From assembly GCF_030815975.1 (NCBI RefSeq), contig NZ_JAUSXL010000002.1, positions 4,948,501 through 5,012,500 on the forward strand: a stretch of 64,000 nucleotides of DNA. Reading direction: 5' to 3'. The notes under the pieces are model-generated. The model saw only the letters and a list, made by a program, of their open reading frames with translations, had not been told where the DNA came from and did no database searches. Below are positions 1-64,000 of this stretch, in pieces (position 1 is the stretch's first letter; each line of letters starts with the position of its first letter). This stretch comes from Variovorax paradoxus. GTDB taxonomy: Bacteria; Pseudomonadota; Gammaproteobacteria; Burkholderiales; Burkholderiaceae_C. The translations under genes and the position numbers were made by a program.

Positions 1-1150
1 CGAAAGCTCCTGCCGCTCGCCCTGGCGCCAGACTTCGAGCGTGACCTTCTTGCCCGGCGCCTGCTGCCCGATCACGGCGGGCAGGTCGCCCGACGAGACG
101 ATGGGCTGGCCGTCCACCTTGCGGATCACGTCCGCCCGCCTTCAGGCCGGCCTTGTCGCCGGGGCCGCCCTTCTCGATGTTGGAAACCAGCGCGCCTTCG
201 GGCTTGTCGAGCTTGAAGGAATCGGCAAAGGCCTGGTTCACCTCCTGCACCGCCACGCCAAGGCGCGCATGCGTGGCCTTGCCGGTCGCGACGATCTGGT
301 CCTTCACCTGCACCGCCACGTCGATCGGAATGGCGAACGACACGCCCTGGTAGCCGCCGCTGCGGCTGTAGATCTGCGAGTTGATGCCGACCACCTCGCC
401 GCGCGTGTTGAGCAGCGGCCCGCCGGAGTTGCCAGGGTTCACCGCCACGTCGGTCTGGATGAACGGCACGTAGCTGTCGTCGGGCAGCGAGCGGCCCTTG
501 GCGCTCACGACGCCGGCCGTCACCGTGCTCTCGAAGCCGAAGGGCGAGCCGATGGCCAGCACCCATTCGCCGACCTTCAGGTCCTTGGTGTTGCCGAGCG
601 CGAGCGTGGGCAGGTTCTTCGCGTCGATCTTGAGCACCGCGATGTCGGTCTTGGCGTCGGCGCCGAGCACCTTCGCGCGGTACTCGCGCCGGTCGGTCAG
701 CTTGACGGTGACCTCCTTGGCGTCCTTCACGACGTGGGCGTTGGTCATGATGATGCCGTCGGGGCTCACGATGAAGCCCGAGCCCTGCGCCCGCGTCGGC
801 ACTTCGCGCTGCTGCTGGGCGCGCGGGCCGATCTGGCCCTGGAAGCGGCGGAAGAACTGGAACATCGGGTCGTCCGGATCGATGCCCTGCATCTCGGCCG
901 CGGCCTGGTCCTCCGAGGCCTTGGCGGTGCCGGTCACGCTGATGTTGACCACCGCGGGGCCGTCGCGCGATGTGATGGTCGAGAAGTCGGGCAGCGTCAC
1001 CATGGCCGCGGGCGCCACGCTCGTGGCGTTGGTGGTCGGCGCGTTCACGGCGCGGGCACTGGTGTAGGCGCCGGCACCGACGGCACCGATCACCCCGGCA
1101 GTCGCCAGGGCAAGAACCAGGGCATGGGGAGAAGTCAGGCGGGTGTTCAT
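1..1150 (-). CDS. degP: HtrA/DegP-type periplasmic serine protease (C-terminus outside window)
   Basis: Envelope quality-control protease that degrades or refolds misfolded periplasmic proteins. About 383 residues are present. They comprise an N-terminal hydrophobic export or anchor segment (residues 10-30), a trypsin-like domain with the full triad (His139 in TNAHVV, Asp169 in TDIAVLKI, Ser242 in GNSGGP), and most of a first PDZ domain ending at the window edge. The family usually has about 480-500 residues and two PDZ domains, so the second lies outside. The ATG at 1150 follows a purine-rich GAAAGGAAAG. The gene lies downstream of a two-component system on the same strand, with a response-regulator-like box in the gap. 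Whether it is DegP, DegQ or MucD cannot be settled here. Confidence 0.93.
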   Translation of the reverse strand, partial: MNTRLTSPHALVLALATAGVIGAVGAGAYTSARAVNAPTTNATSVAPAAMVTLPDFSTITSRDGPAVVNISVTGTAKASEDQAAAEMQGIDPDDPMFQFFRRFQGQIGPRAQQQREVPTRAQGSGFIVSPDGIIMTNAHVVKDAKEVTVKLTDRREYRAKVLGADAKTDIAVLKIDAKNLPTLALGNTKDLKVGEWVLAIGSPFGFESTVTAGVVSAKGRSLPDDSYVPFIQTDVAVNPGNSGGPLLNTRGEVVGINSQIYSRSGGYQGVSFAIPIDVAVQVKDQIVATGKATHARLGVAVQEVNQAFADSFKLDKPEGALVSNIEKGGPGDKAGLKAGGRDPQGGRPAHRLVGRPARRDRAAGAGQEGHARSLAPGRAAGAF

Positions 1151-1213
1151 TTCTAGCTTTCCTTTCAATGCGTCTGCACGCAAATCACGATGAAAGGAAT
1201 GTCGGTCCGCTGG

Positions 1214-1230
1214 CTTAAGCCCGGCTTAAA
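1214..1230. promoter_or_regulatory. PmrA/QseB-type response-regulator box upstream of degP
   Basis: CTTAAG, five bases, then CTTAAA, in the gap between the kinase stop and the degP start. This is the spacing and half-site form (YTTAAK-N5-YTTAAK) known for OmpR-family regulators such as PmrA and QseB. The half-sites are 11 bases apart, one helical turn. The adjacent two-component system is the obvious candidate to bind here. That is inference. Confidence 0.55.
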
Positions 1231-1245
1231 CCGCGCGCGGCGATT

Positions 1246-2574
1246 TCAGGCCCTGGCGGCAAAGCGCACCAGCACCCGCAGGCCGCCCAGCGTCGGCGAT
1301 GCCGCGAGCGCGACGGTGGCGCCGTGCAATTCGGCGATCGACTTCACGATGGCCAGGCCAAGTCCGCTGCCCGGCGCCTGCGGCTCGCCCGAGCGGTAGA
1401 AGCGGTCGAGCACGCGTTCGCGCTCTTCCTGCGGCAAGCCGGGGCCGCTGTCGTCCACGCTGAGCTCGACCGCCTTGCCGAGACTTGCAATGCCGACATC
1501 GACGCGTCCTTCTTCGGGCGTGTACTTGACGGCGTTGTCGATCAGGTTGCGAAGCAGCATGCGCAGTGCCTCGGGTTGGCCCTCCACCACGGCCGGATTG
1601 GCATGCGAAATGCCGATGTCGATGCGCCGGGCCTGCGCAGCCGCGACCGCATCCGAAATGGCCAGGCGCGCCACCTCGGCCAGGTCGACCGGCTCGGACT
1701 TTGCGCCCGCGGCCATGCTGGCTTCATGCCGGGCCAATGCAAGCATCTGCTCGACCAGGCGCGTCGCGCGATCGATGCCCGCGACCAGCCGGCTCACGGC
1801 CAGCTCGCGCGATGCGGCATCGGGTGCGCGCTGCAGGCCCTGCACCTGCAGCTTGAGCGCGGCCAGCGGCGAGCGCAGCTCGTGCGCCGCATCGGCGACG
1901 AAGTGCTTCTGCGCATCGAAGGCATGCCGCACCCGGTCGAACAGAAGGTTGAGCTCCTGCACCAGCGGGCGCACCTCGTCGGGCAGGTTCTCCTCGCTCA
2001 CGGGCGAAAGATCGTCGGCCTGACGCGATGCGACCTGCCCGCGCACGCGCGCCACCGGCGCGAGCGACCGGCTCACGACCCACCACACCACCAGCATGAG
2101 CAGCGGCGCCATCAATGCCACCGGCGCGACGGTGCGCAGAGCCAGCGCGCCGGCCATGTTGCGGCGCGCCGCCATGTCCTGCGCCACCTGGATCACGAGC
2201 CCGCTGGTCTGCATCGAGAACACGCGGTAGGTGGTTCCGCGCGCGCGCACGTCGGCAAAGCCCAGCACCGCCAGTTGCGGCAGTGCGGCTTGCTCGGCCG
2301 ATTCGAAGATGCGCACGCCGTCGGCGGTCCATACCTGCACCACGAAATCGAAGTTCTGCTCGCCGCTGCCCAGGCCGCCCACGGCCGCGCTCGGCGGCAG
2401 GCCCGCGCGCAGCGACAGCGCCATCTGCTGCATGTGGTAGTCGAAGATCTCGTCGGCCTCCTTCAGCACCGTGCGGTAGGCCACCAGCGCCTGCGCGCCG
2501 GCAGCCAGCACAATGGCCGCGAGCAAAAACCACAGCAGGCGCGCGCGCAGCGATCCGGTCAGCGCGCGGATCAT
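1246..2574 (-). CDS. Two-component sensor histidine kinase (QseC/TctE-like)
   Basis: Inner-membrane sensor kinase of 442 residues. Transmembrane helix 1 spans about residues 13-31 and is followed by a short periplasmic loop of the 2CSK_N type; helix 2 is at about 148-168. A HAMP-like linker leads to the dimerisation/phosphoacceptor helix with His231 in DAAHELRSPLAAL. The ATPase domain has the N box at about 340-352 (LRNLIDNAVKYTP), the G1 box DDSGPGL (about 374-380) and the G2 box GSGLGLAIV (about 402-410). The ATG overlaps the response-regulator stop by four bases (ATGA), so the two are translationally coupled. The signal sensed is unknown. The closest functional guess is an envelope or metal sensor like QseC or PmrB, because degP lies next to it. 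Confidence 0.93.
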   Translation of the reverse strand: MIRALTGSLRARLLWFLLAAIVLAAGAQALVAYRTVLKEADEIFDYHMQQMALSLRAGLPPSAAVGGLGSGEQNFDFVVQVWTADGVRIFESAEQAALPQLAVLGFADVRARGTTYRVFSMQTSGLVIQVAQDMAARRNMAGALALRTVAPVALMAPLLMLVVWWVVSRSLAPVARVRGQVASRQADDLSPVSEENLPDEVRPLVQELNLLFDRVRHAFDAQKHFVADAAHELRSPLAALKLQVQGLQRAPDAASRELAVSRLVAGIDRATRLVEQMLALARHEASMAAGAKSEPVDLAEVARLAISDAVAAAQARRIDIGISHANPAVVEGQPEALRMLLRNLIDNAVKYTPEEGRVDVGIASLGKAVELSVDDSGPGLPQEERERVLDRFYRSGEPQAPGSGLGLAIVKSIAELHGATVALAASPTLGGLRVLVRFAARA

Positions 2575-3230
2575 GCCTTCGGCACCATGTAGCCAACGCC
2601 GCGCACGTTGCGGATCAATTCGGCGCCGAGCTTCTTGCGCAGGCCGTGCACATAGACCTCGACCGCATTGCTGCTGATCTCGTCCTTCCAGCTGTAGAGC
2701 TTTTCCTCGAGCTGGACGCGCGACAGCACCATGCCGGGCCGCGCGATCAGCGGTTCGAGCACGGCCCATTCGCGCGCCGAAAGCACCACCGGCTGGCCAT
2801 CCACCGCGACCTCGCGCGTGGCGGGGTTGATGCTCACGCCCATGTGCTCGTACACCGGCTCGGCACGCCCCGCGGCGCGGCGCAGCAAGGCGCGGATGCG
2901 GGCCAGAAGCTCGTCGAGATCGTAGGGCTTGAGCACGTAGTCGTCGGCCCCCGCGTCGAGTCCTTCGATGCGCTGCTGCACCGAGTCGCGCGCGGTGGCA
3001 ATCAGCACCGGCATGCGCTGCTTGCGGGCGCGCAGGCTGCGCAGCACCTCGAGCCCGTCGCGGCGCGGCACGCCCAGGTCGAGCAGCACGAGGTCGTACT
3101 GCTGGGTGCGCAATGCGGACTCGGCCGCCTCGCCGTCCTTGACCCAGTCCACCGCGTACTGCTCGGCGCGCAGCAGGTCGAGCACGGCCTCGCCGATCAT
3201 CACGTCGTCTTCGAGAAGCAGGAGTCGCAT
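2571..3230 (-). CDS. OmpR-family response regulator (QseB/PmrA-like)
   Basis: DNA-binding response regulator of 219 residues. The receiver domain (1-115) has the acidic pocket (Glu7, Asp8, Asp9), phosphoacceptor Asp51 in LVLLDLGVP, Thr79 and Lys101. The C-terminal winged helix (about 125-219) ends in the typical VRGVGYM segment. It is the cognate partner of the kinase it overlaps by four bases. Likely targets include its own operon and degP, whose promoter holds a matching direct-repeat box. The start at 3230 is preceded by a weak purine stretch. The ligand or stress that triggers it cannot be read from sequence. Confidence 0.94.
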   Translation of the reverse strand: MRLLLLEDDVMIGEAVLDLLRAEQYAVDWVKDGEAAESALRTQQYDLVLLDLGVPRRDGLEVLRSLRARKQRMPVLIATARDSVQQRIEGLDAGADDYVLKPYDLDELLARIRALLRRAAGRAEPVYEHMGVSINPATREVAVDGQPVVLSAREWAVLEPLIARPGMVLSRVQLEEKLYSWKDEISSNAVEVYVHGLRKKLGAELIRNVRGVGYMVPKA

Positions 3231-3286
3231 GGTGTTCAGTTTCTTGCGTTTCGGGATTCGAGGCGGAGGCGGTGCGGAAGTTCATC

Positions 3287-5768
<2,482 letters not shown>

Positions 5769-5833
5769 GGTTGTGCGCCTTCAGCGGCAGGCCGCCGCGT
5801 GGCAGCGCCGGTGCGCGGCAAGGTCTTTGACTT

Positions 5834-6745
5834 TCAGTCCGATGGGGTGGTACATGGCGATGGCTTTCTGCTCGATGGGTGGATCAGGCGGTCATCATCG
5901 AACAGGGCGGCGAGGCGGTCTTGGAAAATCTTGCGGTCGCCCCTGGCGGCCTGGCGAAAGCCGCGCGGCGACACACCGGCCGCACGGCGGAAGGTGCGAA
6001 CGAAATTGCTCAGGTCGGAAAAGCCGACGTCGAAGGCCACGTCGGTCACGGGGCGGTCGCCGTCCGCCAGCAGGCGCGCCGCATGGCGCAGGCGCGAGCG
6101 GACCAGATACTGGTGCGGCGTGACGCCGAGCACCTGCGAGAACACGCGCAGGAAATGGAACGGACTCAGTCCGGCTTCGGACGCCGCGCTTTCGAGGCCG
6201 ATGCCGTCGTGCGAGTTCGCGTCGATCCACATGGCCGCATCGACCGCGCGGCGCCTGTCGCGCGCGGCGGTGGATTGCGGCGTGGGTTTGCTGCGCCCTT
6301 CCACCACGTCGACGAAACGGCGCGCGAACCACATGCCCAACTCGTCGAGGCCCGCATCGCTGCGTCCCTCGGCCGCGGCCTGTGCAAGTTCGCCCAGCAC
6401 CATGAGTTCGGACAGCGGCGGAAGCGCTGCGGTGCGCCAGGTCCGCCGGTCGCCGCCGATCAGGTCGACGAAGCCCGGCGACAGATGGAAGGCCAGGCAT
6501 TCGTCGCCGCAGACATGGTGGTCGTGGGTGCAGACGTATTCGTCGCCCGGGCAGCCCACCAGCACGGAGCCGGCCACCAGTTCGTAGGCGCTGCCGCGCG
6601 TGTGGCAGCCGAAACTGCCCTTGCGCACGTACGAGACCGAATAGCCGGCATGCGTTTCGGTGAACGGCCGCGCACCGGGCTGCGCGTCGCAGCGGTAGCT
6701 CGCCACGCGGATCGCGTCGGTCTGCAGTTCGGTGGTGACGAGCAT
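5834..6745 (-). CDS. AraC-family transcriptional regulator
   Basis: Protein of 303 residues. An N-terminal cupin-like sensing domain (about 20-110) includes a Cys/His-containing stretch [12 protein letters not shown] that could bind a metal. The C-terminal AraC domain has two helix-turn-helices (about 180-280), with the usual [21 protein letters not shown] and [25 protein letters not shown] segments. It starts 37 bases after the upstream molybdenum-enzyme gene on the same strand, so it may be cotranscribed and regulate it. Target and inducer are unknown. The Cys-His cluster is worth noting as a possible redox or metal sensor. Confidence 0.9.
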
Positions 6746-6782
6746 GGTGCCTTGGACCTTCGATCACCCGGCCTGAAGATGC

Positions 6783-9116
6783 TCAGTCGACGGTGTGCAT
6801 GGCCTGCCACACGCGCGCCGGGCTGAGCGGCATGTGCAGGCGCGGAGCACTGGTCGCAAGGCCGTTGCGCGCAAAGGCATCGGCCACGGCGTTCACGATG
6901 GCGGGGGTGGCGCCGATGGTGCCCAGCTCGCCCACGCCCTTCACGCCCAGCGGGTTGTTGGCGCACGGTGTCGACTCGTCCATTTCCATGTGGAAAATGG
7001 CCTGGACGATGTCCGCGCGCGGCGCCGCGTAGTCCATGAGGCTGCCGGTGAGCGGCTGGCCGGTCTCGTTGTCGTACACCACCTGTTCGTACAGCGCCTG
7101 GCCGATGCCCTGCACCGCGCCGCCTTCGAGCTGGCCGCGAACGATCATCGGGTTGATCACGCGGCCCACGTCGTTGACCGAGCTGTAGGCCACCACGCTG
7201 ATCTCGCCCGTCGGCGGATCGATTTCGATCTCGCAGACGTGGCAGCCGTTGGGCCAGGTCGGGCCGGCCACGGTGCTGGTGGAGTCGACGAAGATCTCGC
7301 GCTCGGGCTGCTTGCCGGCCAGAGCGAACAGGTCGAGTTCGAGGTCGGTGCCGGCCACGGTGAAAACACCGCGGGTATAGGTGATGTCGTCGATGGCGGC
7401 TTCGAACTCCTGGGCCGCGAGTGCGCGCGCCTTGTCGATGGTGCGTTCGGCGCCGATGCGAACCGCCGATCCGCCAGTGAACAGAGAGCGCGAACCGGCG
7501 CTGCCGAAGCCGTCGCCGCGGTCGGTGTCGCCGAGCACGACGCGCACCTTCTCGATCGGCACACCGAAGGCATCGACCGCCAGCTGCGCAAGCGACGTGG
7601 CAATGCCCTGCCCCATGGCGTTGACGGCGGAGAACACCTCGATGACGCCATCGGCCTGCACCGAGACCGTGACACGCTCCTCGAACACATTGCCGCCGGT
7701 CCATTCGAGGAACGTGGCAACGCCCAGGCCGCGGTGCTTGCCGTTCCTGGCCGACTCGGCGGCGCGGGCCTCGAAACCCTGCCAGTCGGCCAGCACGAGC
7801 GCCTGGTCCATCACGGACTCGAACTTGCCGGTGTCGTAGGTCTGCGCCATCGGGTTCTTGTAGGGCATCTGCTCGGGGCGGATGAAGTTGCGGCGGCGCA
7901 GCGCGATGCGGTCGATGCCGGTCTGGCGCGCGGCCTCGTCCATCAATCGCTCGATGGTGAAGATCGCCTCGGGACGGCCCGCGCCGCGGTAGGCCCCCGT
8001 GGGCGCGGTGTTGGTGAGCACCGCCTTGAAATGGAAGTCGATGGTCTGGATGTCGTAGACGCTGGTCTGCACCCACGGCCCGATCAAGAGCTGGATCGCA
8101 ACGCCGGTGCCGGTGGCATAGGCGCCGACATTGGCCAGCGTTTTGATGCGCAGCGCAAGGATCTTTCCGTCCGCATCGAGCGCGAGTTCGGCGCGGGCCT
8201 CGATGTCGCGGCCGTGCGCGCTCGAAAGAAACTCCTCGCTGCGGTCGGCCACCCACTTCACGGGGCGCCCGACCTGCATCGCGGCAAAGGCCACGGCGAT
8301 GTCTTCCGGGTAGGCGCCGGTCTTCATGCCGAAGCCGCCTCCGACGTCGCCCACCACCACGCGCACCTTTTCCTTCGCGAGGCCGAGGGCGGCGCACACC
8401 GAATCGCGCACGCCCGAAGGCATCTGGGTGCTCATGCGGATCGTCAGGCGGCCCGATTCGGCGTCAGGCGCCGCGAGCACCGAGCGCGGCTCGATGGTCA
8501 GCGCCACGACGCGCTGGTTGACCACGTCGAGCGCCACCACGTGCTTTGCCCCGGCAAAGGCGGCCGTTGCGGCGTCGCTGCTGCCGTGCCGCATTTCAGC
8601 CGCGATGTTGCCGGTGGCTTCCTCGCACAGCTGCGGCGCACCGGCGGCGGTGGCGCTTGCGAGGTCGACCACCATGGGAAGCGCTTCGTAGTCGACCATC
8701 ACCGCCTCGGCGGCATCGCGTGCCTGCTGGAAGGTTTCGGCCACCACCGCGGCCACGGCCTCGCCCACGAAGCGGGTTCTGTCGTGCGCCATGGCCAGGC
8801 GCGGCGGGCTGGCGCAATCGCTGCCGTCGGCCCGCTTGAAGCCCACGGCGCCCGGCATCGGCTTGACGCCGGCTTCGGCCAGTTCAGAGCCGGTGAGCAC
8901 GCGCAGCACGCCGGGCATCGCGGCGGCGGCGGCCGTGTCGATCGACACGATGTGCGCATGCGGATAGGGAGACCGAAGGAAGACGAGATGCGCCTGGCCA
9001 GGCAGCGTGACGTCGTCCGTATAGCGGCCCGCGCCAGACAGCAGGCTCTCGTCCTCGAGGCGGCGCACTGCCTGGCCGCTGCCGAAACGCGTGGGGGTGG
9101 AATCAGTGGTCAACAT
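6783..9116 (-). CDS. Xanthine-dehydrogenase-family molybdopterin-binding subunit (CoxL form II type)
   Basis: Large Mo-cofactor subunit of 777 residues related to aldehyde, nicotine or isoquinoline dehydrogenases and form II CO-dehydrogenase-like enzymes. Visible are the N-terminal a/b hammerhead (residues about 20-130), GGFGMK (about 255-260), AYRGAGRPE at about 373-381 in the position where true CO dehydrogenase has AYxCSFR, and the C-terminal [23 protein letters not shown] segment. The AYRGAGR motif means CO oxidation is unlikely. Neither the FAD subunit nor the 2Fe-2S subunit is encoded beside it, which is unusual for a heterotrimer. The ATG at 9116 was chosen over upstream codons because the conserved [14 protein letters not shown] follows directly. 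The substrate is unknown. Confidence 0.88.
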
Positions 9117-9333
9117 GGTCCTCTTGGGCAGGCCTTCGCCGGGCAACGCTGGCCTGGCAGATCCGCATGGAGTGCAAATGGGGAAGCAGCACTATATGGG
9201 CTTCGGATAGTCTTGTGCGCTTCACGGGCAGCGCCTGTGGTTCGCGGGCCGCAATCGTTTGCCGTCCCGCTGGAGGACGGGCATTTTTCCTGCGCCGGCC
9301 GACGCGCGGGCGAAGCCGTGTATACCTACGGGC

Positions 9334-10089
9334 ATGCAACAACTGCCCTGGCTCGAACCCGGCGACGCACTGCCCGACCCCGCCTCCGCCTGGGGCGAGC
9401 ACGATCCCGTACCCGGGCTGCTCGCCGCCGGCGGAGCGCTCGATGTCGATACCCTGGTGCACGCCTACAGCCGCTGCGTGTTCCCCTGGTTCAGCGAAGA
9501 CCAGCCGATTCTCTGGTGGAGTCCCGACCCCCGCATGGTGCTGCAGGTGGCCGAATTCAAGCTGCACCGGTCGCTGCGCAAGACGCTGGCCCGATTCACC
9601 CGGACGGCCGGCTGCGAGGTGCGCATCGATCACGATTTCGCCTCCGTCATCGCAGCCTGCTCGCAGTCGCCGCGCACCGGCCAATCGGGCACGTGGATCG
9701 TGCCGGACATGGTGGAGGCTTACATGGCGTTGCATCGGGCCGGCCACGCGCACAGCGTGGAAACCTGGATCGACGGCAAGCTGGCAGGCGGCCTCTACTG
9801 CGTGGGACTGGGCCGTGCGGTGTTCGGCGAGTCGATGTTCACACGCCGTCCGGACGCCTCCAAGATCGCGCTGGCCGCGCTGGTGTGCCTGTGCCGCCGC
9901 TTCCAGGTGAAGATGATCGACTGCCAGCAGAACACCTCCCACCTCGCGAGCCTGGGAGCCCGCGAAATGTCGCGCAGCCGCTTCGTGGCGCACGTCGCCA
10001 GGGCCCGGGAACAACAAGGGCCACGATGGCATTTCGAGCCCGTATACTGGGCAGAACTCCTTTCCGCGCGACCTTCCGAACCGACGTGA
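9334..10089 (+). CDS. aat: Leucyl/phenylalanyl-tRNA-protein transferase
   Basis: Cytoplasmic enzyme of 251 residues that transfers Leu or Phe from aminoacyl-tRNA to proteins with N-terminal Lys or Arg, tagging them for ClpS/ClpAP. Family blocks are clear: [25 protein letters not shown] near residues 28-52, [38 protein letters not shown] and [18 protein letters not shown]. No Shine-Dalgarno sequence precedes the ATG. Instead a -10-like TATACC ends seven bases upstream, suggesting a leaderless message. A small hairpin followed by five T residues lies at 9261-9287 in the upstream region. The TGA overlaps the GTG start of bpt (GTGA). Confidence 0.96.
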
Positions 10090-10919
10090 CGCACCTCAAG
10101 GATCTTCCGCTTCACACGCTGCAGTTCTACGCGACGGCGCCCTATCCCTGCAGCTACCTGCCGGACCGCCAGGCCCGCTCGCAGGTGGCCACGCCCAGCC
10201 ATCTGATCCACAACGACGCCTACTCCGACCTCGTGCTCAGCGGCTTCCGGCGCAGCGGCATGTTCACCTACCGGCCCTATTGCGACGGTTGCCGCGCCTG
10301 TATACCGCTGCGCGTGCTGGTCAACAGCTTCCGGCCCACCCGCAGCCAGCGCCGCGCCGTGAAGCAGCACCAGAATCTGCTGGCGCGCGTGCTCAAGCTG
10401 TGCTTCGTGCCCGAGCACTACCAGCTGTATCTTCGCTACCAGACCGGCCGCCACGCCGGCGGCGGCATGGACCACGACAGCATCGACCAGTACACCCAGT
10501 TCCTGCTGCAGAGCCGGGTCAACTCCAGGCTCGTCGAATTCCGCGAGACGCTGCCGGACGGCACGGCGGGCGCACTGAAGATGGTGTCGATACTCGATGT
10601 GCTGAACGACGGCATTTCTGCGGTCTATACCTTCTACGAACCGGACGCCCGCGCAGCGCCGGGCCGCCCCAAGCAAGCGGACGCCTCCCTCGGGGGGCAG
10701 CGAGAACACGCAGTGCCGAGCGTGGGGGCCTCGTCCACGGGCTACGGCACCTACAGCGTGCTGTGGCAGGTCGAGCAGGCGCGCAAGCTCGGCCTGCCGC
10801 ATGTCTACCTCGGCTACTGGATCGAGGGCAGCGCCAAGATGAACTACAAGGCGCGCTTTTCGCCCCACGAACTGCTGATCGACGGACGCTGGCAAGCACC
10901 ATCCGATTTCACAAGGTAA
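10086..10919 (+). CDS. bpt: Aspartate/glutamate leucyltransferase (arginyl-transferase family) with an in-frame insertion
   Basis: Second N-degron enzyme, 277 residues. In bacteria this family adds Leu to N-terminal Asp or Glu so that ClpS recognises them. Conserved parts include the N-terminal [31 protein letters not shown] (Cys motif) and the C-terminal [24 protein letters not shown]. The GTG start is coupled to aat (GTGA), completing a two-gene N-degron unit. Oddity: between YTFYEPD and the conserved YGTYSVLWQ, where relatives have only a few residues, there are about 30 extra low-complexity residues (protein positions about 190-218). They come from a G-rich repeat described separately. 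The reading frame stays open, so the protein is probably made with a surface loop. Confidence 0.94.
10650..10735 (+). repeat. G-rich repeat inserted in frame in bpt
   Basis: About 85 bases containing GCCGGGCCGCCCCAAG, then CTCCCTCGGGGGGCAGCGAG, and ending AGCGTGGGGGCC. The first block and the CCCTCGGGGGG hairpin are shared with the element inside the ABC ATPase gene (45424-45512). The layout of hairpin then GGGGG tail matches the intergenic copy at 50750-50840. Boundaries are estimated from where the protein departs from its family. Confidence 0.65.
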
Positions 10920-10949
10920 AATGGCGCCCGGTCCACACCGCATCGCGCC

Positions 10950-11795
10950 ATGAGAAAAAACCAATCCGACGTTCCTGCCGTTCCAGTCATCCAGGTGATC
11001 GAGCGCATGTTCGCGCTGATCGACGTGCTCGCCTCCCGCGAGGAGGCCATTTCGCTGAAGGAAATCAGCGAGAAGACGGGCCTGCACCCCTCCACCACCC
11101 ACCGCATCCTCAATGACCTGGCGGTCGGCCGCTTTGTCGACCGGCCCGAGGCCGGCAGCTACCGGCTCGGCATGCGGCTGCTGGAACTCGGCAACCTGGT
11201 GAAGGGCCGGCTCAACGTGCGCGACGCCGCCCTGGGGCCGATGCGCGAGCTGCACAAGCTCACCCAGCAGCCCGTCAACCTGAGCATGCGCCAGGGCGAC
11301 GAGATCGTCTACATCGAGCGCTCGTACAGCGAACGTTCGGGCATGCAGGTGGTGCGCGCCATCGGCGGCCGGGCGGCCCTGCACCTGACCTCGACCGGCA
11401 AGCTGTTCCTGGCGGCCGACGATCCGCAGCGCGTGCGCAGCTACGCCACGCGAACCGGCCTGGCCGGCCACACGCGCAACAGCATCACGCAGCTGCCTGC
11501 ACTCGAGCGCGAACTGTCGAAGGCGCGCCAGTACGGCATTGCACGCGACAACGAGGAACTCGAACTGGGCGTGCGCTGCATGGCCGCCGGCATCTACGAC
11601 GACCAGGGCAAACTGGTGGCGGGGTTGTCGATTTCCGCGCCGGCGGACCGGCTCGACGAAGGATGGCTGCCCAAGCTGCAGGCCACGGCCAATGAAATTT
11701 CGGGAGCACTGGGCTACAAGGATGCTGCAGCGGCGGCTTCGGCCGGCCCTGCGGCAATCGGCGCCAGCGGCGCTTCAGGCCCCACCGCGGGCTGA
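10950..11795 (+). CDS. IclR-family transcriptional regulator
   Basis: Regulator of 281 residues. The N-terminal winged helix (about 15-80) contains ISLKEISEKTGLHPSTTHRILNDL, followed by the IclR effector domain (about 95-260) with TSTGKLFLAAD and a Cys in ELGVRCMAAGIYD. The Ala/Gly-rich tail after residue 260 is low complexity and probably disordered. It starts 30 bases after bpt. A TAAAAT (10917-10922) overlapping the bpt stop codon could serve as its own -10. No metabolic gene adjoins it, so the regulated pathway is unknown. It is distinct from pobR. Confidence 0.9.
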   Translation: MRKNQSDVPAVPVIQVIERMFALIDVLASREEAISLKEISEKTGLHPSTTHRILNDLAVGRFVDRPEAGSYRLGMRLLELGNLVKGRLNVRDAALGPMRELHKLTQQPVNLSMRQGDEIVYIERSYSERSGMQVVRAIGGRAALHLTSTGKLFLAADDPQRVRSYATRTGLAGHTRNSITQLPALERELSKARQYGIARDNEELELGVRCMAAGIYDDQGKLVAGLSISAPADRLDEGWLPKLQATANEISGALGYKDAAAAASAGPAAIGASGASGPTAG

Positions 11796-11826
11796 TCGAC
11801 CGGGCTTCGCCGCGGTTCTCGACATG

Positions 11827-11846
11827 GCCGCCCTTTTCAGGGCGGC
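11827..11846. terminator. Hairpin between convergent genes
   Basis: GCCGCCC, six-base loop, GGGCGGC: a perfect 7-bp stem between the convergent IclR and pbpG stops. A modest T-rich stretch follows on the plus strand (TGGTTCTGT) and none on the minus strand, so termination strength is uncertain. Confidence 0.4.
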
Positions 11847-11854
11847 TGGTTCTG

Positions 11855-13036
11855 TCAGCCAGCGACCTGGTAAGTCGCAGTGCTGCGCGCTGCGGCCGGC
11901 GATCCGGTGGAGGCATGCGTGGCCTCGACCCAGCGGCGAACACGTTCCGCGTCGGCAATGCGGCTGAACTTGCCGGCCGAATCCAGGAACACCATGATCA
12001 GCTTGCGCCCCGCCACCTTGGCCTGCATCACGAGGCACTGGCCGGCTTCGGAGATGTAGCCCGTCTTCTGCACGCCAATTTCCCAATCCGGACTCTTCAC
12101 GAGACGGTTGGTGGTGTTGAACTGCAGCACGCGCTTGCCCACTTCGACCTGGTATTCAGGCGAGGTCGACAGCGAGCGCACCGTGGCGTCGGAATAAGCG
12201 GCATTGACGAGCAGCGCGAGGTCCTGCGCGCTCGACTGGTTGCGGCTCGACAGGCCGGTGGGCTCCACGTAGCGCGTGTCCTTCATGCCGAGCATCTTCG
12301 CCTTGGCGTTCATGATGCTCACGAAGGTGGCAAGGCCGCCGGGATAGGTGCGGCCCAGTGCATGCGCCGCGCGGTTCTCGCTCGACATCAGGGCAAGATG
12401 CAAAAGCTCGCCGCGCGACAGCGTGGTGCCGACCGTCAGGCGCGAACGGCTGCCCTTTTCGGTATCGACGTCGTCCTGCGTGATGGTGATCAGCTCGTCG
12501 TTCGGAAGACGGGCTTCGCTGATCAAGAGGCCGGTCATCAGCTTGGTGAGCGATGCGATCGGGAGCACCGCGTGATCGTTCTTGCTGAACAGCACTTCGT
12601 GCGTGTCCTGGTCGATCACGAGCGCGACGCTCGACTTCAGGTCGAGCACGTCATCGGTTCCATGCAGGCCGGCCAGTTGCCCGAAGGACTGGCGCGCAGG
12701 CGTTTCGACGCGAACCACCGAACGGCGCTGCACGGCAACCACGGTGCGGCCATTCCTCTGGCGGATAGAGGCCACCACGTTGCGGCCGCCGCGAACGACT
12801 TTTTCGCTTCGATCGGCCTTGCTGCCACGCGACGCATTGGCAGAACGTTTGACTTCCACCGGCACCGGTCCTGCGGCCTTCTTGGCCACGGAGGTCTTGG
12901 TTGCGGCTGTTTTTTCCTTCTTGGCGGCCTCTGCACCGGACAGCAAAAACGCCGTGGCGCAGAGCGCGACGGCGACGAATTTGACTGCGGGCAAGAACCG
13001 CTGGCTGGAAACTCGGCGGGGGCGGGTTTCAGACAT
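11855..13036 (-). CDS. pbpG: D-alanyl-D-alanine endopeptidase (PBP7 type)
   Basis: Periplasmic penicillin-binding protein of 393 residues that cleaves D-Ala-meso-DAP crosslinks in peptidoglycan. A signal peptide ends at about residue 38 (LLSGAEAA), followed by a long basic Lys/Ala-rich linker (39-110). The peptidase S11 domain has all three motifs: Ser162-Leu-Thr-Lys165, Ser219-Glu-Asn221 and Lys324-Thr-Gly326. Relatives such as E. coli PbpG have about 310 residues; the extra length is the basic linker, which may bind the wall. It is not in an obvious operon: the next gene upstream on this strand, leuA, ends about 100 bases away. Confidence 0.93.
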   Translation of the reverse strand: MSETRPRRVSSQRFLPAVKFVAVALCATAFLLSGAEAAKKEKTAATKTSVAKKAAGPVPVEVKRSANASRGSKADRSEKVVRGGRNVVASIRQRNGRTVVAVQRRSVVRVETPARQSFGQLAGLHGTDDVLDLKSSVALVIDQDTHEVLFSKNDHAVLPIASLTKLMTGLLISEARLPNDELITITQDDVDTEKGSRSRLTVGTTLSRGELLHLALMSSENRAAHALGRTYPGGLATFVSIMNAKAKMLGMKDTRYVEPTGLSSRNQSSAQDLALLVNAAYSDATVRSLSTSPEYQVEVGKRVLQFNTTNRLVKSPDWEIGVQKTGYISEAGQCLVMQAKVAGRKLIMVFLDSAGKFSRIADAERVRRWVEATHASTGSPAAARSTATYQVAG

Positions 13037-13141
13037 TTAATTAACTCCAGCGGCGAAAATGAGAACCGCAGTGTATCCAAATCAAAAAAGGCACGCAATA
13101 TCAGTTACTTGCGCCCTTTTCTTCAAGAACCGCAAGTCAAC

Positions 13142-14680
13142 CTATCCTTGTGCCGCCACTTTCTCAGCTTGGCTCTGTAACTTATTGAGCGCGCTCAAAT
13201 AAGCTTTTGCCGACGCGACCACGATGTCTGGATCGGCCCCGACACCGTTGACGACCCGCCCCGCATTTTGTAACCTAATTGTAACCTCTCCTTGGCTTTC
13301 TGTCGAGCCACTTATCGCATTGACAGAGTAAAGCACCATTTCGGCGCCGCTCTTGACGTGCGACTCGATCGCCTTGAGGGAAGCATCAACCGGGCCATTG
13401 CCGTCGGATTCACCGGTGACTTCCTTGCCCTGGACGGTGAAAACGACTTTGGCCTGGGGACGTTCGCCGGTTTCGCTGTGTTGGGCGAGCGAGACAAAAG
13501 CAAACTGTTCGTCAACGTGTGACAGCTCTTCCGCGCTGACGAGCGCAAGAATGTCCTCGTCGAAAATTTCGGACTTGCGGTCCGCCAGTTCCTTGAAGCG
13601 CAAGAAGGCGGCGTTGATGTCGGCTTCGCTGCCCATCGTCACGCCCAGTTCCTGCAGCCGCTGCTTGAATGCATTGCGCCCGCTGAGCTTGCCCAGCACG
13701 ATCTTGTTGGCGGCCCAGCCCACGTCTTCGGCCCGCATGATCTCGTAGGTGTCGCGGGCCTTGAGCACGCCGTCCTGGTGAATGCCCGAGGCATGCGCGA
13801 AGGCGTTGGCGCCCACCACGGCCTTGTTGGGCTGCACCACGAAGCCGGTGGTCTGGCTCACCATGCGGCTCGCAGCCACGATGTGCTGGGTGTCGATGTT
13901 GAGATCGAGGCCGAAGTAATCGCGGCGCGTCTTGACCGCCATCACCACTTCCTCGAGCGAGCAGTTGCCCGCGCGCTCGCCCAAGCCGTTGATCGTGCAC
14001 TCCACCTGGCGCGCGCCGCCGATCTTCACGCCAGCCAGCGAGTTGGCCACCGCCATGCCGAGGTCGTTGTGGCAATGCACCGACCAGATCGCCTTGTCGC
14101 TGTTGGGCACGCGCTCGCGCAGCATCTTGATGAAGTTGCCGTAGAGCTCGGGAATGGCGTAGCCCACGGTATCGGGCACGTTGATGGTGGTGGCGCCCTC
14201 GTTGATCACGGTTTCCAGCACGCGGCAGAGAAAGTCGGGATCGCTGCGGTAGCCATCCTCGGGGCTGAACTCCACGTCGGACACGAGATTGCGCGCAAAG
14301 CGCACGGCGAGCTTCGCCTGCTCGTGCACTTCGTCCGGCGACATGCGCAGCTTCTTTTCCATATGAAGCGGCGAGGTCGCGATGAAGGTATGGATGCGCC
14401 CGCGCACCGCACCCTTGAGCGCCTCGGCCGCGCGCGAGATGTCGCGGTCGTTGGCGCGCGACAGGCCGCACACCGTCGAATCCTTGATGATGTCGGCAAT
14501 GGCCTTGACGGCTTCGAAGTCGCCGTTCGAACTGGCCGGAAAGCCCGCTTCGATGACATCGACCTTGAGCCGTTCGAGCTGCTTGGCGATGCGCATCTTC
14601 TCGTCGCGCGTCATCGAAGCCCCGGGCGATTGCTCGCCGTCGCGCAAGGTGGTGTCGAAAATAATGAGTTGGTCGGTCAT
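13142..14680 (-). CDS. leuA: 2-isopropylmalate synthase, type 1
   Basis: First committed enzyme of leucine synthesis, condensing acetyl-CoA with 2-ketoisovalerate. It has 512 residues. The N-terminal TIM barrel (about 5-270) has [16 protein letters not shown], the metal-binding His pair in [14 protein letters not shown] and the NGLGERAGN segment. The C-terminal allosteric domain (about 390-512) has the [12 protein letters not shown] region that binds leucine. It lies 50 bases after a second, longer leuA of a different subfamily on the same strand, and is probably cotranscribed with it behind the leader peptide and attenuator further upstream. Having two leuA types in tandem suggests different feedback sensitivity, which is inference. 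Confidence 0.95.
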
Positions 14681-14730
14681 CGCGGATCTCCTTGGTTCAT
14701 TTGCACCTTGCGCGTACGGCGGGGGCAGCG

Positions 14731-16434
14731 TCAGGCGAGCTCAACCACCGATTGTGCGCTGTGCGCGCCGCGACTCCGCGCGCGCTGCACACCGGAGACA
14801 ATGGCCTTCAGCGAAGCCGAGATCACGTTCGCGTCGATGCCCACGCCGAACAGCGTCTGGGCCTCGTCCACGCGCAGTTCGAGGTACGCCACCGACTTGG
14901 CATCGGCGCCCGCGCCAATGGCGTGCTGGTGGTAGTCCATCACGCGCACTGCATGGCCGGTGGCGTTGCTCAGCGCTTGCGTGAAGGCGTCGATCGGGCC
15001 GTTGCCGCGGCCTTCGATGGCGCGGATCTCGCCGTCCCAGGGCAGGTCGCCGCGCAGCACCACCGAGGCGCCGGCGCCCTCGCCTTCTTCCTCGATCACG
15101 CGGTGCTGCAGAGAATGCGCGGCCTCGAGGCCGTATTCGCGCACGAACAGCTCCCAGAGGTCGGCGGCGGTGAGCTCCTTGCCGGCCACGTCCATCACGC
15201 GCTGCACGGTCTGCATGAACTCCATCTGCAGGCGGCGCGGCATCTCGAGGCCGTATTCGCTTTCGAGCAGGTAGGCCATGCCGCCCTTGCCCGACTGGCT
15301 GTTGACACGGATCACGGCCTCGTAGCTGCGGCCCACGTCCTTCGGATCGATCGGCAGATAGGGCATGTCCCAGATGTCGCCCTCCTTGCGCGCAGCGAAG
15401 GCCTTCTTGATCGCGTCCTGGTGCGAACCGGAGAACGAGGTGTAGACGAGATCGCCCACATACGGATGGCGCGGATGCACCGGGATCTGGTTGCAGTGCT
15501 CGACCGTCGCGCGGATCTCGTCGATGTTCGAGAAGTCGAGCTCGGGCGACACACCCTGCGTGTAGAGGTTGAGCGCGACGTTGACGAGGTCGAGATTGCC
15601 GGTGCGCTCGCCGTTGCCGAACAGGCACCCCTCGATGCGCTCGGCGCCCGCCATCAGCGCCAGTTCGCCGGCCGCCGTGCCGGTGCCGCGGTCGTTGTGC
15701 GGATGCACGCACAGCACGATGGAGTCGCGGCGCGCGAGGTTGCGGTGCATCCACTCGATCATGTCGGCAAAGATGTTCGGCGTGGAGTGCTCGACCGTGG
15801 TGGGCAGGTTCACGATGCACTTGCGCTGCGGCGTCGGCGCCCAGACTTCCGTCACCGCGTCGACCACGCGCTTCGAGAACACGACGTCGGTGCCCGAGAA
15901 CATTTCGGGCGAATACTGAAAGGTCCACGTCGTGCCCGGCTGCTTCGCGGCGAAATCGTTGAACATGCGCGCATGGCTGCTGGCAAGCTCGACGATCTGG
16001 TCTTCGTCCATGCCGAGCACCACGCGGCGCATCACGGGCGCCACGGCGTTGTAGAGATGCACGATGGCGCGCGGCGCGCCCTGCAGCGATTCGAAGGTGC
16101 GTGCGATGAGATGGTCGCGCGCCTGCGTCAGCACCTGGATCGTCACGTCGTCGGGAATGCGGTCTTCCTCGATCAGCTTGCGCACGAAGTCGAATTCGAC
16201 TTGCGAGGCGGAAGGAAAGCCGACTTCGATTTGCTTGAAGCCGATGGCCACGAGCGTCTCGAACATCCGCATCTTGCGCGGGATGTCCATCGGCTCCACC
16301 AGCGCCTGGTTGCCATCGCGCAGGTCGGTCGACAGCCAGATCGGGGCCTTGGTCAGCACGGCATCGGGCCAGGTGCGGTCCTTGAGGCCGATCGGGGCGA
16401 ATGCGCGGTATTTGGCTTGAGGTTGCTTCAACAT
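14731..16434 (-). CDS. leuA: 2-isopropylmalate synthase, type 2 (long form)
   Basis: Second isopropylmalate synthase, 567 residues, of the longer subfamily typified by actinobacterial and yeast enzymes. Seen are [17 protein letters not shown] near residue 33, the metal site in [31 protein letters not shown], and a C-terminal regulatory domain with [13 protein letters not shown]. The start at 16434 ([12 protein letters not shown]) follows the attenuator hairpin; an in-frame ATG ten codons earlier would sit close to the terminator. It is the first structural gene after the leucine-rich leader peptide, so attenuation should act on it and on the leuA that follows. Its relation to the type 1 enzyme is a paralogous function, not a recent duplication. 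Confidence 0.95.
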
Positions 16435-16476
16435 GTCGATTTCTCTGTGATGGTTGGTGATCAACCAGCAACCCCA

Positions 16477-16512
16477 AAGACAAACGGCCCGTTGCTGGTG
16501 CGAACGGGCCGT
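16477..16512 (-). terminator. Transcription attenuator of the leuA operon
   Basis: On the minus strand, a perfect 10-bp stem ACGGCCCGTT / AACGGGCCGT (16503-16512 with 16484-16493, nine-base loop) is followed by TTGTCTTT. The loop and 3' flank can pair differently: GTTGCTGG at 16491-16498 is complementary to CCAGCAAC at 16465-16472, and the CTGCTGG of the leader coding region can pair with the loop CCAGCAA. This gives a credible antiterminator. Confidence 0.75.
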
Positions 16513-16533
16513 GGTGAGGGATTTGCGCGTGCG

Positions 16534-16590
16534 CTACCGTCTCCGCCCGTGAGGGAGGGCTAGTAGGGCCAGCAGCGAAATCTTGGTCAT
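16534..16590 (-). CDS. leuL: leu operon leader peptide
   Basis: An 18-residue open frame, MTKISLLALLALPHGRRR, starts at 16590 and ends in TAG at 16534-16536. Five of its first twelve residues are leucine, with codons CTG, CTG, CTA, CTA and CTC. It lies about 20 bases before a terminator hairpin with a U-tract and about 100 bases before the type 2 leuA. Ribosome stalling at the leucine codons when leucyl-tRNA is scarce would expose the antiterminator pairing. No counterpart protein function is expected. Confidence 0.8.
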   Translation of the reverse strand: MTKISLLALLALPHGRRR

Positions 16591-16619
16591 GAGGATTGCG
16601 AATGTAGCACAAGCCGGCT

Positions 16620-17444
16620 TCAGTTATGCAAGCCCCGCTCGTCGGGCTCTTCGGTCGAGGTGCTGATCACGCTCGCCTGCTGCCCCTTGGCCTTGCGCCA
16701 CGCATAGACCACATAGCCGCTCAAGCCATAGGCCACGAAGAGGCCAAAGAGCACCGTGGGCGGATGGATGTTGATGACCGCGATGCCGAGCGCGATCAGC
16801 ACGATCACCACGAAAGGCACGCTCTTTTTCATCTGGACGTCCTTGAAGCTGTAGAACGGCGCATTGGTGACCATCGAAAGTCCGGCATAGAGCGTGAACG
16901 CGAAGGTGATCCACGTGATCTGCGTCCATGAGAGATACAGCACCTCGCCGCCCCGCTTGCCCCATTCGGTCATGAGCCAGATGAAACCGGCCACGAGCGC
17001 CGCCGCCGCCGGCGAGGGCAGCCCCTGGAACCAGCGCTTGTCGACCACGCCGGTGTTGACGTTGAAGCGCGCCAGCCGCAGCGCCGCGCAGGCGCAGTAG
17101 ACGAAGGCCGCAATCCAGCCCCAGCGGCCCAGGCCCTTGAGCGACCATTCGTAGGCGATGAGCGCCGGAGCGGCGCCGAACGACACCATGTCGGACAGCG
17201 AATCCATCTGCTCGCCGAACGCGCTCTGCGTGTTGGTCATGCGAGCCACGCGGCCGTCGAGGCTGTCGAGGATCATCGCGGCGAACACGCCGAGTGCCGC
17301 AAGATCGAAGCGCGCGTTCATCGCCATCACGACCGAATAGAAGCCGCCGAACAGCGCGGCCAGCGTGAACAGGTTCGGCAGTATGTAGATGCCCTTGCGG
17401 CGCTTGCGCGGAGGCACCTCGTCGGGAACCGTGTCGTCATGCAT
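16620..17444 (-). CDS. pssA: CDP-diacylglycerol-serine O-phosphatidyltransferase
   Basis: Integral membrane enzyme of 274 residues that makes phosphatidylserine from CDP-diacylglycerol and serine. The CDP-alcohol phosphotransferase signature is complete: DSLDGRVAR followed by GEQMDSLSD (spacing D-x2-D-G-x2-A-R-x8-G-x3-D-x3-D), at about residues 58-81. About seven further hydrophobic segments follow, and the tail is polar. The ATG at 17444 has a good GGAGG eight bases upstream. It lies between the ilvC terminator and the leu leader. The partner decarboxylase gene psd, often adjacent in relatives, is not in this window. Confidence 0.94.
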   Translation of the reverse strand: MHDDTVPDEVPPRKRRKGIYILPNLFTLAALFGGFYSVVMAMNARFDLAALGVFAAMILDSLDGRVARMTNTQSAFGEQMDSLSDMVSFGAAPALIAYEWSLKGLGRWGWIAAFVYCACAALRLARFNVNTGVVDKRWFQGLPSPAAAALVAGFIWLMTEWGKRGGEVLYLSWTQITWITFAFTLYAGLSMVTNAPFYSFKDVQMKKSVPFVVIVLIALGIAVINIHPPTVLFGLFVAYGLSGYVVYAWRKAKGQQASVISTSTEEPDERGLHN

Positions 17445-17562
17445 TGAATTTGCCTCCGTCCCTCGTGGGCACTGCGCGAACAGCCATCCGTTCGATGGCT
17501 TCTTGATCTGTAAATCGCATGGGTTCGCAGTGTAGTTCAGGGGGGTGGTTCGCCCCGTCATG

Positions 17563-17586
17563 AAAAAGGCCACCCAGCGGGTGGCC
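17563..17586 (-). terminator. Rho-independent terminator after ilvC
   Basis: GGCCACCC, three-base loop, GGGTGGCC (8-bp perfect stem, 17568-17586), followed on the minus strand by TTTTT. It lies 40 bases past the ilvC stop and before the pssA start, separating the ilv unit from pssA-leu. Confidence 0.8.
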
Positions 17587-17626
17587 CTCGGAAACCGGGC
17601 GCCGCGGCACCCGGTTCATTGGCTGA

Positions 17627-18655
<1,029 letters not shown>

Positions 18656-18696
18656 CTATTTAATCTCTGGCACCCCCGGTGCGGAGGTGCGTTCAC

Positions 18697-18960
18697 TCAC
18701 AGTTGGCCGGAGGGATTCCGGTCCTTCATTTGCTGGTTGATGGACACGAGGTTGTCGTGAATGCGGAACAGCAGGATCAGCAATTCGCTGTAGACGCGAA
18801 CCATGATCGCGCCGAAAACAAGAATACCGATGGCAGCCAGGATGCGGCCCTGAAACAACGAGATGACCGTTGCGGCGAGCACACCCAGCAGCCCGAGGAA
18901 GTACAGAATCCGAATGATGATCGGGGTCACCATCTTCTCGAAACCCAGCAAGTCTTGCAT
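18697..18960 (-). CDS. Small DUF4282-like inner-membrane protein inside the ilv operon
   Basis: Protein of 87 residues with two predicted transmembrane helices (about 13-34 and 42-66), a short charged turn between them and a polar tail (HDNLVSINQQMKDRNPSGQL). The layout resembles the DUF4282 family. The ATG at 18960 has a strong GAGGAGAAGG upstream. It sits between ilvH (58-base gap) and ilvC (53-base gap) on the same strand, so it is expressed with branched-chain amino acid synthesis. No function is known. A membrane role linked to amino acid export or enzyme anchoring would be guesswork. Confidence 0.8.
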   Translation of the reverse strand: MQDLLGFEKMVTPIIIRILYFLGLLGVLAATVISLFQGRILAAIGILVFGAIMVRVYSELLILLFRIHDNLVSINQQMKDRNPSGQL

Positions 18961-19018
18961 TACCTTCTCCTCATGTGTTGGTTTTGGAATATGAAACTGA
19001 GGGGATCTTCTGCACCCC

Positions 19019-19510
19019 CTACACGCGCAGGATGCGCTCGCCGCGCCCGATGCCGCTGGCACCGGTGCGGACGGTCTCGAGGATAGCGCTACGGTCGATC
19101 GCTTCCAGGAAAGCGTCGTTCTTGCCGTGGTCGCCGGTGAGTTCGATGGTGTAGCTCTTGTCCGTGACGTCGATGATGCGGCCGCGGAAGATCTCGGCCA
19201 TGCGCATCATTTCCTCGCGCTCCTTGCCGACTGCGCGCACCTTCACCATCATGAGTTCGCGCTCCGTGTACGCGCCTTCGGTCAGGTCGACGACCTTCAC
19301 CACTTCGATCAGCCGGTTCAGGTGCTTGGTGATCTGTTCGATCACGTCGTCCGAGCCGGCGGTGACGATGGTCATGCGCGAGAGGCTCGCGTCCTCGGTC
19401 GGCGCGACAGTCAGCGATTCGATGTTGTAGCCGCGGGCCGAGAACAGGCCCACCACGCGGGAAAGAGCACCCGGCTCGTTTTCCAGCAGCACTGCAATGA
19501 TGTGTTTCAT
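19019..19510 (-). CDS. ilvH: Acetolactate synthase small (regulatory) subunit
   Basis: Regulatory subunit of 163 residues that activates the large subunit and confers valine feedback inhibition. The N-terminal ACT domain (1-75) has the typical MKHIIAVLLENEPGALSRVVGLFSARGYNIESL start (shown here by its key parts LLENEPGALSRV and FSARGYNIESL). A second ferredoxin-like domain ends in ILETVRTGASGIGRGERILRV. It follows ilvB by 112 bases. Length is standard for the short bacterial form. Confidence 0.96.
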   Translation of the reverse strand: MKHIIAVLLENEPGALSRVVGLFSARGYNIESLTVAPTEDASLSRMTIVTAGSDDVIEQITKHLNRLIEVVKVVDLTEGAYTERELMMVKVRAVGKEREEMMRMAEIFRGRIIDVTDKSYTIELTGDHGKNDAFLEAIDRSAILETVRTGASGIGRGERILRV

Positions 19511-19622
19511 GTTTGCGTGACTCCTCTTTTCGCCGCCCTCCCCCGTGCACGGTAATGCGCGGGCTCGGCGGGCAATAGATTCGTCAGTAAAGAGTGATTG
19601 AAGCGAATGCGCCGAGGATCGC

Positions 19623-21407
19623 TCAGAGATCTTCGGAACCCAGCAGCATCTCGGTGATGCCCATGCCGGCCTTGACCATCGGAAACACGTTCTCGGTGGG
19701 GTCGGTGCGGAAATCCATGAACACCGTGCGATCCTTGAGCTTGCGCGCTTCGCGCAGCGCCGGCTCCACGTCTTGTGGACGCTCGATCAGCATGCCGACG
19801 TGGCCATAGGCCTCGGCCAGCTTCACGAAGTTGGGCAGCGCATCCATGTAGCTGTGGCTGTAGCGGCCGGAGTATTCGATCTCCTGCCACTGGCGCACCA
19901 TGCCCAGGTAGCGGTTGTTGAGCGAGCAGATCTTGATCGGCGTGTTGTATTGCAGGCAGGTGGAGAGTTCCTGGATGCACATCTGCACCGAGCCTTCGCC
20001 GGTGATGGTGAACACTTCCGAATCGGGCTTCGCGAGCTTGATGCCCATGGCGTACGGAATGCCAACGCCCATGGTGCCCAGGCCGCCCGAGTTGATCCAG
20101 CGGCGCGGCTCGTCGAAACGGTAGTACTGCGCAGCCCACATCTGGTGCTGGCCCACGTCCGACGTGATGTACGCGTCGGCGTCCTTGGTCATGTTCCAGA
20201 GGGTTTCGACCACGTACTGCGGCTTGATCACGTCCTTGTTGCCGCGGTCGTACTTGAGGCAGTCGCGCGAGCGCCAGTCCTCGATGGTCTTCCACCAGTC
20301 GGCCAGCGCGCCGGCGTCAGGCTTGGTGGTGCTCTCGCGGATCATCGAGATCAGTTCGGCGAGCACGTCCTTCACGTCGCCGACGATCGGGATGTCGACC
20401 TTCACGCGCTTGGAGATGCTCGACGGATCGATGTCGATGTGGATGATCTTGCGTTCGTTCTGCGCGAAGTGCTTGGGGTTGCCGATCACGCGGTCGTCGA
20501 AGCGCGCGCCCACGGCCAGCAGCACGTCGCAGTTCTGCATCGCGTTGTTGGCTTCGATGGTGCCGTGCATGCCCAGCATGCCCAGGAACTTGCGGTCGCT
20601 CGCCGGATAGGCGCCCAGGCCCATCAGCGTGTTGGTGACCGGGTAGCCGAGCATGTCGACCAGCGTGCGCAGTTCGTTGCAGGCGTTGCCGAGCAGCACG
20701 CCGCCGCCCGTGTAGATGTACGGGCGCTTGGCGTTCAGCAGCAGCTGCAGCGCCTTGCGGATCTGGCCGCCGTGGCCCTTGCGCACCGGGTTGTACGAGC
20801 GCATCTCGACCTTGTCGGGGTAGCCTGCGTAAGGCGTCTTCTTGAAGGAGACGTCCTTGGGCACGTCCACCACCACCGGCCCGGGACGGCCGCTGCGTGC
20901 GATGTGGAAGGCCTTTTTCATCGTCATGGCCAGATCCTTCGGATCCTTGACGAGGAAGTTGTGCTTCACGATGGGGCGGGTGATGCCCACGGTGTCGCAT
21001 TCCTGGAAGGCGTCCAGGCCGATGGCGGCGGTGGGTACCTGGCCCGAGATGATCACCATCGGGATCGAGTCCATGTACGCCGTGGCGATGCCGGTGACCG
21101 CATTGGTCAGGCCGGGGCCCGAGGTGACCAGCGCCACGCCCACTTCGCCGGTGGCGCGCGCATAGCCGTCGGCCGCGTGGACGGCGGCCTGCTCGTGGCG
21201 TACCAGCACGTGCTGGATGGTGTCCTGCTTGTAGAACGCGTCGTAGATGTACAGAACCGCGCCGCCCGGGTAGCCCCAGACGTACTGGACGCCTTCGGCC
21301 TGCAGTGCCTTGACCAGCACTTCAGCGCCCATGAGTTCTTGCGTTGGGTTGCCGGCGCCAGAGGACGCGGCTGCTGCGGAAGCGAGTTCCGCCTTCGAGA
21401 TTTCCAT
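19623..21407 (-). CDS. ilvB: Acetolactate synthase large subunit
   Basis: ThDP- and FAD-dependent catalytic subunit of 594 residues making acetolactate and acetohydroxybutyrate. The PYR domain has the catalytic Glu in LVRHEQAAVHAADGYARATG (about residues 63-82). The central FAD-binding part is followed by the PP domain with the ThDP motif TGEGSVQMCIQEL ending in SLNNRYLGM. The first about 20 residues (Ala/Ser-rich) are a non-conserved extension. The ATG at 21407 precedes MEISKAELA. It is the first gene of the ilv unit; a 285-base region shared with the divergent sigma-factor gene lies upstream. ilvI would be an equally valid symbol. Confidence 0.96.
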   Translation of the reverse strand: MEISKAELASAAAASSGAGNPTQELMGAEVLVKALQAEGVQYVWGYPGGAVLYIYDAFYKQDTIQHVLVRHEQAAVHAADGYARATGEVGVALVTSGPGLTNAVTGIATAYMDSIPMVIISGQVPTAAIGLDAFQECDTVGITRPIVKHNFLVKDPKDLAMTMKKAFHIARSGRPGPVVVDVPKDVSFKKTPYAGYPDKVEMRSYNPVRKGHGGQIRKALQLLLNAKRPYIYTGGGVLLGNACNELRTLVDMLGYPVTNTLMGLGAYPASDRKFLGMLGMHGTIEANNAMQNCDVLLAVGARFDDRVIGNPKHFAQNERKIIHIDIDPSSISKRVKVDIPIVGDVKDVLAELISMIRESTTKPDAGALADWWKTIEDWRSRDCLKYDRGNKDVIKPQYVVETLWNMTKDADAYITSDVGQHQMWAAQYYRFDEPRRWINSGGLGTMGVGIPYAMGIKLAKPDSEVFTITGEGSVQMCIQELSTCLQYNTPIKICSLNNRYLGMVRQWQEIEYSGRYSHSYMDALPNFVKLAEAYGHVGMLIERPQDVEPALREARKLKDRTVFMDFRTDPTENVFPMVKAGMGITEMLLGSEDL

Positions 21408-21553
21408 GATCAACCTTTGGAGTTTTTTCGGGAACGAAAAACCTTGGGTGCCCCTTGCCAGCCCTTGTGGGGCCGCGCCAGGACTTGAGGCCAAAGCCAT
21501 GAGCGGACTGATGTTCCGCCGGACCGTGACCCGTTTGCCTTTTGACTTGCAGC

Positions 21554-21624
21554 GCGGATTATGACATTGATGAGCTTGCCGCCGCGCAAAAATCCCCATG
21601 AAAAGGCACGGGGGCATAATCCGC
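21554..21624. promoter_or_regulatory. Divergent promoter region ilvB / sigma factor
   Basis: The 285-base gap between ilvB and the divergent sigma-factor gene holds a perfect 10-base inverted repeat, GCGGATTATG (21554-21563) and CATAATCCGC (21615-21624), 51 bases apart. Each arm reads CATAATCCGC in the direction of the gene it faces, which would fit a -10 hexamer with an identical start region for each gene. No convincing -35 was found at 17 bases. Confidence 0.35.
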
Positions 21625-21692
21625 GGCAGAAAAACATAAGCGCTTCCCGATACCCCCATTCCCCATGCGGCGCCCGCGGCGCCCCCTCTCGC

Positions 21693-22259
21693 TTGGCCAC
21701 TGAACAAGAACTTTCCGACTTTCTGAAGAGCGTCGAACGGCGCGCTTTCAAGCGCTCGGTCTACCACGTGCGGGACGAGGAAGCGGCGCTCGACATCGTG
21801 CAGGACAGCATGATGAAGCTGGCGCAGCACTACGGCGACAAGCCGCCGGAAGAGCTGCCGATGCTGTTCCAGCGCATTCTTTCGAATTGCACGCTCGACT
21901 GGTTCCGCCGGCAGAAAACCCGCCGCGCCCTGTTCTCCAACCTCGGCGACTTCGAGTCTGCCGGCGACGACGGAGATTTCGACCTGCTGGAGAACTTCGT
22001 CTCGCCAACCGACTCCAGAGAAACGGAGAGTGCCGAGGACACGACCCGCCGCGCCCAGGTCTTCCACGAGATCGAAGAACAGATAGCAGCTTTGCCCGGT
22101 CGTCAACGCGAGGCTTTCCTGATGCGTTACTGGGAAGAAATGGATGTGGCGGAGACGGCCGCTGCAATGGGCTGCTCCGAAGGCAGCGTCAAAACCCATT
22201 GTTCGCGGGCCGTGCACGCCCTGAGCAAGGCGCTTAAAGCCAAGGGAATTTCGCTATGA
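21693..22259 (+). CDS. ECF-type RNA polymerase sigma factor
   Basis: Sigma-70 family protein of 188 residues from the chosen TTG start (MATEQELSDFL). Region 2 (about 15-75) contains DIVQDSMMKLAQHYG and TLDWFRRQKTRR; region 4 (about 125-180) has LPGRQREAFLMRYWEEMDVAETAAAMGCSEGSV. No region 1.1 or 3 is present. An acidic linker (about 88-115) joins them. An upstream in-frame ATG at 21561 would add 44 poorly conserved residues and is less likely. The stop overlaps the next gene (ATGA). The adjoining single-TM DUF3619 protein is the likely partner, possibly an anti-sigma factor, which is inference from position. Confidence 0.88.
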   Translation: MATEQELSDFLKSVERRAFKRSVYHVRDEEAALDIVQDSMMKLAQHYGDKPPEELPMLFQRILSNCTLDWFRRQKTRRALFSNLGDFESAGDDGDFDLLENFVSPTDSRETESAEDTTRRAQVFHEIEEQIAALPGRQREAFLMRYWEEMDVAETAAAMGCSEGSVKTHCSRAVHALSKALKAKGISL

Positions 22260-22678
22260 ACACTAAGGTTCCAACCTCTTCTTTTGCTGCCGAGGATCAA
22301 TTCGGCCGGCGCGTCGCTGCGCGGCTGTCCAACGGCAGCCAGGAGCTGCCGCACGACATCGGCGAGCGGCTGCGGGTGGCGCGCGCGCAAGCCGTCGCAA
22401 TGCGCAAGCAGGCGCCCCAGTTGCGGGCTGCTTCGGTGGTCATGCAGTCGGGGCATGTGGCAACGATGGGCGGCGGCTGGTGGACCCGCATCGGTTCGGT
22501 GGTGCCGCTGATCGCGCTGGTTGCAGGGCTGATCACCATCAGCGTGCTGCAGGACGAAAACCGTGCCAGCGAACTGGCGGAAGTCGATTCCGCCCTGCTG
22601 ACGGACGATCTCCCTCCCGCCGCCTACACCGACCCCGGCTTCGCCCAGTTCCTCAAGTCCGATGGCGCTTCCGACTGA
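22256..22678 (+). CDS. DUF3619 family single-pass membrane protein
   Basis: Protein of 140 residues. A soluble, Arg/Ala-rich N-terminal part (about 1-78) has the family-like DQFGRRVAARLSNGSQELPHDIGERLRVAR. One transmembrane helix spans about 83-101 (VVPLIALVAGLITISVL) and is followed by an acidic C-terminal tail. The start overlaps the sigma-factor stop by four bases, so the two are translationally coupled. Small single-pass proteins encoded this way directly after an ECF sigma factor are often anti-sigma factors. DUF3619 has no proven function, so that is a hypothesis. Confidence 0.85.
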   Translation: MNTKVPTSSFAAEDQFGRRVAARLSNGSQELPHDIGERLRVARAQAVAMRKQAPQLRAASVVMQSGHVATMGGGWWTRIGSVVPLIALVAGLITISVLQDENRASELAEVDSALLTDDLPPAAYTDPGFAQFLKSDGASD

Positions 22679-22692
22679 GTTCCGTTGAACGA

Positions 22693-23580
22693 ATGCGACG
22701 TCCTTCCGTTTCCCGCACCGATATGTCCCGCCCGCCGCGCCCGCCAACGTCGGGCGCAGTCATTTGGGCGGGCGCGCTCGCTGCTGCGTTGTTCGGCCTG
22801 ACGCTCGCCGGCGCCCAACCCCGTTCCGAGCCGCCGCTCAAATCGGCCGGCGGTACTGCGCAGGCGGCAACGGCCTCGCCTTCCTCGGCTTCGAAGACCG
22901 CTCCAGCGACCAAGCCGTACTGGAGCGAACTCACCGCCGAGCAGCAGCAGGCACTGCGGCCGCTCGCGTCGCATTGGCACGCCCTGAACCCGGGGCACAA
23001 GCGCAAGTGGCTGGCGCTGTCACGCAACTACGCGAACATGTCGGCCGATGACCAAACCATCCTGCACAGCCGAATGATCGAATGGGCAGCCCTGAGCAAT
23101 CAGCAGCGGGCCCAGGCGCGCCTCAACTTTGCAGAGGTGAAGCGCGTCCCTGCCGACGAACGCAAGGCCAAGTGGGAGCAGTACCAGGCCTTGAGCGAGG
23201 AAGAAAGGCGCCGGCTGGCGGAGCGCGCCCCCGCCAAGCCGCGCGGTGCCGCCATTCCGGTGCGTCCAGTTCCTGCCCAGAAACTCGTGACAGTGCCTGC
23301 CGTAACGCCTGCGGGGCAGCACACGCCGCGCATCATGCTGGCCCCACCTGTCGCTCCCGCGCCAGCCACGGCGCCTGCCGCCATCATGGTGGCGTCGCCG
23401 CCGGAACGTGTCCCGTCCGTCGTGTCCACGCCCTCCCCGTCCGGCACATCCGCCGCCACGTCGCAGCCGACTCCGGCCGAGGCGCAGGTACCCATGCCAT
23501 CGGCTGCCGCCCAGGTTTCGCCGCCATCGTCCGCTTCCAATCCTGCAGGCCGTGGCGCCGAGCAGTCCTCGCCCCCCTGA
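22693..23580 (+). CDS. DUF3106 domain protein, exported
   Basis: Protein of 295 residues with an N-terminal hydrophobic segment (about 20-40, AVIWAGALAAALFGLTLAGA) that is a signal peptide or anchor. The DUF3106 region (about 75-170) has YWSELTAEQQQALRPLASHWHALNPGHKRKWLALS. The long Pro/Ala/Ser-rich tail (about 180-295) is low complexity and likely disordered. It starts 14 bases after DUF3619 in what looks like one transcription unit with the sigma factor. The EQQ.L and W..L patterns resemble periplasmic metal- or stress-sensing CpxP/Spy-like helices only superficially. Function unknown. Confidence 0.83.
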   Translation: MRRPSVSRTDMSRPPRPPTSGAVIWAGALAAALFGLTLAGAQPRSEPPLKSAGGTAQAATASPSSASKTAPATKPYWSELTAEQQQALRPLASHWHALNPGHKRKWLALSRNYANMSADDQTILHSRMIEWAALSNQQRAQARLNFAEVKRVPADERKAKWEQYQALSEEERRRLAERAPAKPRGAAIPVRPVPAQKLVTVPAVTPAGQHTPRIMLAPPVAPAPATAPAAIMVASPPERVPSVVSTPSPSGTSAATSQPTPAEAQVPMPSAAAQVSPPSSASNPAGRGAEQSSPP

Positions 23581-23594
23581 TTCCCAAGGTTTCG

Positions 23595-24161
23595 ATGGCT
23601 CCAAATTCTTCCGAATTCTCGGAATCGAATCCCTCCTCATCGCTCGCAGAGACTTCCCCCAGCGCTCCTCTTCCGATAGTGCCCGGCCTGTGGCGGCGCA
23701 TGGCATGCTGGCTGTATGAGGGCATGCTGCTGTTCGCGGTGGTGTTCGTTGCAGGCTGGCTGTTCAGCACGCTCGGCCAGATGCGGGACGCCATGGATTC
23801 CCGCCGGCACCTGCTCCAGGCCTTCCTGTTCGTGGTGTTCGGCGTCTATTTCGTCTGGTTCTGGACCCGGGGACAGACGCTGGCCATGAAAACCTGGAAC
23901 ATCCGCATCGTCGATGCGCACGGGCGGCCCCTCACCCAGCCCCGCGCCTTGGCGCGCTACCTGCTCAGCTGGATCTGGTTCCTGCCGCCGCTGGCCGCCA
24001 TCGCACCTTTCAAGCTTTCGGGCGGAGAATCCACGGTGCTGATCTTCGGATGGGTCGCCGTCTGGGCATTGCTGGCGCGCTTTCACCCCGAGCGCCAGTT
24101 CTGGCACGACGCCTGGGCCGGTACGCGGCTCATAACCTCCAAGCCGATGAGCCGCCGATGA
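23595..24161 (+). CDS. RDD family membrane protein
   Basis: Inner-membrane protein of 188 residues with a Ser/Pro-rich N-terminal tail (1-30), then the RDD signature start PGLWRRMACWLYEGMLL (Arg and Asp/Glu positions) and four hydrophobic segments (about 42-62, 73-92, 130-150 and 155-170). The family has no single established role; some members act in Na+/H+ exchange or ion tolerance. It is encoded 14 bases after DUF3106, and its stop overlaps the start of dgkA (ATGA), so it is part of the same run. Confidence 0.86.
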   Translation: MAPNSSEFSESNPSSSLAETSPSAPLPIVPGLWRRMACWLYEGMLLFAVVFVAGWLFSTLGQMRDAMDSRRHLLQAFLFVVFGVYFVWFWTRGQTLAMKTWNIRIVDAHGRPLTQPRALARYLLSWIWFLPPLAAIAPFKLSGGESTVLIFGWVAVWALLARFHPERQFWHDAWAGTRLITSKPMSRR

Positions 24162-24565
24162 GTGCCCTGCCCAAGCTTCCCGATCCCGCCGTGAACCCGC
24201 AAAAGGCCCGCAAGGGCCTGGATCGCGTGTGGCATGCCACCCTGATCTCGCTGCACGGCCTTCGGGCGGGCTGGAGCGAGCCGGCCTTCCGCCAGGAAGC
24301 CGTCATGGCCATCGTGATGATTCCGGCGGCCTTCTGGCTCGGCCGCAGCTGGGTCGAAGTGGCCCTGCTCGCCGGCAGCGCCATCCTCGTGATGATCGTC
24401 GAGCTGCTCAACACCGCGGTGGAAGCCGCCATCGATCGCATCGGCCCCGAATGGCACGACCTCTCCAAGCGCGCCAAGGACATGGGCAGCGCCGCCGTGC
24501 TGCTGTCGCTCACCCTGTGCGGGGGCATCTGGCTGGCGGCGCTGTGGCAGCGCTTCGCGTCATGA
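24158..24565 (+). CDS. dgkA: Diacylglycerol kinase, bacterial membrane type
   Basis: Small membrane kinase of 135 residues that phosphorylates diacylglycerol from membrane-derived glycan turnover back to phosphatidic acid. Three transmembrane helices are visible (about 50-65, 67-82 and 110-130). The signature VELLNTAVEAAIDRIG (Glu, Asn and Asp catalytic and metal residues) is at about 79-94. An amphipathic N-terminal region (about 12-45) precedes them. The ATG is coupled to the RDD gene by ATGA. Length is slightly more than the E. coli enzyme (122) because of an N-terminal extension. Confidence 0.94.
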   Translation: MSALPKLPDPAVNPQKARKGLDRVWHATLISLHGLRAGWSEPAFRQEAVMAIVMIPAAFWLGRSWVEVALLAGSAILVMIVELLNTAVEAAIDRIGPEWHDLSKRAKDMGSAAVLLSLTLCGGIWLAALWQRFAS

Positions 24566-24596
24566 AGACGCCCGCCGCACGAGGCATGATGGCGGC

Positions 24597-25187
24597 ATGA
24601 ATCCTGAATTTTCGATCTGTGTGTATTGCGGCTCGCGACCTGGCGAGCGGGCCGAGTTTTCCAGGGCCGCGGAAGCGGTTGGCCAGTGGATCGGCCAGCA
24701 CCGCGGCCAGCTGGTCTACGGTGGCGGACGCACCGGCCTGATGGGCACGGTGGCCGAAGCCACCCGCAACGCCGGCGGCCGCGTGGTCGGCATCATTCCC
24801 AAGGCGCTGGTCGACCGGGAACTGGCCAATCCCCTGTGCGACGAACTCCACGTGGTCGACACCATGCACGAACGCAAGGCCATGATGGGCGAGCGCGCCG
24901 ACGCCTTCGTCGCGCTGCCGGGCGGCATCGGCACCTTCGAGGAATTGTTCGAGATCTGGACCTGGCGCCAGCTCGGCTACCACGACAAGCCCACCGGCAT
25001 TCTGAACACCGCCGGCTACTACGACGGCCTGCTGGGCTTCCTGGCGCACAGCGTGCGAGAGGGCTTCATGGGCGATTGGCAGATGAACCTGATCCGCACC
25101 GGCACCAACCCCACCGAATTGCTCACGGCGCTGCGCGCCGAAGTACCCCTGCACCCCCGAGACGACCGCCTGGCCGAAAACCTGTAG
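24597..25187 (+). CDS. LOG family protein (cytokinin riboside phosphoribohydrolase type)
   Basis: Rossmann-like protein of 196 residues of the TIGR00730/LOG family. The N-terminal ICVYCGSRPG is at residues 7-16, GGGRTGLMGTVAEA at about 42-55, and the hallmark PGGIGTFEE at about 101-109 with the upstream Arg in HERKAMM. Relatives hydrolyse AMP or cytokinin riboside monophosphates; the physiological substrate in this type of bacterium is unclear. It starts 32 bases after dgkA without a clear ribosome-binding site. It ends next to a 16-base fragment of the G-rich repeat and is convergent with glnB. Confidence 0.92.
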   Translation: MNPEFSICVYCGSRPGERAEFSRAAEAVGQWIGQHRGQLVYGGGRTGLMGTVAEATRNAGGRVVGIIPKALVDRELANPLCDELHVVDTMHERKAMMGERADAFVALPGGIGTFEELFEIWTWRQLGYHDKPTGILNTAGYYDGLLGFLAHSVREGFMGDWQMNLIRTGTNPTELLTALRAEVPLHPRDDRLAENL

Positions 25188-25202
25188 CGCGCAGCCTGGG
25201 GG
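25187..25202 (+). repeat. Fragment of the G-rich intergenic repeat
   Basis: GCGCGCAGCCTGGGGG is identical to 50825-50840 in the larger copy upstream of the 4.5S RNA. It lies in the 23-base gap between the convergent LOG and glnB stops and overlaps the last base of the LOG stop codon. Confidence 0.5.
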
Positions 25203-25210
25203 CGAGCCAG

Positions 25211-27240
<2,030 letters not shown>

Positions 27241-27259
27241 ACAGAAGGAAGAAAAAGGC

Positions 27260-28441
27260 TTGAACGATTATGTCATTCGGGTGCTGGCGTCACTGTCGGA
27301 CCTGAACCCGAAAGCATGGAACGCGCTGCTCTTGGCCGAAGCGGAGCCGTCGCCATTCATGCGCTACGAATACCTCGCGGCGCTGCACGACAGCGGCAGC
27401 GCCTCGCCCGAGAGCGGATGGACGCCGCAATTCATCACCCTGTGGCGCGGCAACGAGTTGCGGGGGGCCTGCCCGGCGTACATCAAGACGCACTCCTACG
27501 GCGAATACGTCTTCGACTGGGCCTGGGCCAATGCCTACGAACAGCACGGGCTCGCCTACTATCCCAAGGCGGTGGTGGCGGTGCCGTTCACGCCGGTGCC
27601 CGGCGCACGCTTGCTGGCCCGCGATGCGCAAAGCCGCACGCTGCTGGTGCAGGCGCTGGTGGCCTGGTGCAAGAAGGAAGATCTTTCGTCGCTGCACCTG
27701 CTGTTCGGCGCAGACGCGGACATCGCCGCATGCACCGAAGCGGGTCTGATGCTGCGCAACACGGTGCAATTCCACTGGACGAATGCCGCCCCCGAGCACC
27801 TAGGCGGGGCGACCGGATACGCGGACTTCGAGGCCTTTCTCGCCAGCCTGTCGCACGACAAGCGCAAGAAGATCCGCCAGGAGCGCCGCAAGGTGGCCGA
27901 GGCCGGTGTGACTTTTCGCTGGTCGCGCGGCGCCGGCATCGCCCGACCGGACTGGGATTTCTTCTACCGCTGCTATGCGCGCACCTATCGCGAGCATGGC
28001 AATCCGCCCTACCTTTCGCGCGATTTCTTCCAGCGCATGGCCGACACCCTGCCAGAAGCCTGGCTGCTGTTCATTGCCGAGCGCGGAGGAAAGCCCATTG
28101 CAGCGAGCCTGATCGCGCTGTCCACGCACGCAGACGGTCCGCTGGTGGCTTACGGCCGCTACTGGGGCGCCGTGGAGCGCGTCGACTGCCTGCATTTCGA
28201 GGCCTGCTACTACCAGCCGCTGGCTTGGTGCATCGCGCACGGCGCCAGGCGCTTCGAGGGCGGCGCGCAGGGCGAACACAAGATGGCGCGCGCGCTGATG
28301 CCGGTGAAGACCACCAGCGCCCACTGGCTGGCGCACCCCGCGTTCGCCGACGCAGTCGAGCGCTTTCTCGAGCGCGAGGGCGAAGGCATCGAAAACTACA
28401 TGGACCACCTGGGCGAGCGCAGCCCGTTCAAGGCCGGCTGA
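27260..28441 (+). CDS. GNAT/FemAB-like N-acyltransferase (COG3146 type)
   Basis: Protein of about 393 residues with the double-GNAT layout of peptidoglycan-bridge-type acyltransferases. The N-terminal half has WNALLLAEAEPSPFMRYEYLAALHDSGSA. The central DKRKKIRQERRK is basic. The C-terminal half has ARTYREHGNPPYLSRDFFQ and FEGGAQGEHKMARALMPV. Family members are annotated as peptidogalycan biosynthesis/recognition proteins with unproven substrate. The start is uncertain: the TTG at 27260 has AAGGAAG upstream and is used here. An ATG at 27221 would overlap the divergent nadE start and lacks a ribosome-binding site. Confidence 0.85.
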   Translation: MNDYVIRVLASLSDLNPKAWNALLLAEAEPSPFMRYEYLAALHDSGSASPESGWTPQFITLWRGNELRGACPAYIKTHSYGEYVFDWAWANAYEQHGLAYYPKAVVAVPFTPVPGARLLARDAQSRTLLVQALVAWCKKEDLSSLHLLFGADADIAACTEAGLMLRNTVQFHWTNAAPEHLGGATGYADFEAFLASLSHDKRKKIRQERRKVAEAGVTFRWSRGAGIARPDWDFFYRCYARTYREHGNPPYLSRDFFQRMADTLPEAWLLFIAERGGKPIAASLIALSTHADGPLVAYGRYWGAVERVDCLHFEACYYQPLAWCIAHGARRFEGGAQGEHKMARALMPVKTTSAHWLAHPAFADAVERFLEREGEGIENYMDHLGERSPFKAG

Positions 28442-28470
28442 GCGGCCGGCCGCGCGCCCCGCGGAGCCGA

Positions 28471-28998
28471 TTACTTCTTGTAGGCAGCGATGCCGTCGAC
28501 GACTTCCTTCTTGGCCGCGTCGATGCCTTCCCAGCCCAGCACCTTGACCCACTTGCCGGCTTCCAGGTCCTTGTAGTGCTCGAAGAAGTGGCTGATGGCC
28601 TTCAAGCGCATCGGGTTCACGTCGTCCACCGACTTCCAGTGGCTGTAGATCGGCAATACCTTGTCGGTGGGCACGGCCAGCACCTTGCCGTCGACGCCGG
28701 CTTCGTCTTCCATCATCAGGATGCCGAGCGGGCGGCACGGCACCACGACGCCGGGCAGCAACGGATATGGCGCGATCACCAGCACGTCGACCGGGTCGCC
28801 GTCGCCAGAGAGGGTTTGCGGCACGTAGCCGTAGTTGGCCGGGTAGTACATCGCGGTCGTCATGAAGCGGTCCACGAAGATCGCGCCCGATTCCTTGTCG
28901 ACTTCGTACTTGATCGGGTCGGCGTTCATCGGGATTTCGATCACGACATTGAAGGCGTCGGGAACGTTCTTGCCGGGGGAGACTTTGTCGAAGGACAT
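28471..28998 (-). CDS. ppa: Inorganic pyrophosphatase, family I
   Basis: Soluble Mg2+-dependent enzyme of 175 residues that hydrolyses pyrophosphate and so pulls nucleotide and protein synthesis forward. The core signature [16 protein letters not shown] (metal-binding Asp residues) is at about residues 64-79. The conserved YPANYGYVP and [22 protein letters not shown] are also present. Length is normal. It is divergent from the membrane pyrophosphatase gene hppA, with 255 bases between the starts, so the two pyrophosphate sinks sit back to back. Confidence 0.97.
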
Positions 28999-29129
28999 GA
29001 CGTTTTACGAGTAGTTGAAAAGTATGAGGGGAGATGGGGACAAACCCGGAGTTTACTTTCCGTGTCGCGGCCCGGTCGCACACGCTCTCGTTTTTGCCTG
29101 TAAATTCTGGCCGTTGGCCAATCGGCTCC

Positions 29130-29206
29130 GCACTTCGGTGCAGCGAGCTTCGAGGAAGCAACGCGACGGAAAACCTGGGTCCCGTACGCGTTGCGCGCAG
29201 GACCCA
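29130..29206 (+). other. Structured region in the hppA 5' leader
   Basis: Two hairpins lie in the 255-base gap before hppA: GCAC-TTCG-GTGC (29130-29141, a stable UUCG tetraloop) and TGGGTCC/GGACCCA (29176-29206, 7 bp with a 17-base loop). A TAAATT at 29101-29106 could be a -10. No known riboswitch was recognised; the structure may only stabilise the message. Confidence 0.3.
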
Positions 29207-29253
29207 TGCTGTCCGTCTCCACAAGTCACAACGAACGAATGGAGAAGCAAAGC

Positions 29254-31796
<2,543 letters not shown>

Positions 31797-31797
<1 letters not shown>

Positions 31798-32165
31798 TGC
31801 CCACCGCGGAACGACTCGAGGCCTTCATCGCCGCCGTGGAAAGCGGCGCGCACGCCCAAGCCATCGAAAACTATTACGCCGAGGGCGCGAGCATGCGGGA
31901 GAACCAAGCCGAGCCCCGGCGCGGCCGCAGCACGCTGGTTGCCCGCGAGCAGGCCACGCTGGACCGCACGGCCTCGGTGGTTTCGACCTGCGTGCGGCCG
32001 GTGTTCGTGAACGGCGACCACGTGGTGATCCGCTGGGTCTTCGATTTCCGCTTCAAGGATGGCAAGGCCATGCGCATGGAAGAGCTCGCCTGGCAACGCT
32101 GGGAGGGCGACCGCATCGCCCAGGAAGAGTTCTTCTACGATCCGGCGCAAGCCAAACCGGCCTGA
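31797..32165 (+). CDS. NTF2-like/SnoaL-type protein
   Basis: Soluble protein of 122 residues with the cone-shaped NTF2-like pattern: an N-terminal helix (LEAFIAAVESGAHAQAIENYYAEGASMREN), mid-protein beta-strands (HVVIRWVFDFRFKDGKAMRMEELAWQRW) and an EEFFYDP end. Many relatives are annotated as ketosteroid-isomerase-like or polyketide-cyclase-like with no proven substrate. Its ATG overlaps the hppA stop (TGATG), so it is translated with the pump. A functional link to pyrophosphate metabolism is unproven. Confidence 0.85.
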
Positions 32166-32230
32166 GCAGCCGCTCGGTTCGAAGCCGTCCTGCGCCTGGG
32201 CGCGGCAGCCGAGACGGGTGCCGCCGCCTG

Positions 32231-32812
32231 TTAGTAGAAGCTGGCCCGGTGCGTGGGAGGGCTGATGGCCGCCCGCTGCTCGGGGCGCATGGTCAGGTCG
32301 TGCAGGGTATCGAAGTCCGAAGGGGCATCCGGAACGCGCATCACGACTTCCGGTTCATTCAGCGAAGCAACCCACAGGCCGGCGGCCGACTCGGCGGGTT
32401 CGTCGTTGGCGAAGGTGCCATCGCGAATGTAGAGGGTTTCGCCGTCGGGCCGTTCGGCGTGCAATTCGATCAGGCGCGAAATCGAAAAGTTGTAGGTGAC
32501 CAGCTTTTCACGCGTCGTGCGGTCTTTGCCGCCGCAATTGAACGAGCCTTCTGCCGCAATGACGATGCAGGAGCCCTCCACGCCATCGTCGACCTGGCTT
32601 CCCGTGCGCCAGATGGCATTCGGAAGGCGCACGCGCACCTTGTCGATCACCAGATCGCGCTGCTTGTTGAGGCTGCCCAGCGGCGGAACCAGCGAACGCA
32701 GCTGGCGCAGGCGCTCCGCAAAAATGTTGTCCATGAGGAATTCCACATGGTGGGTTGCACTTCCGGAAGAACGCTTGACCACCTGCATGACCACATGACG
32801 CGACTTGTTCAT
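32231..32812 (-). CDS. Hypothetical protein, 193 aa
   Basis: I do not recognise this family. It has a basic N-terminus (MNKSRHVVMQVVKRSS), no signal peptide, no transmembrane helix and mixed alpha/beta composition. One Cys pair is spread out (SCIVIAAEGSFNCGG). The ATG at 32812 follows AAGGAACCTGCA, with the SD-like AAGGAA at good distance. It stands alone on the minus strand. An unusually AT-rich upstream region (32843-32960) holds the inverted repeat ATGCA-N5-TGCAT at 32905-32919, a possible regulator site. Codon use looks like the neighbours, so the AT-rich stretch is probably regulatory and not foreign. Confidence 0.7.
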   Translation of the reverse strand: MNKSRHVVMQVVKRSSGSATHHVEFLMDNIFAERLRQLRSLVPPLGSLNKQRDLVIDKVRVRLPNAIWRTGSQVDDGVEGSCIVIAAEGSFNCGGKDRTTREKLVTYNFSISRLIELHAERPDGETLYIRDGTFANDEPAESAAGLWVASLNEPEVVMRVPDAPSDFDTLHDLTMRPEQRAAISPPTHRASFY

Positions 32813-32904
32813 TGCAGGTTCCTTCCGCAGATCGCCCGGCACTGGGCGTCATTGCATATATACGAAATCATTTGCCGTCGGCTACGAATTAGAACTTTTG
32901 ACTA

Positions 32905-32919
32905 ATGCAATAAATGCAT
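32905..32919. promoter_or_regulatory. AT-rich upstream region with inverted repeat
   Basis: ATGCA-ATAAA-TGCAT lies in the most AT-rich stretch of the window (about 32850-32960), upstream of the 193-residue hypothetical gene. It could be an operator; no regulator is known. The rest of the 222-base gap (32813-33034) shows no gene. Confidence 0.3.
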
Positions 32920-33034
32920 CAATTGTGTCTAACTGTATATCGATTGCGGCGGATTTGGAAAGAAAATCTGCAATGCGCGCCCGGGCATTGTCGCCAAGGC
33001 GTCGCCCGGCCCTGCCAAGCCGGCGAATCCCGGT

Positions 33035-33265
33035 TTATTCAAGCGATTCGTCGAGTGCCTTGCACGAGGGTGCGCAAACGGTCTGCGACTTGCCCAGCAC
33101 CTGGCGGGTGCGCAATTGCGACCGTACGCGGTGCTTTCCGCACATGAAGCAGGACATGGTTGCCCCGCTGAACGACGCCGAGGCGCGGAACGGCGAGCCC
33201 GGCGCTTTCGACTTGTAACGCAGGCCATCGGCCACAACGGCGGTCTTGACCTCAGCTTTGGCCAT
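33035..33265 (-). CDS. Small cysteine-rich protein, 76 aa
   Basis: A short protein, 76 residues from the ATG at 33265 (MAKAEVKTAVVADGLRYK). It contains CFMC in the middle and a further CAPSC near the end, so four cysteines could form a zinc ribbon-like site. The surrounding HRVRSQLRTRQVLGKSQ is basic, suggesting nucleic acid binding. Its start overlaps the end of the upstream gene by 14 bases. I do not recognise a named family. Functional assignment as a small zinc protein is inference from the Cys spacing. Confidence 0.65.
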   Translation of the reverse strand: MAKAEVKTAVVADGLRYKSKAPGSPFRASASFSGATMSCFMCGKHRVRSQLRTRQVLGKSQTVCAPSCKALDESLE

Positions 33266-33620
33266 CGGCTTTGTCCTTTTTCGGTTCAGTGTTGCGCATG
33301 GCGCGTGCAATGGCTTCTCTGGCGCTGACTTCGGCTGCAAGCGCCGTGTCTAGCGTCGAGCGGCAGAGGCCGGCATGTTGGTAATTGAGGTTTTCATAGA
33401 CCTCGGCGGCGGCAGGATAGGCGTCGAGCAGACGACCCAGGTCGGCGCCCGGTTCAACGTCGTTGAATTCGTGCACCAAGTGTTCTACCACCGAGCGGTA
33501 TTGTTCGGCGCCTACGGGAACGGCGCTGTGCTCAAGCCGCTCCAGCAGTTGAGCCAGCACGTGGGTCACTGCCAGATCGGTCTTGGGAGACGGATTGTGG
33601 GTCGTGTTCATGGATTGCAT
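33252..33620 (-). CDS. Conserved-looking hypothetical protein, 122 aa
   Basis: Soluble, helix-rich acidic protein of 122 residues (119 if the second ATG at 33611 is used) with no signal peptide or recognisable motif. Regular Leu/Val heptad-like spacing occurs in AVTHVLAQLLERLEHSAV and EQYRSVVEHLVHEF. The C-terminus is charged (RNTEPKKDKADGQS) and overlaps the start of the small cysteine-rich gene by 14 bases in another frame, so the two are probably coexpressed. Neither start has a clear Shine-Dalgarno sequence. Function unknown. Confidence 0.65.
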   Translation of the reverse strand: MQSMNTTHNPSPKTDLAVTHVLAQLLERLEHSAVPVGAEQYRSVVEHLVHEFNDVEPGADLGRLLDAYPAAAEVYENLNYQHAGLCRSTLDTALAAEVSAREAIARAMRNTEPKKDKADGQS

Positions 33621-33700
33621 CTGGGGGCAGCATACGCTTATGCAAGTGGCTGCTACGGCGTGGGGGTCGATGGCGCCGAGGTTGGCGCCACCACGGGTGG

Positions 33701-35275
33701 TTAAAGCAACATTTCGGGAACGAGAGGCGCAATGATCAGGTTGTGCAGCCGCTGAAAGAAGCTCGATTCCGGCTCCGACGTCAGGATGACCTCATTCTCA
33801 CCGTCGTTCGTGAGCCACTGCAGCGTGCCGGTGTCCTTGGCGATGCGCAGGCGGTACGAGTTCTGCAGCTTGCTGATGTTGATGACCCGCAGCATCTCGC
33901 GCGCCAGCTGGGGGCTGTCGACCACCACGCCCATCTCGGTGTTCTGGCTCGCCGAGCGCGGATCGAGGTTCATCGAGCCAATGAAGATGCGCGTCTTGTC
34001 GATGGCCGCGGTCTTGGAGTGCAGCCGCCCCAGCGATTTGCCGAACATGCCGAAGCGCTCGCCCGCGGTGGTGCGCTGCGGGCTCAGCTCGTACAGGTCG
34101 GCGCCGCTTCTGAGCAGCCGCTCGCGGTAGCGCGCATAGCCGGTGTGCACCAGCGGTTCGTCGTTGGCCGCCAGCGAGTTGGTCAGCAGGGTGAGCTTGA
34201 CCTTGCGCCTGGCCAAGTCTTCGAATGCCGCCATGCCGCGCTCGCCCGGCACCAGGTAGGGAGAGGTCAGGTCGACCTCGAACTTGGCGTCCATCAGCAG
34301 CGTCCAGACCTTCATCGTCACGCTGGTGGCAATGGCCTCGTCCTCGGTCATCGTGGTCGGCTTGGTGGGCGGATCGGCAATGGCGCGGGCCTCGCCCCAC
34401 AGCAGCCCCATGCGGCCGCCATCGAGCTCTTCGGCGATCGGCCCGTAGCCCAGCACGTCGGACGGCGGAAGCAGGATCTTCGGCGGCGGCGCCGCCATGC
34501 CGATCCAGGCGTCGAAGTCGGCGACCGTGGGCGTGCGGCCGTTCTCGCCGCGCACGATGTCGGCAATCGGCCAGACCTGCACGCTGTTCCAGTAGGCATC
34601 GAAGATCGACTCCAGCTGCGGCAGCACCTTGCCCACCACCAGTGCGTCCATGTCGATGAAGTTCTGCGCCTCGCTCAGCACGAAATACTCGTCGGCGATG
34701 TTGCGGCCGCCCACCACCGCCATGACCCCGTCCGCGACGAACAGCTTGTTGTGCATGCGGTGGTTGAGCCGCCCTATTTCGTGCGGCGACGCCATGAAGC
34801 GCGACAGGAAGCCGTTGCGCCCGCAGCAGAACGGATTGAACAGCCGCACAGCCACGTTGGGCGTATCCGAAAGCGCCAGCAGCAGTTGCTGGCTTTTGAC
34901 GGTGTAGAGGTCGTCCACCAACAGCCGCACCTGCACCCCGCGCGCGGCGGCCTCGCGCAGCGCGCGCATCAGGAGGCGTCCGGTGGCGTCGTTCTCGAAC
35001 TGGTAGTACTGGACCGCCAGCGAACGCTGGGCGCGCTGCGCAAGCTGGACGCGCGCGTCCAGCGAATACACGCCGAGCGGCATGAGGCGAAAGCCGGAGT
35101 GCTCGCCGGGCGGCGTCGAGGCTGCCGCGATCTTTGCCAGCGTGGTGGATGGGTCGGCCGCGGCGGCATTCACGGCCGCCCGCTCACGCGCCGGCGGCAG
35201 CGAGCCGCATGCCGCCAGCGCCATGGCCATGGCGCTGGCCAGGCAAATTCGCAGAAGTTGAGTCCAGGGGTTCAT
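33701..35275 (-). CDS. Phospholipase D-family lipoprotein (cardiolipin-synthase-like)
   Basis: Protein of 524 residues starting with a lipoprotein signal (MALAACG, lipobox Cys23), so it is anchored to a membrane facing the periplasm. Two HKD motifs are complete: HNKLFVADGVMAVVGGRN in the first half and HSKTAAIDKTRIFIGSMNLDPRS in the second. This two-domain PLD layout is shared by cardiolipin synthases (ClsC-like) and phosphodiesterases. The lipobox and absence of N-terminal transmembrane pairs favour a ClsC/YmdC-like or nuclease-like envelope enzyme. It stands alone between hypothetical genes and a peroxiredoxin gene. Substrate not determined. Confidence 0.9.
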   Translation of the reverse strand: MNPWTQLLRICLASAMAMALAACGSLPPARERAAVNAAAADPSTTLAKIAAASTPPGEHSGFRLMPLGVYSLDARVQLAQRAQRSLAVQYYQFENDATGRLLMRALREAAARGVQVRLLVDDLYTVKSQQLLLALSDTPNVAVRLFNPFCCGRNGFLSRFMASPHEIGRLNHRMHNKLFVADGVMAVVGGRNIADEYFVLSEAQNFIDMDALVVGKVLPQLESIFDAYWNSVQVWPIADIVRGENGRTPTVADFDAWIGMAAPPPKILLPPSDVLGYGPIAEELDGGRMGLLWGEARAIADPPTKPTTMTEDEAIATSVTMKVWTLLMDAKFEVDLTSPYLVPGERGMAAFEDLARRKVKLTLLTNSLAANDEPLVHTGYARYRERLLRSGADLYELSPQRTTAGERFGMFGKSLGRLHSKTAAIDKTRIFIGSMNLDPRSASQNTEMGVVVDSPQLAREMLRVINISKLQNSYRLRIAKDTGTLQWLTNDGENEVILTSEPESSFFQRLHNLIIAPLVPEMLL

Positions 35276-35374
35276 GATGGATCGCTGCTCGCAGCCCTTT
35301 TGGTTTCTTGGCCCCCTGCCATGGATGCGCCCGCCGGTTTGGTTTCATCTGGGTCGCATCGAAAGTTGCTCACC

Positions 35375-35405
35375 CTCCTAGAATTCGTTTCACACCTGCT
35401 AGGAG
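35375..35405 (+). promoter_or_regulatory. Hairpin covering the peroxiredoxin ribosome-binding site
   Basis: CTCCTAG (35375-35381) and CTAGGAG (35399-35405) form a perfect 7-bp inverted repeat with a 17-base loop. The second arm contains the Shine-Dalgarno AGGAG seven bases before the ATG at 35413, so folding in RNA would hide it. It may equally be a DNA operator. Confidence 0.4.
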
Positions 35406-35412
35406 TTACACC

Positions 35413-35967
35413 ATGGCAAGACCGATCCTCTCACGCATCGCATTGATGACGGTCGCAGCCGGGCTGGCACTCCCCGCCTGGGCCGCCCTGGACATCGGCG
35501 ACCCGGCACCCAAATTCATTGCCACTGCCGCGCTGGGCGGCAAGACCTTCCGCTATTCGCTGGCCGACGCGCTGGCCAAGGGGCCGGTGGTGTTGTACTT
35601 CTTTCCGGCGGCCGACTCCAGCGACTGTTCGATCGAAGCGCATGCCTTTGCCGAAGCCGTCGACCAGTTCGCGGCGCTCGGCGCCACTGTCATCGGGGTT
35701 TCGGCCGACGACATCGACACGCTCTCGAAGTTTTCGGTCAAGTCCTGCCAGAGCCGTTTTCCCGTGGCCTCGGACGAATCCAAGTCCGTGATCAACGGCT
35801 TCGACGCCCTGATGCAGACCCGGCCGGACTTCGCCAATCGTCTTTCGTATGTGATTGCGCCGAACGGCAAGGTGGCCTACTACTACCAGAACCTCAATCC
35901 GGACAAGCATGTGGAGCGCATGCTCAACGCGGTTCGGGCGCTGCCGCGGCCGGCTTCGCCCAGGTAG
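35413..35967 (+). CDS. Exported peroxiredoxin (AhpC/TSA, BCP-like)
   Basis: Thiol peroxidase of 184 residues with an N-terminal signal peptide (about 1-24, ending LPAWA), so it acts in the periplasm. The thioredoxin fold contains the peroxidatic Cys72 in FPAADSSDCSIE, a PxxxSxxC form of the usual PxxxTxxC. Cys112 (SVKSCQSRFP) may resolve the disulfide. The C-terminal NRLSYVIAPNGKVAYYYQNLNPDKHVE is typical of BCP-type enzymes. An AGGAG precedes the ATG and lies inside a hairpin described separately. Its reductant is unknown. Confidence 0.9.
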   Translation: MARPILSRIALMTVAAGLALPAWAALDIGDPAPKFIATAALGGKTFRYSLADALAKGPVVLYFFPAADSSDCSIEAHAFAEAVDQFAALGATVIGVSADDIDTLSKFSVKSCQSRFPVASDESKSVINGFDALMQTRPDFANRLSYVIAPNGKVAYYYQNLNPDKHVERMLNAVRALPRPASPR

Positions 35968-35987
35968 CAGGTGCAAAATCCCGCCCC

Positions 35988-37421
35988 ATGCAACTCAACT
36001 TCATCGCCAACGCCGACGTCCCGTCATCCTCCGGCCGCACCCTGCAGGTGCTCGATCCTTCCGACGGCCAGCCTTTCGACGAAATCCAGCGTAGCAATGC
36101 CGCCGACATCGATTCCGCCGTGCGAGCGGCGCGCGATTGCTTCGAGGGTGTCTGGCACAAGGTGAGCGCGGCCGACCGCAGCCGCCTGCTCTACAAGCTC
36201 TCGCAGAAGGTTGCCGAGCACATCGACGAACTCGCCCTCATCGAGCAGCGCGACTGCGGCAAGCCGGTGAAGCAGGCCCGCGCCGACGCGCTGGCGCTGG
36301 TGCGCTATTTCGAGTTCTATGCCGGCGCCTGCGACAAGCTGCACGGCGAGACCATTCCCTACCAGGACGGCTACAGCGTCTTCACCTGGCGCGAGCCGCA
36401 CGGCGTCACAGGCCACGTCATTCCGTGGAACTACCCGATGCAGATCTTCGGGCGCAGCGTGGGCGGCGCGCTGGCCGCCGGCAACGTGTGCGTGGTGAAG
36501 CCGGCCGAGGACGCCTGCCTCTCGCTGATCCGCGTGGCGCAGCTGGCGGCTGAAGTCGGCTTTCCGGCCGGCGCGCTCAATATCGTGACGGGCTACGGCC
36601 ATGAAGTGGGCGACGCGCTTGCGCGGCATGAGGGCATCGACCACATCAGCTTCACCGGCAGCCCGAAGATCGGCACGCTGATCCAGCAGGTGGCGGCCGA
36701 GCGGCATTGCCCGGTCACGCTCGAACTCGGCGGCAAGAGCCCGCAGATCATCTTCGCCGACGCCGACCTCGACGCGGCCATCCCGGTGATCATCAACGCC
36801 ATCGTGCAGAACGCCGGCCAGACTTGCTCGGCCGGCTCGCGCGTGCTGATCCAGCGCGGCATCTACGAGCCGCTGCTCGAACGCCTGGGCCATGCCTTCG
36901 AGGCCCTGCGGGTCGGCCCCGCCGCCATGGACCTGGACGTCGGCCCGCTGATCCGCCAGACGCAGCAGCAGCGCGTGTGGGATTTCCTGAGCGACGCCCA
37001 GGTGGCGGGCATCCCGATGGTGGCCCACGGCATCGTGGTCGACGAGGCGCCCGAAACCGGCTTCTACCAGGCCCCCACCCTGCTGCGCGACGTGCCGGTG
37101 AACCACCGCCTGGCGCAGGAAGAGGTGTTCGGCCCGGTGCTCGCCGCGATGCAGTTCGCCGACGAGGACGAAGCGGTAGCGCTCGCCAATGCCACGCAGT
37201 TCGGCCTCGTGGCCGGCGTGTGGACGGCCGACGGCGCGCGGCAGTTCCGCATGGCCAAGCGGGTGCGCAGCGGCCAGGTGTTCATCAACAACTACGGCGC
37301 CGGCGGCGGCGTGGAACTGCCGTTCGGCGGCGTCAAGTCGTCGGGCTACGGCCGCGAAAAGGGTTTTGAAGCGCTCTACGGCTTCACCACGCTCAAGACC
37401 GTCGCCATCAAGCACGGCTGA
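35988..37421 (+). CDS. Aldehyde dehydrogenase family protein
   Basis: NAD(P)-dependent dehydrogenase of 477 residues. Catalytic residues Asn148 (VIPWNYP), Glu246 (LELGGKSPQIIF) and Cys280 (NAGQTCSAGSR) are all present, as is the cofactor loop FTGSPKIG (about 222-229) and the C-terminal PFGGVKSSGYGREKG. The sequence resembles betaine-, gamma-aminobutyraldehyde- and HMS-type enzymes. Substrate cannot be assigned. The ATG follows CAAAATCCCGCCCC with no Shine-Dalgarno sequence, suggesting a leaderless transcript. It starts 20 bases after the peroxiredoxin stop. Confidence 0.93.
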   Translation: MQLNFIANADVPSSSGRTLQVLDPSDGQPFDEIQRSNAADIDSAVRAARDCFEGVWHKVSAADRSRLLYKLSQKVAEHIDELALIEQRDCGKPVKQARADALALVRYFEFYAGACDKLHGETIPYQDGYSVFTWREPHGVTGHVIPWNYPMQIFGRSVGGALAAGNVCVVKPAEDACLSLIRVAQLAAEVGFPAGALNIVTGYGHEVGDALARHEGIDHISFTGSPKIGTLIQQVAAERHCPVTLELGGKSPQIIFADADLDAAIPVIINAIVQNAGQTCSAGSRVLIQRGIYEPLLERLGHAFEALRVGPAAMDLDVGPLIRQTQQQRVWDFLSDAQVAGIPMVAHGIVVDEAPETGFYQAPTLLRDVPVNHRLAQEEVFGPVLAAMQFADEDEAVALANATQFGLVAGVWTADGARQFRMAKRVRSGQVFINNYGAGGGVELPFGGVKSSGYGREKGFEALYGFTTLKTVAIKHG

Positions 37422-37538
37422 GGCTGCATCGAGGTGGACGGGGCGCGCTGCGTCTGGCGGCCGGTGTGACTGGCGGCCTTTCGGAGTAGCCTTTTCCGGG
37501 TCGGTCCATATCCGATGGAGTAAATTGGCCCTTGCCCC

Positions 37539-38690
37539 ATGAACAGCAAAAGCACCATCGTCATTCCGCTCTCCGAGATCGGCCGCGCACGTCCTGCGGT
37601 GCCGGTTCCGGAGGTCGCCGTGCCCGCCACGGGGCGGCTGCTCGACCGACTGGGCCGGCCGCTGACCGACCTGCGCATCAGCGTGACCGACCGCTGCAAC
37701 TTCCGCTGCAGCTACTGCATGCCCAAGGATGTGTTCGACAAGGACTACCAGTACCTGCCGCACAGCGCGCTGCTGAGCTTCGAGGAAATGACCCGGCTCG
37801 CGCGCCTGTTCGCGGCCCACGGCGTGCGCAAGATCCGGCTCACCGGCGGCGAGCCGCTGCTGCGCAAGAACATCGAGGGGCTGATCGAGCAGCTGTCCGA
37901 GATCCGCACCCCGGCCGGTGAACCGCTCGCACTCACGCTCACCACCAACGGCTCGCTGCTCCAGCGCAAGGCCGCCGCGCTGGCCGCCGCCGGCTTGCAG
38001 CGCGTGACCGTGAGCCTCGACAGCCTGGACGACGCGGTGTTCCGCCACATGAACGACGTCGATTTTCCGGTGGCCGACGTGCTCGCCGGCATCGACGCCG
38101 CGCTGGCCGCGGGCCTGGGCCCGTTGAAGGTGAACATGGTGGTCAAGCGCGGCACCAACGAGCAGGAGATCCTGCCGATGGCGCGCTACTTCCGCGACCA
38201 CCACGGCGGCAAGGTGGTGCTGCGCTTCATCGAATACATGGACGTGGGCGCCACCAACGGCTGGCGCATGGACGAGGTGCTGCCCTCGGCCGAGGTCGTT
38301 GCGCGCATCGGCGCCGAGTTTCCGCTGGTGCCGCTCGAACCCAGCGCGCCGGGCGAAACCGCCCGGCGATGGGCCTACGCCGATGGCGGCGGAGAAATCG
38401 GCGTGATCAGCAGCGTGACCCAGGCTTTCTGCCACGACTGCAGCCGCGCGCGCCTGTCCACCGAGGGCAAGCTCTACCTCTGCCTTTTTGCGAGCGCGGG
38501 CCATGACCTGCGGCCGCTGCTGCGCGGCACGGGCACCGACGAGGACATCAGCTCCGCCATCGGCCACATCTGGCAGGGCCGCGTCGACCGCTATTCCGAA
38601 CTGCGCGCACTCCGCGGCCCCGAAAGCGGCGAACACGACACCAGCGACCCGGCGCCGCGCCGCGTCGAAATGAGCTATATCGGCGGATGA
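37539..38690 (+). CDS. moaA: GTP 3',8-cyclase (molybdenum cofactor synthesis step 1)
   Basis: Radical-SAM enzyme of 383 residues converting GTP to 3',8-cyclo-H2GTP. The SAM-binding 4Fe-4S cluster has Cys53, Cys57 and Cys60 ([10 protein letters not shown]). The second cluster has [18 protein letters not shown] in the C-terminal part, and the essential C-terminal Gly-Gly is present (SYIGG). An N-terminal extension of about 30 residues (Pro/Val-rich) is not conserved in E. coli MoaA. Stop and mobA start overlap (ATGA). The Mo cofactor it feeds is needed by the molybdenum subunit at 6783-9116. A TAAATT ends 12 bases before the ATG. Confidence 0.96.
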
Positions 38691-39338
38691 CCCCAAATAC
38701 ACAAGATTCCATTTCCCCCAGCGAGATCACCGGGCTGCTGCTGGCCGGCGGCCGCGGTTCGCGCATGGGCGGCATCGACAAGGGCCTGCAGAACTTCAAT
38801 GGCTCGCCGCTCGCGATGCACGCCGTGCTGCGCCTGGGCATGCAGGTGGGCGAGGTCATGATCAATGCCAACCGCAACCTGGCGGCCTACGAGTCCTTCG
38901 GCGTGCCGGTGTGGCCCGACAGCCTGGCCGACTATGCCGGCCCGCTGGCGGGCTTCCTGACCGGGCTCGAGCGCTGCGAAACGCCCTATCTGCTGACCGT
39001 GCCCTGCGACACGCCGCTGTTTCCGCTCGATCTGGCGAGCCGGCTGGCTGAGGCACTGACGGCCAACGACGCGGAAATTGCCATGGTCAGCGCCCCCGAG
39101 ACCGCCGCCGAGCCCGGCACGGCGCCGGTGCTGCCGGCCGCAGCCGGTGTTCTGCCTGCTGCACACCGCGCTGCTCGAAAGCCTGGTGAACTTCACCCAG
39201 TCCGGCGGCCGCAAGATCGACGCCTGGACCGCACAGCACCGCACCGTGCTCGTGCCCTTCGACCGGCCCGGCGACGCGCCCGACGCCTTCTTCAACGCCA
39301 ACACGCTGGCCGAACTGCACGCGCTGGAAAACCGATGA
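38687..39338 (+). pseudogene. mobA: Molybdenum cofactor guanylyltransferase, frameshifted
   Basis: MobA attaches GMP to molybdopterin. The N-terminal part is intact ([18 protein letters not shown], residues about 17-34; [12 protein letters not shown]), up to about residue 145. Near 39131-39135 (GTGCTGCCGGCCGC) one extra C shifts the frame. The conserved remainder ([16 protein letters not shown], and ending in [16 protein letters not shown]) continues in the +1 frame to the TGA at 39336-39338. Removing one base restores a full-length 216-residue protein, so this is a sequencing error, a recent inactivation or a tolerated frameshift. As read, the N-terminal part runs on in frame into moeA. The gene is coupled to moaA and moeA by ATGA overlaps. 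Confidence 0.85.
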
Positions 39339-40651
39339 GCCGCATCGCCGACATTGCCGCCGCGCTTGCCGGCTACGACCCCCAGGCGCTGAGCGTCGGC
39401 GGTGTCCAGGCCTTTCTGGCGCAACTGGTGGCGCCAGCCGTGGTGTCGGAACGCGAAGAGGTCGCGCTGCGCGAAGCGCTGGGCCGCGTGCTGGCCGACG
39501 ACATCATTTCGCCGGTCAGCGTGCCGCCGCACGACAACTCCGCGATGGACGGCTTTGCCTTCGACGGCGCGATCCTGCGGGACGACTCGCCCACTGACGC
39601 ATCCATCGAACTGCGCGTGGTGGGTACCGCATTGGCCGGCGCGGCCTGGCGCGGCGCGCTGGCTGCCGGCGATGCGGTTCGCATCATGACGGGCGCGGTG
39701 ATGCCCGAAGGGCTCGACACCGTGATCCCGCAGGAGTTCTGCAAGGTCGACGGCGACCGCGTGCGCTTTCCCGTCAAGGTGCTTCGCCGCGGCGACAACC
39801 GCCGCTTTGCGGGCGAAGACCTCATGCAGGGCCAGCCGGCCTTGCGGCGCGGCGAGCGCCTGTCGCCCGCCGCTCTGGGCATGGTCGCCAGCCTGGGGCT
39901 GCCCTCGGTGCCCGCGCTGCGGCGGCTGCGCGTGGCCTATTTCTCGACCGGCGACGAGATCCTGACCCTCGGCGAGCCGCCGCGCGAAGGCGCGGTGTAC
40001 GACAGCAACCGCTACACGGTGTTCGGCCTGCTCACGCGGCTGGGCTGCGAGGTGATCGACCTGGGCCTGGTGCGCGACGATCCGGCCACCCTCGCCGCCA
40101 CGCTGCAGCGTGCCGCCGGCGAGGCCGACGCCATCATCACCAGCGGCGGCGTGAGCGTCGGCGCGGCCGACCATACGCGCGCCGTGATGCAGCAGCTCGG
40201 CGACATGGCTTTCTGGCGCGTTGCCATGCGCCCCGGCCGGCCGATGGCGGTCGGGCTCGTTCCGCGCGGACAGCAGTCCTCGCCCGGGCCAGGCTCGGCG
40301 GTGCTCTTCGGCCTGCCCGGCAATCCGGTGGCCGTCATGGTCACCTTTCTCGCCTTCGTGCGGCCCGCATTGCTGCGCATGATGGGATGCCACGAGATTG
40401 CTGCAGCGCCGCCGCCCCTGCTGCGCGCGCGCGCCGCGAGCGCCATCCGCAAGAAACCCGGCCGCACCGAATACCAGCGCGGCTTCGTGCGGGCCGTGAC
40501 CGGTGCGCTGCCCGAGGTTCGCATTGCCGGCAACCAGGGCTCCGGCGTGCTGAGCTCGATGGTCGAGGCCAACGGCCTCGTGGTGCTGCACCACGACCAA
40601 GGCAGCGTGGCCGCGGGCGACGAAGTCGACGTGATGATGCTGGAGGCTTAG
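39335..40651 (+). CDS. moeA: Molybdopterin molybdenumtransferase
   Basis: Enzyme of 438 residues that inserts molybdenum into adenylated molybdopterin. Seen are the N-terminal part with [14 protein letters not shown] (about 65-78), the central [12 protein letters not shown], and the MoCF-fold segment [29 protein letters not shown] followed by [12 protein letters not shown] (about 268-279) and the [13 protein letters not shown] loop. The ATG at 39335 overlaps the mobA stop. The same frame is open all the way back through mobA because of the frameshift there, so the start was set by the family's usual length and by the overlap pattern. Confidence 0.95.
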
Positions 40652-40662
40652 AGGGTCAAGGC

Positions 40663-41112
40663 TCAGATCCGGCCCAGCGCCTTGTCCACGCCCTTGTTGG
40701 CGAGCATGTCGGCGCGTTCGTTGCCGACGTCGCCCGAATGGCCCTTGACCCAGCGCCATTCGATCAGATGGCCTCCTTCGGCCACCAGCTTGTCGAGTTT
40801 CTGCCAGAGTTCGACGTTCTTGACCGGCTGCTTGGTCGAGGTGCGCCAGCCCTTGGCCTTCCAGCCGCGGATCCATTCGGTGATGCCCATGCGCACATAC
40901 TGGCTGTCCAGGTAGAGGATGACCTTGCAGGGCCGCTTGAGCGCGGCCAGTCCCTCGATGACGGCGGTGAGCTCCATCCGGTTGTTGGTGGTGTTGAGTT
41001 CGCCGCCGAACAGTTCCTTTTCGGTGGCGCCCGACTTGAGCCACGCGCCCCAGCCGCCGGGGCCGGGGTTGCCTTTGCATGCACCATCGGTGTAGATCAC
41101 GACTTCGTTCAA
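40663..41112 (-). CDS. rnhA: Ribonuclease HI
   Basis: Endonuclease of 149 residues that removes RNA from RNA-DNA hybrids. The four catalytic acidic residues are Asp9 ([11 protein letters not shown]), Glu47 (NRMELTAV), Asp69 (YLDSQYV) and Asp135, with the flexible His125 (VKGHSGD). The protein starts with a TTG codon (41110-41112) preceded by GAAGAAGGAAAAG. The preceding methyltransferase gene ends 28 bases upstream on the same strand, so the two probably form a unit, an order often seen in this bacterial group (methyltransferase, rnhA). Confidence 0.96.
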
Positions 41113-41140
41113 AACGCTCTTTTCCTTCTTCTTTCAATAT

Positions 41141-41917
41141 TCAATCGGTGCACTCGGTGCGAGCCTTGTGCATCTTGCCTGCGATGGGTACCGGCGCGGT
41201 GGCGCGCGCCGCTGCACGGCGCCAGTCAGCGCTGAGCAGGCGCATGCCGCGCACCCGCTTGACCGCCACCAGGAAATACACCGCGCCGAAGATCGGCCAC
41301 CAGCGCTCGCCGGCGGTGTCCATCCAGCGGCAGCGTTCGAGCCAGGCCTCGCTGCGCACCGCAGGCCGGTAGACGCCGAAGCGCCCGGACTCCACCTCGA
41401 AGCTCAGAAGCCGCAGCCAGTCGCGCATGCGCCAGTAGCCGATGAACTCGCCGCCCTCGGGCAGGAAGAGGTCGCCGAACCCGAGCTTGCGGTACAGGTG
41501 CGCGCGGCGCTGCCGCATGCCCCAGAGGCTGGCCGGATTGAGCCCGCAGATCACCACGCGGCCTTCGGGCACCAGCACCCGCTCCACTTCCCGCAAGGTC
41601 GCGTGCGGATCCTCGCTCAACTCCAGCGCATGCGGCAGCACCACCAGGTCGAGGCTGTTGGCGGCAAACGGCAGCGCCGTGAAATCGGTGAACAGCGCAG
41701 CCCTGCCGGACTGCTGGCCAGGGTCGGGCAGGGCCAGCCAGCGGTGCGGCATGCGGTTGCTGCGCAGGCCATCGACGCCGGCGGCGCCGAGCTGCAGCGC
41801 GTGGTAGCCGAAAACATCCGCCACGGCCTCGTCGAACTGGGCCTGCTCCCATGCGAGCAGGTAGCGGCCGGGGGGGGTCGCGAACCAATCCTGCAAACCT
41901 ATAATTTGACCGCTCAT
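41141..41917 (-). CDS. SAM-dependent methyltransferase (class I)
   Basis: Protein of 258 residues. It has the start MSGQIIGLQDWFATPPGRYLLAWEQAQFDEAVADVFGYHALQLG split by a variable part, and a truncated-looking class I core (FTDFTALPFAANSLDLVVLPHALELSEDPHATLREVERVLVPEGRVVICGLNP in pieces) typical of Methyltransf_11 proteins found between gloB and rnhA. No glycine-rich SAM motif I of standard form is visible. The substrate is unknown. The ATG (41915-41917) overlaps on the opposite strand with the ATG of gloB: both read the palindrome CATG. Confidence 0.86.
   Translation of the reverse strand: MSGQIIGLQDWFATPPGRYLLAWEQAQFDEAVADVFGYHALQLGAAGVDGLRSNRMPHRWLALPDPGQQSGRAALFTDFTALPFAANSLDLVVLPHALELSEDPHATLREVERVLVPEGRVVICGLNPASLWGMRQRRAHLYRKLGFGDLFLPEGGEFIGYWRMRDWLRLLSFEVESGRFGVYRPAVRSEAWLERCRWMDTAGERWWPIFGAVYFLVAVKRVRGMRLLSADWRRAAARATAPVPIAGKMHKARTECTD
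41900..41905 (+). promoter_or_regulatory. -10 element of gloB (possible leaderless start)
   Basis: A perfect TATAAT ends ten bases before the gloB ATG at 41916, and no Shine-Dalgarno sequence lies between. Transcription would start within a few bases of the start codon. No good -35 was seen at 17 bases. The element lies inside the opposing methyltransferase coding region. Confidence 0.5.
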
Positions 41918-42695
41918 GACCCTCGTTCCGCTGCCCGCCTTCGCTGACAACTACATCTGGATGCTGCAGGACGGGTCCAACGCGATCGTGGTGGACCCGG
42001 GCGACGCTCAACCGGTGTTCGACGCCTTGGCGCGCGACAAGCTGCAGCTCGCCGCGATTCTAGTCACGCACCATCACCCCGATCACACGGGCGGCGTGGC
42101 CGCGCTCCATGCGGCAACCGGCGCACCCGTCTTCGGCCCGGCGCGCGAGCGCATTCCGCAGCCCTTCACGCCGCTGTCGCACGGCGACAGCGCCGAGGTG
42201 CTCGGGCTGCGCTTCGCGGTCATCGACGTGCCGGGCCACACGGCCGGCCACATCGCCTACTTTCTGCCCGCCAGCGCAGGCCGGGCGCCGCTTCTTTTTT
42301 GCGGCGACACGCTGTTCTCCGGCGGCTGCGGCCGGCTGTTCGAGGGCACGCCGGCGCAAATGCTGGCCTCGCTCGATGCGCTGGCGGCGCTGCCTGGCGA
42401 CTCCCGCGTGTGCTGCGCGCACGAATACACACTTGCTAACCTGCGTTTCGCCCGCGCGGTGGAACCCGGCAATGCCGATCTGACTCAGTACATCGCGCAT
42501 TGCGAAAGCCTGCGCGCGCAAGGGCAGCCCACGCTGCCCGCGCAACTGGCCACCGAACGCCGAATCAACCCCTTTCTTCGCAGCCGCGAAGCCACTGTCC
42601 TTAGAGCGGTGCGCGAGCACGCCGAGCTTTCCGCCGATGCGGCCGAAGCCGACGTGTTTGCCGCGCTGCGCCAATGGAAAAACGACTTCCGATGA
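41916..42695 (+). CDS. gloB: Hydroxyacylglutathione hydrolase (glyoxalase II)
   Basis: Metallo-beta-lactamase-fold enzyme of 259 residues that hydrolyses S-lactoylglutathione, the second step of methylglyoxal detoxification. The binuclear metal motif THHHPDHTGG is at 51-60 (His52, His54, Asp56, His57). Further ligands are in VPGHTAGHIAYF and FCGDTLFSGGCGRLFEG. The C-terminal glutathione-binding part has CAHEYTLANLRFA and ERRINPFLR. Its start codon shares CATG with the divergent methyltransferase. The stop overlaps mltD (ATGA). Confidence 0.96.
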   Translation: MTLVPLPAFADNYIWMLQDGSNAIVVDPGDAQPVFDALARDKLQLAAILVTHHHPDHTGGVAALHAATGAPVFGPARERIPQPFTPLSHGDSAEVLGLRFAVIDVPGHTAGHIAYFLPASAGRAPLLFCGDTLFSGGCGRLFEGTPAQMLASLDALAALPGDSRVCCAHEYTLANLRFARAVEPGNADLTQYIAHCESLRAQGQPTLPAQLATERRINPFLRSREATVLRAVREHAELSADAAEADVFAALRQWKNDFR

Positions 42696-44305
42696 AACTT
42701 ATCGCTGCTGTCTGCCTTGCAGGCTCACTGTTGCTCGCGGGCTGCGCGGGCACCACCAGCCCGTCTTCCTCCTCCACCACCTCCCCGCAATCCACCGCCA
42801 CCAGCGGCGGCACCGGCTCCAAGGCCTCCGGCAGCGCCGCCCCGGTCTACCCGGGCGGGCCGCTCACCCCCATCACCAGCAGCGAGGCCCATTCGCAGAG
42901 CGTCATCACGCTGGCGCCGCCCGCCGACATGTGGGACCGCATCCGCCGCGGCTTCAAGATGCCGAACCTCGAGAGCGACCTGGTGCGCGACCGCGAGCAG
43001 TGGTATGCCAGCCGCCCCGACTACATCCAGCGCATGACCGAGCGCTCGAACAAGTACATCTTCCACATCGTCGAGGAACTCGAGCGGCGCAACATGCCGA
43101 CCGAACTCGCGCTGCTGCCGTACATCGAGAGCGCGTTCAACCCGCAAGCCATTTCCAGCGCGCGCGCAGCGGGCATGTGGCAGTTCATGCCGGCCACCGG
43201 CACCGACTTCGACCTGAAGCAGAACATCTTCCGCGACGACAGGCGCGACGTGGTGGCCTCCACGCGCGCCGCACTCGACTACCTGCAAAAGCTCTACGGC
43301 ATGTTCGGCGACTGGCAGCTCGCTCTGGCGGCCTACAACTGGGGCGAAGGCAGCGTGAGCCGCGCCATCGCCAAGAACCAGCGCCTGGGCCTGCCCACCA
43401 CCTACAGCGATCTTTCGATGCCGGCCGAAACGCGGCTCTATGTGCCCAAGCTGCAGGCCGTGAAGAACATCGTGGCCAATCCGCAGGCCTTCAATACCGA
43501 GCTGCCGCTGATCGCGAACCACCCGTATTTCCAGACCGTGACGCTCACGCGCGACCTCGACGTCGAACTGGCCGCCAAGCTGGCCGACATCCGACTCGAG
43601 GACTTCCGCGCCCTCAACCCGGCCGCGCACAAGCCGGTTCTGCTTGCGGCCGGCACACCGCAGATCCTGCTGCCCTGGGACAACGCGGCTGTGTTCCAGC
43701 GCAACTTCGATGCCTACTCGCAAGGCCAGTACGCCAGCTGGACGGCGTGGGTCGTTCCCACCACGATGACAGTCGCCGACGTCGCCCAGCGCTCGGGCAT
43801 GAGCGAGGCCGACCTGCGCGCACTCAACAGCATTCCGCCGCGCATGCTCATCAAGGCCGGTTCGACGCTCATCGTGCCGCGCGGCGCCCGCGTCAAGGAA
43901 GACGTGACGGCGCTGGTGGCGGACAGCGGCCATCTGAGCTTCCAGCCCGAGATCGTCAACCGCCGCACCACCGTCAAGGCGGGGCGCAACGACAGCGTGG
44001 CCAGCATCGCGCGCCGCTACAAGCTCAAGCCCGCCAGCGTGGCCGAGTGGAACGACGTCAAGCCCAATCATTCGTTCAAGCGCGGCTACAGCGTGGTGGT
44101 GTACCTGCCGGTTCGCGCTGCGCCCGAAGCCCGTGTCGGCACAGGCGCGGCACCGGTTCGCGGCCGAGCCGCCGTTGCCGCCAAGCGCGGCGGCAGCCCG
44201 GTGAAGGCGGTTGCTGCACGCGGCAGCAACGTGGTGAAGTCGCCGGCAGGCAAGCAGGTCGTGCGCGAGAAGCGCGGCGGCACGCCGTCGAAGAAAAAGC
44301 GCTGA
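42692..44305 (+). CDS. mltD: Membrane-bound lytic murein transglycosylase D
   Basis: Lipoprotein of 537 residues that cleaves peptidoglycan glycan strands. The signal peptide has lipobox LLAGC (Cys18), followed by a Ser/Thr/Gly-rich linker (about 20-65). The SLT domain (about 120-260) has catalytic Glu in LLPYIESAFNPQAISSARA and GMWQFMPATG, then AYNWGEGSV. Two LysM wall-binding repeats follow, at about 350-402 and 425-475. The basic Lys/Ala-rich tail (about 480-537) is not conserved. The ATG is coupled to gloB by a four-base overlap. Confidence 0.94.
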   Translation: MKLIAAVCLAGSLLLAGCAGTTSPSSSSTTSPQSTATSGGTGSKASGSAAPVYPGGPLTPITSSEAHSQSVITLAPPADMWDRIRRGFKMPNLESDLVRDREQWYASRPDYIQRMTERSNKYIFHIVEELERRNMPTELALLPYIESAFNPQAISSARAAGMWQFMPATGTDFDLKQNIFRDDRRDVVASTRAALDYLQKLYGMFGDWQLALAAYNWGEGSVSRAIAKNQRLGLPTTYSDLSMPAETRLYVPKLQAVKNIVANPQAFNTELPLIANHPYFQTVTLTRDLDVELAAKLADIRLEDFRALNPAAHKPVLLAAGTPQILLPWDNAAVFQRNFDAYSQGQYASWTAWVVPTTMTVADVAQRSGMSEADLRALNSIPPRMLIKAGSTLIVPRGARVKEDVTALVADSGHLSFQPEIVNRRTTVKAGRNDSVASIARRYKLKPASVAEWNDVKPNHSFKRGYSVVVYLPVRAAPEARVGTGAAPVRGRAAVAAKRGGSPVKAVAARGSNVVKSPAGKQVVREKRGGTPSKKKR

Positions 44306-44345
44306 ACCCGGGACAGCGAAAGCCAAGGCCCGGGCGCACGCAGCG

Positions 44346-45179
44346 CTAGAGTTTTTCGGTCTCCCCGCTGCGCGGCTGCCACTTCATCAGGCGCTTCTCG
44401 ATCAGGCCGACAAGGCCGTCGAGCAAGAGCGCAAAGGCCGTCAGCACCACGATGCCGGCAAAGACGGTGTTCACATCGAAGGTGCCTTCGGCCTGGAGAA
44501 TCAGGTAGCCCACGCCACGTGCCGAGCCCAGGTACTCGCCGACCACCGCGCCGACGAAGGCCAGGCCCACCGAGGTGTGCAGGCTAGAGAACACCCAGCT
44601 CGTCGCGCTCGGCAGGTACACGGTGCGAAGCAGCTGCCGCTGGTTGGCGCCGAGCATCTTCGCGTTGGCCAGCACCACCGGGCTCACCTCGCGCACGCCC
44701 TGGTAGACGTTGAAGAAAACGATGAAGAACACCAGCGTGACGGCCAGCGCCACCTTGCTCCAGATGCCCAGGCCGAACCACAGCGCGAAGATCGGCGCCA
44801 GGATCACGCGCGGCATCGAATTGGCGGCCTTGATGTAGGGATCGAGGATCAGGCTCGCCGTGGGCGCCAGCGCCAGCCAAAGCCCGCAGGCCAGGCCGAG
44901 CACAGTGCCGATGCCGAAGGCCAGCACTGTTTCGAGCAGCGTGGTGCCCAGGTGGCGGTAGATGTCGGCATTGCCCTTCAGGCCTTCCGGGAACAGCAGG
45001 TTCGGCGGCACCTCGAACGGCAGGAACCAGCTCCAGATGCGCCCCGCCACCTGGATCGGCTCGCCAAGGAAAAAGGCGATCTGCTGGTTGCGCGACGCCA
45101 CATGCCAGCCCACCAGGATGATCGCGAGCAGCACCAGCTGCCAGAAGCGCGCATTGCGTTCGTTCAGGCGCGGCATCAT
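44346..45179 (-). CDS. ABC transporter permease (SsuC/TauC family)
   Basis: Inner-membrane permease of 277 residues with about six transmembrane helices (first at 13-26) and the BPD_transp_1 EAA-type loop LANAKMLGANQRQLLRTVYLPSATSWVFSSL in the second half. Family members import sulfonates, taurine, nitrate, thiamine precursors or phthalates. The start (MMPRLNE) overlaps the ATPase stop by four bases. It is the last gene of a three-gene importer read binding protein, ATPase, permease. Substrate is not evident. Confidence 0.92.
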   Translation of the reverse strand: MMPRLNERNARFWQLVLLAIILVGWHVASRNQQIAFFLGEPIQVAGRIWSWFLPFEVPPNLLFPEGLKGNADIYRHLGTTLLETVLAFGIGTVLGLACGLWLALAPTASLILDPYIKAANSMPRVILAPIFALWFGLGIWSKVALAVTLVFFIVFFNVYQGVREVSPVVLANAKMLGANQRQLLRTVYLPSATSWVFSSLHTSVGLAFVGAVVGEYLGSARGVGYLILQAEGTFDVNTVFAGIVVLTAFALLLDGLVGLIEKRLMKWQPRSGETEKL

Positions 45180-46072
45180 GCGGCCTTCCTCAGCTGCTGC
45201 GCATAGCCCTTGAGCACCTCGTCGCGCAGCACCTCCCAGATCTGCGTATGCAGTTCGACGAAGCGCGGCTGCGTGCGCACCTCGGCCACGTCGCGCGGGC
45301 GCGCGAGGTCGATGGCGAACTCGCCGATCGGATGCGTGGCCGGGCCGGCCGACAGCACCACCACCCGGTCGCTCATTGCAATGGCTTCGTCGAGGTCGTG
45401 CGTGATGAAGAGCACGGCCTTCCGTCCGTGTGTGCCCCCGGGCGCTGTGCGCCCACCCCCCGAGGGGGTGAGCTCCGGCCTTGGGGCGGCCCGGCGGCCC
45501 TCGCTCGGCGCACTCCAGAGTTCGAGCACTTCGTTCTCCATCAGCTGCCGAGTCTGGACGTCGAGCGCACTGAAGGGCTCGTCCATGAGGATGATGTCGG
45601 GGTCGAGCACCAGCGTCTGCGCCAGCGCCACGCGCTTGCGCATGCCGCCCGAGAGCTGGTGCGGATAGCGGTCGCCGAAACCGGAAAGGCCCACGCGCGA
45701 AAGCCAGGCCTCGGCCTGTTCGCGCGCATCGGCATCGGGCACGCCGCGGTACTGCAGCCCGACCATCACGTTGTCGATGGCGCTGCGCCACGGCATCAGC
45801 GCTTCGGTCTGGAACATGTAGCCCGCGCGCGCGTTCACGCCCGCCAGCGTCTGGCCGAAGACCTTGATGCTGCCCGACGAAGGCTCGAGCAAACCGGCGC
45901 CCACGTTCAGCAAGGTCGACTTGCCGCACCCCGTGGGGCCCACCACCGAGACGAACTCCCCGGCCCGCACGCGCAGCGTGGTGTCGGCCACCGCGGTATA
46001 GCGCTGGCCCGGATCGTCCTTCGAGTGGAAGGTGCAGCTGATGGAGAGAAGCTCGAGTGCGTAGTCGGACAT
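45176..46072 (-). CDS. ABC transporter ATP-binding protein (SsuB/TauB family) with in-frame insertion
   Basis: Nucleotide-binding subunit of 298 residues. Walker A GPTGCGKS is at 45-52, the Q-loop in MFQTEALMPW, the signature LSGGMRKR at 140-147, Walker B ILMDEP at 161-166, the D-loop SALD and the H-switch His225. Between the D-loop helix (ENEVLELWSA) and the strand KAVLFITHDLDEA there are about 29 extra residues (189-217) of Gly/Pro/Arg-rich sequence absent from relatives, encoded by a G-rich repeat. All catalytic motifs flank it intact. The start at 46072 (MSDYALELLS) was chosen by homology; an ATG at 46093 is also possible. Confidence 0.92.
   Translation of the reverse strand: MSDYALELLSISCTFHSKDDPGQRYTAVADTTLRVRAGEFVSVVGPTGCGKSTLLNVGAGLLEPSSGSIKVFGQTLAGVNARAGYMFQTEALMPWRSAIDNVMVGLQYRGVPDADAREQAEAWLSRVGLSGFGDRYPHQLSGGMRKRVALAQTLVLDPDIILMDEPFSALDVQTRQLMENEVLELWSAPSEGRRAAPRPELTPSGGGRTAPGGTHGRKAVLFITHDLDEAIAMSDRVVVLSAGPATHPIGEFAIDLARPRDVAEVRTQPRFVELHTQIWEVLRDEVLKGYAQQLRKAA
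45424..45512 (-). repeat. G-rich repeat inserted in frame in the ABC ATPase gene
   Basis: Read on the gene strand it contains CGGGCCGCCCCAAGGCCGGAG, shown here in parts as CGGGCCGCCCCAAG and then CCCCCTCGGGGGGTGGGCG and CAGCGCCCGGGGGC. The first block and CCCTCGGGGGG match the copy in bpt (10650-10735); GGGGGGTGGGCG matches the intergenic copy at 50750-50840. The reading frame relative to the shared block differs from that in bpt. Ends are estimated from the protein alignment. Confidence 0.65.
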
Positions 46073-46105
46073 GTCTGGCAGGAATTCTGGCATCGGCCGC
46101 CACAA

Positions 46106-46129
46106 GAAAAAACCCGGCCGAGGCCGGGT
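46106..46129 (-). terminator. Terminator between binding-protein gene and ABC ATPase gene
   Basis: ACCCGGCC, GA loop, GGCCGGGT (8-bp stem, 46112-46129), followed on the minus strand by TTTTTTCT. It lies 18 bases past the binding-protein stop and just before the ATPase start, so it should reduce transport-core expression relative to the binding protein. Confidence 0.8.
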
Positions 46130-46146
46130 CGCGGGGACGTTCGGAG

Positions 46147-47181
46147 TCAGGCTTTGAACCTGTCTTTCGCGCGCCTAGCAAAATCGTTGGTGTAGGTCTT
46201 CATGAGGTCGATCTTGTCGGCCTTCACGGCCGTGTCGAAGCTCGATATGGCGGTGAGCGCCGTCTTCGGACCGTCGGCCGGCACCAGGCCGTCGGTGGCG
46301 ATCGATTCGCGCACCTTGTCGAAGGACGCAAGGTACAGCGCGCGGTCGCCGAGCAGGTAAGTTTCAGGCACTGTCTTGATGATGTCGCCGGGCCCGGCCG
46401 TCTGCAGCCACTTGAGGCCACGGACGATGGCATTGGCCAGCGCCTGGCAGGTGTTGGGATTCTTCTGGATGAAGTCGACCGGCGCGTAGAGGCAGGCCGC
46501 GGGCATCGGCCCGCCGAACACCTGCTGCGTGCCCTTGAGCGTGCGCGTGTCGCTGATGATCTTCACGTCGCCCTTCTGCTCGAGCATGGTCATGACGGGG
46601 TCGGTATTGCTGATGGCATCGATCTGGCCCGAGCGCAATGCGGTGAGCGCACCGGCCGCCACGCCCACGCCGATGTAGCTCACATCGCTGGCCTTGAGGC
46701 CGCCGCGCGACAGCACGAGGTTGGCCACCATGTTGGTCGAGGAGCCTGGCGCCGAGACGCCGATCTTCTTGCCCTTGAGATCGGCAATGCCCGTGTAGCC
46801 CGCCATGTTCTTGGTCGAGACGCCCACCGCGATCTGCGGTGCGCGGCCCTGCAGCACGAAGGCCTGGAAGAACTGGTTCTTGGCCTGCAGGTTGATGGTG
46901 TGCTCGTAGGCGCCGGAGCACACGTCCGCCGAACCGCCCACCACGGCCTGCAGCGCGCGTGCGCCGCCGGCGAAATCGGAGATCTCGACATCGAGGCCCT
47001 CGGCCTTGAAATAACCGAGCTGCTCGGAAATGGTGAGCGGCAAATAGTAGAACGCCGCCTTGCCCCCCACTGCGATGGAAATCTTCGTCTTCTCGAGCTT
47101 GGCTTGCGCAAAGACCCGCGGCAGCGCAATCGTTGCTGCAGCGACTGCGGAGACTGTCATGAGGGTTCTGCGGTGGAGCAT
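46147..47181 (-). CDS. ABC transporter substrate-binding protein (NMT1/SsuA-like)
   Basis: Periplasmic solute-binding protein of 344 residues. The N-terminal signal (about 1-26) includes HRRTLMTVSAVAAATIALPRVFAQA, with a twin-arginine-like RRTLM that may direct Tat or Sec export. The mature part has the NMT1/SsuA layout: KISIAVGGKAAFYYLPLTISEQLGYFKAEGL, then FAGGARALQAVVGGSADVCSGAYEH and the later GVSAPGSSTNMVANLVL. Relatives bind sulfonates, nitrate, pyrimidines or aromatic acids. It is first in the importer operon and is followed by a terminator. Ligand unknown. Confidence 0.91.
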   Translation of the reverse strand: MLHRRTLMTVSAVAAATIALPRVFAQAKLEKTKISIAVGGKAAFYYLPLTISEQLGYFKAEGLDVEISDFAGGARALQAVVGGSADVCSGAYEHTINLQAKNQFFQAFVLQGRAPQIAVGVSTKNMAGYTGIADLKGKKIGVSAPGSSTNMVANLVLSRGGLKASDVSYIGVGVAAGALTALRSGQIDAISNTDPVMTMLEQKGDVKIISDTRTLKGTQQVFGGPMPAACLYAPVDFIQKNPNTCQALANAIVRGLKWLQTAGPGDIIKTVPETYLLGDRALYLASFDKVRESIATDGLVPADGPKTALTAISSFDTAVKADKIDLMKTYTNDFARRAKDRFKA

Positions 47182-47350
47182 GGAGCGATCCTGCGGGCTC
47201 TTGATTCTGTGAACCCGATCGAGCTTAGGGGTGCGCCCCTGTTGCCTGCATCGGGGTCATCCCGTGCGGGTTTCCACGTAAGCATGAAGACCTCCGCGCG
47301 GCCTGTGCCGAACGGCCTGTGGCGGGGCGCCGCAGAGGCTGTTTGCGCGC

Positions 47351-47743
47351 TTATCGCGCGAGAAAAAGAATGGCGATATTGACCAGGAAACCGAGCGCCC
47401 AGACCGCGCTGCGCGCGGAGCCGATGCCCTTGATGTAGAGCGCGATATAGGCCACCCGCAATACGACATAGGCCGCGGCCAGCATGTCGAGCCGCGCCTG
47501 GTTGGCGCCGAGCTGATGCGCGATGATCACCGCGCCGATGAAGAACGGAAGGCCTTCGAAGCTGTTGGCTTGCGCGCAGTTGGCGCGCGCGCGCCAGCCG
47601 CTCTGCCTTGCGGCCCAGTCGCGCGGCTGCACGTTGTCTCGCGGGCCGAAGCTGCCGGCCTTGGCGACCCATGCCGCGAGATACGGCAGGCCGCAGGCGA
47701 TGAACACGCACCAGTAGGCGATGGTGAGCAGGGAAAAAGTCAT
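47351..47743 (-). CDS. MAPEG family membrane protein
   Basis: Four-helix membrane protein of 130 residues (hydrophobic segments at about 3-24, 64-80, 88-104 and 113-129). It has the MAPEG-like QPRDWAARQSGWRARANCAQANSFEGLPFF region, where Arg and Asn-Ser-x-Glu positions bind glutathione in eukaryotic members. Bacterial members are widely distributed with unknown substrate. It lies 48 bases after recR and may be cotranscribed with dnaX-ybaB-recR, though function is unrelated. Confidence 0.88.
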   Translation of the reverse strand: MTFSLLTIAYWCVFIACGLPYLAAWVAKAGSFGPRDNVQPRDWAARQSGWRARANCAQANSFEGLPFFIGAVIIAHQLGANQARLDMLAAAYVVLRVAYIALYIKGIGSARSAVWALGFLVNIAILFLAR

Positions 47744-47791
47744 TGGAATGTTGTCTCCGTTCGGCAGAGCGGCTGCAGCGGCCGCTGCACG

Positions 47792-48382
47792 CTATCGGCG
47801 GTCTACCAGGGCATGCGCGATGGTGCCGAGATCCACGTATTCGAGTTCGCTGCCGGCAGGCACGCCGCGCGCGAGGCGCGTCACGTTGAGGCCGCGCTGC
47901 CTGAGCGCTTCGCCGATCACATGCGCGGTGGCTTCGCCCTCTGCCGTGAAGTTGGTGGCCAGGATGACTTCGCTCACGGTGCCGTCGAGCGCGCGGTCGA
48001 AGAGCTTCTGCAGGCCGATGTCCTTGGGCCCGATGCCGTCGAGCGGGCTGAGCTTGCCCATCAGCACGAAGTAGTAGCCGCGAAAAACCCCGGTGCGCTC
48101 GAGCGCGGCCTGGTCCGCGGGCGTTTCGACCACACAAAGCTTGCTCGCGTCGCGGCGCGTGTCGAGGCACACGTGGCAGACCGGCGCTTCGGTGAAGGTG
48201 TTGCAGCGCTCGCAATGCCGCACGTTGCCAGCCGCCTGCTGCAATGCGCGCGCAAGCAGCTGCGCGCCCTCGCGGTCGTGCTGCAGCAAGTGGAACGCCA
48301 TGCGCGAGGCCGACTTGACGCCGACACCGGGCAGGCGGCGCAGCGCATCGACCAACGCGTCGAGCGAACTGGCGTCGGCCAT
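47792..48382 (-). CDS. recR: Recombination mediator RecR
   Basis: RecFOR-pathway protein of 196 residues that with RecO loads RecA at gaps. The helix-hairpin-helix [20 protein letters not shown] is at about 12-31, the four-Cys zinc finger [16 protein letters not shown] at about 57-72, then the Toprim domain with [15 protein letters not shown] and the Walker-like [14 protein letters not shown]. The ATG at 48382 is preceded by an in-frame TTG, but the ATG fits the family. Seven bases separate it from the ybaB stop, the usual dnaX-ybaB-recR arrangement. Confidence 0.96.
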
Positions 48383-48389
48383 CAATGGC

Positions 48390-48722
48390 TCAGAACGGCA
48401 GCTTCATGCCGGGCGGGAGGCCCGGCATGCCTGCGGTGAGCTTGCCCATCTTCTGCTCGCTGGTTTCCTCGGCCTTGCGCACCGCGGCGTTGAAGGCGGC
48501 AGCCACGAGGTCTTCGAGCATGTCCTTGTCGTCGGCCAGCAGGCTCGGGTCGATGGTGATGCGCTTGACGTCGTGCTTGCAGGTCATCACGACCTTGACC
48601 AGGCCCGCGCCCGACTCGCCTTCGACCTCGATGGTGGCCAGTTCTTCCTGGGCCTTCTTGAGGTTGTCCTGCATTGCCTGCGCCTGCTTCATGAGGCCGG
48701 CCAGTTGTCCTTTGTTGAACAT
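48390..48722 (-). CDS. ybaB: Nucleoid-associated protein YbaB/EbfC
   Basis: Small DNA-binding protein of 110 residues, a tweezer-shaped dimer. It has the Met/Gln-rich N-terminal helix [24 protein letters not shown], the central [30 protein letters not shown], and the C-terminal Met/Pro-rich tail ([15 protein letters not shown]). It lies between dnaX and recR as in most proteobacteria, 97 bases after dnaX. Confidence 0.95.
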
Positions 48723-48819
48723 CGTTGGTCCTGATTGGTTGGAATGGGGGAAGGATAAGAGAGATGGCGGTCGATGCCGAATGCCGCAAGAGCCGGCACG
48801 GGTTTTCAGTGGCGTTGCG

Positions 48820-50676
48820 TCAGGCCGGCTTCAGTGTTCCGGGCACGATCTTCGCATCGAATTCGCGCATCAGCATCTGCACTTCGGGATCGCTGCGAAT
48901 GGCCTCCTCGGCCACGCGCTGGCGCTCGTCGGCCGCCTGCTTGTTGCGGCGCGCGGGGCTGTCGACCACGCCGCCGATCTCGATGGCGAGCTTCACGCCA
49001 TGGCCCAGCGCGGCCAACGCATCCGTGAGCTTTTCGCGGGCGGAAGGCTGGTTGAGCAGTTCGCGCTCCACGCGAAGTATCCACTGGTCGACATCGCGCG
49101 CCACCAGCTGCGACTGCAGTGCGAGTTCGCGCGCCAGGGCGTTGATGCTCTCGGCCGCGATCATCTGCGTGACCGTGGCATGCCAGAAATCGCCGTCCTC
49201 GCTCGGTGGAATGGGCTGCGCCGGACCGCGCTGCTCGTCGGGCCGCGGCACGTCCCGCTGGCTCGGCGGCGGCTGCACGCGCATGGGAACAGCAAGCACC
49301 CGGGGCGCCTCGGCAGGCGCCGAGGGCTCGGCCGCGGCGGAAGGCCTGGGCCCACCCGGGCGCATGGGTTCGCTGACCACGGCCAGACGCTGGCCTGCGG
49401 GCGCCGGGATGGCTGGAGGCGCCGGTGCAGCGGCCGAAACCGAAACCGGCGCTGCGGCGATCTCCGCCGCGACCCGGGCCGGCGCTGCGACCGCAGCGGC
49501 CGAAACAGCCCGGCGGGCTTCATTCAGAGTTTTTTTTTCCGTGGAGGCCGAAGAAGCGGCCGCGTTGGAAGGCTTGAAGGCCAATAGCCGCAACAGCACC
49601 ATGGTCAGCGCCGCGTACTCATCGGGCGCCAGGCCCAACTCGCCGCGCCCGTGCAGGCACAGGCTGTAGAGCAGCTGGGTTTCGTCGGCAGGCATCAGCG
49701 ACGCGAGGCGCGCCGTCTCGGCCGCGTCGGGGTCGGTGGCCGAATCGGCCGACTCCGCCCGCGAGGGCACAGCCTGCAGCACGGCCATGGCCTGCAGCAC
49801 TGCGGTCATTTCTTCCAGCGTGGAAGCGGCCGACATGCCGTCGCGCCGCAGCGCCTCGGAGGTGTCGACCACCGTCCTGCCGTCGCCCTGCGCCAGCGCC
49901 TCGATCAGCTGGAACACATGGCCGCGGTCGACGCTGCCGAGCATCTGGCGCACGCCGGTTTCGAGCAGTTCGCCGTTGCCGAACGCGATGGCCTGGTCGG
50001 TCAGCGACAGCGCATCGCGCATCGAGCCGCGCGCCGCGCGCGCCAGCAGGCGCAGCGCCTGCGGCTCGGCCGGCACCTGCTCGGTCTGCAGCACGCTCGT
50101 CAGGTGCTCCAGCACCGTCTCGGGCGCCATCGGCCGCAGGTTGAACTGCAGGCAGCGCGACAGCACCGTGACCGGCACCTTCTGCGGATCGGTGGTGGCA
50201 AGAACGAACTTGAGGTACTCCGGCGGCTCTTCGAGCGTCTTGAGCATCGCGTTGAACGCGGTGTTGGTGAGCATATGCACCTCGTCGATCATGAAGACCT
50301 TGAAGCGCCCCTGCACCGGCTTGTAGACCGCCTGTTCGAGCAGCGACTGCACCTCGTCCACGCCGCGGTTCGATGCCGCGTCGAGCTCGGTGTAGTCGAC
50401 GAAGCGGCCCGAATCGATGTCCTTGCAGGCCTGGCACACCCCGCACGGCGTGGCCGTGATGCCGCCCTGCCCGTCCGGGCCCTGGCAGTTGAGCGACTTG
50501 GCCAGAATGCGCGAGACGGTGGTCTTGCCCACGCCCCGCGTCCCGGTGAAAAGATAGGCGTGATGCAGGCGCTGCGTGGTCAACGCGTTCTCGAGCGCCT
50601 GCACCACGTGCCCCTGGCCAACCATCTCACCGAAGGTTTTCGGACGGAACTTGCGAGCGAGCACGAGATAAGACAT
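48820..50676 (-). CDS. dnaX: DNA polymerase III subunits tau and gamma
   Basis: Clamp-loader ATPase; full-length tau is 618 residues. Walker A GTRGVGKT is at 45-52, the zinc module has Cys64, Cys78, Cys81 and Cys84, and Walker B is FMIDEVHML. Domain III ends near residue 365. A Pro/Ala-rich linker (about 375-510) is followed by the tau C-terminal region that binds the polymerase and DnaB. At codons 380-383 (GAA AAA AAA ACT) is an A9 run at which a -1 or +1 shift meets a stop within four codons. A 385-residue gamma would result. The ATG at 50676 is the conserved [12 protein letters not shown] start. Confidence 0.96.
49520..49538 (-). other. A9 slippery run for gamma-subunit production in dnaX
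   Basis: Nine A residues on the coding strand (49538 to 49530) read GAA AAA AAA ACT. In the -1 frame the next codons are AAC TCT GAA TGA; with one A lost they are CTC TGA. A small stem AGCCC-GCC-GGGCT begins ten bases after the run. This matches transcriptional slippage known in Thermus dnaX and is near the A AAA AAG ribosomal shift of E. coli dnaX. Confidence 0.55.
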
Positions 50677-50749
50677 TGCGGGCATTCTAAAAGGCGCCGC
50701 GGCCCCTCTTGCCCTCACCCCGCAATCAAAATGGCCCCCTCTTTTTCGT

Positions 50750-50840
50750 GGGACACCGAGGAACCGGCTTTGCCGGGCCTCTGGTGTCGCCCCCAGCAGG
50801 GGGGTGGGCGAAGCGACACGAAGTGCGCGCAGCCTGGGGG
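50750..50840 (+). repeat. G-rich intergenic repeat upstream of 4.5S RNA
   Basis: It contains GGCTTTGCCGGGCCTCTGGTG, given here in parts as TTTGCCGGGCC, then CGCCCCCAGCAGGGGGGTGG, then GCGCGCAGCCTGGGGGG. Such hairpin-plus-tail units are a type I associate with Comamonadaceae genomes. It is related to the in-gene copies at 10650-10735 and 45424-45512, and its last 16 bases recur at 25187-25202. It abuts the ffs promoter. Confidence 0.55.
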
Positions 50841-50854
50841 GTTACAATAAGTGC

Positions 50855-50950
50855 TGACGGGCCTCCCTGCATGGTGAAGTGGCCAACCGGGTCAGGTGGG
50901 GAACCAAGCAGCCCTAACTGCGTAGTCAGTGCCAGGGGTAAGGCTCGTCA
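50855..50950 (+). ncRNA. ffs: 4.5S RNA (signal recognition particle RNA, small bacterial type)
   Basis: RNA of about 96 bases that binds Ffh for cotranslational membrane targeting. The conserved Ffh-binding core is present as GGTCAGGTGGGGAACCAAGCAGCC in two overlapping parts: GGTCAGGTGGGGAACC and AAGCAGCC (50890-50913). The ends pair: TGACGGGCCT (50855-50864) with AGGCTCGTCA (50941-50950), one G-U pair. A TACAAT at 50843-50848 is the likely -10, giving a start at about 50855. It is divergent from dnaX, as in many betaproteobacteria. Confidence 0.9.
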
Positions 50951-50960
50951 ACCTAACATC

Positions 50961-50994
50961 AAAAAGCCGTGAGTTCTCAAGGCAAGAACTCACG
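50961..50994 (-). terminator. Rho-independent terminator downstream of the 51030 methyltransferase
   Basis: A perfect 10-bp stem CGTGAGTTCT / AGAACTCACG (50968-50994, seven-base loop) is followed on the minus strand by GGCTTTTTG. The U-tract is on the minus strand, so it serves the methyltransferase. It may also limit the convergent 4.5S RNA at its 3' end. Confidence 0.75.
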
Positions 50995-51029
50995 CGCTGA
51001 AAGAAGGGCTGCGAGCCCTGCTCCCACCT

Positions 51030-51902
51030 TCACGCGCTTCCGGCACCGACCAGCATCTCGCACGGCCCGACGAAGCCTTCGCTGCCTTCGAACTGTCGCA
51101 GCGCCTCTTCGATGGCATCCCAGGTGCTCGCGCGCTCGGCCTCGTCGAGCCCGACCATCATCTGGTGCAGCGCTCCGAAGGACTCGCGCTCGAAGCGCAC
51201 GCATTCGGCTGCGCTCGCCAGCCGCACCGGCGACGGCACCCGGCGCACCTCGATGTCGCGCAAACCCGCTTTGGCAAACGCGGCCTCGAGCGCACCCTCG
51301 GCACCGAGCGAAAAGGGCCCGGGCTGGCCCGGCAGCGGCGCGGGAAGCCGCGCGCGTTCGCGGATGATCTTTACGGGAATCGAGAAGAAGGCATTGCGCT
51401 CGGGAGTCGAGTAGACGACCGCCGACACCCGCCCGCCCGGACGCAAGGCCCGCCGCATGCCGGCGAGCGCGCGCTGCTGGTCGGGAAAGTAGATCAGGCC
51501 CACGCGGCTGATTGCCGCGTCGAAGCTGCCGGCGGGCAGCGTGTCGAGCGCCTCGCCGTCGAGTTCCAGGGTCTCGAGGTTCGACAGTCCCGCGGCCTTG
51601 GCATCCGCCGCCGCGCGCTCGAGCAAGGCCGGCGCGATGTCGGTAGCGAGCACGTGGCCGCTGGCGCCCGCGCGCCGCGCAGCACCGATCGACTGCTCTC
51701 CTGCACCAGCCGCGACGTCGAGCACCCGGCTGCCGGGCCCGATGCGGGCCAGGTCGAACATCGTTTCCGTTGCATCGCCCAGCCAGCGACCGAGAAACGG
51801 CCCCCAGCGATGCCAGGCCTCGGCGGCAGCTTGCCACTGAGCCCGGGTGGTGGTCTTGAAGGCGGCAGCGTTGAATGCCGGCGGGGCTGTGACGGTGGTC
51901 AT
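51030..51902 (-). CDS. Class I SAM-dependent methyltransferase
   Basis: Soluble protein of 290 residues with SAM motif I VLDVAAGAGEQSIGAARR (about 60-77), an acidic residue ending strand 2 (LATDIAPAL), LDGEALDTLP, and the post-motif ISRVGLIYFPDQQRALAGMRRALRPGGRV. The overall pattern resembles UbiE/Methyltransf_11 and -25 proteins acting on small molecules. It is divergent from an HxlR-type regulator gene (109-base gap), which may control it. Substrate unknown. Confidence 0.9.
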   Translation of the reverse strand: MTTVTAPPAFNAAAFKTTTRAQWQAAAEAWHRWGPFLGRWLGDATETMFDLARIGPGSRVLDVAAGAGEQSIGAARRAGASGHVLATDIAPALLERAAADAKAAGLSNLETLELDGEALDTLPAGSFDAAISRVGLIYFPDQQRALAGMRRALRPGGRVSAVVYSTPERNAFFSIPVKIIRERARLPAPLPGQPGPFSLGAEGALEAAFAKAGLRDIEVRRVPSPVRLASAAECVRFERESFGALHQMMVGLDEAERASTWDAIEEALRQFEGSEGFVGPCEMLVGAGSA

Positions 51903-52011
51903 GATGGGTCTCCATCGAGTGAGGGAGTCTCAAGAATGGCAGCGCAGCCCGAGGTTCGCCAGTCCAGAATTTGTACTGGCCTCGGCTCGCCTCAAGGACT
52001 AAATTGGCACC

Positions 52012-52701
52012 ATGATCGACTACGGCCAGTTTTGTACCGTGGCGCGCGGCGCCGAGGTCCTGTGCGAGCGCTGGACGCCCCTGGTCGTGCGCGAGCTGCT
52101 GTGCGGCAGCACGCGCTTCAACGACATTCGGCGCGGCGTGCCGCGCATGTCGGGCTCGTTGTTGGCACAGCGCCTGCGCAAGCTGGAGGAAGTAGGTGTC
52201 GTCAAGCGGGTTCAGGGCGACGGCAGCATGGCCGAATATCACCTGACCGCAGCGGGCGAGGAATTGCGCCCGATCGTGATGGCGCTGGGCCATTGGGGCG
52301 CGCGCTGGATCGGCAGCCGGCTCAAGCGCGACCAGTTGGATGCCGGCTTCCTGATGTGGGACGTCCGCCGCTTCGTGCGGATCGACGAGTGCCCTCGCGC
52401 GCGCTGCATCGTGATCCACTTCCGCTTCACCGACGCAGCCGAGGGCGAGCGGCGCTGGTGGCTGGTGGTCGACCAGGGCAGCGCCGACCTCTGCCGCGAC
52501 AACCCCGGCGAGGAACCGACGCTGATCGTCGAATCGACCGTGCGGACGCTGACCGAGATCTGGACCGGCGATCTCGACGCCGAGGCTGCGTTGCTCGAGC
52601 GGCGCCTGCGCGTCATCGGCACGGAATCCGATACCCGCGACCTCTGGCGCTGGCTCGGGCGCAGCGTTTTCGCCGACACCCGGGTCGCAGCGCGACTCTG
52701 A
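52012..52701 (+). CDS. HxlR-family transcriptional regulator
   Basis: Protein of 229 residues. The N-terminal HxlR winged helix (about 8-95) has ARGAEVLCERWTPLVVRELLCGSTRFNDIRRGVPRMSGSLLAQRLRKLEEVGVV in segments, and is followed by a C-terminal SCP2-like domain (about 110-220) that may bind a lipophilic ligand. Divergent position next to a methyltransferase gene suggests it regulates that gene. The ATG lies only six bases below TAAATT (52000-52005) and has no Shine-Dalgarno sequence, consistent with a leaderless message. It is convergent with the SCO gene. Confidence 0.9.
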   Translation: MIDYGQFCTVARGAEVLCERWTPLVVRELLCGSTRFNDIRRGVPRMSGSLLAQRLRKLEEVGVVKRVQGDGSMAEYHLTAAGEELRPIVMALGHWGARWIGSRLKRDQLDAGFLMWDVRRFVRIDECPRARCIVIHFRFTDAAEGERRWWLVVDQGSADLCRDNPGEEPTLIVESTVRTLTEIWTGDLDAEAALLERRLRVIGTESDTRDLWRWLGRSVFADTRVAARL

Positions 52702-52731
52702 GGCCTTCCCCGCCGCAGCCGCTGCGTCCAA

Positions 52732-53340
52732 CTAGCCCATCTGCCGTAGTCCGGCCATGACCTCTTCGGTCGGCGGCAACTCGCTGGTTCGCCAGACCAG
52801 CCGGGCGTGACGATCGAACAGATAAACCTGGCCGGTATGGCGGTCGCCCGCTGCCGCGCCTCCCGTGAACAGCGAGAACATCGACTCGAATGCCTCAGGG
52901 GCTGGCGCCGCCGCGCTCCACGTTGGCCTTGCGCCGAAGCGCCGCAACCAGGCGCTCAGTGCAACAGGGCCGTCGGACAGCGGGTCGATGCTCAGCGACA
53001 GCAGGTGCACCGCCGTGTTGCGCTCCGACAGCAATGCCGCCTGCAGCGTCGAGAACAAGGCCCCCTGGATCGGGCAGACCGTGCTGCATCCGGTAAACAT
53101 CAATTGAACGGCGGTGGGGGCGCCTCGCAACTGCGCCGCGAGCATCGGTGTGGCGCCGTCGTGGCGCCGCAGCGGCAGGGCCGGAGCCGACACCGCCGGG
53201 AGCACCGGGCCGATGCTGGTGTTTGCGCGGGCCGGAGGCACGCCCAGCCAGGCCAGTGCACCGGCGGCAAGCAGGCGCCGGCGCCCGCGGGATGCAACCC
53301 GCGAGTGTATGAAGGGGCCCCGCGCGTTCATTGGGTTCAT
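52732..53340 (-). CDS. SCO1/SenC-family copper chaperone
   Basis: Protein of 202 residues with a twin-arginine-like signal (RGRRRLLAAGALAWLGVPPARA, about 19-39) and a thioredoxin-fold domain. The copper ligands of the SCO family are present: Cys85 and Cys89 in TGCSTVCP, and His168 in DRHTGQVYLFD. SCO proteins load copper into CuA of cytochrome oxidase and, in Streptomyces, into the copper radical oxidase GlxA. The start is coupled to the preceding cytochrome c gene (ATGA), third in a unit with a galactose-oxidase-like gene. No cytochrome oxidase gene adjoins, so the oxidase in the operon is the likely client. Confidence 0.9.
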   Translation of the reverse strand: MNPMNARGPFIHSRVASRGRRRLLAAGALAWLGVPPARANTSIGPVLPAVSAPALPLRRHDGATPMLAAQLRGAPTAVQLMFTGCSTVCPIQGALFSTLQAALLSERNTAVHLLSLSIDPLSDGPVALSAWLRRFGARPTWSAAAPAPEAFESMFSLFTGGAAAGDRHTGQVYLFDRHARLVWRTSELPPTEEVMAGLRQMG

Positions 53341-53810
53341 TGAGAAAGGGCTTGCGTCAGGTAGTCCCACAACGCCGCGCACTGGCCTTCGTCGGCATCG
53401 AAGCGCGGCATGGCTCGGGGCAGCGTGACATGGGCCGGGTCGATGCCGGTGCGCAGCGTGCGGCAGAAGGATGCGTGCTCGTACGCGACGGGCGGGCCGC
53501 CGCGGCGCGGGAGGACTTCGCGCAATTGGCGCCGGTCGAGCGGCGGCGCGAAACCGGAGACAGCGGCAGTGGACTTGCCGGGGCCCGCGTGGCACTGGAT
53601 GCAGCGCGTCGCTGCGCCCGGCAGCGGCGCGCTGTGGCCGGACAGCGTGCCTGCGAGTGGCTCGGTGCCATCGAACAGGCGTGCGCCGCGCGCCACCGAG
53701 AAAGCCTCGGCGACTTCAGGCTTTCCGGACCACGCCGGGCCAACGGCCAGTGCGGTTCCGAGCGCCAGTGCCAGCATCATCATCGAAAGCCTCGGCTTCG
53801 CGAAGCGCAC
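53337..53810 (-). CDS. Cytochrome c, class I-like
   Basis: Exported monoheme cytochrome of 157 residues. A signal peptide (about 1-28) leads to the heme motif Cys70-Ile-Gln-Cys73-His74, and Met134 in LPRAMPRFD is the likely sixth ligand. Cys117 is a lone extra cysteine. The GTG at 53810 gives a basic signal-peptide N-terminus (RFAKPR) six bases after the oxidase stop. An ATG at 53783 with GAGG upstream is an alternative start. Coupling to sco by ATGA and closeness to the oxidase suggest it accepts electrons from, or supplies redox activation to, the copper radical oxidase. That is inference. Confidence 0.88.
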   Translation of the reverse strand: MRFAKPRLSMMMLALALGTALAVGPAWSGKPEVAEAFSVARGARLFDGTEPLAGTLSGHSAPLPGAATRCIQCHAGPGKSTAAVSGFAPPLDRRQLREVLPRRGGPPVAYEHASFCRTLRTGIDPAHVTLPRAMPRFDADEGQCAALWDYLTQALSQ

Positions 53811-53816
53811 CGGCCG

Positions 53817-55733
53817 CTACCGGATGTTGATGGTGCTCGCCACGCTCGGCACGCCGCTGCTGTCAAGTGCGAACAGCATGTAGTTGCCCGGCAGCACCGT
53901 CCCGCGATCGGTCGGAATGCCCAACTGGTAGTTATTGCCTGCCGTGCCCGTGAATGACAGCGGGATGCGGCGCTGATCGGTGTTGACCGAGTGAGTGGCC
54001 GATGCCATGCGCACCAGCGCAAAGCGGGCCGCCGCGCGGTCGGTCGCGACGGCGATCTGGCTCCCCCATGTGGCGCTGGCCGGCGCGGTCGTGATGGCCG
54101 GGCGGGGCGCCGGCGAACCGTCGCTCGCCAGCAGGTACGGTGGCGTGTAGATCTCCGCATCCGGGTGATCGCCCGCACAGTCGCACAGCCCGCCGCCGCC
54201 CGACAGCACGCGTCCGTCCGGCAGCAGCAGGGCCACGCTGTGATAGTTGCGCGGTTTCTGCATCGGCGGCACCGTGATGAAGCTCTCCAGCTCCGGGCTC
54301 CACAGTTCGGCCGCCAGCACACTGTAGGAGTCGGAAAACGGAACGGGCTGCGTCTGCCCGCCTATCACGAACACCTCGCCGTTAGGCAGCACCACGCTGT
54401 TGACAAAGGTTCGGCCATAGGCCATCGGCGAAAGCTTGCGCACCGTGGGCGGCGTCGGCGCGCCCGCGCTGATGTCGATGATGTAGGCGGTCTTGAAGGC
54501 GTTGCCGCTGTCGTGGTTGGGCGCGCCGCCGAGCTTGAGGATCTTGCCGATGTCGTACATCACGGCGCTGGCGGTCATGGCATAGGGGTCGTCGCTGCGC
54601 AGCCCGGCCTGCAGGATGGCGCCGCTGCCGCGCGTGTCGATCCAATGCATTGCGGCAGCAGGCCCGGCGTGGAATACCCAGCCGTTGGCGGCGCCAAACA
54701 GCCACATGTGGTTGTCGCCCCGGTAGACCCCGGCCGCGTCCGGGCCGGCCAGCGGCGGATTCGAGACATTGCTCGCATCGGGCATGTTGGCCGGTACGCC
54801 GGACAGCGTGCGCCAGGTCTTGGTGTCGGCCGACCACACCTCGCCGTACTTGCCGCCCTGCCCGCCGTTCCACGACCCGCCGACTGTGAACACGGAGCCG
54901 TCGGACATCGTCGTGCTCGCCTGGTAGGCACGTGCAATGCCGAGTTGCGCACCCGTCGCCCAGCCGCCCAGCGCCGGGTCGTAGATCGAGGTCTTCGTCG
55001 CATCGCTGCCGCCGCTGACCAGCACGCTGCCATCGGCCAGCATGCTCAGGCCAGGGCAGAACATCTGGTGGCCGGTGGCCGTGACGACCAGCGGGCTGGC
55101 GCTTCGCGTGACGGGGTCGAACACCGAGGTGTAGGTGTACGCGTCGCTGCTGTTCGTGCTGAAGCTGGTGGGCGAGCGGGCTGCCCACAGCAGCAGCTTG
55201 CCGTCGGGGAGGTTGGCGGCCGATGCGGGCACGAGTGGCAGCGCGATCGGATCGGACCAGGGCTTCACCGCTGCGGTCGATTGCGCCGCGGTGTACCCGG
55301 CTGCCGTGAACAGGTACTCGTTGGCCGGCAGCCACTTCCCCTTGAATCGAGAGCGCAGCCGGACCACGAGCCCCGCGCCGTCTATGGGAAGGTTTGTCAC
55401 CGTCAGCGTTGTCGCACTTGTCGATGCGTCCACCACAGGTGTCGCCGAAGAGGCCGACAGGATCGTCAAGCCGTACTGGTTGGCACCCGTGTTGTTCCAG
55501 ATGAAGGTTGCGCTGCGGCTGGCGAACTTGATGCCGGGGGACGGACTGGTGAGGGTCGCCGGCTGTCCGTCTGGTGGCGCCGGCTTGCTTGCCGATGCGG
55601 ACGTGCCCGGCAGCGTCGGATTTGCGCCCTGCGCGCGGGCGCCGCCTCCTGCGTCACCGCCAGACCAAACCAGGAACACCAGGGATGCATAAGCAAGCCC
55701 GCGCGCGGCGCGCGGCGATGGAACGCTGGTCAT
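53817..55733 (-). CDS. Galactose-oxidase-like copper radical oxidase (GlxA-like)
   Basis: Secreted oxidase of 638 residues. A signal peptide (about 10-34, ARAQ) is followed by an immunoglobulin-like domain (about 60-147), a seven-bladed kelch region (about 165-530) and a DUF1929 C-terminal domain (about 540-638). All active-site residues of galactose oxidase have counterparts: Cys226 (FCPGLS) and Tyr270 (ARAYQAS) for the Cys-Tyr crosslink, stacking Trp288 (GGSW), axial Tyr497 with His498 (RNYHSV), and His581 (ATHSVNTDQRRIPL). The ATG at 55733 has AAGGAGC upstream. It probably oxidises a primary alcohol or aldehyde with release of H2O2. The substrate is unknown. It is the first gene of an operon with cytochrome c and sco. 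Confidence 0.92.
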   Translation of the reverse strand: MTSVPSPRAARGLAYASLVFLVWSGGDAGGGARAQGANPTLPGTSASASKPAPPDGQPATLTSPSPGIKFASRSATFIWNNTGANQYGLTILSASSATPVVDASTSATTLTVTNLPIDGAGLVVRLRSRFKGKWLPANEYLFTAAGYTAAQSTAAVKPWSDPIALPLVPASAANLPDGKLLLWAARSPTSFSTNSSDAYTYTSVFDPVTRSASPLVVTATGHQMFCPGLSMLADGSVLVSGGSDATKTSIYDPALGGWATGAQLGIARAYQASTTMSDGSVFTVGGSWNGGQGGKYGEVWSADTKTWRTLSGVPANMPDASNVSNPPLAGPDAAGVYRGDNHMWLFGAANGWVFHAGPAAAMHWIDTRGSGAILQAGLRSDDPYAMTASAVMYDIGKILKLGGAPNHDSGNAFKTAYIIDISAGAPTPPTVRKLSPMAYGRTFVNSVVLPNGEVFVIGGQTQPVPFSDSYSVLAAELWSPELESFITVPPMQKPRNYHSVALLLPDGRVLSGGGGLCDCAGDHPDAEIYTPPYLLASDGSPAPRPAITTAPASATWGSQIAVATDRAAARFALVRMASATHSVNTDQRRIPLSFTGTAGNNYQLGIPTDRGTVLPGNYMLFALDSSGVPSVASTINIR

Positions 55734-55813
55734 CGCTGCTCCTTTATTTTTGTCTGATCGCAGCTTATTCCTTGCGCGCGCAACAAACAATACAAAAGTA
55801 TTCAGTTACGCCC

Positions 55814-57052
55814 TCAAAGACCCAGCCGCTCGATTGCGCCGCGCGCCGCAGCTGCCCCGCTGGCCATCGATGCCGTCAGCAGGTAGCCGCCGGTCGGCGC
55901 CTCCCAGTCGAGCATTTCTCCCGCCATGAACACGCCCGGCACCGCGCTGGCCATGAGCCGTTCGTCGAGCGCCTCGAAGCGCACGCCGCCTGCGGTGCTG
56001 ATGGCTTCGTCGATGGGCCGGGTTGCAACCAGCCGCAGCGGCACGGCCTTGATCGTCGCCGCCAGTTGCGCGGGGTCTTGCATCGCCTCGCGGCCCAGCG
56101 CCTCGTGCAGCACGCCGGCCTTGATGCCCTCCAGTCCGAGTCGGCTCTTCAGGTGGCTGCTGAGCGACCGGGCGCCGCGCGGATGCTTCACGGCCGCCAG
56201 CACCTGCTCGGCGCTGCGGTCGGGCAGCAGATCGAGCAGCAGCGTCGCGCTGCCTTCCGCCGCGATCTCGTTGCGCAGCAAGGCCGAGACCGCATAGATC
56301 AGGCTGCCTTCGATGCCGGTTGCGGTGGCAACGAACTCGCCTTTGCGCACGAAGCGGCGCCCCTGGCTGTCGGTGAACGAAATAGCGACTGACTTGAACG
56401 GCTGGCCCGCAAAACGGCTCGCGAAATGCTCGCTCCATCCGGCTCCATCGAAGCCGCAGTTGGCAGGCAGCAGCGGCGCGATGTCGATACCGCGCTCTCG
56501 CAGCCACGGCGCCCATGCGCCATCGGACCCCAACCGCGCCCAGCTTGCACCACCCAATGCGAGCACCACCGCATCGGCCTTCACGATGGCCTCGCTCGTC
56601 GGAGTAGCGAAGCGCAACGAGGCCGCGTCGAGTGATGCGTCGCCAAGCCAGCGATGGCGCATATGAAACTGCACACCCGCCGCGCGCAGCCGGTGCAGCC
56701 AGGCACGCAGCAGCGGCGCGGCTTTCATGTCGGTCGGGAACACGCGGCCCGAGGTGCCCACGAAAGTTTCGATGCCCAGGCCCGCCGCCCATTCGCGCAC
56801 CTGCTGCGGACCGAACTGCGCAAGCATGGGTTCGAGCTGCGCACGGCGCTCGCCGAACCGGCTCATGAACACGTCGAAAGGTTCCGAGTGCGTGAGATTC
56901 AGCCCGCCGCGGCCGGCCAGCAGGAACTTGCGGCCCACCGAGGGCATGGCGTCGTAGACGTGCACCTGCACGCCGGACGCGCTCAAGACTTCGGCCGCCA
57001 TGAGGCCGGCCGGTCCGCCGCCGATCACGGCGACGGTATGGGAAAGAGTCAT
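55814..57052 (-). CDS. FAD-dependent oxidoreductase of the HI0933/BaiN family (TIGR03862-like)
   Basis: Flavoprotein of 412 residues. The N-terminal dinucleotide-binding fingerprint VIGGGPAGLMAAEVL is at about 9-23. The family GRKFLLAGRGGLNLTHSE segment follows at about 41-58. The C-terminal GGVRFEALDERLMASAVPGVFMAGEMLDWEAPTGGYLL in parts contains the second FAD-binding site. Members are annotated as NAD(P)/FAD-dependent oxidoreductases with uncertain substrate. Its start overlaps the addA stop by four bases, so it is cotranscribed with addAB. No link to DNA repair is known. Confidence 0.9.
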   Translation of the reverse strand: MTLSHTVAVIGGGPAGLMAAEVLSASGVQVHVYDAMPSVGRKFLLAGRGGLNLTHSEPFDVFMSRFGERRAQLEPMLAQFGPQQVREWAAGLGIETFVGTSGRVFPTDMKAAPLLRAWLHRLRAAGVQFHMRHRWLGDASLDAASLRFATPTSEAIVKADAVVLALGGASWARLGSDGAWAPWLRERGIDIAPLLPANCGFDGAGWSEHFASRFAGQPFKSVAISFTDSQGRRFVRKGEFVATATGIEGSLIYAVSALLRNEIAAEGSATLLLDLLPDRSAEQVLAAVKHPRGARSLSSHLKSRLGLEGIKAGVLHEALGREAMQDPAQLAATIKAVPLRLVATRPIDEAISTAGGVRFEALDERLMASAVPGVFMAGEMLDWEAPTGGYLLTASMASGAAAARGAIERLGL

Positions 57053-60000
57053 TCGAGATTTACCAGTTCGCCCTGCCCGGTCAGGAACGCGGCGCGCACC
57101 GAGGCACCGGGATAGGCATCTTGCACGGCCGCGCGGTAGCGCTGCATCTGTGCGATCAATTCCGCATCCCGTTCGGGACGCGCCGCAGATTTGTAGTCGA
57201 GGATCCACCAGGCGCCGCTGGCGCGCTCGCGCACCAGCCGGTCGATGCGCAGCGTCTCGCCTTCGTGGACCAGTGTCACTTCGTTGCCGTGCCAGTCGAT
57301 CATGCGCTCATCCCATGCCCAGGCGCCCGCGCCCGCGCGAATGCGCTCGGCCAGCACGGCGGCGCCGCGCGCCTGTTGCGCGTCGAGCATGAATTCGCGG
57401 GCCGCGGCGCGCACATGCGCGGGCGGCAGCGCTTCGCCCGGCAAGGCCCATTCGAGCAGACGGTGCATCGCCTGGCCGAAGGCCGCAGCCCGCGCGTCGA
57501 CGGTGCCGCCAGCAGCTTTCCTGATGGCTGCGGGTTCCTTGGCCGCAGGTGCGAGCACGGGCATCTTCTTCATCGAGAAGCTGCCGGCCCCGGCCTCCAC
57601 CGGCAACACGGGCAACGGCTCGTCGGCCTCGACCGGCTCGCACATCGATTCGAGCCGCGACCACCAGCTGCCCTCGTTGGCCCGGGCCGGCTGCACCGAC
57701 GACAGCACCAGGCGCTCGCGCGCCCGCGTGGTCGCGACGTAGAGGCCGTTGAGCTCCTCGCGATGGCGCGCGCGCTGCTCTTCCTCGAGCAGCGTGGCCG
57801 CGCAGCCCGGGGGCGTTTTCTCGCTCGCCAGGAACACGAAGCGCGTGGGAGCGCTGTCGCTGCCTTTCCATTCGACCAACACACCCATGGTCTGGGCGCG
57901 CGGGGATGGGGCGTCGCAATCGAGCATGAGCACGGTGTCGGCTTCGAGGCCCTTGGCGCCATGCACGGTCAGGAGCTGCACCGCATCGGGCACGGCGACG
58001 GACGGCGCCCTGACGCCGCCGGCACGCAGCGCGCGCACCAGCGCATACGGCGTGGCAAAGCGCGCACCCTCGATCTCGAGCGAAGCCGCGAGCAGCCCGC
58101 GCAGATTGGCCAGCGCGCTCTGGCGCATGGCGGAAGGAACGGCGGCGCCGAATTTGGCCAACACATCGCCATCGTGGAAGATCGCATCGAGCGCGTCGTG
58201 CGGCGGCAATGCAGCGAGCCAGCGCTGCCATTGCCTGAGCCTCGCCCCGGCTTCGACCAGTTCCGCCGGCAGACCCTCGCCTTTCTGGATCAATGCAAAC
58301 CAGCTCGACGACGCCTGTTCGCGCTGGCGCAGCGCCAGTTGCACCAGCGCGTCGTCGCCGATGCCGAACAGCGGCGACTTGAGCGCGCGCGCCAAGGAGA
58401 GGTCATGCGCGGGGGACACCAGCGCATCGATCAGCGCCACCACGTCCTGCACTTCGGGCGCATCGTGCAGCTCGTTCTTCTCGGGCTGCTGCACGGGAAT
58501 GTGGCGCTGGCGCAGCGCGTCCTGCATGGCGGACAGCCGGTTGCGGCGGCGCGCCAGCACCATGATCTGGCGCGGCGGCGTGCCGTCGGCAATGCGCTGC
58601 GCGACCCATCGCGCGGCCTGCTCGCATTCCTTTTGCAGCAGTTGCTCCTCGGGCAACACGCGCGGCGTGACAAGGCTGTCGCGCCAGTGCAGCATGCCGT
58701 CGTCCGCGGGCGCGGCCTCCGCTGCCGTATCGATGGCGCCGCGATCGATGGGCGGCAGCTTGAGCAGTTCGCCCTCGTCATTGCGCTCGGTGGTGTGTGC
58801 GCGGTAGCCGTCGAACTCGCCGGCGCCCTGCGCGGCCAGCATCGCCTGATTGACCAGGCCGACCACCGCACGCGCGTTGCGGTGCGTGTGATCGCAATTG
58901 AGCAGCTCGCCACCCAGCCCTTCGCGCACGAATTTCTTCGCAGCGATGAACACCTGTGGCTCGGCGCGGCGGAAGCGGTAGATGCTCTGCTTCGGGTCCC
59001 CGACGATGAAGACGCGCGGTGCCTTGCCGCCCGCGCCGCTGTAGGCGCTGAGCCAGCCGTAGAGCGCCTGCCATTGCAGCGGATTGGTGTCCTGGAACTC
59101 GTCGATCAGCAGGTGCGCGATGCGCGCATCGAGCCGCTCCTGCACCCAGCCCGACAACGCCGACTGGCCCAGCAGCAATTGCGCGGCCTGCTCGACGTCG
59201 TTCATGTCGACCCAGCCATGGGCGCGCTTGACCTCGGCGAAGGCGGAGATCAAAAGGCGCGTGAGGCGCGTCATGCGCTGCTGATAGAGCCAGGCCGCAT
59301 GCTGGGCCTGTGCGGCGCAGAGCGTCTGGAGCTCGGCCTCGGCTTCTTGCGCGGCGGGGTATTTCTGCAGGTTCTTGTTGAGCCGGTCTTCGGTGGCGAC
59401 AAAGAAGTTCTTGCGCAGGTGCGCCAGCGCGGGAGCGAGCGAGTCCTGCGGCGGTTCGCCAACACCGAACACGTCGATGATCGCCTCGGCCGCTTTCTGC
59501 GGCGTCTTGTTGGCTTCGCGGCCGAGTGCGGCGGCACGGTCGAGCCAGCGGCGCCTGGCCTGCTCCCCGCGCAGTGCACCGGTCGGCTCGTCCAGTTCCT
59601 CGAGCGAAGAATGAAGCGCGCTGAAATGCTGCACCGCCGACGCCGGGTCGGACAGCGAGAACTCGACCCGGCGCGTGAGCGCTTCGCCAAGTGCCTTGGC
59701 GGTCTGCGAACGGCCGTAGGTGGCGACCACCGCGTAGTAGTCGGCCAGCGCCTCCCTGTCGGCCGCCACCGCTTCGAAGAAGGGGCGCCAGGTGCGCGAG
59801 CGCGCCTCGGCATCGTCCTCGAGCAGCTCGTAGTTCGCGGGCAGGCCAAGCTCGCGCAGCACCGCCAGCGGCGCATTGCGCAGCAGGCCCGCAAACCAGG
59901 CGTGGAAGGTGCGGAACTGCACCGGCCGGCCGCCTTCGAGCAAGCGCCGGTAGAGGCCCTGCAGGCGCGGCACGGCAGCGAGCGCAGCGGCAGGCTCGAC

Positions 60001-60312
60001 ACCACGAACGACGAGTTCGCGCACCAGCTCCTCGGGGCTGCGCTCGGCGAACTGCTCGAGCCATTGGTCGAGCCGCTCGCGCATCTCGCCGGCGGCTTTC
60101 TTGGTGAAGGTGATGGCCAGGATCTCGTGCGGCTCGCAGGCGGATTCGCCCTCTTCGAGCAGCGCGCGCAGGATGCGCGACACCAGCATCCAGGTCTTGC
60201 CCGCGCCGGCGCAGGCCTCGACGGCCACCGAGCGCCGTGGATCGCAGGCGACGGTGTAGAAGGCCTCGCGCGTGACGTGCCGGCCGTTGTGTTCGTAGGC
60301 GGCGCCGTTCAT
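57049..60312 (-). CDS. addA: Double-strand break repair helicase-nuclease AddA (UvrD family)
   Basis: ATP-dependent helicase/nuclease of 1087 residues that with AddB resects double-strand breaks for RecA. Walker A EACAGAGKTWMLVSRIL is at about 32-48 and motif Ia AITFTKKAAGEMRERL at about 68-83. Walker B is LLIDEFQDTNPLQWQAL, with GDPKQSIYRFRRAEP. The late helicase motifs include LLTVHGAKGLEADTVLMLD and VATTRARERLVL. A C-terminal RecB-type nuclease has ILDYKSAARPERDAELIAQMQRY. It overlaps addB upstream and the flavoprotein gene downstream by ATGA. No recBCD is present in the window. Confidence 0.94.
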   Translation of the reverse strand: MNGAAYEHNGRHVTREAFYTVACDPRRSVAVEACAGAGKTWMLVSRILRALLEEGESACEPHEILAITFTKKAAGEMRERLDQWLEQFAERSPEELVRELVVRGVEPAAALAAVPRLQGLYRRLLEGGRPVQFRTFHAWFAGLLRNAPLAVLRELGLPANYELLEDDAEARSRTWRPFFEAVAADREALADYYAVVATYGRSQTAKALGEALTRRVEFSLSDPASAVQHFSALHSSLEELDEPTGALRGEQARRRWLDRAAALGREANKTPQKAAEAIIDVFGVGEPPQDSLAPALAHLRKNFFVATEDRLNKNLQKYPAAQEAEAELQTLCAAQAQHAAWLYQQRMTRLTRLLISAFAEVKRAHGWVDMNDVEQAAQLLLGQSALSGWVQERLDARIAHLLIDEFQDTNPLQWQALYGWLSAYSGAGGKAPRVFIVGDPKQSIYRFRRAEPQVFIAAKKFVREGLGGELLNCDHTHRNARAVVGLVNQAMLAAQGAGEFDGYRAHTTERNDEGELLKLPPIDRGAIDTAAEAAPADDGMLHWRDSLVTPRVLPEEQLLQKECEQAARWVAQRIADGTPPRQIMVLARRRNRLSAMQDALRQRHIPVQQPEKNELHDAPEVQDVVALIDALVSPAHDLSLARALKSPLFGIGDDALVQLALRQREQASSSWFALIQKGEGLPAELVEAGARLRQWQRWLAALPPHDALDAIFHDGDVLAKFGAAVPSAMRQSALANLRGLLAASLEIEGARFATPYALVRALRAGGVRAPSVAVPDAVQLLTVHGAKGLEADTVLMLDCDAPSPRAQTMGVLVEWKGSDSAPTRFVFLASEKTPPGCAATLLEEEQRARHREELNGLYVATTRARERLVLSSVQPARANEGSWWSRLESMCEPVEADEPLPVLPVEAGAGSFSMKKMPVLAPAAKEPAAIRKAAGGTVDARAAAFGQAMHRLLEWALPGEALPPAHVRAAAREFMLDAQQARGAAVLAERIRAGAGAWAWDERMIDWHGNEVTLVHEGETLRIDRLVRERASGAWWILDYKSAARPERDAELIAQMQRYRAAVQDAYPGASVRAAFLTGQGELVNLE

Positions 60313-62900
60313 TTCGCAGGCCCTCCATCCGAAGTCGAAGGTGCAAGCTGTTCGACCTCCCAAAAGTCCTTGCGGCAAAGGCCGCGCGCCGCACAGTAGT
60401 CGCAGATCGCGCCCTCCCCCAGCGGCGGCAGCGCCGCGCCCTGGGCGATGCGGGTGAAGTCGTCGAGGATGCCGGCCACCAGCGCATCGCGCGCCTCTAC
60501 CACCACGGGCTGCTCGACGGTCTGCGTGCCGGACGACTTCTCGCCGACGTTGACATAGGCCGCGCGCAGCGTGTCGTCGGCCACCAGCGCGGCATAGAAG
60601 GCGAGCTGCGTGTCTTCGGTCGGGTCTTTCACGCGCTCCTTGGTGACAGCGGCCGATTCGGTCTTGTAGTCGATCACGAAGGCCTGGCCGTCCGGCATGC
60701 GGTCGATGCGGTCCAGCCGGCCGACCAGTTGCAGGCTGCCCAGCGGCTGTTCCATCCAGGGCTCGGATTCGGCGAAGACAGCACCGCTCGCCTCGTGCCC
60801 GGCAAGCCATTGAAGGTAGCCGTCCCGCACCGCCGGCCATGCCGCGGCGAACGGCAGGAACTCGGCATCGGACAGTCCGAACTCGCGCGTGGCGCGCTCG
60901 GCTGCCGTAGTGAGGTACGCCACGCGCTCGGCGGCATCGTGGGTTGGCTTCTCTTTCAGCGCCTCATGGAAATGGCCCAGCACGGCATGCAGCCAATTGC
61001 CGAAGTCGCGCTTGTCGACCTCGGCATCGAGTTCGTCGGCACTGCGCAGGCCCAATTGCCGCAGCGCGAAGAAACGGTAGGGGCAGCGGCGCAGGTCTTC
61101 GTAGACGCTGGTCGAGATATTGCGCAATGGCAGCAGTGCCCCCGACGGCGTCGGGTACGCAGTCGGCTGCAGCGCCACCTCGCGCGGGGTGCGCGGGTCC
61201 GCAGTCATCTGCAAGGCGTGGTCGAGCTGCAGCGCCTGCACCAGCGGGCTCGGGCGGACCGGCTCGCCGCTCGCATCGGACTGGCGCCACAGCACTTCGC
61301 AGCACGGATTGCACAAGGCCGCGGCCCATGCCGCGCGTTGCGCGGCCTCGAGCGTTTCGCGCGCGGGCAAGCCCAGTTCGGCCCGCTGGGCGGCGCTCCA
61401 GTTGCCGGGCGGCTCGGGCGACGCAGGCAGGCGCCGGTCGTCGCAACCGGGAATGACCACCGCGCCGAACGCGCGGCCCAGCAATTGGTGCAGCGGCAAC
61501 ACCACCACCTGCGGCGCCTCGCCGCCGGCGGGCGGCACGAAGCTGGCGTCTTCGAGCACGTCGCGCACCCAGGCCGTGAATTCGGCCAGCGTGTGGCGTC
61601 CGCCGGGAAATTCGTCGTCGCCGCCGTGGACATCGGCATCGAGCCACAGCGCGCCGATCACCTTGGCGCCGGCCATGTCGGCCGCGAGCGGCTCCCATTG
61701 CTCCCCGGCCTCGAGCAGCTCGCGCAAGGCGCGCAGCCAGTCGGCCAGGGGCCTCGAGCGGGCCATGGCCATGCGGCGGCCTTCGACGGCTTCGGTGAAC
61801 GGCAGCAGCGCGATGTCCTGCGGCTTCTCGCTGCGCGCGGCCTGGCCGCACCAGGCGGACCACTCGCGCACGCCTTCGCGCCGCAGCCGAGCCTCGAGCG
61901 CCTGGGTGGCGAGCGCATCGCCGTCGGCGCCGCTCTTGAGCCATTCGAGCACCTGGTCGCTGCCGGCGTCGTGCGCACAGGCGCGCAGCGCGCTCATCAC
62001 GGTGGCGGCGGCGCGCGTGGTGGAGAGCTTCCAGCCGGTTTCGTCGTGCGCCGTGACACCCTGCGCCTGGAGCTGCGCGCCGATGCGCCGCGTGAGCGCC
62101 CGGTCGGTCGCGATCAGCGCGACCGGCGCGCGGCCCTCGGCCAGGTGCCGCAGCACGCATGCGGCCGCGAGTTCCGCTTCGTCTTCGGGATCGGCGGCGA
62201 CATGCGCACCTGCCGTGGTGGCCGCAGGGCTTGCGGGCACCAGCGAGAGATGGATGGCGCGATCGCCCCACAAGGTGCAGAGCGTCTGCGTGAGCGGATC
62301 GGACTGGAAGCCCTCGAGCACGATCAGCGCATCGACCTGCGCACGCACCGCGTCGCGCAGCAGCACATCGGTGGCATAGCCCGAGTTGGCGGCCCAGGCC
62401 ACCGCGACGCGGATCAGCGCGCTTTCGATGCGGAACCATTCCGACTCGCTGCCCGCTTCGGCCACCTGGGCCGCGCGCTGCGCCCATTCGCTGCCGCGCA
62501 CCTCGGGCAGCGCCGCGGCTGCCAGGGGCGCCAGCTGGTAGGCCAGTTCGACCACGCGCCCGGCCAGCGCGAAGCGCTCCGCGGCAAAGCCGGCCTGCGA
62601 GAGCAGCGCCTGGGCCGTGACCAAGTCGCGCGCCATGTCGAAAGCGATGTCGTAGCCCGTGGGCAGGAAACCGCCCGCGCTGCGCGCCCAGTTGCGCGTG
62701 GTTTCGAAGCGCGGCGCGAAACCCGGGCTGCCGCAGCGCGACCACATCCCGTGGGCCACGCCCATCAATTGCGCATATGGCACCAGCACCACGGTGCGCG
62801 CCGCGTGCAGCCCCTGCTGCGCGATGGCGCCGGCAATGCGCGCGACGACGCCGTCGGCGGGGTCGCACCACAGGGCCTGGACGGGGTGGCCTTCGTTCAT
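60309..62900 (-). CDS. addB: AddB-like PD-(D/E)XK nuclease subunit
   Basis: Partner subunit of 863 residues. The N-terminal helicase-like fold lacks a good Walker A, as in AddB. The C-terminal RecB-family nuclease has the GRLDRIDRMPDGQAFVIDYKTESA active-site region. Cysteines in RRCPYRFFALRQLGL and at 833, 836 and 842 (CDYCAARGLC) would hold the 4Fe-4S cluster known for AddB. Length is shorter than B. subtilis AddB (about 1160) and similar to the shorter proteobacterial type. Coupled to addA. The name AddB is used for function; some annotations call it PD-(D/E)XK nuclease family protein. Confidence 0.88.
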   Translation of the reverse strand: MNEGHPVQALWCDPADGVVARIAGAIAQQGLHAARTVVLVPYAQLMGVAHGMWSRCGSPGFAPRFETTRNWARSAGGFLPTGYDIAFDMARDLVTAQALLSQAGFAAERFALAGRVVELAYQLAPLAAAALPEVRGSEWAQRAAQVAEAGSESEWFRIESALIRVAVAWAANSGYATDVLLRDAVRAQVDALIVLEGFQSDPLTQTLCTLWGDRAIHLSLVPASPAATTAGAHVAADPEDEAELAAACVLRHLAEGRAPVALIATDRALTRRIGAQLQAQGVTAHDETGWKLSTTRAAATVMSALRACAHDAGSDQVLEWLKSGADGDALATQALEARLRREGVREWSAWCGQAARSEKPQDIALLPFTEAVEGRRMAMARSRPLADWLRALRELLEAGEQWEPLAADMAGAKVIGALWLDADVHGGDDEFPGGRHTLAEFTAWVRDVLEDASFVPPAGGEAPQVVVLPLHQLLGRAFGAVVIPGCDDRRLPASPEPPGNWSAAQRAELGLPARETLEAAQRAAWAAALCNPCCEVLWRQSDASGEPVRPSPLVQALQLDHALQMTADPRTPREVALQPTAYPTPSGALLPLRNISTSVYEDLRRCPYRFFALRQLGLRSADELDAEVDKRDFGNWLHAVLGHFHEALKEKPTHDAAERVAYLTTAAERATREFGLSDAEFLPFAAAWPAVRDGYLQWLAGHEASGAVFAESEPWMEQPLGSLQLVGRLDRIDRMPDGQAFVIDYKTESAAVTKERVKDPTEDTQLAFYAALVADDTLRAAYVNVGEKSSGTQTVEQPVVVEARDALVAGILDDFTRIAQGAALPPLGEGAICDYCAARGLCRKDFWEVEQLAPSTSDGGPAK

Positions 62901-63058
62901 GTTCTATCGAGGGGTTGGAGAGCGTGGAGGCGCGACGCGCAAAGGGCTTTTGCTATCGGTGTCATAGCGTTCCCGCATGGCACCCCACCCCTTGGTTTCT
63001 GTCACAATGACCAGCACTTTAGCTGCACCGAAACTCTCTGCGCACAAGGACACATCAC

Positions 63059-63391
63059 ATGGCCAGCGACCTGATCAAACACATCTCCGATTCTTCCTTC
63101 GAAGCCGACGTGCTCAAGTCCAGCCAGCCCGTGCTGGTCGACTACTGGGCCGAATGGTGCGGCCCCTGCAAGATGATCGCCCCCATCCTGGACGAAGTGT
63201 CGACCGCCTACGAAGGCAAGCTGCAGATCGCCAAGCTCAACGTCGACGAAAACCGCGACATCCCGGCCAAGTTCGGCATCCGCGGCATTCCCACGCTCAT
63301 GCTGTTCAAGGACGGCCAGCTGGCCGCCACCAAGGTCGGCGCCATGAGCAAGGCGCAGCTCACGGCCTTCATCGACCAGCAGCTCGCCTGA
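63059..63391 (+). CDS. trxA: Thioredoxin 1
   Basis: Cytoplasmic disulfide reductase of 110 residues with the active site Trp33-Cys34-Gly-Pro-Cys37 (AEWCGPCKM), cis-Pro in [12 protein letters not shown] and the standard fold throughout. It is divergent from addB, with 158 bases between the starts. A possible -10 (CACAAT, 63003-63008) lies upstream. It is followed by a strong terminator and then rho, the classic trxA-rho order. Confidence 0.97.
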
Positions 63392-63401
63392 GGCATTTCA
63401 C

Positions 63402-63438
63402 CCGGCCAGCGCGCAATGCGTTGGCCGGACGGTTTTTT
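63402..63438 (+). terminator. Rho-independent terminator of trxA
   Basis: CCGGCCAGCGC (63402-63412) pairs with GCGTTGGCCGG (63418-63428), 11 bp with one G-U, followed by ACGGTTTTTTG. Strong intrinsic terminator shape. Confidence 0.85.
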
Positions 63439-63449
63439 GCTGTCATAAT
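63421..63449 (+). promoter_or_regulatory. Putative rho promoter overlapping the trxA terminator
   Basis: TTGGCC (63421-63426), a 17-base spacer, then CATAAT (63444-63449). The -35 lies in the 3' arm of the trxA terminator and the spacer contains its T-run. The resulting leader (about 63456-63573) contains the hairpins TGAGGC-AGCTCTC-GCCTCA and CCCC-GCAA-GGGG just before the rho start. Confidence 0.45.
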
Positions 63450-63573
63450 CTCCCACAGTTCACCGGCCCCTTCAAGGCAACCGGTTCGAGTTCCCCGGTT
63501 TGTGAGGCAGCTCTCGCCTCACATCAAACCTCCCCCCGTTTTTCCGATCGATTGCCCCGCAAGGGGTCATTCC

Positions 63574-64000
63574 ATGCACTTAAACGAACTCAAGGCACTC
63601 CACGTGTCTGAAGTCCTCAAGCAGGCTGAAGCGCTTGAGATCGAAAACGTCGGCCGCATGCGCAAGCAGGAGCTGATGTTCGCGATCATCAAGAAGCGCG
63701 CCAAGGCCGGCGAACAGGTCTTTGCCGACGGTGTGCTCGAAATCCTGCCCGACGGCTTCGGCTTCCTGCGCAGCCCCGACACCAGCTTCACGGCCAGCAC
63801 AGACGACATCTACATCTCGCCGAGCCAGGTGCGCCGCTTCAACCTGCACACCGGCGACATGATCGAAGGCGAAGTGCGCACGCCCAAGGACGGCGAGCGG
63901 TACTTTGCGCTGACCAAGCTCGACAAGGTCAACGACGGTCCGCCCGAGCAGAACAAGCACAAGGTGATGTTCGAGAACCTGACGCCGCTGTTCCCCAAGG
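63574..64000 (+). CDS. rho: Transcription termination factor Rho (N-terminal part; runs off the window)
   Basis: First 142 residues of the RNA-dependent helicase that ends transcription. The N-terminal Rho_N domain starts [19 protein letters not shown] in the typical form. The RNA-binding OSB domain has [32 protein letters not shown] in segments, with [20 protein letters not shown]. The ATPase domain lies beyond the window. The ATG at 63574 follows the GGGG arm of a small hairpin, which may limit ribosome access; rho is autoregulated in E. coli through its leader. Confidence 0.96.

Follow-up and report, generated by a model that had tools for sequence, protein, structure and literature searches.

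The question at stake is how copper radical oxidases obtain their copper, and how they gain and keep the protein radical in vivo. Copper alone suffices for maturation of the Fusarium galactose oxidase, and in one study, going by its title, cross-link formation in galactose oxidase is reportedly independent of dioxygen. We know of no cytochrome or SCO partner of the Fusarium enzyme or of the galactose oxidase of Pseudoarthrobacter siccitolerans. A bacterial precedent is GlxA of Streptomyces, whose maturation reportedly required both Sco and the haem protein DtpA except when copper was added, and oxidation of Sco-bound Cu(I) is the role proposed for DtpA (PMC4736821). Among fungi, alcohol oxidases of this family are activated in vitro by a dedicated tandem haem peroxidase, as judged by EPR and dose response (PMC9770985).

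We analysed a window of 64,000 nucleotides, the whole stretch of DNA under study, from the soil bacterium Variovorax paradoxus, in which a galactose-oxidase-type copper radical oxidase (638 aa, 53817..55733), a small, putatively class I-like c-type cytochrome (157 aa from a GTG, 53337..53810) and a SCO1/SenC-family copper chaperone (202 aa, 52732..53340) follow one another in this order on the minus strand, which carries all features given below. Like the GlxA system, this locus ties a copper radical oxidase to a Sco and a haem protein, but in the accessible part of that report sco, ecuc and dtpA form the described cluster and the haem protein is a DyP peroxidase, whereas here oxidase, cytochrome and SCO are adjacent and the haem protein is a small cytochrome (PMC4736821). 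The fungal systems also combine an oxidase with a co-encoded haem partner as a conserved pair, yet their partner is a class II peroxidase, the genes lie head-to-head and SCO goes unmentioned in the accessible part of the report (PMC9770985), whereas here a CXXCH cytochrome is accompanied by SCO. The preliminary description had put six bases between the oxidase and cytochrome genes, which is correct with GTG 53810 as the cytochrome start and incorrect with ATG 53783 (148 aa, gap of 33 nt), an alternative preceded by GAGG and as good as the GTG. The overlap it reported is present, the ATG of SCO overlapping the TGA of the cytochrome as ATGA at 53337..53340. A sequence scan of the locus gave no promoter-like sites against 0.4 expected and two terminator-like sites against 1.0 expected.

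At its copper-radical site the oxidase has the expected Cys together with two Tyr and two His, and it is of the AA5_2 galactose oxidase type. All six active-site residues named in the preliminary description (C226, Y270, W288, Y497, H498 and H581) occupy those positions, in register with solved galactose oxidases in the alignment from a PDB sequence search. Cys226 (55056..55058) and Tyr270 (54924..54926), which align with galactose oxidase and are the expected cross-link cysteine and radical tyrosine, as well as the predicted copper ligands Tyr497-His498 (54240..54245) and His581 (53991..53993), were kept in 52/52 oxidase domains, a count that covers domains above 500 bits and leaves out those of L111 and L112 and the weak one of L093. 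The protein consists of a signal-like N-terminal region, a beta-strand domain (about 58-145) that is by inference Ig/Fn3-like, a Kelch propeller and a GO-like E-set domain (Pfam: GO-like_E_set 77.9 bits, Kelch_6 62.7 bits). The AlphaFold model (pLDDT 83.5) found 9g43 as its best Foldseek match (E 3.3e-59) and superposed on 5c86 with an rmsd of 1.8 over 491 columns, which indicates a galactose oxidase fold. The nearest solved relatives, sharing fold and active site, are the bacterial enzyme of P. siccitolerans (9g8h/9g43, E 9.8e-147) and Fusarium galactose oxidase (1gof, E 2.7e-130), whereas GlxA was only a distant relative in the same search (E 3e-31). The V. paradoxus oxidase is thus closer to galactose oxidase (E 1e-146 to 3e-130) than to GlxA, and membership of GlxA was rejected, as the NCBIfam GlxA equivalog model requires 800 bits and gave 154. 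The kinship with GlxA proposed earlier therefore stands in a distant sense and fails in the narrow one, while the co-encoding of chaperone and client proposed with it was borne out. The enzyme had also been called secreted, which agrees with its signal-like N-terminus, with the qualification that many relatives may be lipoproteins because the position of Ser24 is Cys in 15 rows of a 26-row alignment (a gap in 7).

The cytochrome has a single CXXCH, the CIQCH haem motif at residues 70-74 (53589..53603), and the motif was kept in 44/45 relatives, the match to the 45th being split. Met134 (53409..53411), kept in 45/45 relatives and the sole methionine past the N-terminal region, is the probable axial ligand and would bind the haem. 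Both hallmarks of class I c-type cytochromes, CXXCH and a candidate axial Met, are therefore present, although the score against Pfam PF13442 (19.1 bits) lies below the cut-off of 27. Two further cysteines, Cys116 and Cys144, are invariant, and a Foldseek search with the cytochrome model gave no match at E 0.001. The SCO protein scored 42.3 bits against PF02630 (cut-off 22.8), in keeping with the SCO1/SenC family. Its predicted copper-binding motif CSTVCP (residues 85-90, 53071..53088) was conserved as CXXXCP, and the expected third copper ligand His168 (52837..52839) was retained, each in 44/44 relatives. All three genes are under constraint, with dN/dS values of 0.14-0.52 in nine genome comparisons.

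The oxidase and the cytochrome occurred in an identical set of 25 among 101 genomes of the genus and of 16 among 299 genomes of the family, the latter spanning 12 genera, and no genome of the genus, family or order samples gave a strong cytochrome match without the oxidase. Conservation of the gene set beyond this strain had been chosen beforehand as one point on which the proposal could fall, and the proposal withstood it; SCO and its presumed client are indeed encoded together, in a three-gene set conserved far beyond one strain. Scoring was confined to the top candidates per genome (12, 4 and 3 for the oxidase and 38, 12 and 9 for the cytochrome in genus, family and order), so that misses are possible. 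Fisher tests of the co-occurrence, which ignore kinship and are descriptive only, gave p values of 3e-24 for the genus, 8e-27 for the family and 9e-68 for the union of 783 genomes, in which G427 was entered as having neither gene. The cytochrome was absent from G427, which has a more distant oxidase (269 bits), and from G753, a genome 79% complete with a truncated oxidase gene. The co-occurrence supports a tie between cytochrome and oxidase, and the joint presence of the three genes in many related bacteria suggests a part for the cytochrome in assembling or activating the oxidase. Outside Burkholderiales, the cytochrome was found in 0/3 sampled genomes with a GaO-type oxidase, in a search run without a positive genome alongside but with a profile that gave matches in the family and order samples, and 3/3 Streptomyces plasmid records with the oxidase carried neither the cytochrome nor a SCO partner on the plasmids, which alone were searched. 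The cytochrome is therefore not needed for GaO-type chemistry in general.

Gene maps of the compared loci, drawn with custom gene callers, showed the three genes together in the same order and strand in 22/22 loci of the short-oxidase type. Thirteen of 23 such loci (the 22 and L066) had none of the five V. paradoxus flanking genes within the stretch examined, and the set persists where gene order, strand or chromosomal site differs. Betaproteobacterial plasmid records also held all three genes together (6/6, two gene orders), one of which, CP099607.1, is probably the same replicon as G365:C5 and hence no independent case. Since the block is unevenly distributed within the genus and lies at different chromosomal sites, it probably moves; the oxidase gave no match in a phage collection, and a phage home was rejected. 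This mobility would suit a passive linkage, in which SCO and cytochrome serve another cuproenzyme, such as haem-copper oxidases, and stand beside the oxidase by chance or through joint mobility. We consider this very improbable, because mere linkage would hardly survive as complete co-occurrence over 12 genera in several orders and strands, another SCO encoded by the genome matches the family more closely (154.7 against 42.7 bits), and all three genes are constrained. Chance linkage in particular was rejected on the co-occurrence in genus, family and order, the plasmid records and the differing flanking genes.

The explanation we favour, which we put forward tentatively and rate a little short of an even chance, is that the three genes form a dedicated cassette that loads an exported copper radical oxidase of the galactose oxidase type with copper and builds its radical. 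SCO would supply the periplasmic apo-oxidase with copper, with the small cytochrome as one-electron redox partner of this delivery step. The cytochrome would most likely take the electrons freed when SCO-bound Cu(I) passes over as Cu(II), and those from Cys226-Tyr270 cross-linking and Tyr-Cys radical formation, and would pass them on to the respiratory chain. On our best reading, it may thus do for this oxidase the one-electron work done by haem peroxidases for GlxA and fungal relatives. This explanation draws on the pairing of cytochrome and SCO, which lie side by side in 22/22 short-type loci and in 16/17 testable long-oxidase genomes (with a distance of about 1 kb in the remaining one, and with G043 left out owing to a contig end at the locus) and remain paired in G076 despite an oxidase gene 492 kb away. 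It draws likewise on the 4-nt overlap of the SCO start with the cytochrome stop, an in-frame SCO start at this offset being present in 20/22 short-type loci and in 10/18 other loci ordered cytochrome-SCO, and on the kept ligands, the plasmid sets and the GlxA precedent. Moreover, 10/12 distant cytochrome relatives had a SCO gene within 300 nt, which links cytochromes of this kind to SCO, and 0/12 had such an oxidase in the stretch. Against the cassette speak the maturation of the Fusarium enzyme with copper alone, the missing cytochrome outside Burkholderiales, and the position of the oxidase between SCO and cytochrome in 4/5 plasmid loci examined (Paraburkholderia, Caballeronia and two Cupriavidus). 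A tighter bond of the cytochrome to SCO than to the oxidase was rejected: over 44 loci, cytochrome-SCO and cytochrome-oxidase adjacencies both numbered 39, and linkage is therefore silent on which protein the cytochrome serves.

The cytochrome adjoins the oxidase in 5/5 plasmid loci, which together with the complete co-occurrence in the genus and family samples would fit a role on the finished enzyme, where SCO alone matures the oxidase and ferric haem oxidises the resting Cu(II)-tyrosine to the Cu(II)-radical whenever the radical is lost. The fungal tandem haem peroxidase does the same for alcohol oxidases (PMC9770985), and a haem partner at the oxidase recurs elsewhere in the family. In the other 11 genera the oxidase is 1,650-2,100 residues long, 18/19 of these long oxidases have two CXXCH and the 19th has one, and 3/3 scanned with Pfam contain a MauG/CcP-like domain. 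A domain like that of MauG and the bacterial di-haem cytochrome c peroxidases is thus fused to the oxidase in related genera, whereas the V. paradoxus oxidase lacks it (zero CXXCH) and the short oxidases have no di-haem motifs. Yet oxidases with a di-haem domain of their own still come with the cytochrome, the cytochrome stays beside SCO in G076, and if the oxidase is exported to the surface, a periplasmic cytochrome would meet it only in transit. We regard such repeated activation as possible but doubtful, while noting that the evidence on the cytochrome supports equally well its participation with SCO in copper loading and its activation of the finished enzyme.

For dehydrogenases, a periplasmic cytochrome encoded in their own operon is a usual arrangement, and CcP members, to whose family the fused di-haem domain of the relatives belongs, take electrons from small cytochromes. 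The cytochrome could accordingly be the physiological electron acceptor of the oxidase, which in the preliminary description would spare the enzyme reliance on O2 alone, or an electron donor for H2O2 removal, which would link sugar oxidation to respiration. This appears quite improbable, as the V. paradoxus oxidase has no di-haem domain, its active site is of the kind found in O2-using enzymes and the SCO gene would be left unexplained. A di-haem partner acting in trans on the short oxidases was likewise rejected, for a separate di-haem protein of the genome (1,620-residue frame) showed no association with the oxidase across the genus (matches in 16/25 oxidase genomes vs 39/76 others; Fisher p 0.36).

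Returning to the copper-loading cassette, SCO proteins with cytochrome c partners exist, for example the Pseudomonas SCO-cytochrome c fusion, for which our literature search found no paper; it also joins SCO to a small cytochrome, but without a galactose oxidase, whereas in V. paradoxus the two are separate genes with the likely client adjacent. As the preliminary description had claimed, literature searches found no characterised system of this composition. The SCO-oxidase link may already be in print, and the 2007 Sco genome survey of Banci et al., which is said to have dealt with genomic context, might hold it. What is new here is an undescribed family of small cytochromes and a copper-radical/di-haem fusion. 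A broader proposal, which we consider unlikely, is that the copper radical oxidases of these Gram-negative bacteria neither mature nor switch on alone in the cell, that a cytochrome evolved in Burkholderiales and a client-specific SCO drive Tyr-Cys radical formation, and that in other genera of the family a further MauG-like di-haem fusion lets the copper-radical and high-valent haem sites activate each other via the H2O2 produced. With so compact a cassette of three genes in culturable Variovorax, the radical and copper question can be tested directly, and the cassette could aid the production of active galactose oxidases in bacteria.

The mature oxidase would oxidise a primary alcohol group and yield H2O2, with galactose-like sugars as the leading guess. 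The pair Trp290/Arg330 is described as a key indicator of galactose 6-oxidase activity, for which the same Arg is necessary and not sufficient (PMC11267884). The V. paradoxus oxidase has this pair as W288 and R338, the stacking Trp288 (54870..54872, W290 of the Fusarium enzyme) being Trp in 48/52 domains and Phe in 4/52, and the Arg being present in 42/52. A Pfam scan gave no match of the V. paradoxus oxidase to a carbohydrate-binding family, and the position of Fusarium Q406 is Asp408, unlike in Fusarium. In G172, oxidase and partners lie on separate contigs, and they may be neighbours there as well, since the oxidase gene is cut by the end of its contig and the cytochrome is flanked by an ORF resembling long-oxidase domains, C-terminal ends included.

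The three co-directional genes, which run from 55733 to 52732 on the minus strand, encode an oxidase of 638 aa, a cytochrome of 157 aa (or 148 aa) and an SCO protein of 202 aa. The closest named relatives of the genome place it in Variovorax. The oxidase residues named in the preliminary description (Cys226, Tyr270, Trp288, Tyr497, His498 and His581) are all present in the protein, which is, as judged by sequence and predicted structure, galactose oxidase proper. Among solved structures, galactose oxidases from Pseudoarthrobacter and Fusarium come closest to it, and the Streptomyces oxidase GlxA is much more distant. Asp408 aligns with Gln406 of the Fusarium enzyme and His407 stands at the position of Tyr405; because both residues depart from the Fusarium enzyme, galactose is no more than a candidate substrate. 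The window oxidase retains the Trp/Arg pair, which is described in PMC11267884 as a key indicator of galactose 6-oxidase activity. A cysteine in a lipobox-like setting is found in 15 of the 26 aligned oxidases where the window protein has Ser24 (codon at 55662-55664), so this enzyme may be free rather than lipid-anchored.

The galactose-oxidase-type copper radical oxidase was found at 490 bits or more in 25 of the 101 Variovorax genomes, and the cytochrome profile matched the identical 25; 13 additional genomes carry weaker oxidase relatives alone (at most 141 bits). Among 299 genomes of the family, the oxidase (at least 430 bits) and the cytochrome (at least 100 bits) occur in the identical 16, belonging to 12 genera, with weaker oxidase relatives alone (at most 174 bits) in 12 more and cytochrome matches of 36-56 bits in eight more. 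The order sample of 399 genomes yielded a strong oxidase in three (own genome, G411 and G753), a strong cytochrome in two (own genome and G411) and weak cytochrome matches in 11; the G753 genome is 79% complete, and its oxidase gene is truncated by the limits of a 3.1 kb contig. Another genome of this sample, G427, carries a moderately similar oxidase (269 bits). In the phylum sample the oxidase was matched at E 1e-50 in three of 279 genomes besides the own genome, one match having an internal stop. The profile search found no cytochrome in these three genomes, nor in G753 and G427. Within the genomes sampled, the pair is thus a Burkholderiales trait, and outside the order the oxidase occurs without the cytochrome. 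The cytochrome matches of G199 and G363 contain one internal stop codon each.

The window SCO exceeds its Pfam cut-off, and the cytochrome falls below every cut-off in the Pfam scan. A 26-row alignment showed CXXCH, Met134 and two further conserved cysteines in the cytochrome, whose predicted structure is similar, at intermediate scores, to class I cytochromes; a Cys116-Cys144 disulfide is only a guess. The own genome's top-scoring SCO (154.7 bits) lies elsewhere, about 2.6 kb from a weaker SCO match (G000:C2:2896001-2899142), and this is possibly a respiratory SCO locus.

The literature matches listed for partners of galactose oxidase or copper radical oxidases concern Streptomyces and fungal systems, and nothing of this composition was among them. 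According to PMC4736821, GlxA is immature without Sco or without its haem peroxidase partner DtpA, extra copper rescues maturation in both cases, and the authors propose that Sco-bound Cu(I) is oxidised by DtpA; their source for genomic context is an earlier Sco genome survey. In the present system SCO would load copper via CXXXCP and a His; building the radical site requires electron removal. By gene content the window cytochrome would fill the slot of DtpA, because it is a haem redox protein, is co-encoded with SCO and oxidase, and co-occurs with the oxidase. We give a role of the cytochrome in maturation together with SCO, along a putative electron path, slightly less than an even chance. 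An inactive, non-radical resting form of such oxidases is described in PMC9770985, and the cytochrome might instead reactivate the finished oxidase, which we rate as less likely than the maturation role.

The remaining probability is shared by acceptor or donor roles of the cytochrome and by passive linkage. All 23 Variovorax genomes with the short (window-type) oxidase were examined, namely the window, G302 through one locus (L066) and 21 others as 22 loci; the three-gene order of the preliminary description extends beyond its strain, as oxidase-cytochrome-SCO on a single strand in 22 of 22 loci. The window neighbours (genes for a flavoprotein, an HxlR regulator, a methyltransferase, dnaX and a UvrD-like helicase) are shared partly or wholly by 10 of 23 short-type loci, and the other 13 have an intact trio with no window neighbour in the stretch examined. 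Over 44 loci (22 short-type, 17 testable long-type and five fetched plasmid loci), cytochrome and SCO adjoin in 39, as do cytochrome and oxidase in 39. A second oxidase lies downstream of SCO in two of the 22 loci; in L092 and L094 the order is oxidase-cytochrome-SCO-oxidase, as if one maturation pair served two clients. In G299, an additional oxidase cluster (L093) lacks an adjoining cytochrome or SCO, and the complete set is elsewhere in that genome.

A long oxidase is carried by 18 genomes, namely G411, G363, G365 and 15 from the family sample. The trio lies within the fetched stretch in 14, with the oxidase on the opposite strand in three and the order cytochrome-SCO-oxidase in two; the oxidase is 492 kb distant from cytochrome and SCO in G076 and on a different contig in G209, G043 and G172. 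The oxidase frame spans 1,648-2,101 residues in the family's 11 other carrier genera and two Variovorax genomes. Pfam scans of three long oxidases gave oxidase and Ig/F5_8C/PKD domains, CCP_MauG and a RoxA-like cytochrome domain, the last two above cut-offs, and a propeller (YNCE model) under cut-off. Motif counts were made for 19 long oxidases (L073:5350-10461, plus strand; L087:2105-8083, minus; L086:8743-14334, plus; and 16 more), with chains of about 1,650-2,100 residues; 18 of them contain CXXCH twice and the 19th contains it once. The motif is absent from the short Variovorax oxidases and from the five fetched oxidases of Burkholderia, Paraburkholderia, Caballeronia and Cupriavidus. A further case is G851, which belongs to a different order of this class; its 3,186-residue oxidase frame also contains CCP_MauG and is followed by a CCP_MauG gene. 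A 1,620-residue di-haem protein of the own genome (L139:5836-10698, minus strand, C2 near 2,300 kb) matches the end part of the fused oxidases at 38-39% identity through its propeller and two-CXXCH region and differs from them in its N-terminal part. It has matches in 55 of 101 Variovorax genomes, fused oxidases among them: the G363 match and one of two in G365 are the fused oxidase itself, and the other G365 match and that of G299 are frames also with a weaker oxidase match. Matches to it are not associated with the oxidase (16 of 25 oxidase genomes versus 39 of 76 others, Fisher p 0.36).

Twelve weak cytochrome matches were fetched (L113-L124), and all lie inside frames of 474-791 residues. 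An SCO-family match is at most 300 nt away in 10 of 12; in the other two, L114 and L117, the distance is 2.4-3.2 kb. No galactose-oxidase match was found in the 12 stretches. SCO near these distant cytochromes without galactose oxidase therefore suggests that the SCO partnership of this cytochrome kind extends wider than the oxidase. Two of the proteins were Pfam-scanned, one having Peripla_BP_6 (97 bits) and the other the cytochrome match alone. In six loci a propeller-like or subtilase gene adjoins the cytochrome relative.

The oxidase was found in nine plasmid-collection records, six betaproteobacterial and three from Streptomyces. The cytochrome is in the identical six betaproteobacterial records, with SCO nearby in all six, and the three Streptomyces records gave no cytochrome or SCO match. 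Four records (Paraburkholderia, Caballeronia and two Cupriavidus) have the order SCO-oxidase-cytochrome, and those of Burkholderia arboris and a Comamonadaceae member have oxidase-cytochrome-SCO; the Comamonadaceae record is probably the same replicon that was counted above under G365. On NZ_CP038636.1 (Cupriavidus oxalaticus plasmid) the oxidase, cytochrome and SCO profiles each matched at two places, and on NZ_CP017563.2 (Paraburkholderia sprentiae plasmid) the cytochrome did so; the set may be duplicated.
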